61,894 nt of DNA from an uncultured Rhodospirillaceae bacterium (GCA_903924765.1 CAIYCT010000009.1:1-61894), one strand, 5' to 3'; positions 1 to 61,894 are shown, counted from the first letter of the stretch. Notes: generated by a model not told the origin, from the letters alone. A program made the numbers and translations.

Positions 1-1
1 G

Positions 2-979
2 TCGTTCAACACCACCACATCCATGGGCCGGTTGACGCTCAACATCCTGCTCAGCTTCGCCCAGTTCGAGCGCGAGGTGATCGGCGAGCGCATCCGCGAC
101 AAGTTTGCTGCGTCACGGCGCAAGGGCATGTGGATGGGCGGGGTGCCGCCACTCGGCTACGACGTGGTCGCCCGCAAGCTGGTGGTTAACGAAACTGAAT
201 CCGATCTTGTGCGGCACATCTTCGACCGCTTTCTCAAGGTCGGATCCGCCACCCTGCTGGTGAGAGAATTGAACGAGGCCGGTTATCGAACCAAGTCCTG
301 GGTCACCCAGGACGGCAAGAACCGGCAGGGAGCGCTCTTTACCAAGAACTTCCTCTACAAGATGCTTGGTAACCGGGTCTATCTCGGCGAGGCCGTCCAT
401 AAGGGAGAGGCCTACGCCGGCGACCACGAGGCCATCATTGACCGCACCACCTGGGACCGTGTCGAGGCGATCAAGACTGACAACGCCCCTCGCAAGCGGG
501 CCAACATGGCGCGTGCTACCACACCCGCACCGCTCAAGGGCTTGGTAATCTGTGCCCATTGCGGCCGGTCGATGACGCCTAGCCACACCCGCAAGAAAGG
601 GCGGCTCTACCGGTACTATACCTGCATGAAGGCGATCAACGCCGGCCACCAGTCCTGCCCGGTGCGAAGCATTGCCGCGGGGGAGATCGAGTCGGCGGTG
701 ATTGGTCAGGTCCGAGCCTTGCTACGCGCCCCTGAGATCCGTGCTCGGGCGGAACGGATGGCGCCGCAACTGGCCCCCGCCGACCTCCATGCCGCCCTCG
801 ACCGCTTCGACACGGTATGGGATGAGCTTTTCCCCGCCGAACAGGCTCGCCTCCTCCAACTGCTGGTGGAGCGGGTTAGCATTTCGCCCGACGGGGCAGA
901 CTTGCGCCTACGCGCGGAGGGACTGGCCAGCGTGGTTGCCGACATCACGGCCCAAGCCAGTGAACGGAGCGCGGCATGA
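2..979 (+). CDS. Large serine recombinase (partial, 5' end outside window)
   Basis: The frame is already open at base 2, so the start and most of the catalytic resolvase domain, including the active serine, lie upstream. What is visible begins with the end of the catalytic domain and its long helix (the SMGRLTLNILLSFAQFERE region). A recombinase domain follows (PPLGYD onward). Next is a zinc-ribbon with Cys-x2-Cys (CAHCG) and a second Cys pair further on. The C-terminal tail is short and helical. Such proteins integrate and excise phages and mobile islands by cutting DNA with a serine. The stop codon overlaps the next start by four bases, implying coupled translation. An internal ATG at 23 is not a credible start because the conserved domain continues through it. 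Confidence 0.93.
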   Translation, partial: SFNTTTSMGRLTLNILLSFAQFEREVIGERIRDKFAASRRKGMWMGGVPPLGYDVVARKLVVNETESDLVRHIFDRFLKVGSATLLVRELNEAGYRTKSWVTQDGKNRQGALFTKNFLYKMLGNRVYLGEAVHKGEAYAGDHEAIIDRTTWDRVEAIKTDNAPRKRANMARATTPAPLKGLVICAHCGRSMTPSHTRKKGRLYRYYTCMKAINAGHQSCPVRSIAAGEIESAVIGQVRALLRAPEIRARAERMAPQLAPADLHAALDRFDTVWDELFPAEQARLLQLLVERVSISPDGADLRLRAEGLASVVADITAQASERSAA

Positions 980-1374
980 GCGGCGTTAGCATCAACACCT
1001 TCACCGTCCGGGTGCCGCTGAAGCTGAAGCGATATGGCGGCCGCAAGTTGGTCATCGTGCCTGATGGGGGCGGGATTCCTGAGCGGCCCAGTGCCAGACC
1101 GGACGACACCCTGATGAAGGCTCTGGCTCGCGCTCATCGCTGGAAGCGCATGCTGGAAGCCGGGCAGGTGGCATCCCTGAACGAATTGTCCGAAGCCGAG
1201 AAGATCAATCCGTCCTATCTGTCCCGCATCTACCGCCTGACCCTGCTGGCTCCCGATATCGTCGAGGCCATACTTGATGGCCGCCAGCCGCGCACCCTGC
1301 AACTGGCTGATTTAATGGGCGAATTGCCGGTGGAGTGGGCTCGCCAAAGAGAAATTATTTTCTCTCAGATTTGA
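976..1374 (+). CDS. Small recombinase-partner protein with a KorB/ParB-like HTH
   Basis: This 132-residue protein overlaps the recombinase stop by an ATGA junction, so the two are probably translated together. The central part (about residues 45-110) has the pattern of a ParB/KorB-like helix-turn-helix: a helix after ASLNELSEAE, then INPSYLSRIYRLTLLAPDIV, and a segment ending in LQLADLM. Proteins of this kind often sit directly behind serine recombinases in alphaproteobacterial prophages and islands. A role as recombination directionality factor or DNA-binding accessory is plausible but is inference from position only. No enzyme motif is seen. Confidence 0.7.
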   Translation: MSGVSINTFTVRVPLKLKRYGGRKLVIVPDGGGIPERPSARPDDTLMKALARAHRWKRMLEAGQVASLNELSEAEKINPSYLSRIYRLTLLAPDIVEAILDGRQPRTLQLADLMGELPVEWARQREIIFSQI

Positions 1375-1539
1375 CTGTGACCGCTACTGTCACCATCCCC
1401 CTGCTTATTCATGATGAGAATACCAAAACTGCATTCTGTGGGCGCCCCCTACCTTCGGTAGAATTCTCTCTGAATCAGCTGGCCATCTTGAAAAATTTTG
1501 AATATTCTACTCCATGCTCTGCACTGGAGAAAATCGGCT

Positions 1540-1719
1540 ATGCCCGAAGATGAGATCATGACCGTTCGCAGTGTGGCGGATTTCCTCAAGGTCACTGAAC
1601 GAACGATCTATCGTTTGGCGGCAGAGGCGCAAATTCCGTCTTTTAAGGTCGGGGGATCGTGGCGGTTTCGCCGCTCAGATCTTGAAGAATGGATGGCAAA
1701 GCAGGCTGACCGCTCGTAG
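1540..1719 (+). CDS. Excisionase-family helix-turn-helix protein
   Basis: A 59-residue protein with the MerR/excisionase-type winged helix: VADFLKVTERTIYRL forms the HTH and FKVGGSWRFRRSDLEEWM the wing and following helix. I chose the ATG at 1540 because it is preceded by a GGAG sequence at good spacing; the frame is open further upstream, but the additional residues (HALHWRKS) do not look like part of the domain. It lies about 40 bases upstream of the defence operon in the same orientation. It may be the excision factor of the island or a repressor of the defence genes; the sequence cannot decide which. It is unlikely to be part of the enzymatic machinery. Confidence 0.8.
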   Translation: MPEDEIMTVRSVADFLKVTERTIYRLAAEAQIPSFKVGGSWRFRRSDLEEWMAKQADRS

Positions 1720-1757
1720 GGACGTATTCCCGACCGAGGATTAAGGGGGGATGAAGA

Positions 1758-4508
1758 ATGTTGGGTCTGGAGCTGCGCGAAGAATTCCGAGGTAAGCGCC
1801 TCAAGGGAACGGCCATTGAGCTATCGAATGAAGCCAACACGGGCGCGACCCAGATCGCGGCTAAAGAATTTCTCCAGATCACCTACCCGACGCACGACCT
1901 GCTGAAAGGTATTGAAGCGGTTGGCCCGAATCAGGGCCGTCCGGTGGTAGTGATTGGCGAGCGTGGCCTTGGTAAGTCTCACTTGATGGCGGTGCTATAC
2001 CACGCGGTGAACGACGCGACCTCGACTGGCAATTGGCTGAACTCCTGGGCCTCCATGCTAGGCGACCCGCAGATCGGCAAGATTGGCCTACGCTCCGGAA
2101 TGGAGGTGATCGGCGAGAGCCTTCACCGGCAACGCTACAAGTTCCTGTGGGACTTGTTGTTCGAGCGCCATCCCTACGGCACCTACATCAAGGGCAAATG
2201 GGAAGGCATGGGTGCGGCCAAGACCGACATCCCTTCCGACAAGCTGATTCTTGAGCTGCTGGAGAACAAGCCGACTATGCTGCTTCTGGACGAATTCCAG
2301 ACGTGGTACGACGGCCTGACCAACACGAAGCAATACCCTTGGAAGAACTGGGCGTTTAATTTCATCCAGATCCTTTCTGAGATTGCAAAGGAACGACCTG
2401 ACTTATTGGTGCTGGTGATTTCGGTGCGCAACGGGGGCAGCGATGCCTACCAACAGGTGCATCGCGTCAATCCGGTTGCCATTGACTTCAAAGCGGGCGG
2501 TAACGCAGAGCGCATCCAGCAGGATCGTCGCCGGATGTTGCTGCATCGCCTCTTCGATAATCGACTGCAGATCGCGAATGGCACGATTGAGGCGTTGGTC
2601 GCTCAGCACGTAACGGAGTACTTCCGCTTGCTCGCTGTTCCTCCCGCCGAGCAGGATCGGAAACGCAGTGAATTCATCGAGTCCTGGCCCTACGCCCCGC
2701 ATTTGCTGCGTCTTCTCGAAGAGCAGGTGCTGATCGCAACTGACGCGCAGGAAACGCGCGACATGATTCGCATCCTGGCCAACCTCTACAAGAGCCGTGG
2801 CGAGGTCGCTCCGGTGCTTACGGCCGCAGACTTCCGTCTGAATGACGATGCGTCAGGCATCGCTGCCCTGCTCGATTCCGTGTCTAATGAGCATCACCGC
2901 ACGTTGCGTGCGAAAGCACAGCAGAACATCATTTCGGTTACTGAGGCGGTTTCCGGCCACGCAACCCATGCCCCGCACCTTCAGGAAATCGTAGGCGCAT
3001 TGTGGCTGCGCTCGATTGCCGTCGGCAACCTGGCTGGCGCCGAGCCCGCGATTCTGCAGGTTGATATCACGCGGAACAAGCCCATCGACGATAATGCATT
3101 CCAAGTCGAACTGGCGACCATCGTTGAAAACAGCTTCAACATCCACCAGGAAGGCCCCCGATTGGTTTTCCGCGAGGAAGAGAATCCGCGGGCCAAGCTG
3201 ATGGCCTGCGCGCGCAACGACAAGCTGTTCGCCGATGGTTCCGACCAGATCCAACTTGCCAAGCAGGTTCGCTATGTGATCAGCGGTACCGACGAGGTCG
3301 CGAAGACATTCCGTGTGATCGCGTTACCGCAATCCTGGCAGACTGACCCGTGGTCAACACTCGACGAAGCCGAGCATCCAGATCGATGGGATGACCGTCT
3401 GCCCATCCTGGTGCTACCGGAAGAACCCGACAACATCGACCAGCGCCTTGGCCGCTGGCTCAAGGATCACTTGCAGAAGCGCCGCAACACCATACGATTC
3501 CTGTTGCCGCGATCCGGCTCGTCGAATGCATTCCAGGATCGTGATCTGCTGATCCTGGCGCGCGCCGAGATGAAGGCGCAGGAGTGGAGCGGCCAGAATC
3601 CTGAGTACAAGAAGCTGCACACCGAATTCCAGGGGGCGTTGCGCGATAATCTGAAGAAGCGCTTCGATCGCTTTTCCGTGCTGCATCGCTGGAATTTTGC
3701 CGATCCGAACCAGTGCATGTTCAGCGTCGAGAGCCTGAAGAAGCAAGGCGCGCAAATTCCCGAAGGCATCGAAGAGGCGTTGACCACTGACCTGTTCGTT
3801 CCCGAGGACTTTGAAGACCTCGTGCGGGAAGCAGCCGCCGAAAACTCGGCCGTAGGCAAGCTGCTGCGCGAGCTTCAGGAGCCTCGTCCGGCGGGTCAGG
3901 ACTGCATCCCCTGGCTTGGCGAAACCGCGATGAAGGAGCGCATCTTGCGCCTGTGCGCGCGGGGCAAAATCGCCATCAACCTGCGCGGCCTTGAATACAT
4001 CCAGACTCATCCGGGTGAAGACGAGGAAGCGGCGTGGAAACGCCTGCGTCCAAAACTCTCCTATACCGGTCGCCAGCTCGACGAGGTGTTCCTGATGGAA
4101 CCATCGGCGGTGCCGACCACGGGTGGAACCACGCCTCCCGCACCCGCGCCACAAGCACCTGCTGGCGAGGGAGGTGAAGGCTTATTTGGTGACGGAACAT
4201 CGCCGCAGCCAAACCCCAATGGCGGTGACACACCAACCGGGGGCAGCACGCCTCCGTCTGATGGCGGGATCTTCGGTGGTGGGGCCACGGGCGCTGGCGG
4301 CAAGCCTCGCATCCCTCTGAGCAACCCGGCCACCTCGCCGCTGAATCTGATCGGAAAGCTCGAAGGCTGGGGCATCGGCCCCGCCACACTGGTGGCGGAA
4401 GTCGCGATCAAGGTGTCTGCGGCAAATGGCGCCCAGCTCAAGGAACTGCTCAAGAAACTGCCGGACGGCATGACCTTCGAGCTCAGCCTTGAGAAGGAGG
4501 ACAGCTAA
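1758..4508 (+). CDS. DUF499-type AAA+ ATPase (BrxC/PglY-like) of the defence operon
   Basis: This 916-residue protein begins the defence operon. A Walker A motif GERGLGKS lies at residues 67-74, a Walker B MLLLDEF at 174-180, and a sensor-1-like strand ending in SVRNG near 216-226. The overall pattern matches the DUF499/COG1483 family of large ATPases that accompany DNA methyltransferases and PglZ in defence islands, playing the part BrxC/PglY plays in BREX. Residues about 780-850 are a low-complexity Pro/Gly/Thr linker. It is followed by a compact C-terminal domain (GKLEGWGIG to the end), a layout suggesting a tethered interaction module. The stop overlaps the next start by one base (TAATG). 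Assignment to the family is confident; the exact mechanism is unknown. Confidence 0.85.
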   Translation: MLGLELREEFRGKRLKGTAIELSNEANTGATQIAAKEFLQITYPTHDLLKGIEAVGPNQGRPVVVIGERGLGKSHLMAVLYHAVNDATSTGNWLNSWASMLGDPQIGKIGLRSGMEVIGESLHRQRYKFLWDLLFERHPYGTYIKGKWEGMGAAKTDIPSDKLILELLENKPTMLLLDEFQTWYDGLTNTKQYPWKNWAFNFIQILSEIAKERPDLLVLVISVRNGGSDAYQQVHRVNPVAIDFKAGGNAERIQQDRRRMLLHRLFDNRLQIANGTIEALVAQHVTEYFRLLAVPPAEQDRKRSEFIESWPYAPHLLRLLEEQVLIATDAQETRDMIRILANLYKSRGEVAPVLTAADFRLNDDASGIAALLDSVSNEHHRTLRAKAQQNIISVTEAVSGHATHAPHLQEIVGALWLRSIAVGNLAGAEPAILQVDITRNKPIDDNAFQVELATIVENSFNIHQEGPRLVFREEENPRAKLMACARNDKLFADGSDQIQLAKQVRYVISGTDEVAKTFRVIALPQSWQTDPWSTLDEAEHPDRWDDRLPILVLPEEPDNIDQRLGRWLKDHLQKRRNTIRFLLPRSGSSNAFQDRDLLILARAEMKAQEWSGQNPEYKKLHTEFQGALRDNLKKRFDRFSVLHRWNFADPNQCMFSVESLKKQGAQIPEGIEEALTTDLFVPEDFEDLVREAAAENSAVGKLLRELQEPRPAGQDCIPWLGETAMKERILRLCARGKIAINLRGLEYIQTHPGEDEEAAWKRLRPKLSYTGRQLDEVFLMEPSAVPTTGGTTPPAPAPQAPAGEGGEGLFGDGTSPQPNPNGGDTPTGGSTPPSDGGIFGGGATGAGGKPRIPLSNPATSPLNLIGKLEGWGIGPATLVAEVAIKVSAANGAQLKELLKKLPDGMTFELSLEKEDS

Positions 4509-5497
4509 TGGCGCTCGACGCCGGGGTACTGCACAGCCTGACCAAGGGCACCGCCGAGGATGCGTGGCGCGTCATCATCAACAAGGCCGTCGAGATCGCA
4601 TCCAAGTCGCTGGCCGCTGGCAACGCGCCAAGCGAGGTCATCAAGCGAGACCGCGAAATCGGTGCACTCGATCACTTCCTGTCGTCCAGCGGCTGGGACC
4701 TGTGGCAAGCCTTCGGCGACACCGTCGAACGCACCTCGGATCGTCTCGTTCGCTGGTGGTCCGAGCCCTACAGCGCCAAGGCGGTGCTGATTCTCGACGG
4801 CCTGTCGCTGCGTGAATTGCCCTGGCTGCTGCAAGGGGCCAAGGAGCGAGGCTTCACACTCCACGACGTCGCGGCCAACGCCTCCGAGCTGCCCGGTGAA
4901 ACCAACGAATTTGCCCAGGCGCTGGGATTCGGCAGCCGCAGCCAGCTTCAGAACAACGGCGGCGGCCTAGCGCACCGGCTTGTGCCGGCACAGACAGAAT
5001 GTGTCGACATGCCGTGGAGGGATTGCCAGGGGTTGATCAACGGAACCCCCAACTGGGTGTTTTGGCATCACTGGCCCGACAGCAAGGTTCACGATGGCGC
5101 TGGCGCTGGCCAAGGACTCGACACGCTGACCCGCGACGCCGCCGACCAGCTCAGCAGCGATGACTTCTGGGCCTTAGTCGAGCGATTGGCCACCGGGCGG
5201 CGGCTGGTCATCACCTCCGATCATGGCTACGCCGCCACGGGCTACTTCCCGGATGCCGATGGCGAGGTCGGCCAGTTCCTAAAGAAGACCTTCGCCAGCG
5301 GGCGCAGCACCAAGGGCGCCGGAGAGACTGGACCGTTCGTGCCGCCGGTAGCCCTCCAGATCAACAGCCCCCACGGCGCTCACCTCCTGGCCGTTGGCCG
5401 GTGGAAATGGAAAAGCCAGGGCGGCTACCCGACGCTGACGCACGGCGGCCTCTCGCTGCTTGAGGTGCTGTCGCCCTTCGTCGAGCTCACGAAATAA
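4508..5497 (+). CDS. pglZ: Compact PglZ-domain protein (alkaline-phosphatase fold)
   Basis: This 329-residue protein carries the PglZ hallmarks. ILDGLS at about 95-100 has the metal-binding Asp97. A central HHWPDSKVHDG lies at 187-197. SDHGYAATG with Asp238-His239 follows, and the terminal HGGLSLLEVLSPF has His312. PglZ is the signature component of BREX systems and of the Pgl phage-growth-limitation system; it has an alkaline-phosphatase-like metallo-hydrolase fold. Canonical BREX PglZ proteins are roughly twice as long, so this is a minimal version retaining the core and lacking the usual large flanking regions. It starts by one-base overlap with the ATPase stop, and the methyltransferase follows after 12 bases with its own ribosome-binding site (AAGGAA). 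Confidence 0.85.
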   Translation: MALDAGVLHSLTKGTAEDAWRVIINKAVEIASKSLAAGNAPSEVIKRDREIGALDHFLSSSGWDLWQAFGDTVERTSDRLVRWWSEPYSAKAVLILDGLSLRELPWLLQGAKERGFTLHDVAANASELPGETNEFAQALGFGSRSQLQNNGGGLAHRLVPAQTECVDMPWRDCQGLINGTPNWVFWHHWPDSKVHDGAGAGQGLDTLTRDAADQLSSDDFWALVERLATGRRLVITSDHGYAATGYFPDADGEVGQFLKKTFASGRSTKGAGETGPFVPPVALQINSPHGAHLLAVGRWKWKSQGGYPTLTHGGLSLLEVLSPFVELTK

Positions 5498-5509
5498 GGA
5501 ACGCGTCGC

Positions 5510-8500
5510 ATGGCAACCAAGAAAGAACTCCTGGCGCAAGAAGTCGCCAAGGCCGTCGGCGCAGGCAAGATCGTCGCGCTGGAAACCGTTGATTTCAACG
5601 ACCCGAACCGTCCCCTGACCTGTCTGGAGGTGGACTTCCCGATCTTGCCGGTCAATCAGGTGGCGATCATCGAAGGCAATGCGGGCAAGCCAATCTACCA
5701 AATGTCAAAATGGTGGGCGCGGCGTCGTTCCAGCGTATTCCGTGCGATGTTGATCGCGGCAGCCACTAAGGCCCCCGAGGACAAATCGCACGCGGCCAAG
5801 CTGGTGTGGGACAACTACTATGCCAACCACCAGAAGAAAGGCGCATTCAAGCATCTGAAGGTGGCCGACATATTCATGGGCGGCGGCACCACCTTGGTTG
5901 AAGGCTCCCGTCTTGGGATGCAAATGGTCGGCAATGACCTGAACCCGGTCGCGTGGTTCGTGGTCAAGCAGGAACTGGCCAATGTCGATCTGGAAGAGGT
6001 GAAGCGCCTGCTCGCCGACATCGAGGCCGAAGTCAAGCCGCAGATCATGCCGTACTACTATTGCGATGGCCCGAACGGTGAAAAGGGCACATGGACGCAT
6101 GTGCCGACCAAGCGGGTGATGCCTGCCGCCTTCAATCCGCTCACCCTGACCCCAGAGCAGCGGCGCGAGTACACCTACGAAGGCCCCGAGATCATCTACA
6201 CCTTCTGGGCCAAGCACGGCCCCTGCCAAGTGACCGGCTGCGGCCACCGCACGCCGATCATGACCAGCCCGGTGATGGCGGTGAAGACGCTTACTGTCAA
6301 ACATTGGGAGCATTCCTGCAGCAATTGCGGCGAAGAGTTTCACGTCGAGGAAAATGCCGCGCGCATGGCGCCCGATGTGCCGTTGTACGTGGCACCCTCC
6401 GAGTACCCATTCTCCGTGCTCGACCGCAAGAGGGGCGTTGTCTGTCCGCATTGCGGCCACAGCGCGCTCGCGAATCTCGGCAAGGGTAAGAACAAGAAGG
6501 TGGAACTGAGCCTGCTGGTGCATCCGCAGTGGCTGGCGGGTTCGCCCAAGCAGGACGCAAACGGCCAGCCCTACGGCGGCTCGGCACAGAACGATGTGGC
6601 CGCGACCACGCGGTGGGACAGTGAGCGCGCATCCAAGATTCTCCTGTTGGAAGTGCGTGGCACACTGCCGGATGAAGTGACCTGCCCGGAAACGAAGATC
6701 ACCTTCGCGCCGGAAAATGGCACGGTGCCGAAAAAATCCCACTACGCCTGCGCAGCATGCGGCACGGTGCAGGATGTGTTGACCACCATTAAGGCCACCA
6801 GCAAGACGGGGCCGATGGCTGCCTACGCGGTGCAGGGCTACGCGCCCAAGCGCAATGCGGCGGGCAAGCCTTACAGCGGTCGCTTCTTCGCAGCCTACGG
6901 CACAGCGTACGCCCGGCAATACGACACTGCGTTCGCTGAATGGAAAGCGCGCAAGGATACTGACCTCAAGGACTATTGGCCGCGTTCCGAGCTGCCATAT
7001 GGTTTCATGACGCACCACCTACAGGGCGGCGTCCCGAACCACGGCTTCACCCACTGGTGGACTATGTTCAATCCGCGCCAATTACTGGTGCACGCGCAAC
7101 TGCTCAAGGCAATTGTCAACGTCGGGAACTATGACTGGCAGGTGCGAGAGTATGTGCTCGGTGCTTTCCAGAATTTTTTGCGCAATCAAAATTCGCTCGC
7201 GTTCTGGCACATGAAACTCGACAAGTTGGCTCCAGCCATGTCGAACAGCAACTTCCACCCCAAGAATAACGTTGTTGAAGTAGGTGTCTTTCCGCCAATG
7301 GGCTATGGCCCATGGTCGTCCACATTTGAGGTTTTATTCAAAGGTGGGGAGTGGGCGAAAACACCGTGGGAGGCCGTCAGTGCAGAATATCTAAGTCGGC
7401 ACGCACCGAGCATTGCAGGTGAGGTGTCTGGAAAGAGCGAAAAGGTGCATCCCGGCGATCCCTTGCGCGGTGCCGAAACGTATTGTGGCTCGTCCACCGA
7501 TCTGGCCCAGCTTGAAAGCAGCAGCCTCGATCTGGTTATCACCGACCCGCCCTTCGGCGGCCTCCTGCACTACTCGGAACTGGCCGATTTCTTCTATGTC
7601 TGGCTTCGTCTCGTACTCAAAGGAAAATACCCGGATTACTTCAGCGCAGAGTACACGCCCAAGTCTCTGGAGGCCGTCGCCAACCGCGCCCGCGAACCGG
7701 AAGACCCGGACGGCTTCTACCAGCGCCTGCTTACCCAGTGTTGGCGTGAGGCGCATCGCGTGCTCAAGCCCAGCGGCATTCTCGCCTTCACCTTCCACCA
7801 TAGTGAAGACGAGCCATGGGTGGCGGTGCTGGAATCGCTGTTCGACGCTGGGTACTACCTGGAGGCTACGTATCCGATCCGCTCAGATGAAACCAAGGGC
7901 GAAGGGGAGTTTGGTTCCAAGACCATCGAGTACGACATCATCCACGTCTGCCGCAAGCGCACCGAAGAGCCAAAGCCGGTGAGCTGGGGTCGGATGCGCC
8001 GCGAGGTGATGGCCGATGTACGCCAACTGCAGGCGATGCTGGAGAACCACGCCAAGGAAGGTCTGCCTGCGGCGGACATTCAGGTAATCCGGCGCGGCAA
8101 GGCGCTGGAATACTTCTCGCGTCACTACGGCAAGGTCTATGTCGACGAGGGACGCACGATCTCGGTGAAGGATGCGCTGGTCGGCATCAACCAGCTGATC
8201 GACGAGGATGCCGATAAGGGCAAGGAGCCACCGCCGGTCAATGCCGAGCCGATCACGCGCCAGTTCCTGCGCACCTTCGGCAACGGCACAGAGATGAAGC
8301 GTGACCAATTACAGAAGTTCCTCAAGGGCTCGATCACCACGCCCGACGAATTCGAGCAACGCGGCTGGTGTGCGGAAAAAAGCAAGGTCTTCACGCGGGT
8401 GAATCCGCTCGACTTCGCCCGTGAGTGGTCGGGCAAGCACAAGCGCCGTTTGACCTCGGATTTGGATCAGGCGCTGGTGCTCATCGGGGCGTGCTTCGAT

Positions 8501-8713
8501 GGCAGCGGCATCAATGCGTCAGACACGTTGAAGAACGAAAACTTCACCCCCCATGTCGCGCTGAAGCCATTGCTCGAATGGTTGCACAAGAACGGCCCGG
8601 ATCAGGCCAGCCGCAATGCTGCCTCGCGTGCGGTCTCGATCCACAACGCTTGGTTGGCAAGCCAGTCTGGGAAGCCGACGCAAGGCTCGCTGTTCGAGGA
8701 GTACGAGCAATGA
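5510..8713 (+). CDS. DUF1156 / Zn-ribbon adenine-specific DNA methyltransferase
   Basis: A 1067-residue DNA methyltransferase of the DUF1156/COG1743 type. The N-terminus has the DUF1156 pattern (YQMSKWWARRRSSVFRAML, near 63-81). The SAM-binding motif I (DIFMGGGTT) is at 120-128 with NDLNP following. The catalytic DPPF motif is at about 679-682, typical of adenine-N6 methylation. Between these lies a long insert with several Cys-x2-Cys pairs (GPCQVTGCGH, CSNCG, CPHCG, CAACG), consistent with zinc ribbons. The C-terminal third is likely target recognition. It would modify host DNA so that the system spares self. The stop overlaps the next start in an ATGA junction. Order of motifs is I then IV, so it is not circularly permuted. 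Confidence 0.88.
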   Translation: MATKKELLAQEVAKAVGAGKIVALETVDFNDPNRPLTCLEVDFPILPVNQVAIIEGNAGKPIYQMSKWWARRRSSVFRAMLIAAATKAPEDKSHAAKLVWDNYYANHQKKGAFKHLKVADIFMGGGTTLVEGSRLGMQMVGNDLNPVAWFVVKQELANVDLEEVKRLLADIEAEVKPQIMPYYYCDGPNGEKGTWTHVPTKRVMPAAFNPLTLTPEQRREYTYEGPEIIYTFWAKHGPCQVTGCGHRTPIMTSPVMAVKTLTVKHWEHSCSNCGEEFHVEENAARMAPDVPLYVAPSEYPFSVLDRKRGVVCPHCGHSALANLGKGKNKKVELSLLVHPQWLAGSPKQDANGQPYGGSAQNDVAATTRWDSERASKILLLEVRGTLPDEVTCPETKITFAPENGTVPKKSHYACAACGTVQDVLTTIKATSKTGPMAAYAVQGYAPKRNAAGKPYSGRFFAAYGTAYARQYDTAFAEWKARKDTDLKDYWPRSELPYGFMTHHLQGGVPNHGFTHWWTMFNPRQLLVHAQLLKAIVNVGNYDWQVREYVLGAFQNFLRNQNSLAFWHMKLDKLAPAMSNSNFHPKNNVVEVGVFPPMGYGPWSSTFEVLFKGGEWAKTPWEAVSAEYLSRHAPSIAGEVSGKSEKVHPGDPLRGAETYCGSSTDLAQLESSSLDLVITDPPFGGLLHYSELADFFYVWLRLVLKGKYPDYFSAEYTPKSLEAVANRAREPEDPDGFYQRLLTQCWREAHRVLKPSGILAFTFHHSEDEPWVAVLESLFDAGYYLEATYPIRSDETKGEGEFGSKTIEYDIIHVCRKRTEEPKPVSWGRMRREVMADVRQLQAMLENHAKEGLPAADIQVIRRGKALEYFSRHYGKVYVDEGRTISVKDALVGINQLIDEDADKGKEPPPVNAEPITRQFLRTFGNGTEMKRDQLQKFLKGSITTPDEFEQRGWCAEKSKVFTRVNPLDFAREWSGKHKRRLTSDLDQALVLIGACFDGSGINASDTLKNENFTPHVALKPLLEWLHKNGPDQASRNAASRAVSIHNAWLASQSGKPTQGSLFEEYEQ

Positions 8714-9210
8714 AGCAACTGCTCGACACGGTGTGGCAGCGGCGCGGGACCAGCTGGATTTGGGACGAGGAAGCGCGCAATCAGATATGCGTTGCCGGCG
8801 AAGTCTGGAGTCTTCGCCGGTTCCTGCAGGCGGTGGGAAATTGGCCCGACGACCTGCCAAGCAACAGCAGCAACACGCTGGTGGTCGCGGGCCTCGAAGG
8901 CTGTCTCGACTTATTGACGCCAGAGGATGCTGAAGCGTGGCTAGGCGACGTGACAAAGCAGGCGATCCTGTCGTTCCAGGATGCCTATGACGGGCAGGCG
9001 GCGCTGATTTTCTGGCTGCCCTCCGGTCAGGGGCGCATCAAGTTTCATCCCGCCACGGACTCCATCGAGTGGCGCTGTGCGGCGCCACACAGTGACAACC
9101 TGCTTGCCTTCGGCCGCATTTTGTGGGGCGAGGCAAACGAGTATCCGCAGGATATTCTTCTGCGCGAGGGCGGCAAGCCTGCAGGTCTGTTCCACCTGAG
9201 AATTACCTGA
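8710..9210 (+). CDS. Uncharacterised 166-residue defence-operon protein
   Basis: I chose the ATG at 8710, which overlaps the methyltransferase stop by four bases; the longer open frame upstream lies wholly inside the methyltransferase gene. The protein is acidic and Trp-rich (WQRRGTSWIW, FWLPSGQGRIKFH, IEWRC) with no Walker A motif, Cys cluster or membrane segment. It has a regular alternation of short strands and helices and no obvious active site. Position between methyltransferase and helicase suggests an adaptor or small subunit. In BREX type 3 a small protein, BrxF, accompanies the ATPase, and a DUF3780 protein accompanies the DUF499/DUF1156 pair in other islands. I cannot show that this is either. 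Expression is almost certainly coupled to its neighbours. Confidence 0.75.
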   Translation: MKQLLDTVWQRRGTSWIWDEEARNQICVAGEVWSLRRFLQAVGNWPDDLPSNSSNTLVVAGLEGCLDLLTPEDAEAWLGDVTKQAILSFQDAYDGQAALIFWLPSGQGRIKFHPATDSIEWRCAAPHSDNLLAFGRILWGEANEYPQDILLREGGKPAGLFHLRIT

Positions 9211-9219
9211 GGTCAACGC

Positions 9220-11988
9220 GTGGAAGCCTATGCTCAATTCCAATCTGGCGAACGGATCACCCACCACGAGTATGGCCAGGGTGTCGTCCTCGACCAGGCC
9301 CATGATGGCTACCTGCGTGCCTTCTTTAGCGTCGGCGAGCGGCGGGTGCCAGTGGCTTCGGTCCGTCGTGAAATGTCCCGAACGGAACGCATTCTGCGGT
9401 CACTGGAAGGCGGGGCCGAACGGGCTCGCAAGGCATGGCTGGCGCTCGAAGCCCATTCGCTTCCGGTCATGGAAAGCGCGTCAGCCCTAACCTCGGCTAA
9501 GATTGATCTGTTGCCGCATCAGGTGGTGTTGACCCACCGAGTCGCCACCGCCTCGCCGCGTCGCTTCCTGATCGCCGATGAAGTCGGCCTCGGCAAGACC
9601 ATCGAAACCGCGCTCATCCTACGCGAACTGGCCAGCCGTGGCGAAATGAACCGGGCGCTGATGGTGGTGCCCGCAGGCCTGGTCAATAACTGGCACCGCG
9701 AGCTGAACGAGGTGTTCAACCTCGATTTCGAGGTGTTCGGCTCCGAGGGCGATATCACCGACCGCAAGACCAATGCTTTCGCCAAGCATGATCGATTGAT
9801 CGCCAGCATCGATACCTTGAAGCGACCGGCACGCATCAAGAGGTTGCAGGAAGCGCCGCGCTGGGATCTGGTGGTGTTCGACGAAGCCCATCACCTCACC
9901 GCCTATCGTACCGGCGGCAAAGTTCGGAAGACGGAGAACTACAAGCTGGCCGAGGCGCTTAAGGGGCATGCTCGCGACCTGATCCTGCTGTCGGCAACCC
10001 CCCATCAGGGGAACCACTTCCAATTCTGGATGCTGGTCCAACTGCTGAATCCCACCTTGTTCAAAAGCCCGGAGGAGATGGTCGAACACCGCCATCGTCT
10101 GAACACGGTCATGTTTCGTCGCACCAAGGCCGATGCTTGCCGACCTAATGGCGATCCGCTTTTCGCCCGCCGGTGGGTGCATGCCGAGTCATTCCTCATG
10201 GGCGAAGAGGAAAGGCGCTTCTATGAGAAGCTGCGGGAGTATCTGGAGGATGGCTTTAACCTTGCCCAGCGGCAAGGAAATCAGGGACGCGCCCTGGGCT
10301 TCCTCATGGCGATCTTTCAAAAGATTGCCGCCTCCAGCTTTGCCGCCGTGCGGCGAACCCTGAAGCGCCGTCTGCTGATGCTGACCTTGCATGAAGCTCT
10401 GCTGCGGGACAAGGAACTCGACATCGAGGGGCGGGAACGCCTGACCGATGAGGCTCGGGACCTGATTCACGAGGAATTCGCGATCGACCGCAACAGCGTC
10501 GGCCGAAGCGAGGTGGACCGGATCATGGCCGATTTGAAATACCGTCTGGTCAAGAAGCTGGACGAGGAGGCCCTGGAAATGGCCTCCGACCCCTACGGCA
10601 GCGAGTTTTCCTCAGCCCATGCCGAGGAAGCCGCCTCTGCCATGGTTGATCTGCACCTGCCTGAGGAGCGGATGCGCATTCGCGATTTGCTCGGGGTGTT
10701 TCCGGCTCAACGTGAGACCAAGGCCCAAAAGTTGCTGGACGGCCTGGGGACGCTGTGGCGGCAAAATCCGAACGAGAAGATCGTCATTTTCGCCACCTAT
10801 CTGGGGACGGTCGATCTGCTGGCGCGGGAAATCGAACAGACCTATCCAGGACAGGGCGTGGTCGTCCTGCGCGGTGGGGATCACGGCGCCAAGGTGGCGG
10901 CGGAACGTCGATTCCGCCAGAAGGATGGCCCGCGCGTGCTGGTCTGTACCGCCGCTGGTCGCGAGGGCATCAATCTCCAGTTCGCCCGCATCCTGTTCAA
11001 TTTCGATCTGCCCTGGAATCCCATGGATGTCGAACAGCGAATCGGCCGCATTCATCGCTACGGACAGAACCACACGGCCCAGGTCTACAACCTCATCCTC
11101 TCCGACACCATCGAAGGCCGCATCTTCCTGCTGCTGGATGAAAAGCTCACCGAGATCGCCCGCACTGTGGGCAAGGTCGATGAGCAAGGCAATGTGGCGG
11201 AGGATTTGCGGTCCCAGATTCTTGGACAGCTCTCCGAGCGGCTGAACTACGACCGCCTTTATCAAGAGGCCTTATCGGATCCCGAGCTCAAGCGAACGAA
11301 GGTCGAGCTTGAGGCCGCCCTGTCGAACTCCAAGGAGGCCAGGCAGGTCGTCTTTGATCTTTTCCAGGATCTGGAAGGCTTCAGCCTCGACGACTACAAG
11401 CCGTTTTCGGATGTGTCGTCGAGCATGGAACGCCTAATCGCCTTTCTTGGCGCGGCCGTTGCTGATCGCCAACAGCGCATCATCAAGGCCGATGGCCGAA
11501 TATACGATCTGGTAACTGCGGAGGGGACGCGACGCGCTCGATTCACCACCGACCGTGATGCCGCAACCAGCAGCGACAACCTCGACTTGTTGGGGCTCGA
11601 TCATACGCTGGTTCAGGAAGAGCTTGGGCGATGGCGCAGCGTGCCGCCCGAGGAATTGGGCATTGCCGTCGAGGGAGATGCTGGGGAGCCGGCTCTGTTG
11701 TCTTTCTGGCTGGTGGAAGCTTCTACCGGCAGCGGTGAGCGCAGGGTCATTATCCAGCCGATCGCGGTTAAGATGGACGGCACACGGGTGCCCACGGTCG
11801 AACGCCAAGGGCAGCGATACCTGCAAGCAGTTCCTGCGAAAGCGACCCTGTCAGCGGAACAGCGTCTTGAGCTATTTACCCGAGCGGTTGAGCCGACTCT
11901 TCAGCGTGAATTGAAGCACAAGGGGGCTGCAAATGGCGATGGCAGCTATTCTGCGGAATTGATCGGATGTATCGAAATCATCGGGTGA
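9220..11988 (+). CDS. SNF2-family (RapA/BrxHII-like) helicase of the defence operon
   Basis: A 922-residue superfamily 2 ATPase starting at GTG 9220, with a GAGG ribosome-binding site nine bases before. Motif I (DEVGLGKT) is at 120-127, DEAH at 221-224, SAT at 258-260. The second RecA lobe has AGREGINLQ and the motif VI QRIGRIHRYGQ near 605-616, typical of SNF2/RapA translocases. The first about 45 residues resemble the small beta-barrel HxxYGxGVV module that precedes or follows several nucleic-acid motors. BREX type 3 and DISARM both use an SNF2-like helicase beside a methyltransferase, so it probably translocates on phage DNA. It is the last gene of the operon. The C-terminal 300 residues match no motif I can name. 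Confidence 0.88.
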   Translation: MEAYAQFQSGERITHHEYGQGVVLDQAHDGYLRAFFSVGERRVPVASVRREMSRTERILRSLEGGAERARKAWLALEAHSLPVMESASALTSAKIDLLPHQVVLTHRVATASPRRFLIADEVGLGKTIETALILRELASRGEMNRALMVVPAGLVNNWHRELNEVFNLDFEVFGSEGDITDRKTNAFAKHDRLIASIDTLKRPARIKRLQEAPRWDLVVFDEAHHLTAYRTGGKVRKTENYKLAEALKGHARDLILLSATPHQGNHFQFWMLVQLLNPTLFKSPEEMVEHRHRLNTVMFRRTKADACRPNGDPLFARRWVHAESFLMGEEERRFYEKLREYLEDGFNLAQRQGNQGRALGFLMAIFQKIAASSFAAVRRTLKRRLLMLTLHEALLRDKELDIEGRERLTDEARDLIHEEFAIDRNSVGRSEVDRIMADLKYRLVKKLDEEALEMASDPYGSEFSSAHAEEAASAMVDLHLPEERMRIRDLLGVFPAQRETKAQKLLDGLGTLWRQNPNEKIVIFATYLGTVDLLAREIEQTYPGQGVVVLRGGDHGAKVAAERRFRQKDGPRVLVCTAAGREGINLQFARILFNFDLPWNPMDVEQRIGRIHRYGQNHTAQVYNLILSDTIEGRIFLLLDEKLTEIARTVGKVDEQGNVAEDLRSQILGQLSERLNYDRLYQEALSDPELKRTKVELEAALSNSKEARQVVFDLFQDLEGFSLDDYKPFSDVSSSMERLIAFLGAAVADRQQRIIKADGRIYDLVTAEGTRRARFTTDRDAATSSDNLDLLGLDHTLVQEELGRWRSVPPEELGIAVEGDAGEPALLSFWLVEASTGSGERRVIIQPIAVKMDGTRVPTVERQGQRYLQAVPAKATLSAEQRLELFTRAVEPTLQRELKHKGAANGDGSYSAELIGCIEIIG

Positions 11989-12282
11989 GAGGTGTATAGA
12001 CCGATCAAATCGACCCCAGCCTCCTTCGCCCCAACAACGCAAAATAAGAAATTGCCAACCGAAAACCCCAGCCATCTAATTGATTTTGCATAAGTTTTTA
12101 ACCCGTACCGCTTGGCGGCAGTCAACAGCTTGCAGAGAATACGGGCCGAAGAGAAGAGAAAACCGGCCGAAATTTGGTCGCCACAAGACTAAGCGGTCAA
12201 CAGCTACACGCCGCAAACGGCGCAGAGCCTTGGGCTTTCGTCCAAGGCTCTGTGCGTCAGAGAATCTATTCTTTGAAAGTAA
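11989..12282. other. Intergenic island edge with an 11-bp perfect hairpin
   Basis: No gene is supported here. The left half is more AT-rich than the operon. A perfect inverted repeat, CAGAGCCTTGG at 12223-12233 and its complement at 12242-12252, forms an 11-bp stem with an eight-base loop. A smaller hairpin (CGCCG/CGGCG, around 12210) sits beside it. No T-run follows on either strand, so it is not a standard intrinsic terminator. The ten-base word GTCAACAGCT occurs twice, near 12119 and 12196. Confidence 0.5.
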
Positions 12283-12374
12283 TGGCGGAGGGGGAGGGAT
12301 TCGAACCCTCGGTAAGATTTACATCCTACGACGGTTTAGCAAACCGTTGGATTAAGCCACTCTCCCACCCCTCC
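12283..12374 (-). tRNA. tRNA-Ser (anticodon GCU)
   Basis: On the minus strand the sequence runs GGAGGGG (acceptor), a D-arm, an anticodon arm ACGGT-TTGCTAA-ACCGT with anticodon GCT, a long variable arm, a T-arm with GGTTCGAATCC, then CCCCTCC, discriminator G and an encoded CCA. The long variable arm and 92-base length fit class II tRNA-Ser reading AGC and AGU codons. Its 3' end faces the defence island. Confidence 0.96.
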
Positions 12375-12438
12375 TGCGGATGGTTCGGGCGAATTCGCCC
12401 TGGCCGGACAGAGTTTCTAGCGGACATAAGCTGGAACG

Positions 12439-13035
12439 TCAATGACTGGACGGTTTTTTGTTTGTGGTTGGACGAACTCTTTGATCGGCCAACGGCAGAT
12501 CGTCCTGGGGCGCGGTGATGCCGTCATACGCCTTCAGCATGGTCCGAGTGAAGCGCGTGTCGGGGTAATAGGTTAGGGTCACGCCATTGGCGGTGGCCTG
12601 AACCTTGATCTCTCCGGCCAAGGTCACATGTCCAGACGTGACCATGCTTGCCGCACTGTCTTGCATCAGAACGTCGCTCAATTTGGCGTGTCGCCCCTCT
12701 CCCTGCCGCGCATTGCGCAATGACCACTCTCCCGGCAGCGCCCGTTGGACGACGAGGCGATGGTCGCCTGACTGAAGGTCTTCGGGAAAAGGAACATCCA
12801 CCATGTCCACGTCCCGGTCGGTTTCCACCAACCAAACGATCCCGCCAGGAAATTCCCCATGAGGCGTCACAACGCCTTCGACCGTCAAGCCGTAGACCAG
12901 CAGTCCCTGGGCATCCGTCTCTGCAAAGGTCACTGTATCTGGAGTCTGCCGATCCTTTGGGTCGCCGAAAAACCAATCGACCACCGAACATCCCGATAAC
13001 AAACCCACCGCCAGAGCAACGATACACCCCCGCAC
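12439..13035 (-). CDS. Putative lipoprotein, unknown function
   Basis: The 198-residue product begins with a short signal peptide and lipobox (LLSGC, lipidated Cys near residue 16), so it should be an envelope lipoprotein. The start is GTG at 13035 with GGGAAAG just upstream. The mature part has mixed strands and no motif I recognise; it ends in a basic, Thr/Ser/Lys-rich tail. It is divergent from another small lipoprotein gene about 120 bases away, which is suggestive of shared promoter space but not of shared function. No similarity to a named family is claimed. Confidence 0.75.
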   Translation of the reverse strand: MRGCIVALAVGLLSGCSVVDWFFGDPKDRQTPDTVTFAETDAQGLLVYGLTVEGVVTPHGEFPGGIVWLVETDRDVDMVDVPFPEDLQSGDHRLVVQRALPGEWSLRNARQGEGRHAKLSDVLMQDSAASMVTSGHVTLAGEIKVQATANGVTLTYYPDTRFTRTMLKAYDGITAPQDDLPLADQRVRPTTNKKPSSH

Positions 13036-13154
13036 CGCTTTCCCGTCCAGAATTGCGCCCCCTAATTATGTCACTCCGTCCACAAGTCAGAGAGAGTAGC
13101 CAAAAGACCGAACCGACGCTACCATAGAGAAGAAATAATTTAGGAGACCCGACC

Positions 13155-13484
13155 ATGGCGCGGCCACGCACCGTCCTTGCCTTGCTTGCCCTTACAGCAC
13201 CGATTTTCGCTTGCAGCACATTCGACACCAGCTATGACGACGGCCCAACGGTAATGGGCGGCACCCAGACAGGCGTCACAGTCCGCTTCAATCCGGCTGC
13301 GGTTACGTCCGAGAAGGTTGACAAGGTCGCGACCAATTTCTGTACCGCCTACGACAAACAGCCTCTGCGCAGGGGGAGATCGGAGCTAACGCCGGACGTA
13401 GTCTATCAAGCCTACGATTGCGTCGCTCCGATGCCCAAAAGCGACAAGGCTACTTTTGGAAGCGCTTCGCCAGAAGCTCATTGA
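13155..13484 (+). CDS. Small putative lipoprotein, unknown function
   Basis: A 109-residue protein with a clear ribosome-binding site (AGGAGA, 13142-13147) and a signal peptide ending near the FACS sequence around residue 20, a possible lipobox. The mature part has two further Cys residues (FCTAY and YDCVAP) that could form a disulfide in the periplasm. Its last 35 bases overlap the 3' end of gatB on the opposite strand. I do not recognise the family. Confidence 0.65.
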
Positions 13485-14907
13485 GCATGGCCGGGTTGGC
13501 CTTGCCTTGCGTGCTTTTCATCACCTGACCGACGAACCAGCCCATCAGCTTGTCCTTGCCCGCCATGACTTCGGCAACCTTGTCGGGGTTGGCGGCCAGG
13601 ACTTGGTCGATGGCGGCTTCGATGGCGCCGGTGTCGGTCACTTGACGCAGGCCCTTTTCTTCCACCAGAATCGACGCGGATTTGTCGGTTCCCACCATCA
13701 GGGCGAACACATCCTTGGCCAAGCGGCCCGATAGGGTGCCGTCCGAGATCAGGTCGATCAACTCGCCCAAATTCTTGGCCGAAACTGGCGGGTCTTCGAT
13801 GGTCTTGCCTGAAGCGTTGAGCGCCGCGAAGAAATCGCCGCTAACCCAGTTGGAGGCCAGTTTGTGGTCGCGACCCTTCGCGACGGTTTCAAAGAACTCG
13901 GCGCTGGCTTTTTCCGCCACCAGCACGCCCGCGTCATAGGGGCTAAGACCGTACTCGACGGTGAAACGCTGCTTTTTGTCGTCGGGCAGCTCGGGCAAAC
14001 CCGCTTTGATGGTTTCAACCATCTTGGGGTCCAACACCAGCGGCAGCAAATCGGGGTCGGGAAAATAGCGGTAATCGTGAGCCATTTCCTTGGATCGCAT
14101 AGAGCGGGTCTCGACCTTGACCGAATCGAACAGCCGGGTCTCCTGGCGAATCGTTCCACCCGATTCATAAATTTCGATATGACGGCGAGCTTCGAACTCG
14201 ATGGCCATCTGCACGAATTTAATCGAGTTGACGTTCTTGATCTCGCAGCGGGTGCGCAGCTCGGTCGAGCCCTTAGGCCGCACCGACACGTTGGCGTCGC
14301 AGCGCAAAGAGCCTTCCTGCATGTTGCCGTCGCAGGTGCCCAGATAGCGCAGGATCGAGCGCAGCTTGGCGATGTACAATCCCGCTTCTTCCGGCGACCG
14401 CAGATCGGGCTTGGAGACGATTTCCATCAGCGCCACGCCTGACCGGTTCAAATCGATATAGGATTTGGTCGGGTGCTGATCGTGCAGCGACTTGCCCGCG
14501 TCTTGTTCCAGATGCAACCGTTCGATGCCGATATGCTTGGTCTGGCCGTCAGGCATATCGATAGTCAAGACGCCCTCGCCGACGATGGGCAGCTCGTACT
14601 GGCTGATCTGGTAGCCCTGCGGCAAATCCGCATAGAAATAATTCTTGCGGGCGAACACGCTGGTCAGATTGATCTGTGCGTTAAGTCCCAGACCGGTGCG
14701 CACCGCCTGCTCGACGCAATAGCCGTTGAGCACCGGCAGCATGCCGGGAAAACCCGCATCGACGAAACTGACCTGATCGTTGGGCTCGCCGCCGAACAAG
14801 GTGGGCGCGCCGGAAAACAGCTTGGATTTGGACGTTACCTGGGCATGAACCTCCAGGCCGATCACCACTTCCCAATCACCGGTTTCCCCTTGCAGAAGAT
14901 ACCCCAT
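13450..14907 (-). CDS. gatB: Aspartyl/glutamyl-tRNA(Asn/Gln) amidotransferase subunit B
   Basis: GatB is the kinase-like, tRNA-binding subunit of the GatCAB complex, which turns mischarged Glu-tRNA(Gln) or Asp-tRNA(Asn) into the correct amidated forms. The start is ATG 14907 ([20 protein letters not shown]), preceded by AAAGGAG; an open frame further upstream lies inside gatA and is not used. The product is 485 residues with the usual GatB opening (IGLEVHAQV) and a C-terminal YqeY-like domain (from about 340). It is the last gene of a gatC-gatA-gatB operon, two bases after gatA. Its 3' end converges on the small lipoprotein gene. Confidence 0.97.
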
Positions 14908-14909
14908 CT

Positions 14910-16382
14910 TTAAACTCCTTTCGGCCGGATCGAAAACCCGGACGCTTTTTCCATCACGTCGGCTACCTTCAAGACCGTTTCCTCGTCGAAGGGGCGGCCG
15001 ATCAATTGCAGACCCAGCGGCAGCCCCTCGCCATCCAATCCGGCGGGCAGACTGAGGCCTGGCAGGCCAGCCATGCTGGTGGGAATGGTGAAGATGTCGT
15101 TCAGCCACATGGTTACCGGATCGTCGGTCTTCTCGCCCAGCGCGAAGGCGGCGGTGGGGGCGGTGGGAGTCAGGATCACATCCACGGTTTTGAAGGCGTT
15201 GGCGAAATCCTCGGCGATCAGGCGGCGGACCTTTTGCGCCTTGATGTAATAGGCGTCGTAATAGCCGTGCGACAACACATAGGTGCCGATCAAAATGCGG
15301 CGCTTGACCTCGGCCCCAAATCCTTCGGCGCGGGTGTTGGCGTACATCTCGTCCAGGCTTTTGCCCTCGACCCGCAGACCGAAGCGGACGCCGTCATAGC
15401 GGGCCAAATTGGACGAACATTCCGCCGGAGCGATGATGTAATAGGTGGCCAAGGCGTATTTGGTGGCGGGCAGGCTGATCTCCACCGGGGTGGCGCCGGC
15501 ATCCTTCAACCAAGCAATGCCCTTGTCCCACACCGCTTGAATTTCCGCCGACAGGCCATCGGGTCGGTATTCCTTGGGAATGCCAACCTTAAGGCCGCGA
15601 ATGTCACCGGTCAGCGCTTTCTCGAAATCGGGCACCGCAATCGGCTGAGAGGTGGAATCCTTGGGATCGTGCCCGACCATGGAGCCCAGCATGATGGCGC
15701 AATCGCGGACCGTGCGGGCCATGGGACCGGCTTGATCCAGCGAGCTGGCGAAGGCGACGATGCCCCAGCGCGAGCAGCGGCCATAAGTCGGCTTGATGCC
15801 GACGATGCCGCAGAAGCTGGCGGGCTGGCGGATCGAACCGCCGGTATCGGTGCCGGTTGCGCCCATGACCAGACCGGCGGCGACCGCTGCGGCCGAGCCG
15901 CCCGACGAGCCGCCCGGCACCAACTGCGCCGTCGGATCGGATTTGCGTTTCCACGGATTGATCACCGGACCGAAATGGCTGGTGATGTTGGCCGAGCCCA
16001 TGGCGAACTCGTCCAGGTTCAACTTGCCCAAGGACACCGCGCCCGCCTGAGCCAGATTGGCGGTGACGGTGGATTCATAGGGTGGAATAAACCCGTCCAG
16101 AATGTGGCTGGCGGCGGTGGTGCGCACGCCCTTGGTGCAGAACAGATCCTTGATGCCCAGCGGAATGCCTTCCAGCGCGCCCACCTGACCGGCCTTGCGG
16201 CGTTGATCGGACTCCTTGGCTTTTTCCAAAGCCAGATCGGGGGTCTCGGTGATAAAGGCGTTCAAGCCCCGTCCCGCCTCCACGGCCTTGATGTGAGCCT
16301 GGGTCAGGTCCTGGGCGGTGAACTCGCCCTTAGCCAAGGCAACGCGCGCCTCAGCGATTGTCAAAGAAGTCAGTTGGGTCAT
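14910..16382 (-). CDS. gatA: Glutamyl-tRNA(Gln) amidotransferase subunit A
   Basis: GatA is the amidase of the GatCAB complex: it releases ammonia from glutamine (or asparagine) for use by GatB. The 490-residue length is normal. The amidase signature is intact: GIKDLF with the catalytic Lys near residue 77, the Gly/Ser-rich [12 protein letters not shown] stretch, and [10 protein letters not shown] with the nucleophilic Ser of the Ser-cisSer-Lys triad. The start overlaps the gatC stop by four bases (ATGA), so the subunits are made together. Confidence 0.98.
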
Positions 16383-16666
16383 TCCACCACCTTCGGAACG
16401 CTAAAAAATCCTTCGGCCTTGTCGGGCGCGTTGGCCAGAACAGCGTCAGCTTGGCCGCCATCGGTGACCGAGTCGGCGCGCAGGGGCAGCCCCACCGCCG
16501 CCACCGAACTCATGGGCGCCACGCCGTCGGTATCGACTTCGCTCAGTTGTTCGATAAAGGTCAGAATATTGGAAAGTTCCCCAGCGAGGTGATCAAGGTC
16601 CTCCTCGGGAACGCGGATGCGGGCCAAATCGGCAATGGTGCGAACGGCGCTTTTGTCCAACGACAT
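16379..16666 (-). CDS. gatC: Glutamyl-tRNA(Gln) amidotransferase subunit C
   Basis: The 95-residue GatC wraps around the GatA-GatB interface and stabilises the amidotransferase. The sequence is typical: [15 protein letters not shown] helix, [16 protein letters not shown], and a C-terminal segment with FFSVPKVVE. It is the first gene of the gatCAB operon and shares an ATGA junction with gatA. The ruvX gene starts divergently about 120 bases away. Confidence 0.95.
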
Positions 16667-16786
16667 GGGTTCTTCAGCTCCAAAAAACGGGGTGGGGAAA
16701 GGTACTCTGTTGAGCAGCCAAGGTCAAAGATTTGCTTTTGAGTGGGAGGACTTGCTTTTTGTTCCGTTCGCGGGGAAGCTTGGGTC

Positions 16787-17257
16787 ATGTCCGTCCTCAG
16801 CCCCAACGACTTCGCCCAGACGCTGCCCCGCCAATCTCGCGTCATGGGATTGGATCTGGGCAGCAAGACCATCGGCATGGCCCTGTCCGATCTGCTGCGG
16901 GTGGTGGCAACGCCGTTCGACACCATCCGACGGTCCAAATTCACCATCGATTCGCAAACCCTGCTGACCCATCTGGACACACATCAAGTGGGCGGATTGG
17001 TGGTCGGATGGCCGGTAGAGATGAGTGGCCAGATTGGCCCGCGCTGCCAATCAACCATGGCCTTCATCGCCAACATCCAGAAGATTCGCGATCTGCCCAT
17101 TATGCTGTGGGACGAACGGCTATCCACCAGCGCGGTGACGCGCACCCTGCTGGAGGCCGACACGTCACGGGCCAAACGGGCGCAGGTGGTCGATAAAATG
17201 GCCGCAGCCTATATTCTGCAAGGCGCTCTAGATGCTCTGCGCGCTTTTGGGCAATAG
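16787..17257 (+). CDS. ruvX: Putative Holliday junction resolvase / pre-16S rRNA nuclease RuvX (YqgF)
   Basis: A 156-residue YqgF-fold nuclease. GLDLGSKTIGMALSD near the N-terminus carries the first catalytic Asp, and WDERLST and VDKMAAAYILQ carry the other conserved acidic positions. Family members process the 5' end of 16S rRNA and were first proposed as Holliday junction resolvases. I chose ATG 16787, preceded by GGGGAAG; upstream in-frame codons add residues not seen in the family. It is divergent from gatC and its last 30 bases overlap the PilZ gene on the other strand. Confidence 0.92.
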   Translation: MSVLSPNDFAQTLPRQSRVMGLDLGSKTIGMALSDLLRVVATPFDTIRRSKFTIDSQTLLTHLDTHQVGGLVVGWPVEMSGQIGPRCQSTMAFIANIQKIRDLPIMLWDERLSTSAVTRTLLEADTSRAKRAQVVDKMAAAYILQGALDALRAFGQ

Positions 17258-17635
17258 ACGAACGCGGAAAGCGCCAGTCATCAGATCGGCAATGACGTCC
17301 AACAAAATATGGTCGAAAAAATGACAGCCGAACATGCCGCCGGAGAACCAGATGAACGCGCCCGGAATGCTGGCCGGCCCCTTGGTGATGACAAATTCGA
17401 TGGGCAGTTGTTCGGCCAAGGACAAGCCGTCCTCGACCAGGGGAAACTTGATCTTGCAGCCGCCGCTGGAAATATCCAGCATCTGAACCTTGTGGTCGCC
17501 GCCGGGCAAAAAAATCTCACCCATGCTGCTGCAGGAAACGCGGTTGTGAATGCGGCTTTGCGTCGGTGGGGCCGCAACGGGCGTTTCATCAGGCGTGGTT
17601 TCCCCAGACGGATTTTCCTCTGACGGATTTTCCAT
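17228..17635 (-). CDS. PilZ-domain protein
   Basis: The 135-residue protein has an acidic, Pro/Thr-rich N-terminal tail (about 28 residues) and then a PilZ-like beta-barrel: NRVSCSS, a short strand segment, and MLDISSGGCKIKF, which resembles the c-di-GMP-binding D/NxSxxG motif. The upstream RxxxR motif is weak here (only RIHNR just before the barrel), so nucleotide binding is likely but not certain. It could link c-di-GMP levels to motility or envelope traits; a diguanylate cyclase lies about 6 kb away. It converges on ruvX with a 30-base overlap. Confidence 0.75.
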   Translation of the reverse strand: MENPSEENPSGETTPDETPVAAPPTQSRIHNRVSCSSMGEIFLPGGDHKVQMLDISSGGCKIKFPLVEDGLSLAEQLPIEFVITKGPASIPGAFIWFSGGMFGCHFFDHILLDVIADLMTGAFRVRLLPKSAQSI

Positions 17636-17818
17636 ATTGATTTCCGATAATTACGACAGATCGACCTTTGCGGGACAATGACATCAATGCCCCTGCCAGG
17701 GCAAATTAATTTAAATTTTAGATGCGCCCCAGTGATGGATAGAGCAAGTTACCGATGGCTTAGTCTCAGAATAGTGACAGGCGTTACCCTGTTCAGACTG
17801 TATTTAGGGGGACATCCA

Positions 17819-17965
17819 ATGCTACACGACCCCATCAAACACGAGCCGATGCACCGCTCACCGAGCTCACATTCCAAAGCCAAGGCCATCCCCGTCGGCG
17901 GCGTAATCCTGGGCGTCGCCGTTCTTTATGTCGCCTTGTGCCTGAAGGTGTTCAGCGGGTTCTAA
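17819..17965 (+). CDS. Small single-span membrane protein
   Basis: This 48-residue reading frame starts at ATG 17819 with a GGGGGA ribosome-binding site just upstream. It has a His/Lys/Ser-rich N-terminal half and a single hydrophobic segment (VGGVILGVAVLYVALCLKVF). Upstream bases are AT-rich. Nothing identifies a function; the call as a real gene rests on the ribosome-binding site and the well-formed membrane helix. Confidence 0.5.
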   Translation: MLHDPIKHEPMHRSPSSHSKAKAIPVGGVILGVAVLYVALCLKVFSGF

Positions 17966-18051
17966 TTGATCCGCGTTCTGGGGAAACATCAGGCTTTCGT
18001 TTTGATGCGATTTGTCGCCAGTTCAGTTAAACGCCTGAACCCAAAGCTGTC

Positions 18052-19605
18052 TCACTCCCACTCGATCGTCCCTGGCGGTTTGCTGGTCACGTCGTAGGTG
18101 ACACGGTTTATGCCCTTGACCTCGTTGATGATGCGATTGGCGACTCGGCCCAAAAAGGCCATGTCGAAGGGGTAGAAGTCCGCCGTCATGCCGTCGGTGG
18201 AGGTCACCGCCCTTAGCGCCAGGGCATAATCATACGAACGAGAATCGCCCATAACGCCCACGGTTCGCACCGGCAGCAGCACGGCGAAGGCTTGCCAGAT
18301 GGCGTCGTACAGACCGGCTGCGCGGATCTCTTCCAGATAGATGGAATCTGCTTTGCGCAGGATGTCCAGGCGCTCGCGGGTGATTTCCTGACCGGGGATG
18401 CGGATGGCGAGGCCGGGTCCGGGGAAAGGATGACGGCCCACCATTTCGTCAGGCAGGCCCAGCTCGCGACCCAAGGCGCGGACCTCGTCCTTGAACAATT
18501 CCCGCAACGGCTCCACCAGCTTCATGTTCATGCGTTCGGGCAGACCGCCCACATTGTGGTGGCTTTTGATGGTGACCGAGGGGCCGCCGATGAACGACAC
18601 CGATTCGATCACGTCGGGGTAGAGTGTACCTTGGGCCAGGAAGTCGGCGCCGCCCACCGCCTTGGCTTCGGCCTCGAATACGTCGATGAACAGCGCACCG
18701 ATGGTCTTGCGCTTCAGTTCCGGGTCGGTCATCCCGGCCAGCCGCGATAGGAACAGCTCGGACACATCCTTGTGCACCAGATTGATGTTAAAGCGGTCGC
18801 GGAACACAGTCACCACTTGATCGGCCTCGCCCGCCCGCATCAGACCATGATCGACAAACACACAGGTCAGTTGATCGCCAATGGCTTCGTGCAACAGCGC
18901 CGCCACTACCGAAGAATCGACCCCGCCCGATAGGCCGCAGATCACCCGGCCCTTGCCCACTTGTTGGCGCACCCGCTCCACCGCCTGGGCCCGAAACGCC
19001 GCCATGGTCCAGTCGCCGCTGCATCCGGCCACGTCATGGGTGAAGTTTCTCAACAGCTGAGCGCCTTGTGGGGTATGGACCACTTCGGGATGGAATTGAA
19101 CGCCGTAGAAATGACGGGTCTCGTCGGCGATGGCGGCGAACGGCGCGCCTTCCGAGGTGGCCACCACCTTGAAACCAGGCGGCAACGCCGTCACCCGGTC
19201 GCCATGGCTCATCCACACCTGCTCGCGCCCACCCTTGAGCCATACGCCATGGAACAAGGCGCAATCCTCGGCCACATCAACAAAGGCGCGGCCAAATTCC
19301 CTATGATCGCCGGGCTCGACCTTGCCGCCCAATTGCGCGCACATGGTTTGCTGGCCGTAGCAAATGCCCAACACCGGCACGCCCAATTCGAAAATGGCCG
19401 CATCGGCGCGCGGCGTTTCCGCCACCGTTACCGAGGCCGGACCGCCCGACAGGATCACCGCCTTGGGGGCGTAGGCCGCAAGAAAGGCCTTATCCACCTT
19501 GTTGAACGGATGGATCTCGCTATAGACCCCACTTTCGCGCACCCGGCGGGCGATAAGTTGAGTCACTTGCGAACCGAAATCGACGATCAAAACACGGTTG
19601 GTCAT
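18052..19605 (-). CDS. guaA: GMP synthase (glutamine-hydrolysing)
   Basis: GuaA converts XMP to GMP using glutamine and ATP. The 517-residue protein is full length. The N-terminal class I glutamine amidotransferase has the nucleophile in GICYGQQ (Cys82) and the downstream His-x-Glu (FHPEV). The ATP pyrophosphatase domain has the PP-loop SGGVDSS near residue 222. The dimerisation domain ends in the characteristic KPPGTIEWE. It stands alone, divergent from the ABC-F gene. Confidence 0.98.
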
Positions 19606-19707
19606 AAAAAAGCCTCTGCGCTGGAAGAGAGGGGACTTTAGGGGGCTGGCGGCAGAATTTCAATTCGATCCTTGATGCCGGGGGGCGGAAAGGTATAGGT
19701 AACCCAC

Positions 19708-21524
<1,817 letters not shown>

Positions 21525-21528
<4 letters not shown>

Positions 21529-22412
21529 GTGGACGCACCACGCTGCCGCCGTGGGATTTGGGCACGGCGTTGCTGGTCACCTTCTTGTGGGGCGGCAACG
21601 TCATCGCCATTAAAATGGCGACAGCCTTTCTTCCACCGTTTCTGTCCATGGCCATTCGCTTCGCCATCGTCGCGCTGATCTTATGCCCGTTCTATCGCCC
21701 TGCCCCCGGCCAGTTGCGCCACATCCTGCCTGTATCGCTGGTCATGGGCATCGGTCATTTCGGCCTGTTGTTCGTGGGCTTGTCGGGGGTCGATGCCGCC
21801 ACCGGCGCGGTGGTGACCCAGTTGGGTGTGCCATTCAGCGTGATATTATCGTGGCTGCTGCTGAAAGACCGACTGGACAAGCGCCGCGTCGCCGGACTGG
21901 CCCTGGCCTTTTTGGGTGTGGTGGTGCTGGCGGGAGATCCCGACCATGCGGATTTGATCTCGGTATTGGTAGTGGTGGCCTCCGACGTCATGTGGGCCTT
22001 GGCGATGTTGTTGATCAAGCGCGCGCCGCCCATGTCGCCCATGGTGTTCAGCGGGTGGATGGCGCTGATGGCCGCGCCAATGCTGCTGATCCTGTCATTG
22101 ATCTTTGAACGCGACCAAGCCCAAATTCTGCAATCCGCACCGCTCAGCGCTTGGGAAGGATTGGCCTATACAATCGTCGGCGCCTCGCTGATCGCCCATA
22201 CTTTGTGGTATCATCTGTTGCGAACCCATGCGCTGAGCCGGGTGGTGCCCTACACCTTGTTGGCGCCGGTGGTGGCGTTTACCCTTGGCGGCTTTTTTCT
22301 GGGCGAATCCGTCAACGCGCTCAAGATCGCGGGCGGCGTGCTGACCATGATCGGGGTGGCGATCATCGAGATTCGCCTTCCCACCTTCGTGAGCGATACG
22401 GAAACCACATGA
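21525..22412 (+). CDS. EamA/DMT-family transporter
   Basis: The product has ten hydrophobic segments arranged as two five-helix EamA repeats, with the GAxxAxxLWYxLLR pattern in the second. I chose GTG 21525, which overlaps the ABC-F stop as GTGA; the longer open frame upstream is inside the ABC-F gene. That gives 295 residues, normal for the drug/metabolite transporter superfamily. Substrate cannot be read from sequence; family members export amino acids, sugars or purines. It is coupled to the amidase gene by an ATGA overlap. Confidence 0.9.
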
Positions 22413-23068
22413 TCAAATATCCTTCGCCCAATCACGGCCCTCGGCACAGCAACACCATCGACATGCTGGTGATCCATTACACCGGCATGCAAAGCGCCCA
22501 AGGCGCACTAGAGCGGCTATGCGACCCCGCCGCCCAAGTCTCGGCTCATTATCTGATCGATGAAGACGGCACGCTTTACGCTCTGGTCAATGAAAACCTC
22601 CGGGCCTGGCATGCGGGCCTGTCGTTTTGGCGAGGCCACACCGACATCAATTCCCGCTCGATCGGCATCGAATTGGTCAATCCAGGCCATGAGTACGGTT
22701 ATCGCCAGTTTCCCCAACCGCAAGTGGACGCGCTCATCGAGTTGGGGCTGAATTTGGTGAAACGCCACCCCATTCCGGCCCGCAACGTGGTCGGACATTC
22801 CGACATCGCGCCCAGCCGCAAGCAAGATCCCGGTGAATTGTTTCCGTGGCCAAATTTGGCCTTGCGCGGTTTGGGCGCTTGGCCCCGCGCGGAAGCGTGC
22901 GGAGACCTGCCGCTAATGGATGCTCTTACCCTGTGGGGATACGATGTGGCAGATGAACAAGCCGCGATAACCGCCTTTCAACGCCATTACCGGCCTTCCG
23001 CAATCAATGGGCGTGACGATTCTGAAACTGGTCTAGCCGCCAATCGGCTAATCACACAGGCTGCCTGA
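22409..23068 (+). CDS. N-acetylmuramoyl-L-alanine amidase (AmpD/AmiD type)
   Basis: A 219-residue amidase_2 domain protein: MLVIHYTG with the first zinc His, WHAG with the second region, NSRSIGIELVN, and GHSDIAPSRKQDPGELFPW with the remaining zinc and catalytic residues. A short peptidoglycan-binding-like tail follows (LTLWGYDVADEQAAITAFQRHYR). It would cleave the amide between muramic acid and L-alanine in peptidoglycan or recycled muropeptides. No signal peptide is seen, so a cytoplasmic recycling role is favoured. The start overlaps the transporter stop (ATGA), which suggests, as inference, that the transporter and amidase serve one process. Confidence 0.92.
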   Translation: MIKYPSPNHGPRHSNTIDMLVIHYTGMQSAQGALERLCDPAAQVSAHYLIDEDGTLYALVNENLRAWHAGLSFWRGHTDINSRSIGIELVNPGHEYGYRQFPQPQVDALIELGLNLVKRHPIPARNVVGHSDIAPSRKQDPGELFPWPNLALRGLGAWPRAEACGDLPLMDALTLWGYDVADEQAAITAFQRHYRPSAINGRDDSETGLAANRLITQAA

Positions 23069-23285
23069 TTTCGAAGATGAAAATTTCATTACTTTCCGAC
23101 CGAGTGATCGACAGTAATTCATAACCCGCCTGTTCGCAAAAAACCGGCATGTCTTTCAGAGCCGCCGGGTCGGATGCCAAAACCCTAAGGATTCCCTGGG
23201 CCGGAACAGTCTTCATGGCCCGTTTAGCCCGCAAAACCGGCAAGGGACATGACAGTCCGGTTACATCAAGAACGGTTGTACTCAT
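23052..23285 (-). CDS. tusA: TusA-like sulfur carrier protein
   Basis: The 77-residue protein has the TusA/YedF/SirA signature: LDVTGLSCPLPVLRAKRAMK with the persulfide-carrying Cys. Such proteins pass sulfur for tRNA thiolation or molybdenum cofactor and other sulfur transfer. The gene converges on the amidase with a 17-base overlap. No partner TusBCDE genes are in the window, so the pathway it serves is not fixed. Confidence 0.9.
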   Translation of the reverse strand: MSTTVLDVTGLSCPLPVLRAKRAMKTVPAQGILRVLASDPAALKDMPVFCEQAGYELLSITRSESNEIFIFEIRQPV

Positions 23286-23505
23286 CTCTGTCCAATCCGG
23301 ATAGTTACATGGTATAGCTTGTTCGTTTCAAGAAACCCAATAAATGTCAGTCAACCAGAGGGCACCTGACCGATGTTTAGCTTAGCGCCGTAACCGTCAA
23401 CATTGAACGCCATTCTGCATATGACGGATTATGGATTTACATCCACAGTATCGTCGACATAAATGTTCCGATCTATTTATTCTGCCATAAGGTTAATGTC
23501 TTAAC

Positions 23506-24537
23506 ATGACGAATTCCAACCAATTGGCCGAAGCATCAGATCAAGCCCGCAACGCGCTTGATTTGATGGAGCGGCATCAGATCCCGGCAACGCCGAAAAA
23601 TTTTGCCGTTTGGCATGCCTATTTGGATGGCGACAATCTCAATTTGGTCAACGCCATCGATTCCATGCTCGCCTCCGACGCCCCCTTCAGCCCGGAACAA
23701 AACACCGAATTCTTCAACAAGTTCTGCAATGGCAACGTCGAGAACGAGTTGAAGGAAATGGGGCAGCGCATTGAAAGCGCCGTCGCCCAAGTGTCGGCGT
23801 TCATGGGCATCGCTGTCACCGGCGCCAGCCAATACGGATCATCCTTGGAAGCGTTTACCGGCAAATTGGCCGAACCGCAAACGCCTGCCGGATTATCCAA
23901 CTTGGTCACCGACATCATCTCGGCCACCCGGACCATGATCGAAGTCAACAACCAATTGTCCCATCGATTGACCACGTCGGTAAAGGAAGTGGCTCAGTTA
24001 AAAAAGAATCTGGAAACCTTGAAGCGTGAAAGCACCGTCGATCACTTGACCAAGCTTTTTAACCGCAAATGGTTCGACCAGGTGCTTGACCAATCCAAAT
24101 TGGAGTCCGATTCCAAATCCACGCCGTTGTCCTTGATGATGATCGATATCGACTTCTTCAAAAAATTCAATGACACCTATGGTCACCAATTGGGCGACCA
24201 GGTTTTGAAGTTGGTGGCGCGGACCATTACCGATTGCGTCGGTGAAACCGATACGGCGGCCCGTTATGGCGGCGAGGAATTCAGCGTAATCCTGCCCGAT
24301 TGTTCTTTGACGCAAGCCATGGAAAAGGCGGAGCTTATCCGTAAGACCGTGGCAGGGCGCAAGGTCACCAACCGCAACACCGGCAAAGTATTGGGGCAAG
24401 TCACTCTCTCGGTGGGTGTCGCGCAATATACGAACGGTGAACCCGCCCCCGACTTGATCCACCGCGCCGACCAGTCCTTGTATTTCGCCAAGAACAACGG
24501 GCGCAATCGCGTCTGCACCGAAACGGATCTGGGGTAA
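23506..24537 (+). CDS. Diguanylate cyclase (GGDEF domain, soluble)
   Basis: The 343-residue protein has an alpha-helical N-terminal region (about 1-165) without membrane segments and a C-terminal GGDEF domain with the active motif GGEEF at 255-259, so it should make c-di-GMP. The inhibitory I-site, normally RxxD five residues before the motif, reads GETD (Gly246, Asp249): the Arg is missing, so product inhibition by the usual route is probably absent. The N-terminal half resembles the helical sensory region seen before GGDEF domains in magnetospirilla and relatives; its ligand is unknown. It is monocistronic with 220 bases upstream. Confidence 0.93.
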   Translation: MTNSNQLAEASDQARNALDLMERHQIPATPKNFAVWHAYLDGDNLNLVNAIDSMLASDAPFSPEQNTEFFNKFCNGNVENELKEMGQRIESAVAQVSAFMGIAVTGASQYGSSLEAFTGKLAEPQTPAGLSNLVTDIISATRTMIEVNNQLSHRLTTSVKEVAQLKKNLETLKRESTVDHLTKLFNRKWFDQVLDQSKLESDSKSTPLSLMMIDIDFFKKFNDTYGHQLGDQVLKLVARTITDCVGETDTAARYGGEEFSVILPDCSLTQAMEKAELIRKTVAGRKVTNRNTGKVLGQVTLSVGVAQYTNGEPAPDLIHRADQSLYFAKNNGRNRVCTETDLG

Positions 24538-24610
24538 TTTGTTTCGCCCTCGCCGGGCGGACGCTACCGCAATGGGGGCTAAGCATATTCCGAAATGATC
24601 GAAATATGCT

Positions 24611-25306
24611 TTAACCAATCAATCGCAGCAGTTTATCCGCCGCTAGAATATCGGCGCGAAGATTTTTGCGGCGTTGCACCGCTTCCGCATCGTCTCCCCA
24701 CCGTTCCGTTTGCCAGTCATCGTCGATTTGCGACAGGGTAAAAACCTGCTCTCCGTCCACGCGGCCCCAGGCCAAGGCCAAAGCCAACACGGCCGAACCG
24801 GAGGCGGCGGCAGCCACTTGCGCCGCGGTCAATCGCCACGTATCCAGACCGTCGAAGCATCCATGAATCCGAGTCAACGCATGGGACGGTTGTTCAATGG
24901 CGACGATGCCCTCCGTCACCACCAGAGCGGCCCCCAACTCAGAGTCCAGCCAATCCAGCAGCGGTTGCCAGTGCGTGTCCTGACGGGCGCGCAGCCCGGC
25001 GGGAGACTGGGCGCGATAACACAACAGATCGGTTTCGGCATAAGCAACCAAATGGGACAAAATGGCCTTGCGTTCGGGGACAACGCGGTCTAGCGCCGTG
25101 GTCGCCAATTGGGTCATGGGCATGGTCGAAGGCTTGATGGTCTCCACCTGCGCCTCCCATTCGGCGGCGATTTCCTGCGCCAATTTTTGATGGCGGTCAA
25201 TAATCAGAGGTTTGCCCGCTGTGGTGCGGATCGGCTTGCCATCCAACGTGATCGCATACCCGTCGGGCGTTTCGGCAAAGCTCGCTTGCTTATAAAAGCG
25301 TTTCAT
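24611..25306 (-). CDS. ATP12 family F1-ATPase assembly chaperone
   Basis: The 231-residue product matches ATP12, the alpha-subunit chaperone for F1 assembly, which is present in alphaproteobacteria and mitochondria. Diagnostic stretches are MKRFYKQASF at the start, LDGKPIRTTAGKPL, and MPMTQLATTALDRV. It lies two bases downstream of the HAD phosphatase gene, so the two form an operon that also appears in many alphaproteobacteria. Confidence 0.95.
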   Translation of the reverse strand: MKRFYKQASFAETPDGYAITLDGKPIRTTAGKPLIIDRHQKLAQEIAAEWEAQVETIKPSTMPMTQLATTALDRVVPERKAILSHLVAYAETDLLCYRAQSPAGLRARQDTHWQPLLDWLDSELGAALVVTEGIVAIEQPSHALTRIHGCFDGLDTWRLTAAQVAAAASGSAVLALALAWGRVDGEQVFTLSQIDDDWQTERWGDDAEAVQRRKNLRADILAADKLLRLIG

Positions 25307-25308
25307 TC

Positions 25309-25980
25309 CTATTCCGGCACCAGGGTCGCCAAGGTTTCGGGCAGAACGTCGAAACAGTCAACAATCACATGCGCACCGGCATTCTTCAGATCGTCCAAAC
25401 TGTGATAGCCCCAAGCAACGCCCACCGATTTGGTTTTGGCGGCAACAGCCATTTCAATGTCATAGGCGGTATCACCGACCATGATCACCCGCTCCAGATG
25501 CGCGCCAACGGCGGCCGCAGCCCTTAACAGCATGGCGGGATGGGGTTTGCCGGGATTGTCGTCAGCGGTTTGCATGGTCATAAACCGTCCGCTAAGATCG
25601 TTGCCTTCCAAAACCGACAGCAACCCGCGCCGCGATTTGCCGGTGGCAATGCCAAGGATCCAACCATCAGCTTCCAACTGGTCCAGGGCGGCAACAACGC
25701 CAGGAAACAACGGATCGATGGATTCGGGCAGGAAACTAAAGCTTCGCCAAGCGTCCGAATAGGCCTCGGCCAAAGCCCGCTGGGTGGTCCGGGGCGCCCA
25801 CGGAATCAAAGCCGCACAGGCATCGGTCAGGGATAGACCAATGATTCGTCGAATATCCTGGGGCATGGGAATGCCCAGATCGCTGCGGCGCCATGCCTCG
25901 GTCATCGCGCGGACGATGGTGTATTCCGAATCCACCAGGGTTCCGTCGACGTCAAAAACGGCCAGCTTGATTTCACTCAT
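25309..25980 (-). CDS. HAD-family phosphatase (Gph-like)
   Basis: A 223-residue haloacid dehalogenase-type hydrolase. Motif I FDVDGTLVDSE gives the nucleophilic Asp and the acid Asp; motif II ATGKSRRGL; motif IV VGDTAYDIEMA. A four-helix cap lies between motifs I and II, as in phosphoglycolate phosphatases. Substrate is unknown from sequence. It heads the two-gene operon with ATP12. Confidence 0.92.
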   Translation of the reverse strand: MSEIKLAVFDVDGTLVDSEYTIVRAMTEAWRRSDLGIPMPQDIRRIIGLSLTDACAALIPWAPRTTQRALAEAYSDAWRSFSFLPESIDPLFPGVVAALDQLEADGWILGIATGKSRRGLLSVLEGNDLSGRFMTMQTADDNPGKPHPAMLLRAAAAVGAHLERVIMVGDTAYDIEMAVAAKTKSVGVAWGYHSLDDLKNAGAHVIVDCFDVLPETLATLVPE

Positions 25981-26151
25981 CTTCGGACGATCCCACCTTT
26001 TTATGGTGATGTTACCTCACCGGATATAAGAGCATTGTATAGGACATCCAAACGCCCGTCACCTTTCTTTGATCGCAATCCCTATCATACGATCAGAAAT
26101 ATCTTTAAATAACACGCCCCAATGCCGTTGCTCCTAATTCTCATTTTCAGG

Positions 26152-26157
26152 TATAAT
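26152..26157 (+). promoter_or_regulatory. Candidate -10 element upstream of bfr1
   Basis: A consensus TATAAT lies 32 bases before the bfr1 start. A weak -35 (TTGCTC, 26128-26133) sits 18 bases ahead, so the promoter call rests mainly on the -10. Confidence 0.4.
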
Positions 26158-26189
26158 AAGACCCTTTTAAATGAAACAGGGGGTGCGAC

Positions 26190-26675
26190 ATGAAGGGCAA
26201 GAAATCCATAATCGACTGCCTCAACAAACTTTTATCCCTAGAACTGACCGCCGCCGACCAGTATTTTGTTCATTCCCGCATGTTCGAGAATTGGGGGCTG
26301 CATCGGCTGTACGAACGCATCGCCCACGAACGCGAGGATGAGCTGAAACATGCCGACATCCTGATCCGCCGCATCCTGTTTCTGGAAGGTACCCCCGATG
26401 TCGCCAAGCGCGGCAAATTGGATATCGGCGCCGATGTGCCCGCCGCCTTGAAAAGCGATCTGACCTACGAATACGGCGTGGTCAAGGACCTGCGCACGGC
26501 CATCGCCTTGTGCGAGAAAGAGCATGATTTCGAAACCCGTCACCTGTTGCATGAACTGTTGGATGAAACCGAGGAAGATCACGCCTACTGGCTAGAACAA
26601 CAATTGCGCCTGATTGAGCTGATGGGCCTGCATAACTACCTGCAAACCGCCAAGGGGCAAGATTCCCTTTCCTAA
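26190..26675 (+). CDS. bfr: Bacterioferritin subunit with ferroxidase centre but no haem Met
   Basis: A 161-residue bacterioferritin. Comparing with the E. coli Bfr numbering, the ferroxidase ligands are present: Glu18, Glu51, His54, the Glu of LTYE (Glu94 equivalent) and the EExH-type pair at about 127-130. The haem ligand Met52 is replaced by Leu52. So this subunit can oxidise iron but should not bind haem on its own. It starts with [15 protein letters not shown] after a GGGGG ribosome-binding site. The paralogue follows after 22 bases; together they probably build a mixed 24-mer. Paired bacterioferritin genes are known in Magnetospirillum. Confidence 0.95.
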
Positions 26676-26697
26676 ATTCACGACAAGGACCTCCGTC

Positions 26698-27174
26698 ATG
26701 AAAAGCGACAAAGCCATCATCACCGCCCTGAACGGCATCCTTAAGATCAAGCTGACCGCCATCAACCAATATTTTTTGCACGCCCGAATTTTGAAGAATT
26801 GGGGCCTGAAAGATTTGGGCGGATTGCTGTACAAATATTCGATCCATGAAATGAAAGACGCCGATCACATCATAGAGCGGGTGTTGTTTCTGGAGGGCCT
26901 GCCCAACTTGCAAGATCTGGGAAAGTTGCTGATCGGCGAAGATACGGCTGAAATCATCAAGAATGATTTGACCATGGAAACCCAACAGCACAAAACCTTG
27001 CTGGCCGCCATTGTGCTGGCCGAGGAAAAGCAGGACTTCGTTACCCGCTCCTTGCTGCGAGATACTCTTGAACATACGGAAGAACGCATAGACTGGCAGG
27101 AAACCCAGATAGAACTGATTGGCAAGATGGGGCTGCAAAACTTCATTCAATCCGCCAGCGGCGAGATGGAATAA
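26698..27174 (+). CDS. bfr: Bacterioferritin subunit with haem Met but degenerate ferroxidase centre
   Basis: The second bacterioferritin subunit, 158 residues. The haem ligand Met52 is kept (HEMKD), but the ferroxidase site has lost key ligands: Glu18 is Lys18, His54 is Asp54, and the His130 equivalent is Arg (EERIDW). Glu51 and the Glu94 equivalent are retained. This is the mirror image of the first subunit, so the two likely co-assemble, one oxidising iron and the other binding haem for electron release. The gene has its own AAGGA ribosome-binding site 22 bases behind its paralogue. Confidence 0.95.
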
Positions 27175-27190
27175 AAAAAGCCGCCGTTAA

Positions 27191-27205
27191 TGCAAATCAT
27201 TCGCA
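27191..27205 (+). promoter_or_regulatory. Fur-box-like palindrome upstream of bfd
   Basis: TGCAAATCATTCGCA is a 7-1-7 inverted repeat with a single mismatch, close to the pattern of alphaproteobacterial Fur sites. It lies 52 bases before the bfd start and overlaps where a -35 would sit if TACATA (27224-27229) is the -10. Binding by Fur is inference. Confidence 0.6.
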
Positions 27206-27256
27206 CTTTCAGGAAGGGTGTGCTACATAGGAGGAGTTAGCTCACGGAGGCTGCTC

Positions 27257-27451
27257 ATGTATGTGTGTGTGTGCCATGCTTTAAAGGAACGAGACGTTCA
27301 CCAAGCCGCTTGCAAGGGGGCGTGCAAAGCCCAAGACGTCCATCGCCACTTTGGCGTTCGCCCGCAATGTGGTCGCTGCCTATCGATGATTCGCGAGATG
27401 GTGTCCGAGCCGCAAAACCAGGGCAAGGCGCACGTTAAGCACGGCGCTTAA
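27257..27451 (+). CDS. bfd: Bacterioferritin-associated ferredoxin
   Basis: A 64-residue [2Fe-2S] protein with the Bfd cysteine set: Cys4 and Cys6 (CVC) and Cys38-x2-Cys41 (CGRC). Bfd docks on the haem of bacterioferritin and passes electrons in to reduce and release stored iron. The start at ATG 27257 has an ACGGAGG ribosome-binding site. It follows the two bacterioferritin genes and a Fur-box-like sequence, which fits induction under iron shortage. Extra Cys at 19 and 23 are present but are not part of the standard cluster. Confidence 0.93.
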   Translation: MYVCVCHALKERDVHQAACKGACKAQDVHRHFGVRPQCGRCLSMIREMVSEPQNQGKAHVKHGA

Positions 27452-27529
27452 AGCCCTCTCCTTACTCCACAATCACCACGCCGACCGCTTGTTCGGGAAA
27501 ATGGGAATTTCTACCGGACTTAAACGAGA

Positions 27530-28522
27530 TCAATCGTCTTCGAAGGCAGCAAACGGAGGCCCGGCTTCCGTCTCGGTGAAGCCCAGCAATTTAAAGGTTT
27601 CCGCCATGTGTGGCGGCAAAGGGGCGATGGCGAACAACTCGCCGCCGCCCGGATGCGGCATGCGAATGGCGCGGGCATGCAGATGGAGCTTGCGACTGAT
27701 TTCCACCCCGTCCAAATAGGCTTCGACGCCACCATACTTGCCGTCGCCTTGAATGGGTGTCTCAAGCAGCGTGGCATGAACGCGCAATTGGTGAGTGCGG
27801 CCCGTGCGCGGCTCCATCTCAAGCCAAGCGGCTTTGCGCCCCAGCGTATCCACCACACGGAACCATGTCAGCGCGTTTTGGCCGTCATCTTCATTGACCT
27901 GCATTTTATCTTTGTGAGCGCCGAGGGTTTTGGCCAGAGCCGCGTCGATGCGGCCCTGCTTGACCTTTGGCACACCCACCACCAGCGCCCAATAGCATTT
28001 GCGTGCCTCGCGGGTACGGAAAGCCGCCGTCAACTTGGCGGTGGCCGAGGGAGTCCGTCCCAACACCAGCACGCCCGAGGTGTCCTTGTCCAAACGATGA
28101 ACCAAACGAGGGCGTTCCTCGGCATCGAATTGAAGGGAATCCAGCATGGCGTCCAGATGATTGTCGTCCATGCCGGTCCCGCCTTGCACCGCCAGACCGG
28201 CGGGCTTATCCAACACGATGACGTGATCATCCATCAACAAGATGCTCTGGCGCAATTTGGCGATGGTTTTTTCATCGACTTGTTTGGGCCTTGCCCGCGA
28301 CTGCGTCGGCAAAACCGGTGTTTCCGCCGCCGGGGGCAGTCGGATTTCCTGGTCGGCTTCCAACCGCAAGCTGGCGACCGAGCGTTTGCCGTCCACTCGC
28401 ACCTGTCCGGTGCGCAGCCACTTTTCCACCATGCCATGGGCTATGTCGGGATAATGACGCTTGAACCAGCGATCCAGTCTTATGCCCACATCCTCGGATG
28501 CGACTTTATGAAGAATGGCCAT
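27530..28522 (-). CDS. RluC/RluD-type 23S rRNA pseudouridine synthase
   Basis: The 330-residue protein has an N-terminal S4 RNA-binding domain (LDRWFKRHYPD to about 60) and a RsuA/RluA catalytic domain with HRLDKDTSG, where Asp145 is the nucleophile. It isomerises uridine to pseudouridine in 23S rRNA; the RluC subgroup acts on three sites, but the subgroup is not fixed by motif alone. Divergent from bfd and followed upstream by the carboxypeptidase gene on the same strand with a three-base gap. Confidence 0.93.
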   Translation of the reverse strand: MAILHKVASEDVGIRLDRWFKRHYPDIAHGMVEKWLRTGQVRVDGKRSVASLRLEADQEIRLPPAAETPVLPTQSRARPKQVDEKTIAKLRQSILLMDDHVIVLDKPAGLAVQGGTGMDDNHLDAMLDSLQFDAEERPRLVHRLDKDTSGVLVLGRTPSATAKLTAAFRTREARKCYWALVVGVPKVKQGRIDAALAKTLGAHKDKMQVNEDDGQNALTWFRVVDTLGRKAAWLEMEPRTGRTHQLRVHATLLETPIQGDGKYGGVEAYLDGVEISRKLHLHARAIRMPHPGGGELFAIAPLPPHMAETFKLLGFTETEAGPPFAAFEDD

Positions 28523-28525
28523 CGA

Positions 28526-29845
28526 TCAGCTCTCAGGCTGAACGACGTGGCATTCTCGCTTCGCTTTCGCCAATTTCTTGCAGGCCGCCTGTGCCTGAGG
28601 GGCGGAGAATCCGATCAATCGGGCACGAAAGACCGAAGCTTTTTTGACTTTCTCGGCGTCAATGTCGACGCTGGCTTTGGCGATCAAGCCACCCAGAGCG
28701 CGAGCCGCCGTCGTCGCGGCGTGATGGGCCGGTTTGAATTGAGAGTAAGCGCCCACCTGAATGGCCCAAGCCTGAGCGTCGTCGTCACCCTCGGCCGTTT
28801 GTTGCACGGGCTTGGATTGTTTAGCTTTGGCCAACTTGGTCGTCGGTTTGACTGGCACCGCCGCCGGAGCTTCGGGCTCGTCCTGGGACTCGTCGGCCAA
28901 ATCCGCATTGCCAACGCCCAAATGAGCATAGCCCAGATCGAACAACTGCGCCATGCGATGGTCGCGCCATGCTCCGGTATTGCCGCCGAACACCGCACCG
29001 ATCAGACGATGCCCATCATGCACCGCCGACGCCACCAGATTGAAACCGGATGCGTTGATATAGCCGGTCTTGAGGCCGTCAGCGCCGTCGTAATTGAGCA
29101 TGAAGCGATTGTGGCTGGGAATCACTTGTCCTTGCCACGCAAATTCGCGGGTCGAGAAATAATGATAATAGTGCGCATGGTTGTGAATCAACGCATGGGC
29201 CAAAGTCGCCTGATCTCGGGGCGAGGAGATATTGCCCGGATTGGGCAAACCGGACGCGTTGCGATAGGTGGTGTTGTGCATGCCCAAGGAATGGGCTTTC
29301 TCGGTCATTTGTTGGGCAAATTGGCTTTCCGAACCGCCCAGCGTTTCTGCCACCACCACCGCCACGTCGTTGGCGGATTTGGTCACGATGGCCTTAATGG
29401 CGTCTTCGGCGGAAATACGGTCACCGGCCTCCATGGCCAGTCGCGACGGTGCCTGCAAAGTGGCGTTGACCGATACAGGGAATTGGCTGTGCAAGGTTAC
29501 GCGGCCCTGTTCGAGGGCATCGAACAGCAGATACAGCGTCATCATCTTGGTCAGAGACGCGGGATAGCTGGGCCGATCAGGATTGGTCGCGCTCAGTACC
29601 CGCCCGGTTTCGTCATCAATGATGATCGCCGCGTAGCGTGAGGCGGTCTGCGTTGCCACAGCCTTATGGTGATGCGCCTTGCGGGCCAATGCCGGTGAGG
29701 ACGTCAACATCAAAGCGACGGCTACGCCAGTAATCAGACTGCCAAATCCGATGCGCCGGGGTTTGAAAAACACAGCGAACCTCGTTCCTAAAGAATTGAG
29801 CTTTAACCACGACCATAAGAAATTATGGATTCCGTGTCCAGCCAC
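28526..29845 (-). CDS. D-alanyl-D-alanine carboxypeptidase with C-terminal SPOR domain
   Basis: A 439-residue penicillin-binding peptidase. The serine-peptidase motifs are SLTK (Ser97, Lys100), SAN at 157-159 and KTG at 259-261. A hydrophobic segment at about 34-54 is a signal peptide or anchor ending in ALA. Residues about 300-350 are an Ala/Pro/Lys-rich linker, and about 360-435 form a SPOR domain (WAIQVGAYSQF), which binds denuded septal glycan and would target the enzyme to division sites. It trims the terminal D-Ala of peptidoglycan peptides. A second, shorter N-terminus is possible, since the first about 25 residues are atypical. Confidence 0.93.
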   Translation of the reverse strand: MAGHGIHNFLWSWLKLNSLGTRFAVFFKPRRIGFGSLITGVAVALMLTSSPALARKAHHHKAVATQTASRYAAIIIDDETGRVLSATNPDRPSYPASLTKMMTLYLLFDALEQGRVTLHSQFPVSVNATLQAPSRLAMEAGDRISAEDAIKAIVTKSANDVAVVVAETLGGSESQFAQQMTEKAHSLGMHNTTYRNASGLPNPGNISSPRDQATLAHALIHNHAHYYHYFSTREFAWQGQVIPSHNRFMLNYDGADGLKTGYINASGFNLVASAVHDGHRLIGAVFGGNTGAWRDHRMAQLFDLGYAHLGVGNADLADESQDEPEAPAAVPVKPTTKLAKAKQSKPVQQTAEGDDDAQAWAIQVGAYSQFKPAHHAATTAARALGGLIAKASVDIDAEKVKKASVFRARLIGFSAPQAQAACKKLAKAKRECHVVQPES

Positions 29846-30218
29846 CCGTTGACTATATATAGAGTTTAAAGATTAAAAAGAACGCAATCTTTGGCTATGC
29901 CCCCGGTTTCTCAGCACAAAAATCGGCTTCATTGCGGGTATTCAAATCATCTTATCAACAATCTCTTACCAGAACCTTTCTCGGCGCAGGGAAAACCAAT
30001 GTCCCAACGCCCTTTGCGGCGACGCACAAAAAACACTCGTCACGCCGTGCCTTTTGTTCTTATTTTATAGGTGTAATATCAAGGCGGAGCGAAGCTGCTT
30101 AAATCGTTTCTAAGGTTAAGTTTTCATGAAATACCTCGCGAAGTTACCTTAAAAACCGCCATAAATTAACCCTTCTTTCCCTTAATACCATTGGTAGCAA
30201 TAGGCCCGTGCACAACGA
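29846..30218. other. Long AT-rich intergenic region, no gene seen
   Basis: The 373 bases between the divergent carboxypeptidase gene and the phasin promoter hold no supported gene. They are AT-rich, with a TATATATAG tract near 29854 that may belong to the carboxypeptidase promoter on the minus strand. No tRNA, repeat array or strong hairpin was noticed. Confidence 0.6.
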
Positions 30219-30247
30219 TTGACTCCTGTCACAAATCTCCATATATT
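30219..30247 (+). promoter_or_regulatory. Sigma-70-like promoter of the phasin gene
   Basis: TTGACT (30219-30224) and TATATT (30242-30247) are separated by exactly 17 bases, 39 bases before the phasin ATG. Both boxes are near consensus, fitting high expression of a granule protein. Confidence 0.7.
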
Positions 30248-30286
30248 GCAGCGCAGCATGTCTAACCATTCAGAAGGATCTTTTTA

Positions 30287-30736
30287 ATGGCTACCACCCC
30301 TCGGGCCAAAGCGGCCTCCACTCAAGTCGCCACCACCACTGATACCTCCATCCATGAAGATACCGTTGCCAAGGCGCAATCCGCTGCCCTGAAATCCTAC
30401 GAAGACATCGTCGGTTTCGGCAAGGAAGCGGTCGATGCTTGGGTTCAAGCTGGCACCATTTTTACCCGTGGCTTCCATGACATTGGCAGCAAGGTGTTTG
30501 GCATCGCCCAAGGCGTCGTTGAAGACAACGTGACGGCCTCCAAGCAACTGCTGGCCGCCAAGACCATTCGCGACGTGGTCGATCTGCAAACCTCGTTCTC
30601 GCGCACCCAATTCGACCGACTGGTCGCCGAAGGCTCGCACCTCTCGGATCTGTCGGTGAAGCTGGTTGAAGAATCCTTCGCACCGCTGGGCCAGAAGGTC
30701 AACGCCGTCATCGACAAGTTGGTCAAGGCCGCCTAA
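30287..30736 (+). CDS. Phasin family protein
   Basis: The 149-residue phasin is alpha-helical, with an Ala/Thr-rich N-terminus (about 1-30) and the phasin core ([20 protein letters not shown] to LVKAA). Phasins coat polyhydroxyalkanoate granules, or membranes, and control granule size. No pha synthase genes are in the window. It has a clean promoter, an AGAAGG ribosome-binding site and a strong terminator, so it is a single-gene unit. Confidence 0.92.
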
Positions 30737-30761
30737 TTCTCCGATTTTTCGGAAGGTCCGT

Positions 30762-30796
30762 AAAACCCGGTGACATCCCGTCACCGGGTTTTTTTC
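30762..30796 (+). terminator. Intrinsic terminator after the phasin gene
   Basis: An 11-bp stem, AACCCGGTGAC with its complement GTCACCGGGTT, a five-base loop and a following run of T (30791 on) form a classic rho-independent terminator. Confidence 0.92.
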
Positions 30797-30882
30797 GTAT
30801 TTTGATACCCCTTAAACTTTTCAAACGGTATGATGATTGCAAGTTCGTTTTTAACCCCCATTTTAGAGTCATGTTGACGACA

Positions 30883-31215
30883 ATGAGTACAGACAAACCA
30901 AACAAGCAGGATGAAGACGGCGGTCAAACCGGGGTCGTCATCAAGACCCGGCCGAAGACCCGCAAGCCTGCGATGTACAAGGTACTAATGCTGAACGACG
31001 ATTATACCCCGATGGAATTCGTCGTTCATGTGTTGGAGCGCTTTTTCGCAAAGAACCGCGAGGAAGCAACAAGGATCATGATGCACGTTCACACCCGTGG
31101 GGTGGGAATTTGCGGCGTGTACACATACGAAGTGGCGGAGACCAAGGTGACCCAGGTTATGGATCTAGCCCGGCAAAACCAGCATCCGCTTCAATGCACT
31201 ATCGAGAAGGAATGA
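30883..31215 (+). CDS. clpS: ATP-dependent Clp protease adaptor ClpS
   Basis: ClpS delivers N-end rule substrates to ClpAP. The 110-residue product has the ClpS core [19 protein letters not shown] and the His/Met binding-pocket region MHVHTRGVG, preceded by a flexible charged N-terminal tail of about 25 residues. I prefer ATG 30883 (MSTDKP), but an in-frame ATG at 30871 is possible and neither has a strong ribosome-binding site. The clpA gene follows six bases after the stop. Confidence 0.95.
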
Positions 31216-31221
31216 TTGCCC

Positions 31222-33528
31222 ATGCTGTCCAGACATCTCGAACAAAGCCTTCATCGCGCTCTCGGTTTTGCCCAAGAGCGTCATCATGAATACGCGACGT
31301 TAGAGCACCTGTTGCTATCGCTGACCGAAGACCAAGACGCCGTGGCGGTCTTTCGAGCGTGTAACGTTGATCTGGACAAGTTGCGACTGGACATCATTCA
31401 CTTCCTGGACCAATCCCTGTCCGACCTGATCATCACCGAAGATGCCGAGCCCAAACCCACCGCTGGTTTCCAGCGGGTGGTGCAGCGCGCCGCCATTCAC
31501 GTCCAATCCTCGGGCCGCGAGGAAGTCACCGGTGCCAACGTGCTGGTCGCCCTGTTCTCGGAACGGGAAAGCCATGCGGTCTATTTCCTGCAAACCCAGG
31601 ACATGACCCGGCTGGACGCGGTCAATTATATCAGCCATGGCGTGGCCAAGGCCGCCGGACGCAGCCAGTCGCGCACCGTTCACGGCAGCGATGAAGAGAG
31701 CAATCCTGAAAAAGTGGTCAAGAAAGGTGCCGACGCCCTGTCCGCCTATTGCGTCAATCTCAATGAGAAGGCTCAACAGGGCAAGATCGATCCCCTGATT
31801 GGCCGCGAAGCGGAAATCGAACGCACCATCCAAATCCTGTGCCGTCGTTCGAAAAACAACCCGCTGTATATCGGCGATCCCGGCGTTGGCAAAACCGCCA
31901 TCGCTGAGGGCTTGGCGCGGCGCATCGTCAACAAGGAAGTTCCCGACGTCTTGCTGAACGCCACTATCTTCTCGCTGGATATGGGCTCGTTGCTGGCGGG
32001 CACCCGCTATCGCGGCGATTTCGAAGAACGCCTGAAGGCCGTGGTCAATGAATTGGAAAACCACGAAGGATCGATCCTGTTCATCGATGAAATTCATACG
32101 GTGATCGGGGCCGGTTCGACCTCGGGCGGTTCCATGGACGCCTCCAATTTGCTGAAACCGGCTTTGGCGTCGGGCGCGTTGCGCTGCATCGGCTCGACCA
32201 CCTACAAAGAATACCGCAATCACTTCGAGAAGGATCGCGCCTTAGTGCGCCGCTTCCAGAAGATCGACGTCAATGAGCCATCCATCGAAGACTCGGTCAA
32301 GATCCTGCATGGTTTAAAGACCTGCTACGAAGACCATCATAAGGTCCGCTACACCAACGACGCCATCCGCGCCGCCGTCGAGCTGTCGGCCAAGTTCATC
32401 ACCGACCGCAAATTGCCCGACAAGGCCATCGACGTGATTGACGAAGTGGGCGCGGCCCGCATGCTGTTGCCCGAAGCCAAACGCCGCAAGACGGTGACGG
32501 TCAAGGACATCGAGGATGTGGTCGCCAAGATCGCCCGCATCCCCCCCAAAAGCGTCTCGTCCAACGATGTCGAATCGTTGCGGACCCTGGAACGGGACTT
32601 GAAGACCATGGTGTTCGGCCAGAACAAGGCCATCGAAGTGCTATCTTCGGCCATCAAACTGGCCCGCGCCGGTTTGCGCGAGCCGGAAAAGCCCATCGGC
32701 TGCTATCTGTTCTCTGGTCCCACCGGCGTCGGCAAAACCGAAGTCGCCCGTCAATTGTCGCGGATCATGGGCATCGAGCTAATCCGGTTCGACATGTCCG
32801 AATATATGGAACGCCATTCGGTGTCCCGTTTGATCGGTGCGCCTCCGGGCTATGTGGGATTCGACCAGGGTGGTCTGTTGACCGACCAAGTGGATCAGCA
32901 TCCCCATTGCGTCTTGCTGTTGGACGAGATCGAAAAGGCTCACCCCGATTTGTTCAACATCCTGTTGCAGGTGATGGATCATGGCCGCTTGACCGATAAT
33001 AACGGCAAGAACGTCAACTTCCGCAATGTGGTGCTGATCATGACCACCAATGCCGGTGCCGCCGACATGGCCAAACCGGCCATGGGCTTCAACCGCGAGG
33101 AAAGATCCGGCGAGGATCAAGAGGCCATCGGTAAGATGTTCACCCCGGAATTCCGTAATCGCCTGGACGCTATCGTGCCGTTCGCCGCGCTGCCGCCCGA
33201 CGTGGTCAGCCAAGTGGTCGACAAGTTCATCATCCAGTTGGAAGCCCAATTGGGCGACCGCGCCGTCAGCTTCGAACTCACCGACGAAGCCCGCGCATGG
33301 CTGGCCAAGAAAGGCTACGACCCCAAGTTCGGCGCTCGTCCTTTAAGCCGGGTTATTCAGGAGCACATCAAAAAGCCGCTGGCCGAAGAGCTGCTGTTTG
33401 GTCGTCTGGTCAAGGGCGGCGTGGTCAAGCTGTCGGTCGATCCCGAGGGTGACAAACTGAAGGTTGATATCGAGGAAGGCCACGGCAAGCGCGAGACCAA
33501 GCCTGCCGAGCCTGCCCTGGTGGAATAG
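31222..33528 (+). CDS. clpA: ATP-dependent Clp protease ATP-binding subunit ClpA
   Basis: The 768-residue unfoldase pairs with ClpP. It has the N-terminal Clp repeat domain (about 1-145), AAA domain one with Walker A GDPGVGKT at 218-225 and AAA domain two with GPTGVGKT at 499-506. The hexamer loop for ClpP docking lies in the second domain, and the C-terminal D2-small domain follows. A basic/acidic tail ends the protein. The ATG at 31222 is chosen over a TTG six bases earlier because it has GAAGGA at better spacing. It is co-transcribed with clpS. Confidence 0.97.
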   Translation: MLSRHLEQSLHRALGFAQERHHEYATLEHLLLSLTEDQDAVAVFRACNVDLDKLRLDIIHFLDQSLSDLIITEDAEPKPTAGFQRVVQRAAIHVQSSGREEVTGANVLVALFSERESHAVYFLQTQDMTRLDAVNYISHGVAKAAGRSQSRTVHGSDEESNPEKVVKKGADALSAYCVNLNEKAQQGKIDPLIGREAEIERTIQILCRRSKNNPLYIGDPGVGKTAIAEGLARRIVNKEVPDVLLNATIFSLDMGSLLAGTRYRGDFEERLKAVVNELENHEGSILFIDEIHTVIGAGSTSGGSMDASNLLKPALASGALRCIGSTTYKEYRNHFEKDRALVRRFQKIDVNEPSIEDSVKILHGLKTCYEDHHKVRYTNDAIRAAVELSAKFITDRKLPDKAIDVIDEVGAARMLLPEAKRRKTVTVKDIEDVVAKIARIPPKSVSSNDVESLRTLERDLKTMVFGQNKAIEVLSSAIKLARAGLREPEKPIGCYLFSGPTGVGKTEVARQLSRIMGIELIRFDMSEYMERHSVSRLIGAPPGYVGFDQGGLLTDQVDQHPHCVLLLDEIEKAHPDLFNILLQVMDHGRLTDNNGKNVNFRNVVLIMTTNAGAADMAKPAMGFNREERSGEDQEAIGKMFTPEFRNRLDAIVPFAALPPDVVSQVVDKFIIQLEAQLGDRAVSFELTDEARAWLAKKGYDPKFGARPLSRVIQEHIKKPLAEELLFGRLVKGGVVKLSVDPEGDKLKVDIEEGHGKRETKPAEPALVE

Positions 33529-33535
33529 TAAGGTG

Positions 33536-33585
33536 GACTAGGGTAGGTTGATCCTGCCCTAGTCTAACCACAATCTTGTGGTTAG
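33536..33585 (+). terminator. Two tandem hairpins after clpA
   Basis: The first stem pairs 33536-33547 with 33553-33564 (12 bp with one G-T wobble, five-base loop). The second pairs 33564-33572 with 33577-33585 (9 bp, four-base loop). No T-run follows, so termination is likely but factor-independent action is not certain. Confidence 0.55.
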
Positions 33586-33618
33586 AATTCGTATCTTCGC
33601 TCACAAGATAGGTGGATT

Positions 33619-34293
33619 ATGACTCCGCAAGAACGTGACCTTATCGACAGTGTCTTCAATCGTTTGGCCCAAGCAGCCGGAGCACCAAAAGATCCCGACG
33701 CGCAGGCGCTGATCGCCGATCGCGTTCGCGCCCTGCCCGATGCGCCCTACGGCCTGGTGCAAGCGGTCTTGGTCCAGGAAACCTATTTGAAACAAGCGCA
33801 AACCCGGATCACCGAGCTTGAGCAGCGTTTGGCTGCGGGGACCTCTCCCAACGCGGGCGGCTTCCTCAATGCCGGGGCCAATCCGTGGGTGCAGTCCTCG
33901 CCCCAGCCACAACAACAGCAACAACAGCAGCAGACCTATCAGCAGCCTGCGCCTCAACAAGCCTCGCCTTGGGGTGGACAACCCGCCGCTGGTGGCGGTT
34001 TCCTGCGTCAAGCGGCAACCGCTGCGGCGGGCGTGGCGGGCGGCATGTTGGTGGCGGAAGGAATTTCCAGCCTGTTCTCGGGCCATCACGGCGGATTCGG
34101 CGGCGGCTTTGGCGGCGGTTACGATCCCACTGGCTTTGGCGGTGGCGGTTTTGGTGGCGGCCAGCCCGAAGTTGTGGAAAACGTCGTGGTGAATAATTAC
34201 TATGGCGACAGCGACTCCGGCGCGGTCCAATCGGCCGACTACACCCCCGACGACGACTTCTCGTCCAGCGGCGGCGGAGACGATTGGACGTAA
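33619..34293 (+). CDS. DUF2076 family protein, Gln- and Gly-rich
   Basis: The 224-residue protein starts with the DUF2076 helical region (MTPQERDLIDSVFNRLAQ; about 1-75, with a coiled-coil stretch QTRITELEQRL). It is followed by a Pro/Gln-rich segment with a run of Gln near residues 95-107. A short hydrophobic AGGMLVAEGISSLF segment comes next, then a Gly/Phe-rich stretch and an acidic Ser/Asp tail. Family function is unknown; members are found across proteobacteria and are assumed to be envelope-associated. It follows the clpA hairpins and precedes panE by 11 bases. Confidence 0.8.
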   Translation: MTPQERDLIDSVFNRLAQAAGAPKDPDAQALIADRVRALPDAPYGLVQAVLVQETYLKQAQTRITELEQRLAAGTSPNAGGFLNAGANPWVQSSPQPQQQQQQQQTYQQPAPQQASPWGGQPAAGGGFLRQAATAAAGVAGGMLVAEGISSLFSGHHGGFGGGFGGGYDPTGFGGGGFGGGQPEVVENVVVNNYYGDSDSGAVQSADYTPDDDFSSSGGGDDWT

Positions 34294-34304
34294 GGGACTT
34301 TTCA

Positions 34305-35237
34305 ATGCGTATTTTGATCGTTGGGGCCGGAGCGGTCGGCGGTTATTTTGGCGGGCGCTTGGTGGAACAAGGACGGGACGTGACCTTTTTGGTGCGTCCC
34401 AAACGTCAGGCGCAACTGGCTGAAACCGGGCTGGTGATCAACAGCAAGCTGGGCGATCTGTCCCAGCCCGCCAAAACCATTCTGGCCGAACACATTGCCG
34501 GCCCTTACGATCTGGTGATCCTAAGTCCCAAAGCCTATGACTTGGACGGCGCTATTCAATCCATGAGCAAGGCCGTCGGGCCTACCACAGCCATTCTGCC
34601 TTTGCTCAACGGCATGAAGCATCTGGATGTTCTGGATGAGCATTTTGGCGCCGATAAAGTGCTTGGCGGCTTGTGCGCCATCGGCGTCACCCTAAACGAT
34701 AACGGACATGTGCAGCACTTGAACAAACTGCACAAAATTGTTTTCGGCGAACGGGGGGCAACCTCTAGCGCGCGCGTCGAAGCCATCGCGGCCCAATTCC
34801 AGGGCACCATTTCGGACTGGAAAGCCAGCCCCGACATCGCGCAGGACATGTGGGAAAAGTGGGTATTTCTGTCGTCACTTGCGGGCCTCACTTGCCTTTT
34901 CCGGGCTTCGGTTGGCGATATTTTGGTGGCCGGCGGCGACTCCCTGGCCCGACAAATCCTGGATGAAGCGCAAGCGGTCGCCAGCGCCTATGGCCATCCC
35001 ACCCGGCCCCAATCCATGGAAGACAATGTCAAGCAATTGACCCTGGCGGGCGCGCCCACCACCGCGTCGATGCTGCGCGACATTGAAAAGAAAAGCCCCA
35101 TCGAAGCCGAGCATGTGATCGGCGATATGGTCGGACGGGCCGAAGCCAAGGGCGTGGCAGCGCCTTTGCTGTCTATCGCCTTGGTCCATCTGCGGGCCTA
35201 TGAAGCCCGCCGTCAGCGCGACCTACAAAAGCAATAG
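34305..35237 (+). CDS. panE: 2-dehydropantoate 2-reductase
   Basis: A 310-residue ApbA/PanE reductase that turns 2-dehydropantoate into pantoate with NADPH in the coenzyme A pathway. The Rossmann motif GAGAVGGYFGGRL is at about residues 7-19 and the catalytic Lys lies in MWEKWVFLSSLAG; the C-terminal helical domain has RPQSMEDN. The start at ATG 34305 fits the family; the frame extends seven codons upstream. Several paralogues in this family act on other 2-oxo acids, so the pantothenate role is likely rather than certain. It converges on uppP with a 15-base overlap. Confidence 0.87.
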   Translation: MRILIVGAGAVGGYFGGRLVEQGRDVTFLVRPKRQAQLAETGLVINSKLGDLSQPAKTILAEHIAGPYDLVILSPKAYDLDGAIQSMSKAVGPTTAILPLLNGMKHLDVLDEHFGADKVLGGLCAIGVTLNDNGHVQHLNKLHKIVFGERGATSSARVEAIAAQFQGTISDWKASPDIAQDMWEKWVFLSSLAGLTCLFRASVGDILVAGGDSLARQILDEAQAVASAYGHPTRPQSMEDNVKQLTLAGAPTTASMLRDIEKKSPIEAEHVIGDMVGRAEAKGVAAPLLSIALVHLRAYEARRQRDLQKQ

Positions 35238-36059
35238 CGCCAAGCTACCTGCTCCGGCGATCCAGCAATACCACGCGAATGGGTCCAGCGCCTTGACATC
35301 GTTGCCTTTGAAGTAGCGCATCAAGCCCCAAATGGCGATAAAGGCGGTTACGCCTGCCGCCACACCGGCGATCACAGCCGTTTGGACGAACTCGCCCGCC
35401 TCGGCGGTCATCCGCAACAATTTGGGCAGCTCATGCACGCCCGCGCCCAAAATGATCGGGGTGGCGATCAGGAACGAAAACCGCGCCGCTTCCTCGTGAT
35501 GCAGACCGCGCACAAGCCCCGCCACCATGGTTGCGCCCGAGCGAGAAATGCCTGGGATCAGCGCGGTGGCTTGAGCGAACCCCACAACCAAGGCGTCCTT
35601 CCAATTAAAATCGTCCAACGTGCGTGTGCCGCCTTGACGTCGACGACGCTCGCCGAAAAACAACAGCCCGCCGTTGACGATCAAAAACGCCGAGGCGATT
35701 TCTGGCGTCGCGAACATGCCGCGAATGGCCTTTTCGAACAACAGCGCCAGCACCACCGCTGGTACAGTGGCAATGGCCACATGAATCAGCAAACGGCGTT
35801 CTTGCCGGATGGCGACAGGATCGCCTCGGCCTGACAGCGATAACGCCATCACCGCCCAGTCGCGCCAAAAATACGCCATCGCCGCCAGGGCGGTGCCGAT
35901 GTGCAGGGCGACCACGAAGGGCAAAAAGCCCTCAGACGCTTGATCAATGGCCCACCCCAACAGCTTGGGCGTGATGACGGCGTGCGCCAAGGACGAGATA
36001 GGAAACAATTCGGTGACGCCCTGTAGGACGGCCATGAACAGGGCTTGCAACAAAGACAT
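35223..36059 (-). CDS. uppP: Undecaprenyl-diphosphatase (BacA/UppP family)
   Basis: The 278-residue integral membrane protein recycles the lipid carrier undecaprenyl diphosphate for cell-wall synthesis. The two active-site motifs are present: QGVTELFPISSLAHAV, where the acidic residues and His are conserved but the usual SSSGH reads SSLAH, and PGISRSGATMVAG. About eight hydrophobic segments are visible. It may form an operon with the small membrane protein that ends 12 bases upstream. Confidence 0.92.
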   Translation of the reverse strand: MSLLQALFMAVLQGVTELFPISSLAHAVITPKLLGWAIDQASEGFLPFVVALHIGTALAAMAYFWRDWAVMALSLSGRGDPVAIRQERRLLIHVAIATVPAVVLALLFEKAIRGMFATPEIASAFLIVNGGLLFFGERRRRQGGTRTLDDFNWKDALVVGFAQATALIPGISRSGATMVAGLVRGLHHEEAARFSFLIATPIILGAGVHELPKLLRMTAEAGEFVQTAVIAGVAAGVTAFIAIWGLMRYFKGNDVKALDPFAWYCWIAGAGSLALLLL

Positions 36060-36071
36060 AAGATCACCCTT

Positions 36072-36479
36072 CTAATTCATTGCGAAAGACCGGAAACGGT
36101 TTACCGGCTGAGGCAACCAGTAAATCTGGCGAATACGCCACAGCACCAGCCACCACACGCTCCAAGCTACCGTAGGCAGGAGCAAGGTCAAGCTGATCCG
36201 TTTCATCACTTCGACAATACCGGCCTTTTCGCCAGCCAAAAGAATTTGTTGAGTGCAGTCGAAACGCTGCTCGAAAGTCCCGCCACAGGCATGGACTTGA
36301 TCTTGAACCACACGGGAACGGTGATTGACCATGTCCTCGGGCGTCATCTGCGCGATCAGGGTCAAGCCGACCACCAAGATCCACGTCATAGTCAACGCGC
36401 ACAAGAGCAACTCGTAGCGCGCCATCCTTTTTTGCAAGGCCCGAAGAAATCTAACTTTGTCGGTACGCACTTCTTGCAC
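36072..36479 (-). CDS. Small membrane protein, two transmembrane segments
   Basis: A 135-residue protein starting at GTG 36479, with a GAGGG ribosome-binding site close upstream. Two hydrophobic segments (LLLCALTMTWILVVGLTLI, and LTLLLPTVAWSVWWLVLW) flank a periplasmic loop with two Cys (HACGG and FDCTQ), which may form a disulfide. A basic N-terminus suggests the inside orientation. No family is recognised. It sits 12 bases upstream of uppP on the same strand. Confidence 0.65.
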   Translation of the reverse strand: MQEVRTDKVRFLRALQKRMARYELLLCALTMTWILVVGLTLIAQMTPEDMVNHRSRVVQDQVHACGGTFEQRFDCTQQILLAGEKAGIVEVMKRISLTLLLPTVAWSVWWLVLWRIRQIYWLPQPVNRFRSFAMN

Positions 36480-36585
36480 ACCCTCTATGAAAATCGAGCG
36501 TTCGCCCGCACGTCTTATTGTATTAGATTATAGGTCGGCTTGCAAACATTGCGGCCCATTTTAAGTCATTTTAGAAGGGTGACAC

Positions 36586-37149
36586 GTGGAAATTTCGACA
36601 ACGCCTCCGCCACCGGAAGAACCGGCGCCCCTGTGGCAAGGCGGGACCATTCTGCCTCCCAATTCCCACTTCTCCATGGAAGTGTTCAAAATCATCCGTC
36701 CAGGCATACCTCAGCATGGCTGGCCCGTCGGCCAGCCCGTGACGGGATTGTTTTTGCCTTTGCCCAATGGCATGGGCTTGCAGGTCGAATTCGACCATCT
36801 GTCCGGCGACCACCGCCGCCATGCCGAATACGCAGTTTTGGAACAAGGAGCGGCCCTGGTGATGGATTCGCCCGCCGCTCGACCGGCTGTGATAGTCTAT
36901 AAGACCAAAAGTTGGCGCGATGTCGCCCTTTACGCCTTGCTTCCGCTGTTGTTTGCCATTCCGATTGTTGATGGATTGAATAGTAATTTAAATCATCTAA
37001 CAATAGGCGCATCCATCCTGAATTTCATTGTGCTTATTGCAGCGCAACTAAAGCTGAGCTCCGCGCAGAAAAAACTCGCGGAAGCAAGGTTTATTGCGCA
37101 CATCCCTACTCCTGGAATGAAAATTTCCGTTGCGCACAAAGGTCATTAA
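36586..37149 (+). CDS. Membrane-associated protein of unknown function
   Basis: This 187-residue frame starts at GTG 36586 after a GAAGGG ribosome-binding site. A Pro-rich N-terminus is followed by a soluble region (about 20-105) with no named motif. Two hydrophobic segments come next (YALLPLLFAIPIV and ILNFIVLIAAQL) and then a short basic tail. Function cannot be stated. It is divergent from the small membrane gene at 36072. Confidence 0.6.
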   Translation: MEISTTPPPPEEPAPLWQGGTILPPNSHFSMEVFKIIRPGIPQHGWPVGQPVTGLFLPLPNGMGLQVEFDHLSGDHRRHAEYAVLEQGAALVMDSPAARPAVIVYKTKSWRDVALYALLPLLFAIPIVDGLNSNLNHLTIGASILNFIVLIAAQLKLSSAQKKLAEARFIAHIPTPGMKISVAHKGH

Positions 37150-37231
37150 TATAATTTTAATAAAGAATATATTGCGGTGCATTATAGACATGGTAAAATC
37201 CTGAAATAAGCACGGATTTAGGAGATTTACC

Positions 37232-37420
37232 ATGAGTGAAGCTCGCAAAGAAATCTGGGACCTGTGCGATTTTCTGGAAGCGGAACTCGACGGTCGTCCC
37301 TATGACCGCAAGGTGGCTTTTGAACTGGCCGATCGTTTGGGGCAGAAGTTCCCCAGCATTCATCAAACCATGAAGCGCATTTGCTCGCGCCACGATTCGG
37401 AACAGTCCGCTGTCGCGTAA
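37232..37420 (+). CDS. Small conserved-looking protein, 62 residues
   Basis: A short, soluble, charged protein with an AGGAG ribosome-binding site at good spacing. It has two helical stretches, one around WDLCDFLEAELDG and one around ELADRLGQKFPSIHQTMKRI, and a single Cys in each half. No family is recognised. It lies 42 bases before wecB. Confidence 0.55.
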   Translation: MSEARKEIWDLCDFLEAELDGRPYDRKVAFELADRLGQKFPSIHQTMKRICSRHDSEQSAVA

Positions 37421-37439
37421 AATTTGGTTTGGCATCAAT

Positions 37440-37462
37440 CCCCGTTCTGCTAAAGAACGGGG
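37440..37462 (+). promoter_or_regulatory. Hairpin that sequesters the wecB ribosome-binding site
   Basis: A perfect 9-bp stem, CCCCGTTCT (37440-37448) with AGAACGGGG (37454-37462), ends on the base directly before the wecB ATG. The G-run in the 3' arm is the only plausible Shine-Dalgarno sequence, so folding would hide it. No T-run follows, so it is not a terminator. Confidence 0.55.
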
Positions 37463-38557
37463 ATGAAAAAACAACTTAATATCCTTTGCGTCGTCGGGGC
37501 CCGCCCCAATTTCATGAAGATTGGCCCGGTCGTCGCCGCCTTGGGGCGAGCTGGCGTGTCTGCCCCTTTGGTTCATACCGGGCAACATTATGACGAGGCC
37601 ATGAATGATCGGTTCTTTACCGATCTGGGACTGCCCCGCCCCGAGGTCAATCTGGAAGTAGGGTCAGGGACGCACGCCCAACAAACTGCGGAAATCATGA
37701 TCCGATTCGAGCCGGTGCTGGATCGCTTGGCTCCGTCAGCCGTGTTGGTGGTGGGCGACGTTAATTCTACCATTGCCTGTGCCTTGGTCGCCGCAAAAAA
37801 GGGTATCCCGGTTGTCCATGTGGAAGCGGGACTGCGCTCCTACGACCGCACCATGCCCGAGGAAATCAACCGCATTCTGACCGATCAATTGTCCGATTAT
37901 CTGTTTACCACCGAACAAGACGCAGAAAACAATTTGGTCAAAGAGGGCATCCCTCCCGAAAAGATTTTTTTCGTCGGCAATGTGATGATCGACACTTTGT
38001 TGGCCAACCTGGACCGCGCCAAACCATTGCCCGACGGATTGCAGGGCGGGCATGGGTTGGTCACCTTGCACCGCCCATCGAACGTTGATGACGCCGTCAT
38101 TTTGACCCGCTTGGTGGATTGTCTGGTCCAGATGGCTGGCGAGTTGCCCGTCCTCTTCCCGGTTCACCCCCGCACGCGCTCGAAGCTGGAAGCAGCCACC
38201 CTTGTCAATCGCCTGACCGACGCTGGCATTATTTTGTTGCCACCGCAAGGCTATTTGGAAATGTTGGGGCTGATGAAATCGGCCAAGGTGGTCGTCACCG
38301 ATTCGGGCGGCATCCAAGAAGAAACCACAGCCCTGGGTGTGCCATGCCTGACTGTGCGCGAAAACACCGAACGTCCCATTACCATCGACAAGGGCACCAA
38401 CACCCTGGTGGGCATTGATCCGGCCCATATTCTAGCTGCTTTCCACGATATACTGGCCACCGGCGGCAAGGCCGGACGCATTCCCGACCTGTGGGACGGC
38501 AAAGCGGGAGAACGGATCGCGCACGTCCTAACTGAGCGGTTGTCGCCTCTCCCCTGA
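37463..38557 (+). CDS. wecB: UDP-N-acetylglucosamine 2-epimerase
   Basis: The 364-residue enzyme converts UDP-GlcNAc to UDP-ManNAc for surface polysaccharides. Family motifs are present: VGARPNFMK at the start, VGDVNST, HVEAGLRS and DSGGIQEE. The fold is two Rossmann-like domains of the GT-B type. No other polysaccharide genes flank it, so it stands alone. The ATG directly follows a hairpin that covers its ribosome-binding site. Confidence 0.94.
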   Translation: MKKQLNILCVVGARPNFMKIGPVVAALGRAGVSAPLVHTGQHYDEAMNDRFFTDLGLPRPEVNLEVGSGTHAQQTAEIMIRFEPVLDRLAPSAVLVVGDVNSTIACALVAAKKGIPVVHVEAGLRSYDRTMPEEINRILTDQLSDYLFTTEQDAENNLVKEGIPPEKIFFVGNVMIDTLLANLDRAKPLPDGLQGGHGLVTLHRPSNVDDAVILTRLVDCLVQMAGELPVLFPVHPRTRSKLEAATLVNRLTDAGIILLPPQGYLEMLGLMKSAKVVVTDSGGIQEETTALGVPCLTVRENTERPITIDKGTNTLVGIDPAHILAAFHDILATGGKAGRIPDLWDGKAGERIAHVLTERLSPLP

Positions 38558-38571
38558 ACATATCCCTCACC

Positions 38572-40764
38572 CTAATTAAAAGAGTAAGGATCCACATCTA
38601 TTTGGATCCTGATGTCATGCTTAGGCTTAATGTGCGCCATCCAATCTTTAAGGAAGGCTTGGATAGCGAATGTCCTTGGCGCCTTGACCAAAAAGCGGCG
38701 ACGATGCCGTCCTCTTAGATAAGAAAGCGGAGCGGAGACCGGACCCCATACTTCAACGGACGCATGGATCGGAACCAAGCGCGCCATTGCCCGACAAAAA
38801 TCATCCAACGGATCGGCATCCTTGCCTGAGACGATCACAGCGGCCAATCGACCGAACGGCGGCATGCCCGAGGCTTGACGCCCTTCTTGTTCGGATTTCA
38901 AGAAGCCGTCGCGATCGGACAAAAGCATGGCCTGGATCACCGGATGCTCTGGCTGCCATGATTGCAACAGCACCAGACCGGGATGCTGCGCCCTACCCGC
39001 CCGACCGGCCACCTGAGACAGCAATTGCCACGTTCGTTCGCCCGCCCGCAAATCGCCGCCTTCCAAACCCAGATCGGCATCCACCACGCCCACTAAGGTC
39101 AGCAAGGGAAAATGGTGCCCCTTGGCGACGATCTGAGTGCCAATCAACACGTCGATGCGCCGCTCGGCCATGTCCGCGATCAAGCGGCTAGTTTGCTCGG
39201 GACCGGTAATGGTGTCGGACGCCATGACACATTGGCGAGCGTCGGGAAACAACCGTGCCACTTCCTCGGCGATGCGTTCGATGCCGGGACCGCATGCGGC
39301 GAAACTGTCTTCTTGGCCGCAATCGGGACAGACAGTGGGCGGCGTGACCCAATGGCCGCAATGATGACACACCATGCGGCCGCGCGCGCGGTGCTCCACC
39401 AGCCAAGCCGAACAATGGGGACATTGCAGCCGATGGCCACAGCCCCGACACAAGGTCAGCGGCGCATAGCCCCGGCGATTGAGGAACAGCATGACCTGCT
39501 CGCCCTCGGCCAAGGTCTTGGTCATGGCCTCGATCAAAGGCGGCGCCAGCCAGTGTCCGCGCGGCGGCGGTTGCTTGCGCAGATCGATCACTGCCGTATC
39601 GGGCATTTGGGCGTCGCCGTGACGGTCGGGTAGATGCAGCACCCCATATTTGCCAGATTGAACATTGACCAAAGTTTCCAGCGACGGCGTCGCCGAGGCC
39701 AAAAGCACCGGCACGGATTCGGTCTTGCCCCGAACTACCGCCATGTCGCGGGCGTGATAACAGACGCCTTCCTCCTGCTTGAACGAGCCGTCATGCTCTT
39801 CATCGACCACGATTAGCCCTAAGCTGGCATAGGGCAAAAACAGCGCCGAACGCGCGCCAACAATCACCGTCGCCTCGCCCTGAGCGATGGCTCGCCACGT
39901 ATCGCGCCGTTGCGCCAAGGTCAGATCGGAATGCCACACCGCAGGCTCGACCCCGAACCGTTTGCGGAACCGCTCCAACCACTGGGCCGACAGAGAAATT
40001 TCCGGCAGCAGCACCAGGGCTTGGGACTCATTTTGGACGCATTGCGCCACCGCTTCCAAATACACTTCTGTTTTTCCCGATCCGGTCACCCCGTCCAGTA
40101 GGGTGACCGAAAAACTGGCCCCCACCGCTTGACGCAAGGCAAGAGCAGCAGCGGCCTGATCGGGGGACAACAACGGCGATGGCCGGTCAAACTGTGGAAG
40201 ATGGAACTTAGCCGACTGTCTCACTTGGTTTTGGCTTAGCATGCCCGCCGCGATCATCTGCCGGACCACCGCCGCGCCCACCCCGGCCTCTCGCGCCAGA
40301 TCCCCCGCAGCCAAGGGTGGTATGATTGCCGCCACATCCAGCACCCGCAGCCGCCCTGGCGTCAATCGCCAACCGGGATCAGCCGGGGCAACAGGCGCTA
40401 CGACGCTTTGCCCCTTTTGCGGGGCCAGCGCCTCGGCCACCGGAATGGTCATCTTCATCACCATGCCGCGCGGGCTTAGGGTGTAAGCGGCAACCCAATC
40501 GACGAAGGCGCGGGCATCGGCGCTTAAGGGCGGCGCATCGCTGACCTCTTGGATGGGTTTAAGCCGCGCCGGGTCCAACTGGCCGCTGCCAGCGCCCCAC
40601 ACCACGCCCCACACCGAACGGCCGCCCAAAGGAACGCGGACGATGGAACCGGACTCGACATTCTGGTCCCCAACCAAGTAGTCATAGGGATCGGAAACGG
40701 CCACTGGCACCGCCACGGCAACCACGGAACCTGGGGTAAATTTTCGGGAAGTGTTTGCGTTCAT
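38572..40764 (-). CDS. priA: Primosomal replication restart helicase PriA
   Basis: PriA reloads the replisome at collapsed forks. The 730-residue protein has the N-terminal DNA-binding domain, a DEAH-type helicase with Walker A GVTGSGKTE near residue 228 and DEEHD, and an intervening zinc-binding set of Cys pairs (CRGCGH, CPHC, CHHCGH, CPDCGQ). I chose ATG 40764 (MNANTSRKF); a longer start adds 20 residues not typical of the family. It ends 15 bases past wecB on the opposite strand and is divergent from the DUF484 gene. Confidence 0.95.
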   Translation of the reverse strand: MNANTSRKFTPGSVVAVAVPVAVSDPYDYLVGDQNVESGSIVRVPLGGRSVWGVVWGAGSGQLDPARLKPIQEVSDAPPLSADARAFVDWVAAYTLSPRGMVMKMTIPVAEALAPQKGQSVVAPVAPADPGWRLTPGRLRVLDVAAIIPPLAAGDLAREAGVGAAVVRQMIAAGMLSQNQVRQSAKFHLPQFDRPSPLLSPDQAAAALALRQAVGASFSVTLLDGVTGSGKTEVYLEAVAQCVQNESQALVLLPEISLSAQWLERFRKRFGVEPAVWHSDLTLAQRRDTWRAIAQGEATVIVGARSALFLPYASLGLIVVDEEHDGSFKQEEGVCYHARDMAVVRGKTESVPVLLASATPSLETLVNVQSGKYGVLHLPDRHGDAQMPDTAVIDLRKQPPPRGHWLAPPLIEAMTKTLAEGEQVMLFLNRRGYAPLTLCRGCGHRLQCPHCSAWLVEHRARGRMVCHHCGHWVTPPTVCPDCGQEDSFAACGPGIERIAEEVARLFPDARQCVMASDTITGPEQTSRLIADMAERRIDVLIGTQIVAKGHHFPLLTLVGVVDADLGLEGGDLRAGERTWQLLSQVAGRAGRAQHPGLVLLQSWQPEHPVIQAMLLSDRDGFLKSEQEGRQASGMPPFGRLAAVIVSGKDADPLDDFCRAMARLVPIHASVEVWGPVSAPLSYLRGRHRRRFLVKAPRTFAIQAFLKDWMAHIKPKHDIRIQIDVDPYSFN

Positions 40765-40884
40765 CTTAATGTCGGTTATAAACCGCCCAGCTGGAAGAAG
40801 GAATATTTGGATTGGGTTTAGCAAATCTTCATAACTTCCGGAGTGAAGTACGCGGACAAAGCAGACAGTCAGGGGTTTTCAGTC

Positions 40885-41598
40885 ATGGCGCGTAAGCGTG
40901 ACGATGCGGTCATTATCGACACGTTGCCCAGCGAGGATCAGGTCATCGCCTATCTGCGCCGGAACACCGATTTTTTATTCCGTCATCCGGAATTGCTGCT
41001 GGTGCTGTCACCGCCGTCGCGATGGACCTCGGCCGATGGAATCGTCGACATGCAGGTGTTCATCATTGACCGTCTGCGCGACGAGCTTGAGCAGGTCAAA
41101 GGCGCCGCCGAGCACATCATCCACACCAGCCGCTCCAATTTGTCCACCCAATCGCGTACTCACCAAGCCGTGGTTGCGCTGTTGGAGGCCACGGACGTGG
41201 CCAGCCTAGCCCGCGCGGTTGCCGAGGATTTGCCGCAATTCCTGGACGTGGACATCGCCAATTTGTGCTTCGAGCCGCCCCATTTCATCAAGGGCGAATT
41301 ACCGCTGGGCATCCGCTGGTTGGCAGCTGCCGACGTCGACCGCCTGTTGGGCGGGGCCGACCGCGATTGCGCCTTGAACGATGAAATGCCCGGCGACCCG
41401 CTCTTGTTTGGCGACGGCTCCAGCCTGATCCAATCCTCGGCCATCGTCCGCTTGATGACCGACGACGTTTGCCCGTTGGGCGTCATCGCCCTGGGGTCCC
41501 GTCACGGTCGGACGTTCCATACCGGACAAGGGACCGAACTGCTTAGCTTCCTGGCCCATGTGATCGGGGCCTGCCTCAGCCGGTTTCTTAAAGTTTAA
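40885..41598 (+). CDS. DUF484 family protein
   Basis: The 237-residue protein matches DUF484: an N-terminal VIAYLRRNTDFLFRHPELL helical motif, a coiled-coil stretch (DRLRDELEQVKGAAEHI), and a GAF-like C-terminal domain. Family members are regularly found directly upstream of xerC, as here (three-base gap). Function is unknown; a link to chromosome dimer resolution is only inferred from position. I chose ATG 40885; a GTG 14 codons upstream is less convincing. Confidence 0.85.
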   Translation: MARKRDDAVIIDTLPSEDQVIAYLRRNTDFLFRHPELLLVLSPPSRWTSADGIVDMQVFIIDRLRDELEQVKGAAEHIIHTSRSNLSTQSRTHQAVVALLEATDVASLARAVAEDLPQFLDVDIANLCFEPPHFIKGELPLGIRWLAAADVDRLLGGADRDCALNDEMPGDPLLFGDGSSLIQSSAIVRLMTDDVCPLGVIALGSRHGRTFHTGQGTELLSFLAHVIGACLSRFLKV

Positions 41599-41601
41599 AT
41601 C

Positions 41602-42558
41602 ATGAGCGCCCAGCCCATCGTCTTCACCGCCCAAGCCGATCTGGTCAAGGCGGTCGAGACGTGGCGGCAATGGCTGCGGGCGGAACGGCGCTGCTCGGCC
41701 CATACGCTGGACGCCTATGGCCGCGATTTAGCCAATTTCTTAAGTTTTCTTGCTGACCATCACGGCCACGTTCCCGACTTGGATGCGCTTGCCCACCTTG
41801 CCGCCAGCGATGTGCGGTCCTGGCTGGCCGCCCGCACCGGCGACGGCTTGGTGCGGACTTCGTTGGCGCGCTCCATGTCCACCTTGCGCAATTTCTTCCG
41901 CTATCTTGATCGCAATGATCTGGTTCACAATCCGGCGGCGATTACGGTCAAAGGCCCCAAACCGCCCCGCTCGGTGCCCAAGGCGTTGGGCATGGAGGAC
42001 GCGCTCGAAACCCTGAAGACCGCCGCCCAGATGTACGACGAGCCCTGGCTGGCCGCCCGCGACGTCGCTCTGTTCACCTTGCTCTATGGCTGCGGCTTGC
42101 GCCTGGGCGAGGCCTTGGGGCTGAACCTGAAGGACGCTCCCAAGACGGACACCATGGTCATCACCGGCAAGGGCCGCAAACAACGGCTGGTGCCGGTACT
42201 GCCTGTCGTGCGCTCGTCCATCGCCGACTATGTGGCTGCATGTCCCCATCTGATCGATGGCAATGGTCCGCTGTTCGTCGGCGCCAGGGGGTACCGGCTT
42301 AATCCCGGCGTGGTGCAACGGCAGATGCGCCGGTTGCGCCCGCTGCTGGGCCTGCCCGACAGCGCTACCCCGCACGCGCTGCGCCATTCCTTTGCCACCC
42401 ACTTGCTGGCGGGCGGCGGCGATCTGCGCACCATTCAGGAATTGCTGGGCCATGCGTCGCTATCCACCACCCAACGCTATACCAGCGTCGATGCCGCAGC
42501 CTTGCTGAAAGTGCACGAAAACGCCCACCCTAGGGCGAAAAATAGCAACATTGCTTGA
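41602..42558 (+). CDS. xerC: Tyrosine recombinase XerC
   Basis: The 318-residue recombinase resolves chromosome dimers at dif with XerD. The core-binding domain spans about 1-110. The catalytic set is complete: Arg in GCGLRLGEAL, Lys in GKGRKQR, HALRHSFATHLL with His and Arg, the second His in LLGHASLSTTQRYTSV, and the Tyr nucleophile in that motif. It is co-directional with DUF484 and precedes hsp20. It is a housekeeping gene and not part of the island. Confidence 0.93.
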   Translation: MSAQPIVFTAQADLVKAVETWRQWLRAERRCSAHTLDAYGRDLANFLSFLADHHGHVPDLDALAHLAASDVRSWLAARTGDGLVRTSLARSMSTLRNFFRYLDRNDLVHNPAAITVKGPKPPRSVPKALGMEDALETLKTAAQMYDEPWLAARDVALFTLLYGCGLRLGEALGLNLKDAPKTDTMVITGKGRKQRLVPVLPVVRSSIADYVAACPHLIDGNGPLFVGARGYRLNPGVVQRQMRRLRPLLGLPDSATPHALRHSFATHLLAGGGDLRTIQELLGHASLSTTQRYTSVDAAALLKVHENAHPRAKNSNIA

Positions 42559-42644
42559 CGAAAGCTAAAACCAACCCAAGATATAATACAGGTGCCTATT
42601 GTAGGGCCTGACTTTTGGACTCGCTCACATGAGGAGAACGCAAG

Positions 42645-43124
42645 ATGACCAGAATTTCCAGCTTCAATTCCCCTTTGCTGTTGGGGTTCGACCATTTCGA
42701 GAGGGTGCTTGACCGCATCTCGAAAACCTCGCCAGAAGGCTATCCGCCTTATAATATCGAACAAACCAGCGACAACGGCTTGCGCATCACCTTGGCCGTG
42801 GCTGGATTTTCCATGAACGATCTGTCGGTGTCCATTGAAGACAATCAGCTGATCATTCGCGGCCGCCAAGTGGAAGAAGAGAGCAACCGGGTATTCTTGC
42901 ATCGCGGCATTGCCGCCCGGCAGTTCCAACGCGCTTTTGTTTTGGCCGAAGGCATCGAAGTGATGGGAGCGTCCATCACCAACGGTCTGCTGCACGTCGA
43001 TTTGACTCGTCCGATTCCGGAACCCCGCGTGCGCACCATTCCCATTACCGAAGACGCCGAAGCAAAGCCCACCATAACCCTTGACCAGGATCAGGCGAAA
43101 TCCGCTAGGAGCAGCCATGACTGA
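42645..43124 (+). CDS. Hsp20 family small heat shock protein
   Basis: The 159-residue protein has an alpha-crystallin domain: PPYNIEQTSDNGLRITLAVAG onward through the LIIRGRQ and the FQRAFVLAEGIEV strands, and a C-terminal tail. It holds unfolding proteins during heat stress. A TATAAT hexamer lies near 42584, but no good -35 or heat-shock sigma element is at the right spacing, so I do not call a promoter. The ribosome-binding site is GAGGAGA. It overlaps the DUF1150 start by eight bases. Confidence 0.94.
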   Translation: MTRISSFNSPLLLGFDHFERVLDRISKTSPEGYPPYNIEQTSDNGLRITLAVAGFSMNDLSVSIEDNQLIIRGRQVEEESNRVFLHRGIAARQFQRAFVLAEGIEVMGASITNGLLHVDLTRPIPEPRVRTIPITEDAEAKPTITLDQDQAKSARSSHD

Positions 43125-43344
43125 CGCACACATTGAAATCGAATTGTCCCGCGCATCAAGCGTCGCTGATTTGGCTCACTGGGGCGTTCCCCACATCGCC
43201 TATGTCAAGCAGGTGACCGTTAACAACGACGTTGGCTGGGCCATTCATTCCGCCGATGGAACCCAGTTGGGCTTAGCTCCCGACCGCGACATCGCCTTCG
43301 CCTCTGTGCGTCAACACGATCTGGAGCCGTTCAGCACGCATTGA
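43117..43344 (+). CDS. DUF1150 family protein
   Basis: A 75-residue protein of the DUF1150 family, which in alphaproteobacteria is almost always next to an hsp20 gene. The start at ATG 43117 overlaps the hsp20 stop by eight bases and has an AGGAGC ribosome-binding site. Typical features are WGVPHIAYVKQV and a DREIAFASVRQHDLEP-like ending. Function is unknown; a role as small partner of Hsp20 is inferred from conserved gene order. Confidence 0.88.
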   Translation: MTDAHIEIELSRASSVADLAHWGVPHIAYVKQVTVNNDVGWAIHSADGTQLGLAPDRDIAFASVRQHDLEPFSTH

Positions 43345-43387
43345 ACGCCGGGCAAACCTTCCGGGATGTTTTTCCAAACATCCCGGA

Positions 43388-44056
43388 TTACGGAGGAGTG
43401 ATCTTTTCCACCATGGACAGGGCTTGTTCCAGCGATTGCGCCGGGTGTGGGAAAGACAGCCGGCTCCAACCGGCATTGGTCACCACGTCGTAACCATCGG
43501 GATCGATCGAGACCACATCGGTGCGGATGGTTTTGGCGATCGTCTCCAGCAGGTCCGCCTCGCCCGTTTGGAAAATCTTCAGGGTTTCGGCGGACAGACC
43601 AAACGGATACTCAATCCACACCGCGCGCCCGAAGCCGCCGACGAATTGGGACCGGCTTGGTTCGACTTTCCACAATGAGAAATCGGCGAAGCTGGTATAG
43701 CCTTGGGCCGCCTGATTGCGCGCCAGGAAGCGCGCGCGCAGCCTGGTTTCGTCATCATGGCCGGCCATCGCCGTCGCCTTGCCTTGCAACGACAGCCTAG
43801 GACCGGTTTGCGGGTTGGGATGCCCCTCGGTGCCATCGAACAAGAAACCAACCCTGGGATCGGCTTTCAGATTGACGGTATGAGCCGACATGCCGGAAAT
43901 GATCAAGACCGGCGATAGATCGTGATCAAAGGCCAAAGTTACCAGCGACACATAAGGCGCACCGTTTTTGTCCAAGGTCGACAAGGCCGCTTTGCGGCAG
44001 GCGCGCGCCACGATCCGAGCGGCGATTTGATTGTCTTCGGGAAGTTCGTGGGTCAT
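43388..44056 (-). CDS. PNPOx-like FMN-binding protein (HugZ-like)
   Basis: A 222-residue protein with a split-barrel FMN-binding domain (AALSTLDKNGAPYVSLVTLAFD) and a C-terminal region resembling the haem-utilisation HugZ proteins. Family members bind FMN or haem; some degrade haem. The exact role here is not fixed. Its start overlaps the stop of the gene before it (ATGA), and it is the last gene of a four-gene operon-like run. Confidence 0.8.
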   Translation of the reverse strand: MTHELPEDNQIAARIVARACRKAALSTLDKNGAPYVSLVTLAFDHDLSPVLIISGMSAHTVNLKADPRVGFLFDGTEGHPNPQTGPRLSLQGKATAMAGHDDETRLRARFLARNQAAQGYTSFADFSLWKVEPSRSQFVGGFGRAVWIEYPFGLSAETLKIFQTGEADLLETIAKTIRTDVVSIDPDGYDVVTNAGWSRLSFPHPAQSLEQALSMVEKITPP

Positions 44057-44322
44057 TCATCCTCCTTGTTATACCGATTGGATTCCGAAAAATCTCCCAG
44101 GCCCATGATGCCAACCCCCATGGCCAGGCTGCCGAATGTCACCATCAAGCCGAAATACATCAGCACCAAAATCAACACGGGATGGGTCGATTCCAGGGCT
44201 AAGGTCCGGATATGGCTGAGGTCGCTGACCAAGAGGGCTGTACCAAAAATCAAAGCAGCCGCGACGCCGCACGCCAAATGCAGCCCCAGGAACTTCAACA
44301 TCACTTTAGCGTCATCAGCCAT
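44053..44322 (-). CDS. Small membrane protein, two transmembrane segments
   Basis: An 89-residue protein with two hydrophobic segments (FLGLHLACGVAAALIFGTALL and HPVLILVLMYFGLMVTFGSLAMGV) and a charged C-terminal tail. No family is recognised with confidence. It overlaps the FMN-binding protein start by four bases and lies six bases after the GNAT-Nudix gene. Confidence 0.75.
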   Translation of the reverse strand: MADDAKVMLKFLGLHLACGVAAALIFGTALLVSDLSHIRTLALESTHPVLILVLMYFGLMVTFGSLAMGVGIMGLGDFSESNRYNKEDE

Positions 44323-44328
44323 GCTTGA

Positions 44329-45294
44329 TCATACCCACTCCCTGAGCATCGCCACCAGCGGAATATCGGCAGGAGGCATGGGAATATCCATCATGGCGTC
44401 TACACCGACCCATTTCAGCTCTTGCCCCTCCAACGGGGTTGGCCTTCCGGTCCACACTCGGATGGCGTAAAGCGGCATCAGCAGATGAAACGCATCGTAA
44501 TCGTGGGAGGCGAAGGCGATGGGAGCCATGCAGCCTTCGCCCACATCCACGCCCAATTCCTCGGTTAATTCGCGCCGCAACGCTTGCTCCGGCGTTTCGT
44601 GGTCCAGCACCTTGCCGCCGGGAAATTCCCACAGACCGGCCATGCTCTTGCCCTTGGGCCGGGTGGCCATCAACACTCGCCCATCGCTGTCGATCAGGGC
44701 GGCGGCGGCCACCAGAAGTTTTGGGCGCGCGGCATGACGGGTGGCCCAATCGCCTGCATCCAGCCGAAAGCGAGGCAGCGAAACCAGATCGGCCCGGCTG
44801 GGAAACCGCACCTCGACCATGCCATCGGGGCGCATGCCCAGACGCTCGATCACATGAACCGAAGCGGCATTTTCGCGATTGACTGACGACCACACCGACG
44901 GCAGACCCCGATCATCAAACAGATGGCGGACGAAACGCTGGACTGTCTCTCCGGCATAGCCTTGCCGCCAATAGGCGCGGCCAAGCCAATACCCCACTTC
45001 GTAATCGCCGGTGTGATCGGGATAAGCGCCGATGCAGCCGATCAGGGCTTTATCCAACAAACGCTCCAGCCCCAGCACGACACCCGGCCAATGAGGTGTC
45101 TGCGCGGTGCGGATCAACGCCAGAGCGTCGTTTTCAACATAAGGATGGGGCAGCGCGGTATAGCGAGTCACCTGCCAATCATCGGTCAGAGCGACCAACG
45201 GTTTGGCGTCCGCCTCGGTCAACGGGCGCAGCTTGAGACGGGCGGAATAAAGCGGGGCGAATACGCCCTTGCCGCATTCACCCGTTTCGCTCAC
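44329..45294 (-). CDS. GNAT acetyltransferase fused to a Nudix hydrolase (MutT-like)
   Basis: A fused protein: residues about 10-165 form a GNAT acetyltransferase ([39 protein letters not shown]), and about 180-321 form a Nudix domain with the complete Nudix box ([12 protein letters not shown]...EELGV). The MutT-type part hydrolyses 8-oxo-dGTP. I chose GTG 45294, which overlaps the argJ stop (GTGA); a longer frame lies in argJ. The fusion places an acetyltransferase in front of a nucleotide sanitiser; its meaning is unknown. Downstream of argJ the GNAT domain could have been recruited from an N-acetyltransferase context. Confidence 0.88.
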
Positions 45295-46523
45295 GTGCGG
45301 TAGGACCCGTTGATGTCGATATAAGCGTGGGTCAAATCGCAGGTCCAAACGGTGCCCTTGCCCTTGCCCAAACCGATATCCACCTCGATGACAATGTTTT
45401 GCCCCTTCATATGGGCGGTGACCGGCGCTTCGTCATAGCCTTCGACGCCTTCGCCATTGCGGGCCACGGCGATGCCGCCGATGCTGATGCTGAGAAGATC
45501 GCGGTCGGCCTTCTCGCCCGCCTTGCCCACCGCCATGACAATACGGCCCCAATTGGCGTCCTCACCGGCGATGGCGGTTTTCACCAACGGAGAATTGGCG
45601 ATGGACATTCCGATACGCTTGGCCGCGCCGTTGCCAGCCGCGCCGGTGACTCGGATCTCGACGAACTTGGTGGCGCCCTCGCCGTCCTTGACCACCTGAA
45701 GGGCCAGATCCAGCAGCACTTCGTTCAACTTGGCCTTGAAATCCTTCAAGCGTTTGTCCGAGGCATCCTTGATTTTGGCATTCTTGGCTTGGCCGGTGGC
45801 GAACAGCAGCAAGGTGTCACTGGTCGAGGTGTCACTGTCGACCGTGATGGAATTGAAAGATTTCTGCACGCCCTTGGACAACAAAGTCTGCAAGACCTCG
45901 TGCGGCAAAGCGGCGTCGGTAAAGACGAACGACAACATAGTCGCCATGTCGGGAGCGATCATCCCCGCGCCCTTGGCGATGCCGTTAAGGGTGATAGTGA
46001 CGCCGTCGATCACCGCTGTGCGGGTGACGCCCTTGGGATAAGTGTCGGTGGTCATAATTGCTTTGGCGGCCCGTTCCCAGGCATCTTCCTTCAGCTTTTT
46101 ATGCACCGCTTCCAAGTTCTCGGTGATTTTTTCGTCGGGCAGCGCCACGCCGATAGTGCCGGTCGAGGCGATAAAAACTTCCGACGGCTTGCAGCCGACC
46201 ACCTTGGCTGCCTTTTCCACCGTGCGCTTGACCGAAGCCACCCCGGCGGCGCCGGTAAAGGCGTTGGCGTTGCCGGAATTGACCACCAACAATCGGGCGG
46301 ACCCTTTGGCGGCGGCATCCTTGCACCACAAAACCGGGGCCGAACAAGTCAGCGACTTGGTGAAAACTCCCGCCACCGTGGTGCCGGGAGCCATTTCAAC
46401 CAACAACAAATCGGTCCGCTGTTTATAGCGGATCCCGCATTCATGATCCGCCAGCCGAACGCCCGCCAGGGGCGAAAGCTTGGGGAACCTTTTGGGCGCA
46501 AGCGGCGAAACGGTGGCAGTCAT
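45291..46523 (-). CDS. argJ: Glutamate N-acetyltransferase / amino-acid acetyltransferase
   Basis: ArgJ transfers the acetyl group from N-acetylornithine to glutamate (and may also use acetyl-CoA) in arginine synthesis. The 410-residue precursor cleaves itself into two chains before the nucleophilic Thr195 within [10 protein letters not shown], present here. It follows the parvulin gene by 12 bases and overlaps the GNAT-Nudix gene by GTGA, so it sits in the middle of an operon-like run. Confidence 0.96.
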
Positions 46524-46535
46524 GAACGATTTTCC

Positions 46536-47363
46536 TTATTGAGCGGGAGCGGGAGCGGTGTCGGGAACCTTAATCTCTATTTTTGCTTTGTCATGCACGG
46601 CCTTGAACGCGGCCTGTACGGCTTCTTGCGACATTTCGCGGCGGATTTCTTCCTTCGCATCGGAGAAGGGAGGGACTGTTGACATCCGTTTCTCATCCAA
46701 GCGAATGACGTGATAACCGAACTGAGTCTTTACCGGTTGTTGCGTCACTTCGCCAATCTTCAAAGCGAAAGCGGCTTCCGCGAATTCCGGCACCATATGG
46801 TTGCTGGCGAAAAAGCCCAGATCGCCCGAATTCTTTTGTGCGCTCGGATCCTTGGATTTGGCCTTGGCGATCTCCTCGAAATTGCCGCCGTTGCGCAGGT
46901 CGGCGATGATCGCCTTGGCGGCGTCTTCGCTATCCACCAGAATATGGTGAGCGCGCACTTCTTCTTGCGGCTTGTAATTGACGATCAGTTCGTCATAGCG
47001 CTTCTTCAGTTGGTCGTCGGTGAAATTGACGCTGCCGTGCTTCTTGGACCAGGCTTGACGCAGAAAGTCGTCTTCCACGTTTTTCATCGCCTTTTGCAAG
47101 TCGGGGTCCTTTTGCAGGCCTTCCTTGCGCGCTTCGTCGGCAACCAGCTTGCGGTTGACGGCGCCTTCGGCCAATTGACGCATGGTCAGCTTGCCTTGCG
47201 CATCGGCGGGCAAGGTGGCCATCATTTCACGAATTTGAGATTCGTGAATTTCGGAGCCATTGACGACGGCAACGACCGCATCCTTATCGGCGGCGTATGC
47301 CTGCGAGACCATCACGCTGATCCCCAAAGCGATTGCGCCCATGCGGGCATAAGAAAACGTCAT
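46536..47363 (-). CDS. Periplasmic peptidyl-prolyl cis-trans isomerase (PpiC/parvulin)
   Basis: A 275-residue foldase with a signal peptide (cleaved after AYAA near residue 25), an N-terminal SurA-like helical region (about 30-130), and a parvulin domain: VRAHHILV, DLGFFASNHMVPEFAEAAF, VKTQFGYHVIRL. It assists protein folding in the periplasm. I chose ATG 47363; the longer frame adds residues before a good signal peptide. It is upstream of argJ on the same strand and divergent from secA. Confidence 0.94.
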   Translation of the reverse strand: MTFSYARMGAIALGISVMVSQAYAADKDAVVAVVNGSEIHESQIREMMATLPADAQGKLTMRQLAEGAVNRKLVADEARKEGLQKDPDLQKAMKNVEDDFLRQAWSKKHGSVNFTDDQLKKRYDELIVNYKPQEEVRAHHILVDSEDAAKAIIADLRNGGNFEEIAKAKSKDPSAQKNSGDLGFFASNHMVPEFAEAAFALKIGEVTQQPVKTQFGYHVIRLDEKRMSTVPPFSDAKEEIRREMSQEAVQAAFKAVHDKAKIEIKVPDTAPAPAQ

Positions 47364-47530
47364 TGCGGGTGAGTCCTTATAAATAATTTGCGATAAACCG
47401 CCACACCTTAAATAGGAAGACAATGGCGATTTCATGGCAAGGGTTGAACCACAACCGTCGTTCAAGAACAAGCCGATTTGTCGACCGCGCGTTTAATCGC
47501 CAGAACTTGCCGACGACAATACCCCATTCA

Positions 47531-47559
47531 TTGACAGATTGACCGGAGCGCTCTATCTG
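47531..47559 (+). promoter_or_regulatory. Sigma-70-like promoter upstream of secA
   Basis: A perfect -35 TTGACA (47531-47536) and a weaker -10 TATCTG (47554-47559) lie 17 bases apart, 57 bases before the chosen secA start. If correct, transcription begins downstream of the earlier in-frame GTG at 47559, which supports the ATG at 47616. Confidence 0.55.
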
Positions 47560-47615
47560 TGAGCAGCCTCGGAACAGAGGTTATCTTTGTTGCAGTTGCG
47601 AAGGTCTTTATTTCC

Positions 47616-50237
47616 ATGTTCGGCGCACTTGCCCGGCGGCTTTTTGGCACCGCCAATGATCGTCTCGTCAAAGGGCTTACGGCTCGCGTAGCCGCTATCA
47701 ACGCTCTCGAGCCCAAGATTTCCGCCCTGAACGACCAGGAACTGGCCGATCAAACCCGCCTGTTCAAAGACCGTCTGGCCGCCGGAGAAACCCTGGACGA
47801 CCTGCTGGTCGAAGCCTTCGCCACCGTGCGCGAGGCCGCCAAGCGAACCTTGGGCCAACGGCATTTCGACGTGCAGCTGATGGGCGGCATCGTCCTGCAC
47901 CAGGGCCGCATCGCCGAAATGAAGACCGGCGAAGGCAAAACCCTGGTCGCCACCTTGGCCGTCTATCTTAATGCCTTGACCGGCCTGGGCGTGCATGTGG
48001 TCACCGTCAACGATTACTTGGCCAAGCGCGATTCCAATTGGATGGGCCGGGTCTATCGGTTCTTAGGCCTGAGCGTCGGCGTTATCGTGCATGGCATGGA
48101 TGATCTCCAGCGGGCCGAGGCCTATGGCTGCGACGTCACCTATGGCACCAACAATGAGTTGGGCTTTGATTATCTGCGCGACAACATGAAGTTCCATCTG
48201 GACGAGATGGTCCATCGCCCCTTCCATTTCGCCATCGTCGATGAAGTGGATTCGATCCTGATCGACGAAGCCCGCACGCCGCTGATCATTTCCGGTCCCA
48301 CCGACGACAATTCAGAACTCTATCGCTTGGTTGACAGGATCATGCCTGGCCTGGTGGAAGAGGATTTCGAAAAAGACGAAAAAGTGCGCTCGGTCACTCT
48401 GACCGAAGCGGGCGTCGAGCATGTGGAAGCCATGCTGGTGGAAGCCGGTTTGATGAAGGGCGGACTGTATGACGTGGGCAATATCAGCCTGGTTCATCAC
48501 ATCAATCAGGCCCTTCGGGCGCACAAGCTGTTCACCCGCGATGTGGATTATCTGATCAAGGACGACAAGGTGGTGCTGGTGGATGAATTCACTGGCCGCA
48601 TGATGGAGGGACGCCGCTTCTCGGAAGGGCTGCACCAAGCTTTGGAAGCCAAGGAAGGCGTGACCATTCAGAACGAGAACCAAACCCTGGCCTCGATCAC
48701 CTTCCAGAATCTGTTTCGGCAATATCCCAAACTGGCGGGCATGACCGGCACCGCCATGACCGAAGCTGGCGAATTTCAGGAAATCTACAATTTGGAAGTG
48801 GTGGAAATGCCCACCAACATTCCGGTGTCGCGCATCGACGCGGATGACGAGGTCTATCGCACCGCCAAGGAAAAGTACGAGGCCATCGTCACCTTGGTCA
48901 AGGAATGCCGCGACCGCCATCAACCGGTGTTGGTCGGCACCACCTCGATCGAAAAGTCCGAGCTGCTGTCCGAACTGCTGAAGAAAAACAAGATCGCTCA
49001 CCAAGTCCTGAACGCCCGTTATCACGAGCAGGAAGCCTCCATCGTCGCCCAAGCCGGACAGCCGAACGGCGTCACCATCGCCACCAACATGGCGGGCCGC
49101 GGCACCGACATTCAGCTGGGCGGCAACGCCGACATGCTGATCGAAGAGCAATTGGCCAAGGTCGCGCCCGGTCCCGAGCGGGACAAGCGCGAACAGGCCA
49201 TCCGTGCCGAAGTGGCCGTCGACAAAGTCAAGGTTTTAGAAGCGGGCGGTCTATATGTGATCGGCACCGAACGCCATGAAAGCCGACGCATCGACAATCA
49301 GCTGCGCGGCCGCTCGGGCCGTCAGGGCGATCCCGGCGCGTCCAAGTTCTTCCTGTCGCTGGAAGACGATTTAATGCGCATCTTCGGTTCCGAGCGCATG
49401 GACGGCATGTTGCAGCGCTTGGGGCTTAAGGACGGCGAAGCCATCGTCCATCCCTGGATCAACAAGGCGCTGGAAAAGGCGCAGCAAAAAGTCGAGGCGC
49501 GCAATTTCGACGTTCGCAAGAACCTGCTGAAATTCGACGACGTGATGAACGATCAGCGCAAGGTGATCTACGAACAACGCCGCGACATGATGCGAGCCAA
49601 AGACGTGGCCGAAGACGTGGCTGGCATGCGCCACGACGTCATCGAAGATTTGGTTCACGTGGCTATCCCCGAGCGGGCCTATGCCGAGGAATGGAACATT
49701 CACGGCTTGCACGAGGAAGTCTTGCGCGTGCTGGGCCTGGATTTGCCCATCGCCGAGTGGGCCAAGGAAGACGGCATCGCCGATCAGGAAATCCTGGCCC
49801 GCATCATGGATGCCTCGGACCGCAAGATGGCCGCCAAGGCCGCCGATATCGGCCCCGACACCATGCGCATGGTCGAACGCAGCCTGTTGCTGCAAATCCT
49901 GGATGGCGCGTGGAAAGAGCATCTGCTGCAATTGGACCATTTGCGCCAAGGCATCGGCTTGCGCGCCTATGCCCAGCGCGACCCCTTGAACGAGTACAAG
50001 CGCGAGGCCTTCAATCTGTTCGAGACCATGCTGAACGATCTGCGCGAACGAGTCACCAGCGTGCTGTCTCATGTGGACATCAAGGTGGGCGAACCGCCGC
50101 CGGAACCCCAAGCCCTACCCGCCGCCTATCCATCCACTGGCGGGGCTCATCCCGAATGGAACGACACGCCGCGCAATTCACCCTGTCCTTGCGGATCTGG
50201 CCGCAAATTCAAACATTGTCACGGGGCAAGCCTTTAG
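47616..50237 (+). CDS. secA: Preprotein translocase ATPase SecA
   Basis: SecA drives unfolded preproteins through SecYEG. The 873-residue protein has the DEAD-like motor (MKTGEGKTL near residue 103, [13 protein letters not shown]), preprotein cross-linking domain, helical scaffold, and a C-terminal zinc-binding tail with [14 protein letters not shown] for SecB binding. I chose ATG 47616 ([10 protein letters not shown]), which follows an AAGG sequence; a GTG at 47559 is in frame but lies in the promoter. Monocistronic. Confidence 0.97.
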
Positions 50238-50328
50238 GTCGCAAGGATTTGAAATAAAATCCCTCTACGCTTTCAAGACATTCTCATTTACGTTAGCGAG
50301 ACTTAATCGCTAAGGGGGTCTTGTCCAA

Positions 50329-51060
50329 GTGAGAACGGAAGCGATCAAAGTCATCATCGTCGAGGATGAAGGGGCTTTACGCAGCAGCGTCGTGAGTTTC
50401 TTAAGCGCGACGGGCATGGATGTTCGCGGCGTCGCCGATGGACTGTCTTTTGACCTGTTGTGGAAGTGCTGGCCTGCCGATGTGGTCGTTCTGGATATCG
50501 GATTGCCTGGCGAGGACGGCATTTCCATTGCCGCGCGACTGCAAACCGACACTCCGCCCGGCATCATCATCCTGACCGCTCGCTCGTCGTCCAAGGATCA
50601 CGTGGACGGGTTGATCGCGGGGGCCGACGCCTATTTGGTGAAACCATTGGACCTTCGGGTGCTGGAGTCCACGATCCGCAATCTCGCCCGCCGCTTGGGC
50701 GCCGTCGTAACCCCACCCGATGAATGATCGTGGGTCTTCGACCTCTCCAGTTGGTCCCTCATCACGCCCTCGGGGCACGGGATCTTGTTGACCTCGGCTG
50801 AATTCGGTTTGCTGTTGGCGTTGTCGGAAAATCCAGGCCACGCCGTCCGCCGCCAAGAGATTTTGGATTGCCTTAACCACCACCGCGGCACCGAGAACCA
50901 ACGCAATCTGGAAGTCTTGATCACCCGTCTACGCCGCAAGGTGGAAGCCGAAGCCAAGCTGGGTCTGCCGATCCGGTCGGTTCGGTCGGTGGGGTATGTG
51001 TTCCATTCGCCTTTGGAGCGCAAAGGCGATATGGGGGAGCGTCGGGGGGATGCGGGTTAG
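50329..51060 (+). pseudogene. OmpR-type response regulator interrupted by an in-frame TGA
   Basis: A receiver domain (Asp56 phospho-acceptor, Thr83, Lys105) begins at GTG 50329. Its frame stops at TGA 50725-50727, yet continues without further stops to 51060 and encodes a complete winged-helix DNA-binding domain (FDLSSWSLITPSG, LTSAEFGLLLAL, RNLEVLITRLRRK, IRSVRSVGYVF). The break falls in the linker between domains. Undisturbed, the product would be 243 residues, normal for the family. So this is a nonsense mutation, a sequence error, leaky UGA readthrough, or a functional split with re-initiation. The histidine kinase gene overlaps its end by 11 bases. Confidence 0.8.
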
Positions 51061-53071
51061 TCGTCTTCTGCTCTGGTTCCTTATTTATGCGACGCCCATC
51101 TGGGCGTTGCCTTTTGGGGCGACACTCGTTTTCGCCCAGGAAGCCATCGTTTGGGACGCCAATACCAAGGATGTGGATCTGGCGGGAAAGATGTCCATGC
51201 TGCGCGATCCAAGCGGACTCTTGACTATTGATGACGTCGTCCAGCCCGAGCGCGCCCAAGACTTTAAGCCGCAGGACTCCATCTTGGCGCAGGGCTTCAC
51301 CCGCGACGTGTTCTGGCTGAAATTCGATCTGACCGCCGATCATGACGACTCTCTACTTTTGCAGGTGAATCTGCCTTATCTGGAGCATGTCACTTTGTAT
51401 GCTCCCACCCGATACGGCGGCATGACCGAAACGACCTTGGGTATCCGCCACCCCTTTGTCGCCCGTCCCTTTCCTCATCGCAGCTTGCTTTTTCCCCTTG
51501 CCCTGCCCCATGGGCCATCGCAAACCTATTACCTGCAGATTGAATCCACCTCGACCATGGTCGTGCGCGCCCATTTATGGAGCCAGAGCGCTTTTGCCCT
51601 GTTTGCCAGCCAAGATTCCCTGGTGATGGGATTGATGCACGGCGCCTCTTTGATTATGGTTCTGTTTGCGTTGATTCAGTATCTTCTGTCCCGCGATTCC
51701 ACTTATGGCTGGCTGACCCTGTACATCGCCATGGCTGAATTGGCGTTTCTTAGCGCCAATGGATATCTGCACTTCATTTTGCCCACCAGCCCCATTGCCG
51801 TCGAAACGATCTACCGGTCCAGCATCTTGCTGTACATCATGGTCGCCACCCTCTGCGGCGCATCCGTCCTTAAATTGTATGAATGGACCCCGGTTACCAA
51901 TCGGGTCTTACAGATTTTCATCATTTTGGTCACCTGTTGGTCGTTTGTCCAGTGGTGGGGATTCGACGGCTGGATCATTGTTTCTCCTGTCGCCACCACG
52001 ATCATCGCCGTCATTGATGTGCTTCTGATTGGTCTGGCGGCTAAACGCGCCATCAAAGGCGATAGCCCCGCCATCGCCGCCCTGATCGGCTTTCTGATTC
52101 CCGTCACCATCGGAGCGATCATTCAATTTAGGAATGTGTTGGGTCTGTCGATCTACCCCAACACGATCGACTACGCGCAGCAAGTAGGTCTCATCCCGTT
52201 TGCCGTCATGCTCAGCCTAAGCGTGTTTATGCGCACCCGTCGAATTGAAAGCGAAAAGCTAGAAGTGCAGGGCGCTTTGCTGGCGTTGTCCGCCTCGATC
52301 GAACAGAACCTAAGTTTGCAAGTCAACATCCGCACCCAAGAATTGACCCAAACCCAGAAACGGTTGGAATCAGCGTTGACGGCGGAACGTCAAGCGTCAC
52401 AAGAGCAACGGGATTTCCTGACCATGGTGTCCCATGAATTCCGAACGCCCCTGGCAATTCTAGGCGCGTCTACGCAAGTCCTGGAATTGAAAGTGGTCGA
52501 TGAAGACGATGTGCTGGATGAATTGGTCAAAATCGCCGATGCCACCGAACGCATGACCACTTTGGTGGAGTCCTATTTGACCGACGAATGGCTAGGCGCA
52601 ACCACGGCGGCGCTGCATCCAATCCGCTTTGTCATCGCCGATTTCCTGACCGATCTGTGCCACATTTATCGGCGAGACTTCCCCGATCACACTTTCGTGC
52701 TTGACGTCTTTGGACGTCTGGAGGTCGAAGCCGATCCCCAGTTGCTGGAAGTGGCCGTGGGAAATCTGCTGTCCAATGCCGCTAAATACGCGCCGTCTTT
52801 CAGTATGATTACCATCGAAGCGCGTCGGCATGGCGACGATTGCCGCATCACCGTCAGCGATAGCGGCGCGGGACTCCCGGAGGACGAAACCGAACGCATC
52901 TTTGACCGCTTCTATCGTTCGTCCAATTCCATCGGCAAACCCGGCGTCGGGCTGGGGCTGCATCTGGTGCGCCGAATCGCTGTTTTGCATGGCGGTTCGG
53001 TCAAGGCCTTCAACCGCCCCGAGGGCGGCGCCTGCTTCGATTTCCGCATCAAAGCCGTTCCTATGGTTTGA
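51050..53071 (+). CDS. Membrane sensor histidine kinase with 7TMR-DISM sensor
   Basis: The 673-residue kinase has a signal peptide, a periplasmic 7TMR-DISMED2 domain (about 35-170), seven transmembrane helices (about 190-400), a coiled-coil linker, and the kinase core: H-box VSHEFRTPL with the phospho-acceptor His462, N-box NLLSNAAKYAP, G1 DSGAGLP, F FDRFYRS, G2 GVGLGLHLV. All motifs are intact. 7TMR-DISM domains sense small molecules or carbohydrates; the ligand is unknown. I chose ATG 51050, which overlaps the regulator gene by 11 bases. Its cognate regulator is the interrupted gene just upstream. Confidence 0.93.
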   Translation: MRVSRLLLWFLIYATPIWALPFGATLVFAQEAIVWDANTKDVDLAGKMSMLRDPSGLLTIDDVVQPERAQDFKPQDSILAQGFTRDVFWLKFDLTADHDDSLLLQVNLPYLEHVTLYAPTRYGGMTETTLGIRHPFVARPFPHRSLLFPLALPHGPSQTYYLQIESTSTMVVRAHLWSQSAFALFASQDSLVMGLMHGASLIMVLFALIQYLLSRDSTYGWLTLYIAMAELAFLSANGYLHFILPTSPIAVETIYRSSILLYIMVATLCGASVLKLYEWTPVTNRVLQIFIILVTCWSFVQWWGFDGWIIVSPVATTIIAVIDVLLIGLAAKRAIKGDSPAIAALIGFLIPVTIGAIIQFRNVLGLSIYPNTIDYAQQVGLIPFAVMLSLSVFMRTRRIESEKLEVQGALLALSASIEQNLSLQVNIRTQELTQTQKRLESALTAERQASQEQRDFLTMVSHEFRTPLAILGASTQVLELKVVDEDDVLDELVKIADATERMTTLVESYLTDEWLGATTAALHPIRFVIADFLTDLCHIYRRDFPDHTFVLDVFGRLEVEADPQLLEVAVGNLLSNAAKYAPSFSMITIEARRHGDDCRITVSDSGAGLPEDETERIFDRFYRSSNSIGKPGVGLGLHLVRRIAVLHGGSVKAFNRPEGGACFDFRIKAVPMV

Positions 53072-53122
53072 GCGTAGCGTATCCGCTATACTGTTGGTCC
53101 CTCGAAAGGAAAGTTCTTGATC

Positions 53123-53680
53123 ATGCGCCGTTCCGCTTTGCTGATATGTTCATCTCTTGCCCTGATGGGAGCGATGAGTCCGGTATGGGCTCAGGATTGG
53201 CTGGTGGACACCAAGAAAAGCTCGGTAGGCATCGTCGGCCACAAACCCACAGGTCCTTTGACCGGTTCGGTGGAGAAATGGGATGGCCACATCATTTTCG
53301 ACCCCGAGAATCTGAACGCGTCCCATGTGAGCGTGACCATCGACACCGCTAGCATCCGCACTAACGACCAGCAATTGAACACCCTATTGCCCGGATCCGA
53401 TTGGCTGTCGGCCAACACATTTCCGATGGCCACATTCGAATCCACTTCGATCACCCATACGGGCGGCAATGCCTATGCCGCCGCTGGAACGGTCACCATT
53501 CGCGGCATCCGTCAGGCAGTGACCGTGCCCTTCACCGTGGACATTCTGAACAACACCGCCCACGCCCAAGGAACCTTCTCGGTGCTGCGCACCGATTTCG
53601 GCATCGGCAGCCTGATGGAGAACACCCCCGATCTAGGGTTCTCCATCGGGGTGACGTTTGATTTGAACGCAACGAAATAG
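53123..53680 (+). CDS. YceI family periplasmic lipid-binding protein
   Basis: A 185-residue YceI protein with a signal peptide ending in VWAQ near residue 24 and a lipocalin-like barrel (WLVDTKKSSVGIVG, LSANTFPMATFES, VTIRGIRQAVTVPFTV, FGIGSLME). Family members bind isoprenoid lipids such as ubiquinone precursors. I chose ATG 53123; an in-frame TTG two codons earlier is less likely. It ends at a hairpin shared with the convergent transporter. Confidence 0.9.
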   Translation: MRRSALLICSSLALMGAMSPVWAQDWLVDTKKSSVGIVGHKPTGPLTGSVEKWDGHIIFDPENLNASHVSVTIDTASIRTNDQQLNTLLPGSDWLSANTFPMATFESTSITHTGGNAYAAAGTVTIRGIRQAVTVPFTVDILNNTAHAQGTFSVLRTDFGIGSLMENTPDLGFSIGVTFDLNATK

Positions 53681-53703
53681 GGCTTCCCGTTACCGGGAAG
53701 CCC
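53680..53703. terminator. Bidirectional hairpin between yceI and the OFA transporter
   Basis: GGGCTTCCCG and CGGGAAGCCC form a perfect 10-bp stem with a four-base loop (TTAC). It lies between two convergent genes; only a short T-run follows on either strand. Confidence 0.65.
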
Positions 53704-53714
53704 TTGACGATCGG

Positions 53715-55418
53715 TTATTTGAACAAGATCACCGCTTTTTGCAAGGTGACCCAAATGCCCCAACCCAGCGGAATGCCCACCGCCGCCCAGGCCAAGACCA
53801 ACGCCAAGCCCGAAGACCCAGTTGTTGGCGCCAGCGTCAGCGCGCTCGAATCCGGCAGCGGTTCTGACTCCTTGCCCTCTTCCACCGCATCCTCGAAATC
53901 AGCCAGCCGGTTTTCCTGATCGTGGACCGCCTTGATCGAAGTCTTGGTTTCCGCAGCCACTTCCTCGTCAGTCATGAACAGATGTTCCGATACCGGCTTG
54001 ATCAGCAGGTTGCAGATAAAGCCCCCCAGCAGCAGCAGCGCCAAGATGTACATGGTTTGGTCGTAAGCGTCGGCGCGAGAGACACCCGCCGCCAACTGAT
54101 ATTCCCGCAGGTAATTGACCAGCACCGGACCGATGACGCCAGCGGTCGACCAAGCGGTCAGCAACCGCCCATGGATGGCCCCGACCATATGGGTGCCGAA
54201 CATATCCGCCAGATAGGCGGGCACGGTGGCGAAACCGCCGCCATACATGGACAAGATCACGCAGAAACTGGTCACGAACAAGAAGGTGCTGCCCAGATGC
54301 GCGGTGGTGGGCGCCATATAATACAGAGCGCCGCCCAGCACGAAGAACGTGAAATAGGTGGCCTTGCGCCCCAATTTATCAGAGATCGACGCCCAAAAGA
54401 ACCGGCCGCCAATGTTGAACAAGCTGAGCAAGCCGGTGAATCCGGCGGCGATAGCAGCGATGGAGGTCTTTTGCTCGGGGCTTAATTCACCAAATTTAAG
54501 CGTATTGCCCAGCAATTGCCCGCCGAACACTTCTTGCAACATGGGCGATGCCATGCCGATCACGCCGATGCCGGCGCTGACGTTCAGGCACAACACGCCC
54601 CAGATCAGCCAGAATTGCGGCGTCTTCCACGCCTTGTCCAAATGGACGTGGCGATGGGTGATCATCGACGACGCGCCCGCTTCCGGCGGAGTCCAACCGG
54701 CGGGTTTCCAACCATCGCGTGGCACCCGGTAACCCAAAGCGCCGCACACCATGAAGATGAAATAAATCGCCGCCATGGCCAAGAAGGTCTCGGCCACGCC
54801 CACCGAGGTGGGAGATTTGAAATAGGTCATCAGATTGTTGGCCAAGGGCGCGCCAACCATGGCGCCGCCGCCGAACCCCATGATCGCCATGCCGGTGGCC
54901 ATGCCGCGCCGGTCGGGAAACCATTTGATCAAGGTGGAAACCGGCGAAATATAGCCCAGCCCCAAACCGATGCCGCCGATGATCCCCGATCCCAGCCACA
55001 TGATCCAAATCTGATGCACGGAAACGCCGAAGGCCGAAATCACCAATCCGCCGCACCAGCACAAAGCCGCAACCAGACCGGCCTTGCGCGGTCCCGCATG
55101 CTCCAGCCAACCGCCCCAGATCGCCGCCGCCGATCCCAAGAAGACGAAGAATAGGGTAAACATCCAGCCCAGATCGCTGATTTTCCAATCGCAATTGGCG
55201 GCAAAAATGGTATCGAGCCAGCTAAGATCCGTCGCGCACGCAATCGGCGCCGTGATGCCGACAGCCTTCGACAACGGCAGCCAAAATACCGAAAAACCAT
55301 AGGCCATTCCGATGCACAAATGGATCGCCAGAGCGGCAGGCGGAACCAGCCAACGATTGTAATTGTCGGGAGCTATGGTGCGCTCTCTGCTGAAGAAACT
55401 ATGGGACAATGCGGACAT
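53715..55418 (-). CDS. OFA-family MFS transporter (oxalate/formate antiporter-like)
   Basis: A 567-residue permease with about twelve transmembrane segments, and the OFA-family layout: NRWLVPPAALAIHLCIGMAYGFSVFW at the start and a RRGMATGMAIMGFGGGAMVGAPL motif. Members exchange oxalate and formate or carry other monocarboxylates, and are usually identified only by family. An insertion near residues 85-110 and a cytoplasmic acidic C-terminal region precede the last helix. It converges on yceI across a shared hairpin. The substrate is not predicted. Confidence 0.9.
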   Translation of the reverse strand: MSALSHSFFSRERTIAPDNYNRWLVPPAALAIHLCIGMAYGFSVFWLPLSKAVGITAPIACATDLSWLDTIFAANCDWKISDLGWMFTLFFVFLGSAAAIWGGWLEHAGPRKAGLVAALCWCGGLVISAFGVSVHQIWIMWLGSGIIGGIGLGLGYISPVSTLIKWFPDRRGMATGMAIMGFGGGAMVGAPLANNLMTYFKSPTSVGVAETFLAMAAIYFIFMVCGALGYRVPRDGWKPAGWTPPEAGASSMITHRHVHLDKAWKTPQFWLIWGVLCLNVSAGIGVIGMASPMLQEVFGGQLLGNTLKFGELSPEQKTSIAAIAAGFTGLLSLFNIGGRFFWASISDKLGRKATYFTFFVLGGALYYMAPTTAHLGSTFLFVTSFCVILSMYGGGFATVPAYLADMFGTHMVGAIHGRLLTAWSTAGVIGPVLVNYLREYQLAAGVSRADAYDQTMYILALLLLGGFICNLLIKPVSEHLFMTDEEVAAETKTSIKAVHDQENRLADFEDAVEEGKESEPLPDSSALTLAPTTGSSGLALVLAWAAVGIPLGWGIWVTLQKAVILFK

Positions 55419-55593
55419 GTTACCTCCCCGTTATGTTTCGTGGGTTTTCCCTTAGATTTGGATTCAGATAAAAATTTCAAGCCTTGCTTGGTTGTCTTTC
55501 TTTGGCTTGATCTGTTTCCTTGCCTTCCCGTTTTATTTTCGCAATGCTAGCGCAAATTTCGAGCAAATCAAAGCCCGCTCTAAACCGGCATTA

Positions 55594-56220
55594 TCAACCG
55601 AAAGTACGCGCCCAAGCGGCAATCAGGGCGGAATCCACTTCTTCCATGGTCGGGGTGTGGCCTAGGTCCCACAGCGAGGTGACGCCGTGGTCCTGAATGC
55701 CGCAAGGAACGATGCCGCCATAATGATCCAGGTTGGGATCGACGTTCAGCGCCAGCCCATGAAACGTCACCCATTTCCTGACCCGCACCCCGATGGCCGC
55801 GATTTTGTCCTCACGGCCCATGCCTCGATCAACCCACAGCCCCACACGCTCCTTGCGGATCATCGCCTTGACTCCGAAATCCTCGAGCGCGTCGATCGCC
55901 CATTTTTCCAGATTTTGGATATAAGCGCCGATATCGCAGCCACGCGCCTTCAAATCCAACATCACATAGGCGATCCGTTGTCCCGGCCCATGATAGGTAT
56001 ATTGTCCGCCGCGCCCGGCGCTGAAGATGGGAAAACGCTCGGGGTCCAGCAAATCCTGGGGTTTGGCGCTAGTTCCCGCCGTATAAAGAGAGGGATGTTC
56101 CAACAGCCAAACGCATTCGGGAGCGTTTGCCTGACGAATTTCCGCGACCCGTTTTTCCATGAACGCCAGCGCTTCCGGATAGGAAACCGGGGCCTGGGCG
56201 ATAATCCATTCTGGTTCCAT
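55594..56220 (-). CDS. lipB: Octanoyl-[acyl-carrier-protein]:protein N-octanoyltransferase
   Basis: LipB moves octanoyl groups from ACP to lipoyl domains for lipoate synthesis. The 208-residue enzyme has [11 protein letters not shown], the conserved [13 protein letters not shown] segment and the catalytic Cys in [11 protein letters not shown]. The chosen start is ATG 56220 (MEPEWI); the frame runs further upstream, but across the divergent tRNA-Leu gene, so the shorter product is right. Confidence 0.95.
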
Positions 56221-56317
56221 CAATAACCCAACTTGATTAGAGGCTGCCGATTTGGTATTCCCCTGTCTCCTCGTTGGCAAGGTGGTTCTTTCATCTTGTC
56301 CGGCAAGGCTACCAGAT

Positions 56318-56402
56318 GCGGCCATGGCGGAATTGGTAGACGCGCACGCTTGAGGTGCGTGTGGCGAAAGTCGTGGGAGTTCGAGTCTCCCTGGCCGCAC
56401 CA
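56318..56402 (+). tRNA. tRNA-Leu (anticodon GAG)
   Basis: The 85-base cloverleaf has acceptor GCGGCCA with its complement TGGCCGC, an encoded CCA, anticodon stem CACGC/GCGTG with loop TTGAGGT (anticodon GAG), a long variable arm and a T-arm with GTTCGAGTC. It reads CUC and CUU codons. It lies about 100 bases from the divergent lipB start. Confidence 0.96.
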
Positions 56403-56408
56403 AAGATT

Positions 56409-56446
56409 AAAGCCCGCCGGGATCAAAACCGGCGGGCTTTGCTTTT
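56409..56446 (+). terminator. Intrinsic terminator after tRNA-Leu
   Basis: A perfect 12-bp stem, AAAGCCCGCCGG with CCGGCGGGCTTT, an eight-base loop and a following GCTTTT form a rho-independent terminator directly behind the tRNA. Confidence 0.9.
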
Positions 56447-56533
56447 AAATATTTATGGCGTCGTCCCATTGAACACACCTACTCGTTGGGGTATGGTTCC
56501 GAAACAGAAATAATCAGTTTCCTGGGGAAATGG

Positions 56534-58825
56534 ATGTCCAATTCACATGATCTGGCGCAAGCCGCGCTTGAGTACCATCGTCACCCGACTCCGGGAAAAA
56601 TCAGTGTAACACCGACGAAATCCCTTTCCACCCAACACGATCTGGCTCTGGCCTATTCGCCGGGCGTCGCCGCGCCGTGCGAAGCTATCGTCGCCGACCC
56701 CGACGCCGCCAACGATTTGACCGCGCGCGGCAATCTGGTCGCGGTGGTCACCAACGGCACCGCCGTACTGGGTTTGGGCGCCATCGGACCGCTGGCGGCC
56801 AAGCCAGTGATGGAAGGCAAAGGCGTCCTGTTCAAGAAATTCGCCGACATCGACGTCTTCGACTTGGAGATCAATGAAACCGATCCGGACAAATTGGTGG
56901 ACATCATTGCCTCGTTGGAGCCCACCTTCGGCGCCATCAATCTTGAAGACATCAAGGCCCCGGAGTGTTTCCACGTCGAGCGCAAGCTGAAGGAACGGAT
57001 GAAAATCCCGGTGATGCACGACGACCAACATGGCACCGCCATCGTGGTGGGCGCTGCCATGGTCAATGCGTTGAAGGTGGTGGGCAAGAACATCGCCGAA
57101 GTCAAGCTGGTCGCCTCGGGCGCCGGGGCCGCCGCGCTGGCCTGTTTGAACCTGCTGGTCGCTTTGGGCATGAAGCGCGAAAACATTTTCGTCTGCGACA
57201 TCGTCGGCTTGGTCTATGCCGGCCGCACCGAATTGATGGACGAATACAAATCGACCTTTTCGCAAAAGACCAACATGCGCACCATGGGCGAGGCCATCCA
57301 GGGCGCGGATATTTTCCTGGGGCTTTCCGCGCCGCGCGTCCTGTCGCCCGAAATGGTCGAGAAAATGGGCGAGAAGCCGATTATTTTCGCCCTGGCCAAC
57401 CCGCAACCGGAAATCCTGCCCGAGGATGCCCGCCGGGTCCGCCCCGAGGCCATCATTGCCACCGGCCGGTCCGACTATGCCAACCAAGTCAACAACGTGC
57501 TGGTTTTCCCCTATATCTTCCGCGGCGCGTTGGATGTGGGCGCCACTTGCATCAACGAAGAAATGAAACTGGCCGCCACCTACGCCTTGGCCGAGTTGGC
57601 CCACGCCGAGTCCGACGAGCGAGTGCGCGCTGCCTATAGCGATCAGGGACTCAGCTTCGGCCCCGATTACCTGATCCCCAAGCCGTTCGACTCCCGTCTG
57701 GTGCTGAAAATCGCCCCCGCCGTGGCCAAGGCGGCCATGAAGTCCGGCGTCGCCCGCCGACCGATCATCGATTTCGATGCCTATATGGAACGCCTCAGCC
57801 AATTCGTCTACCGCTCGGGGCTGGTGATGAAGCCGGTGTTCGAACGCGCTCGCGAACAACGCCGTCGTATTGTCTATGCCGAAGGTGAAAACCGCGCGGT
57901 CCTGCATGCCGTGCGCACCGTGGTCGGTGAACGCTTGGCTTTTCCCATCTTGGTGGGACGGCGCGACGTGGTTCTGCGCCGCATCCGTGAACTGGATCTG
58001 CGACTGAAGATCGACGAGGATTTTGAGCTGTGCGATCCCAACAGCGATCCGCGCTTCAACGACTACTGGTCGCTGTACCATTCCTTGATGGAACGCAAGG
58101 GCGTCAGCCCGGCATCGGCCCGCCAGTCGGTTAGAACCCGGCAGACGGTCATCGCCTCGCTGATGGTAAAACTGGGACAAGCCGACGCGCTGATTTGCGG
58201 CACCATCGGCTCCTATGCCGAGCATTTGGCCGATATCACCGAAGTCATCGGCATGCGCGACGGCGTCAAGACTCCGGCGGCCATGACCTTGTTGATTTTG
58301 CCGTCCGGTCCGATCTTCCTGTGCGACACCTATGTTACGCCCAAGCCCGACCCCGAGCAAATTGTCGAAAACACCTTGATGGCCGCCGACGAAGTGCGCC
58401 GCTTCGGCATTGAACCGAAGGTCGCCCTACTGTCTCATTCCAGCTTCGGCGGACGGGCCACCGAATCGGCTTTGCGCATGTCTACCGCTGTCTCCCGGCT
58501 GCATGAACGCGCGCCCTATCTGGAAGTGGACGGCGAGATGCACGGCGACGCGGCCTTAAGCGAAGTGATCCGGATGAAGATTTTCCCCAATTCCAAATTG
58601 AAGGGCAAAGCCAATCTGCTGATATTCCCCAATCTGGACGCGGCCAACATTTCCTTCAATCTGCTGAAAATGCTGTGCGAAGGCCTATCGGTCGGGCCCA
58701 TCCTGATGGGACCCAACCGTCCGGTACACATCCTGACTCCGTCGGCGTCGGCGCGCAATATCGTCAACGTCACCGCCCTGGCAGCGGTGGATTCGCAGAT
58801 GATCGGCAAAAGCGTTAGAACCTGA
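56534..58825 (+). CDS. maeB: NADP-dependent malic enzyme with phosphotransacetylase domain
   Basis: A 763-residue MaeB-type enzyme. The N-terminal malic enzyme domain (about 1-430) decarboxylates malate to pyruvate; [22 protein letters not shown] and [11 protein letters not shown] are visible. The C-terminal half (about 430-763) matches phosphate acetyltransferase and in this family regulates the enzyme rather than catalysing. The ATG at 56534 follows TGGGGAAA; the frame is open for 16 more codons upstream but that part is not family-like. It feeds pyruvate and NADPH when cells grow on C4 acids. Confidence 0.96.
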
Positions 58826-59006
58826 CGCCCAATAAAAACATAGGAAAGAATAAACTTTCCAACTGGACCTCTTTGTTGCTTAAGAACAGGACATCCCCCT
58901 GCGCGAGTCTGAAACATTAGTTTTATAATGTTCACTTTCTCAATGCGGCCTTCCTGTTTACTCTACTGACTTGAAGTCTTAGCTTTGAGTGAGCGGGGAA
59001 GAAACT

Positions 59007-59495
59007 ATGAGGCGATCAAGGAGGCGCTGCGTTGTCGTAATAAGCGCGCTTTCCCTTGCATTTTACGCTGCCGTTCCCAAGGTCGCTTATGCCGAATCAT
59101 TTAATGCTAAAACCACGATCATCGTGGCGAAGGTGTTCGGCTTTCTAGCCCATAAACCCGCACCCGACTCTAAGGTCATCATCTTTCCAGGCGCAGCCGA
59201 TCTCGCCGTCGCCAAGGCAAACATGGCGACATTGAATGTGGTCGAAGGCACCGTGGCCGACGCGACCACCGCCTTCGCGGTCGTGGTCAACACGCAAGAA
59301 GAGGCCAGAGCCGTAAGAAGCGCCAATCCCCAAAGCCTGATCATCAGTGGAGACTTACCCTGCGTTGATGACGGGGACTGCCACGTTGTCATTCAATCAA
59401 AACCTAACGTTAAAATTTTCATCAATCTCGCCGCAATCAAAGCGTCGGGAATCGAATTTGAGGCGAACTTCAAAATGCTCATAACGGCGAGGTAG
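59007..59495 (+). CDS. YfiR/DUF4154-like periplasmic protein
   Basis: A 162-residue protein with a signal peptide ending near VAYAE (residue 30), a mature domain with two Cys (LPCVDDGDCHV) and the C-terminal pattern FINLAAIKASGIEFEANF, typical of the YfiR/DUF4154 family. YfiR binds the sensor of a diguanylate cyclase or histidine kinase and represses it from the periplasm. The ATG at 59007 has GGGGAAG upstream. The TonB-dependent receptor gene follows three bases after the stop, a pairing that appears in other proteobacteria. Confidence 0.75.
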   Translation: MRRSRRRCVVVISALSLAFYAAVPKVAYAESFNAKTTIIVAKVFGFLAHKPAPDSKVIIFPGAADLAVAKANMATLNVVEGTVADATTAFAVVVNTQEEARAVRSANPQSLIISGDLPCVDDGDCHVVIQSKPNVKIFINLAAIKASGIEFEANFKMLITAR

Positions 59496-59498
59496 GCT

Positions 59499-61496
59499 TT
59501 GGCAAGATTGGCTCTATCAAGGATCACCGTTCTTATGACTGGCATGATGCTGGCTCCCGTGGCCGCCAACGCCCAGTTGGTGAAATATGGCGATCTGGAA
59601 GAAATGTTTGGCGAGCCGGTTACCACCTCGGCAACGGGCAAACCTCAAAAAGTTTCAGAAGCTCCGGCCAATATGGAGATCATCACCAGCGACGACATCA
59701 GACGATCCGGCGCCGATAACATCCCTGATGTTCTACAATATCTGACGGGGGTAAACTTCCGTCGATCGGGCTTCAACAATGCCGAGCTTTCCATCCGGGG
59801 GTATGATCAACCGTGGAATCCCCGTTTGTTGGTCTTGATCAATGGCCAACCTGTTTACGAAGACTTCTTTGGCGATGTGGTTTGGCCTGCCATCCCTGTT
59901 CAGTTGGAGGAAATCAGGCAGATAGAAGTCGTTAAGGGACCCAATGCAGCCCTATTCGGCTTCAATGCCGCCAGCGGCGTCATAAACATCGTGACCTTCG
60001 ATCCCTTGAGCGATTCCGTCAACAGCTTGACCGCCCGCTATGGCACTCAATCCAGCCGCAGCGGCTCGGTGGTCGCCACCCTGAATTCCAAAGACGAATC
60101 GGGGCTTCGCCTTTCCGCCGGGGGAATGAGCGCCAATGAATTTCCTCAACGCAACATCCCACACAATACGGTGACGTCTTATTACAAACCCGAAGCGGAG
60201 ACTTTCAATTTCGACGGCCGGGCACATCTAAGCGATACGGTGATTTTATCCGCGAACGGCAATACAGGATATATGAACAGGAACCTGCCGCCCGACATTC
60301 AATATGAAACCGATAAGACCTGGTCGTTAAGAACCCAATTGACGGCGGACACCGACTATGGACTGACCAATGTGGATGTCTATGGGACGAAATGGCGCTT
60401 TAATTTTCCGGTCCTGCAACAAGCCAACAGCGTCACCCAAGACGTTCGGTTGAGCGACGCCTTTAATTTAGGAAAGACTCACACAATTCGCTTGAGCGCC
60501 GAATATAAATACAACGAAGCCAGCGGCCAGTTCTTTAACGGCAGCACCGATTTTTATCACATCTATTCGGGCGGACTTATGTGGGATTGGGCCATTTCGC
60601 CAACCTTATCCTTTACCAATGCCGTGCGTCAGGACTTTCTTGCCTTGGGCATGAAGGGGAGTTTGTTGGCTGCCACCGGCTTGCACCCCAACGATTATAA
60701 CAACCGAACCATTGACGCGACCAATTTCAATTCCGGTTTGGTCTATCAAGTGACGACCAACGACACCGCCAGACTTTTGCTCAGTCGGGGCTATCAGCTG
60801 CCAAGCTTGAACATTCTAGGCATGCAAATCCCTCAGACCAACGGCGGAGTCTTCTCGGGCGATCCCCACATCCATGCAACCGAGGTGACCAATTACGAAG
60901 TGGATTTTGACCATTCCATTTCGAAATTGGACGCCGCGCTCAGGGCGGCCATCTTCCATCAAACCAACCGCAATCTCTTTGGCTTTCTGATTGCCGTTCC
61001 CAACAGCAACAGCAACAACCTCGTCAGCAGCAATATCGGCAGCAGCGATGAGACGGGATTGGAGCTGTCGTTAAAAAGCTCACGCGAGAAAGGCCTGCGC
61101 TGGAGCTTGGGATACAGCTACGCCACCATTGCCGACAATATAGGGACCAGCGGCGTGAAAATCCTGGCCGAGCCATTCAGCGTCTTTAAGAACGGCACGC
61201 CGCACCATACGATCAATGGCGGTCTTGGCTACGGCTGGGAGAAAGTGACCATGGACCTACGCGGGGGATGGCGTTCCTCGTCGCAGGATTGGCAATTCTC
61301 CAGTACGGACTTTCTCTATCATTCCATGCGGACCAAGGCCTATTCAACCGTCGACCTTCATGTGGGATACGCGGTGATGGATTTCGTCACGCTGGGGCTA
61401 ACGGTCGATCAACTGACTCAGTCCTATACCTATGAACGCCGCTCCGGCGACCCTTTGGAGCGGCGAGTCTTTGGTTCTGTGACCTTCCAATATTAA
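59499..61496 (+). CDS. TonB-dependent outer-membrane receptor
   Basis: The 665-residue protein has a signal peptide (ending ANA near residue 25), an N-terminal plug domain (about 45-165: ANMEIITSDDIRRSGADNIPD, LSIRGYD, VEVVKGPNAALFG-like stretch) and a barrel to the C-terminal Tyr. I chose TTG 59499, which gives a proper signal peptide and has GAGG nine bases upstream; the next ATG would remove most of the signal. The usual TonB box is not evident, as in receptors of the YfiR-linked type. Ligand unknown. It converges on the outer-membrane gene with a four-base overlap. Confidence 0.88.
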   Translation: MARLALSRITVLMTGMMLAPVAANAQLVKYGDLEEMFGEPVTTSATGKPQKVSEAPANMEIITSDDIRRSGADNIPDVLQYLTGVNFRRSGFNNAELSIRGYDQPWNPRLLVLINGQPVYEDFFGDVVWPAIPVQLEEIRQIEVVKGPNAALFGFNAASGVINIVTFDPLSDSVNSLTARYGTQSSRSGSVVATLNSKDESGLRLSAGGMSANEFPQRNIPHNTVTSYYKPEAETFNFDGRAHLSDTVILSANGNTGYMNRNLPPDIQYETDKTWSLRTQLTADTDYGLTNVDVYGTKWRFNFPVLQQANSVTQDVRLSDAFNLGKTHTIRLSAEYKYNEASGQFFNGSTDFYHIYSGGLMWDWAISPTLSFTNAVRQDFLALGMKGSLLAATGLHPNDYNNRTIDATNFNSGLVYQVTTNDTARLLLSRGYQLPSLNILGMQIPQTNGGVFSGDPHIHATEVTNYEVDFDHSISKLDAALRAAIFHQTNRNLFGFLIAVPNSNSNNLVSSNIGSSDETGLELSLKSSREKGLRWSLGYSYATIADNIGTSGVKILAEPFSVFKNGTPHHTINGGLGYGWEKVTMDLRGGWRSSSQDWQFSSTDFLYHSMRTKAYSTVDLHVGYAVMDFVTLGLTVDQLTQSYTYERRSGDPLERRVFGSVTFQY

Positions 61497-61894
61497 AACG
61501 CGATTTCGTATTCCAGCTTGTATTTGAAGGTGCTGGACGGCGTGGCGGTGGAAATGCCGACCAAATATCCAAATTCATATTTAAGCTCGCCCAGGTTGCC
61601 CGAGCTAAGCTGACCGACCATGACAGGTCCAATCCGGTGGGATTGCAAGTTCGGCGTCGGAATGTTGTCGATCGCGCCCACGTCGCCATAATATTCGATA
61701 GCGGGATCTAGCCATCTCAGCCAATCATACTTGACCTGAACGGCGTAATTGACGTCCAGGCCATCGGTGGCATAAGCGCCCACTTGCTTTTCAAAATACA
61801 CATTGGCCGTCGTTGTAATATCGCCGATGGTCTTTTGCACCAACGGGCCAAACGTGACGGTGTTGGGATTGCCCGACCGCATCGAACGGCTGAA
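61493..61894 (-). CDS. Putative outer-membrane beta-barrel protein (partial, 5' end outside window)
   Basis: The C-terminal part of a protein whose frame stays open to the right edge of the window. At least 133 residues are visible: alternating strands such as TTTANVYFEKQVG, VQVKYDW, KYEFGYLVGI, and a terminal strand ending YKLEYEIAF with an aromatic last residue, the signal for outer-membrane insertion. It looks like a barrel rather than a soluble protein. Family is not named. It converges on the receptor gene with a three- to four-base overlap. Confidence 0.75.
   Translation of the reverse strand, partial: FSRSMRSGNPNTVTFGPLVQKTIGDITTTANVYFEKQVGAYATDGLDVNYAVQVKYDWLRWLDPAIEYYGDVGAIDNIPTPNLQSHRIGPVMVGQLSSGNLGELKYEFGYLVGISTATPSSTFKYKLEYEIAF

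Follow-up and report, generated by a model that had tools for sequence, protein, structure and literature searches.

An intact five-gene operon that fits the Type-3 BREX-Related systems, beside a tRNA-Ser gene of an uncultured Rhodospirillaceae bacterium

Three BREX-Related (BR) systems, all centered on a DUF499 protein, were defined in January 2026 (Rakesh and Krishnan, NAR; PMC12839542). As described there, Type-3 BR combines a DUF499 ATPase, an N6-methyltransferase, a BrxHII-like helicase that has lost its nuclease and a stand-alone PglZ; the stand-alone PglZ is active across all 569 taxa, and an inactive STAND (iSTAND) protein is present in 82%. That paper treats the small protein as a relative of BrxB/BrxF, an inactive STAND NTPase; in its scheme a subset of the methyltransferases carries two 4C zinc fingers, the DUF499 protein has C-terminal RRM and wHTH domains, and auxiliary effectors are given as absent or rare. 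The literature it summarizes includes a Type-1 BREX PglZ that nicks DNA, and whether PglZ alone can restrict is still debated for BREX. The embedding of defense genes in DUF499/Hma clusters generally was reported in a preprint (Payne et al., 2024, as cited in PMC12988326 and PMC11411939).

Here we compare with these systems a locus from an uncultured Rhodospirillaceae bacterium. The window that was analyzed, 61,894 nucleotides in length, is contig C9 of genome G000 from base 1, and the features of the locus are the following.

23 to 979, plus strand: large serine recombinase, C-terminal part (the contig starts here), with the Pfam families Recombinase and Zn_ribbon_recom
976 to 1374, plus strand: 132-aa companion gene overlapping the recombinase gene; no family match; conserved with the recombinase on contigs C372 and C529
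1540 to 1719, plus strand: putative regulator of the HTH_17 kind (MerR/excisionase-like), 59 aa, first gene of the unit (Pfam PF12728)
1758 to 4508, plus strand: gene A, DUF499 AAA+ ATPase, 916 aa (Pfam DUF499; Walker A)
4508 to 5497, plus strand: gene B, stand-alone PglZ domain, 329 aa (predicted fold; conserved motifs)
5510 to 8713, plus strand: gene C, DUF1156-type N6-adenine DNA methyltransferase, 1067 aa (PADLOC HmaB; Pfam N6_N4_Mtase)
8710 to 9210, plus strand: gene D, 166 aa, candidate inactive STAND protein, BrxB/BrxF-like (weak fold matches)
9220 to 11988, plus strand: gene E, SNF2/RapA-type helicase, 922 aa, GTG start (PADLOC BrxHI; RapA in the PDB)
12092 to 12310, no strand: putative right arm or attachment region, whose last 28 nt overlap the 3' end of the tRNA-Ser gene (repeated copies)
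12283 to 12374, minus strand: tRNA-Ser(GCT), putative integration site, 294 nt past gene E (ARAGORN)

The interval 1758-11988 holds five ORFs on the plus strand that form a single tight operon with all frames open and no nested module. The junctions, read from the sequence, are a TAATG overlap (A/B), a 12-nt gap (B/C), an ATGA overlap (C/D) and a 9-nt gap (D/E). An earlier note on this DNA had placed a tight five-gene operon in this interval, and we find it at those coordinates and on that strand; its five genes stand, and a sixth, co-oriented gene, that of the 59-aa HTH_17 protein at 1540-1719, had been overlooked. Its domain calls also hold, with DUF499, N6_N4_Mtase, SNF2 and Helicase_C above their Pfam cut-offs and PglZ backed by the predicted fold. 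One of them holds in part, in that the "DUF1156 methyltransferase" is a methyltransferase by its N6_N4_Mtase and HmaB matches while the DUF1156 profile itself stays sub-threshold.

The DUF499-type AAA+ ATPase of Type-3 BR is present as gene A, which scores 28.5 bits against the Pfam DUF499 profile (PF04465; cut-off 23) and carries a Walker A motif, GERGLGKS (residues 67-74), together with LLLDE (175-179). The G..G.GKS residues of the Walker A motif show no variation across 79 sequences, and A has no match among the PADLOC models, HmaC and BrxC included. The DUF1156-kind methyltransferase with a zinc-finger-like target-recognition domain is present as gene C, which matches PADLOC HmaB (3.9e-36) and Pfam N6_N4_Mtase (32 bits, cut-off 26.7) and reaches 20.6 bits, under the curated cut-off of 24, with Pfam DUF1156. 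It contains motif I (FMGGG, residue 122) and motif IV (DPPF, residue 679), with residue conservation taken across 78 sequences, and its target-recognition insert holds two conserved 4-Cys groups, at residues 239/244/270/273 and 312/315/414/417.

The third feature, a BrxHII-like SNF2 helicase in which no nuclease fusion is found, corresponds to gene E. The PADLOC BrxHI model matches it at 2.6e-99 over residues 94-861, which is nearly the whole protein, the Pfam families SNF2 and Helicase_C are well over their cut-offs, and the best PDB match is RapA. Pfam recognizes no nuclease family in E and no PLD/HKD domain. The DrmD, DrmA and BrxH models match E merely as relatives (DrmD at 300.5 bits, under its cut-off of 610), and HmaA aligns with the helicase part only (83-653), stopping at position 650 of a 1176-position model. 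Gene D gave no family match, whether to DUF3780 or to any other profile. Its predicted model is confident (pLDDT 89.9), and its best fold matches are almost all to P-loop NTPases, although they are weak (Z ≤4.9; Foldseek E > 0.7), and no Walker A (GK[ST]) occurs in its sequence. This weakly predicted P-loop-like fold combined with the missing Walker A makes D a likely but unproven candidate for the iSTAND protein of Type-3 BR, of the BrxB/BrxF-like kind. Scone came up as a possible relative of D and was not counted, the similarity being to two PDB chains over just 35-36 residues (E 0.002-0.003).

Gene B gave no credible profile match in Pfam (39 members), PADLOC or NCBIfam, and likewise none in a sequence search of the PDB, so that its PglZ is recognizable by fold search only. 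Its AlphaFold model, which is of moderate confidence (mean pLDDT 67, with several active-site segments below 50), matches nine PorX entries over the full length (Z 10.0-11.0; 255-275 residues; rmsd 4.1-4.6) and the BREX PglZ 9zn5 at Z 7.6, against at most 4.8 for unrelated folds. The motifs D97-x-L-S100-x-R102-E103, S237-D238-H239-G-Y and H312-G-G are invariant or near-invariant among 90 sequences, with D97, S100, R102, E103, D238, H239 and H312 invariant, and the metal-site motifs are also common to haloarchaeal homologs that are 23-24% identical. The predicted fold supports the assignment of B as a stand-alone PglZ domain, which gives the locus the separate PglZ gene of Type-3 BR, with intact active-site motifs and fold scores of Z 7.6-11. 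By analogy, B is likely a metal-dependent phosphodiesterase of the alkaline-phosphatase fold and the predicted effector of the operon.

A different role for B has to be weighed, in which PglZ does not cut DNA and, like PorX, hydrolyzes a small nucleotide (an oligonucleotide or a cyclic dinucleotide) to regulate or signal, with restriction left to the helicase or to nested modules. It draws on PorX (Z 10-11) outscoring BREX PglZ (Z 7.6) in the full-length fold match, on there being no recognized nuclease elsewhere in the operon, and on the separate effectors present in many relatives. However, the higher PorX score may merely reflect a similar model extent, the nicking of DNA by a BREX PglZ is part of the literature summarized in PMC12839542, and an extra gene within the core is missing from 43 of 78 relatives and from the window copy alike, so that something in the core must act. 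We regard a signaling role as possible though doubtful, and retain B as the predicted DNA-nicking effector. Since PglZ is bare here and no other nuclease is recognizable in the operon, systems of this type are a clean setting for the question of whether PglZ alone can be the restricting enzyme.

A genome scan with an alignment of B yielded 213 relatives, of which 80 were kept, and viral contigs supplied six others. The full set of five was found at 78 loci, a count that includes plasmid loci L003-L006 and in which the last gene is sometimes cut by a contig end, and the A-B-C-D-E order on one strand is broken at none of the 78. Where the junctions are empty their lengths are nearly invariant: -1 nt at A/B in 85 of 90, usually 12 nt at B/C, usually -4 at C/D and usually 9 at D/E. 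Such fixed order and strand make the arrangement far beyond chance. The 78 loci span Alpha-, Beta- and Gammaproteobacteria; metagenome-assembled genomes assigned to Acidobacteriota, Verrucomicrobiota and others add further loci, some of these being on short contigs and possibly misbinned. Plasmid-borne copies occur in Aminobacter, Ensifer, Candidatus Tenderia and 34 enterobacterial records, and two haloarchaeal plasmids carry DUF499, PglZ, methyltransferase, a small gene and a Dam methylase in this order. The earlier note had left open to checking whether the five-gene order recurs; it does, in all 78 relatives, and is not unique to this genome.

The plasmid copies show some peculiarities of their own. 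Among the 34 enterobacterial copies of A only eight are full-length. Another 25 lack the Walker A region and start near residue 210-214, and the last one spans 79-916. Conjugative Klebsiella plasmids are among the carriers, and in most of them the ATPase lacks the Walker A region. In one plasmid locus (L005) about 4.2 kb separate the ATPase gene from the carbapenemase gene blaKPC-2 on its upstream side, and the nested SIR2-HerA genes are open.

The mixture of BREX-like and DUF499-cassette proteins had led to the description of this operon as a hybrid, and a chance joining of two defense systems in this lineage would produce such a mixture. Over 55 loci, however, the gene distances of A, B and E correlate at 0.79-0.92 (those of C more loosely, at 0.56-0.65), which indicates that the core has travelled together, and its order is kept at the 78 loci, partly in archaea; we consider a chance hybrid extremely improbable. 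The looser behavior of C is accompanied by a target-recognition region (about residues 200-790) that varies as one block. Across the 55 loci this block is followed clearly above background by none of the segments of A, B, D and E (partial correlation ≤0.28). Such independent variation is the pattern expected if sequence choice sits in C alone, and it is what we would expect were specificity to reside there, as a correlation and not as proof.

The operon fits Type-3 BR, and this assignment rests on the DUF499 ATPase, the methyltransferase, the helicase and the stand-alone PglZ. As in the account given in PMC12839542, the same gene set is accompanied by a small separate gene as a possible iSTAND and is found in bacteria and archaea. 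BREX types 1-6, tested by a BrxC/PglY ATPase and a full-length PglZ with BrxA/BrxB/BrxL or PglW/BrxD partners, do not accommodate it: PADLOC gives no match for A, B or D, and for C and E it gives methyltransferase and helicase models only. The nearest of these is BREX Type 3 (BrxF, BrxC, PglXI, BrxHII, PglZ, BrxA), in which the functional roles are equal and the helicase and methyltransferase are homologous; unlike it, the operon is without BrxA, has DUF499 in place of the BrxC ATPase, and has a bare 329-aa PglZ domain instead of a multidomain protein. The DUF1156-DUF3780-PLD helicase cassette, or Type-2 BR, likewise has DUF499 and DUF1156 proteins, but D has no Pfam match and hence no DUF3780, E has no PLD/HKD domain, and PglZ is present. 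DISARM (DrmA and DrmB with DrmC/DrmD or a methyltransferase) was also rejected, there being no DrmB match and E falling under the DrmD cut-off.

Another alternative is that the operon is an ordinary Hma system, that is Type-1 BR, or else a degraded BREX operon. The PADLOC Hma system does have the same helicase, DUF1156 methyltransferase and DUF499 ATPase, and the HmaB and HmaA models score on C and E. Nevertheless, A matches neither HmaC nor BrxC, HmaA covers only the helicase part of E, and the Hma helicase is longer and ends in a C-terminal nuclease in the description of PMC12839542, with neither PglZ nor D, the two extra genes that recur in order in the 78 relatives. All frames of the operon are open, and a canonical BREX gene set exists separately in the same genome, so we judge both forms of this alternative very unlikely and keep the assignment to Type-3 BR. 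That other set, on contig C310, comprises BrxC, PglX, BrxH, a 665-aa PglZ and BrxA.

The earlier note had called the operon a distinct subtype with an unusual gene set that is neither BREX nor the DUF3780 cassette. The last point is correct, that cassette being the Type-2 BR of PMC12839542, and distinctness is supported, since the operon fits none of BREX 1-6, Hma and DISARM and recurs in fixed order in many genera; "unusual" no longer holds, this set having been defined in January 2026 as Type-3 BR. No single named BREX type has all five proteins as its standard members; the named type that does fit them is a BREX-related one. As to the partners said to be missing, no BrxA, BrxB, BrxL or DrmB model is among the PADLOC matches listed for the five proteins, and DrmA appears only as a relative of E, but the absence of BrxB may be wrong in substance because D is possibly BrxB/BrxF-like. 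What the locus represents is an intact, complete bacterial copy of a type already described, with its regulator and mobile-element context.

The regulator is the HTH_17 protein at 1540-1719 (PF12728, E 2.8e-17), a homolog of which lies 30-74 nt upstream of A in 38 of 77 relatives. Elsewhere the position upstream of A is taken by a seven-member WYL-type cluster (three of them Pfam-tested) or by one of four XRE/HigA-like proteins, so that by sequence the regulator slot appears swappable between HTH_17, WYL and XRE; WYL regulators are a type familiar from BREX (BrxR).

Upstream of this regulator lies the serine recombinase, which is likely to be the integrase for the element that carries the operon; an intact relative of it on contig C372 is 87% identical. 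At the DNA level, window 1-1332 is 80% identical to C372, and window 707-1352 matches C529. Past gene E, a sequence of about 220 bp that ends in the tRNA-Ser 3' end is repeated elsewhere in this genome and in relatives, with copies at window 12092-12310, at L120 542-765, at L121 3564-3775 and at several sites in family relatives; these repeats are probably attachment arms, belonging to serine-recombinase elements of one tRNA-targeting family. In the nearest relative, Rhodospirillaceae UBA6219, the stretch in common with the window is only 1488-11978 (92% DNA identity), and this confinement implies that the unit with its regulator moves independently between contexts. On contig C529 of the same genome, BrxL adjoins a recombinase end that is 86% identical to that of the window, with the companion gene. 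We suggest that two sibling recombinase elements, on contigs that are unjoined, may carry two BREX-class systems.

Extra DNA of more than 250 nt lies within the core in 35 of 78 relatives, the other 43 being without an extra gene. The main site is between PglZ and the methyltransferase (B|C, 31/86), followed by D|E (9/78), C|D (5/78) and A|B (2/90). The nested genes include SIR2-HerA at seven loci (L005, L014, L043, L072, L075, L079, L083), IetA with IetS at eight (L021, L034, L065, L073, L077, L080, L084, L086), a ninth IetA locus without an intact IetS (L030), OLD/AriA-like ATPases of HEC-01A (L016, L039, L043, L052, L067), Schlafen proteins (L054, L063, L068, L078), some of them with a ParA-like ATPase, GmrSD (L066) and a PIN protein. 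In a tree of A and B, the main slot changes between filled and empty at least 14 times, and the cargo type changes at least 20 times. Candidate effectors of 249-312 aa also occupy the PglZ|methyltransferase slot (L035 11000-11923, L061 10990-11928, L040 10675-11424, L067 6892-7641, L074 1635-2387); Pfam finds no match for those of L035, L061 and L040, nor PADLOC for L035 and L040, and the L067 and L074 proteins belong to the L040 cluster.

The nesting of so many known antiphage modules provides a strong defense context. It also bears on the proposal that the operon mainly stabilizes the mobile element or regulates expression through methylation, without a part in phage defense. Copies often lie on plasmids and beside recombinases, and an HTH regulator is adjacent, as that proposal would have it; on the other hand, many of the nested modules are known antiphage systems, and a helicase/ATPase/PglZ set would seem costly for mere regulation. 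We find this proposal unlikely, and defense remains our preferred reading of the operon. Defense genes nested in a DUF499/Hma-type cluster are likewise the subject of Payne et al. (2024), and the HEC-01A and HEC-06 families are nested in the relatives here; what we describe is an extension of that work and not a discovery of the phenomenon. Nested modules are common here, unlike in the account of Type-3 BR in PMC12839542, which gives auxiliary effectors as lacking or rarely kept. The main text of that paper makes no mention of SIR2, IetAS or Klebsiella, and we saw in it none of an HTH_17/XRE regulator slot; relative to that main text, the additions are the nested modules at fixed slots, the independently varying target-recognition region and the swappable regulator.

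We now put forward, as probable, that the locus is a Type-3 BR defense operon on a serine-recombinase element beside tRNA-Ser that acts in the following way. This reading builds on the gene content and order, the PglZ fold, the catalytic motifs, the lack of a recognized nuclease domain, the wide conservation and the block-wise variation of the C insert. The N6-methyltransferase C would mark one host DNA sequence by methylation, the sequence being picked by the zinc-rich target-recognition insert of C itself. Unmarked DNA that enters from a phage or plasmid would be engaged by a complex with the DUF499 ATPase A as its base together with D, and A with D would form an AAA+ sensing and assembly platform. 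The RapA-like helicase E would then translocate along or remodel the engaged DNA, and PglZ (B) would be the restricting effector, nicking the DNA in place of the helicase-fused nucleases of Type-1/2 BR. The HTH_17 protein is probably the repressor of the operon.

A further proposal, which we hold tentatively and with more doubt than confidence, concerns the family as a whole. The Type-3 BR core may be an exchangeable immune chassis, in which a fixed frame of ATPase-PglZ and methyltransferase-iSTAND-helicase has a main slot between PglZ and methyltransferase, as well as secondary slots, for whole defense systems that are swapped, co-transcribed with the core and possibly triggered when a phage blocks it.

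The locus is hence no one-off hybrid but a real system, mobile and of a kind named only recently, with its order kept across many distant bacteria. An intact bacterial copy of a predicted defense type, probably antiviral, is now in hand, and in its relatives whole known defense systems are nested at fixed positions of the core. If the core does serve as an exchangeable chassis, systems regarded as independent, such as IetAS and SIR2-HerA, would in part be back-up effectors of that core.
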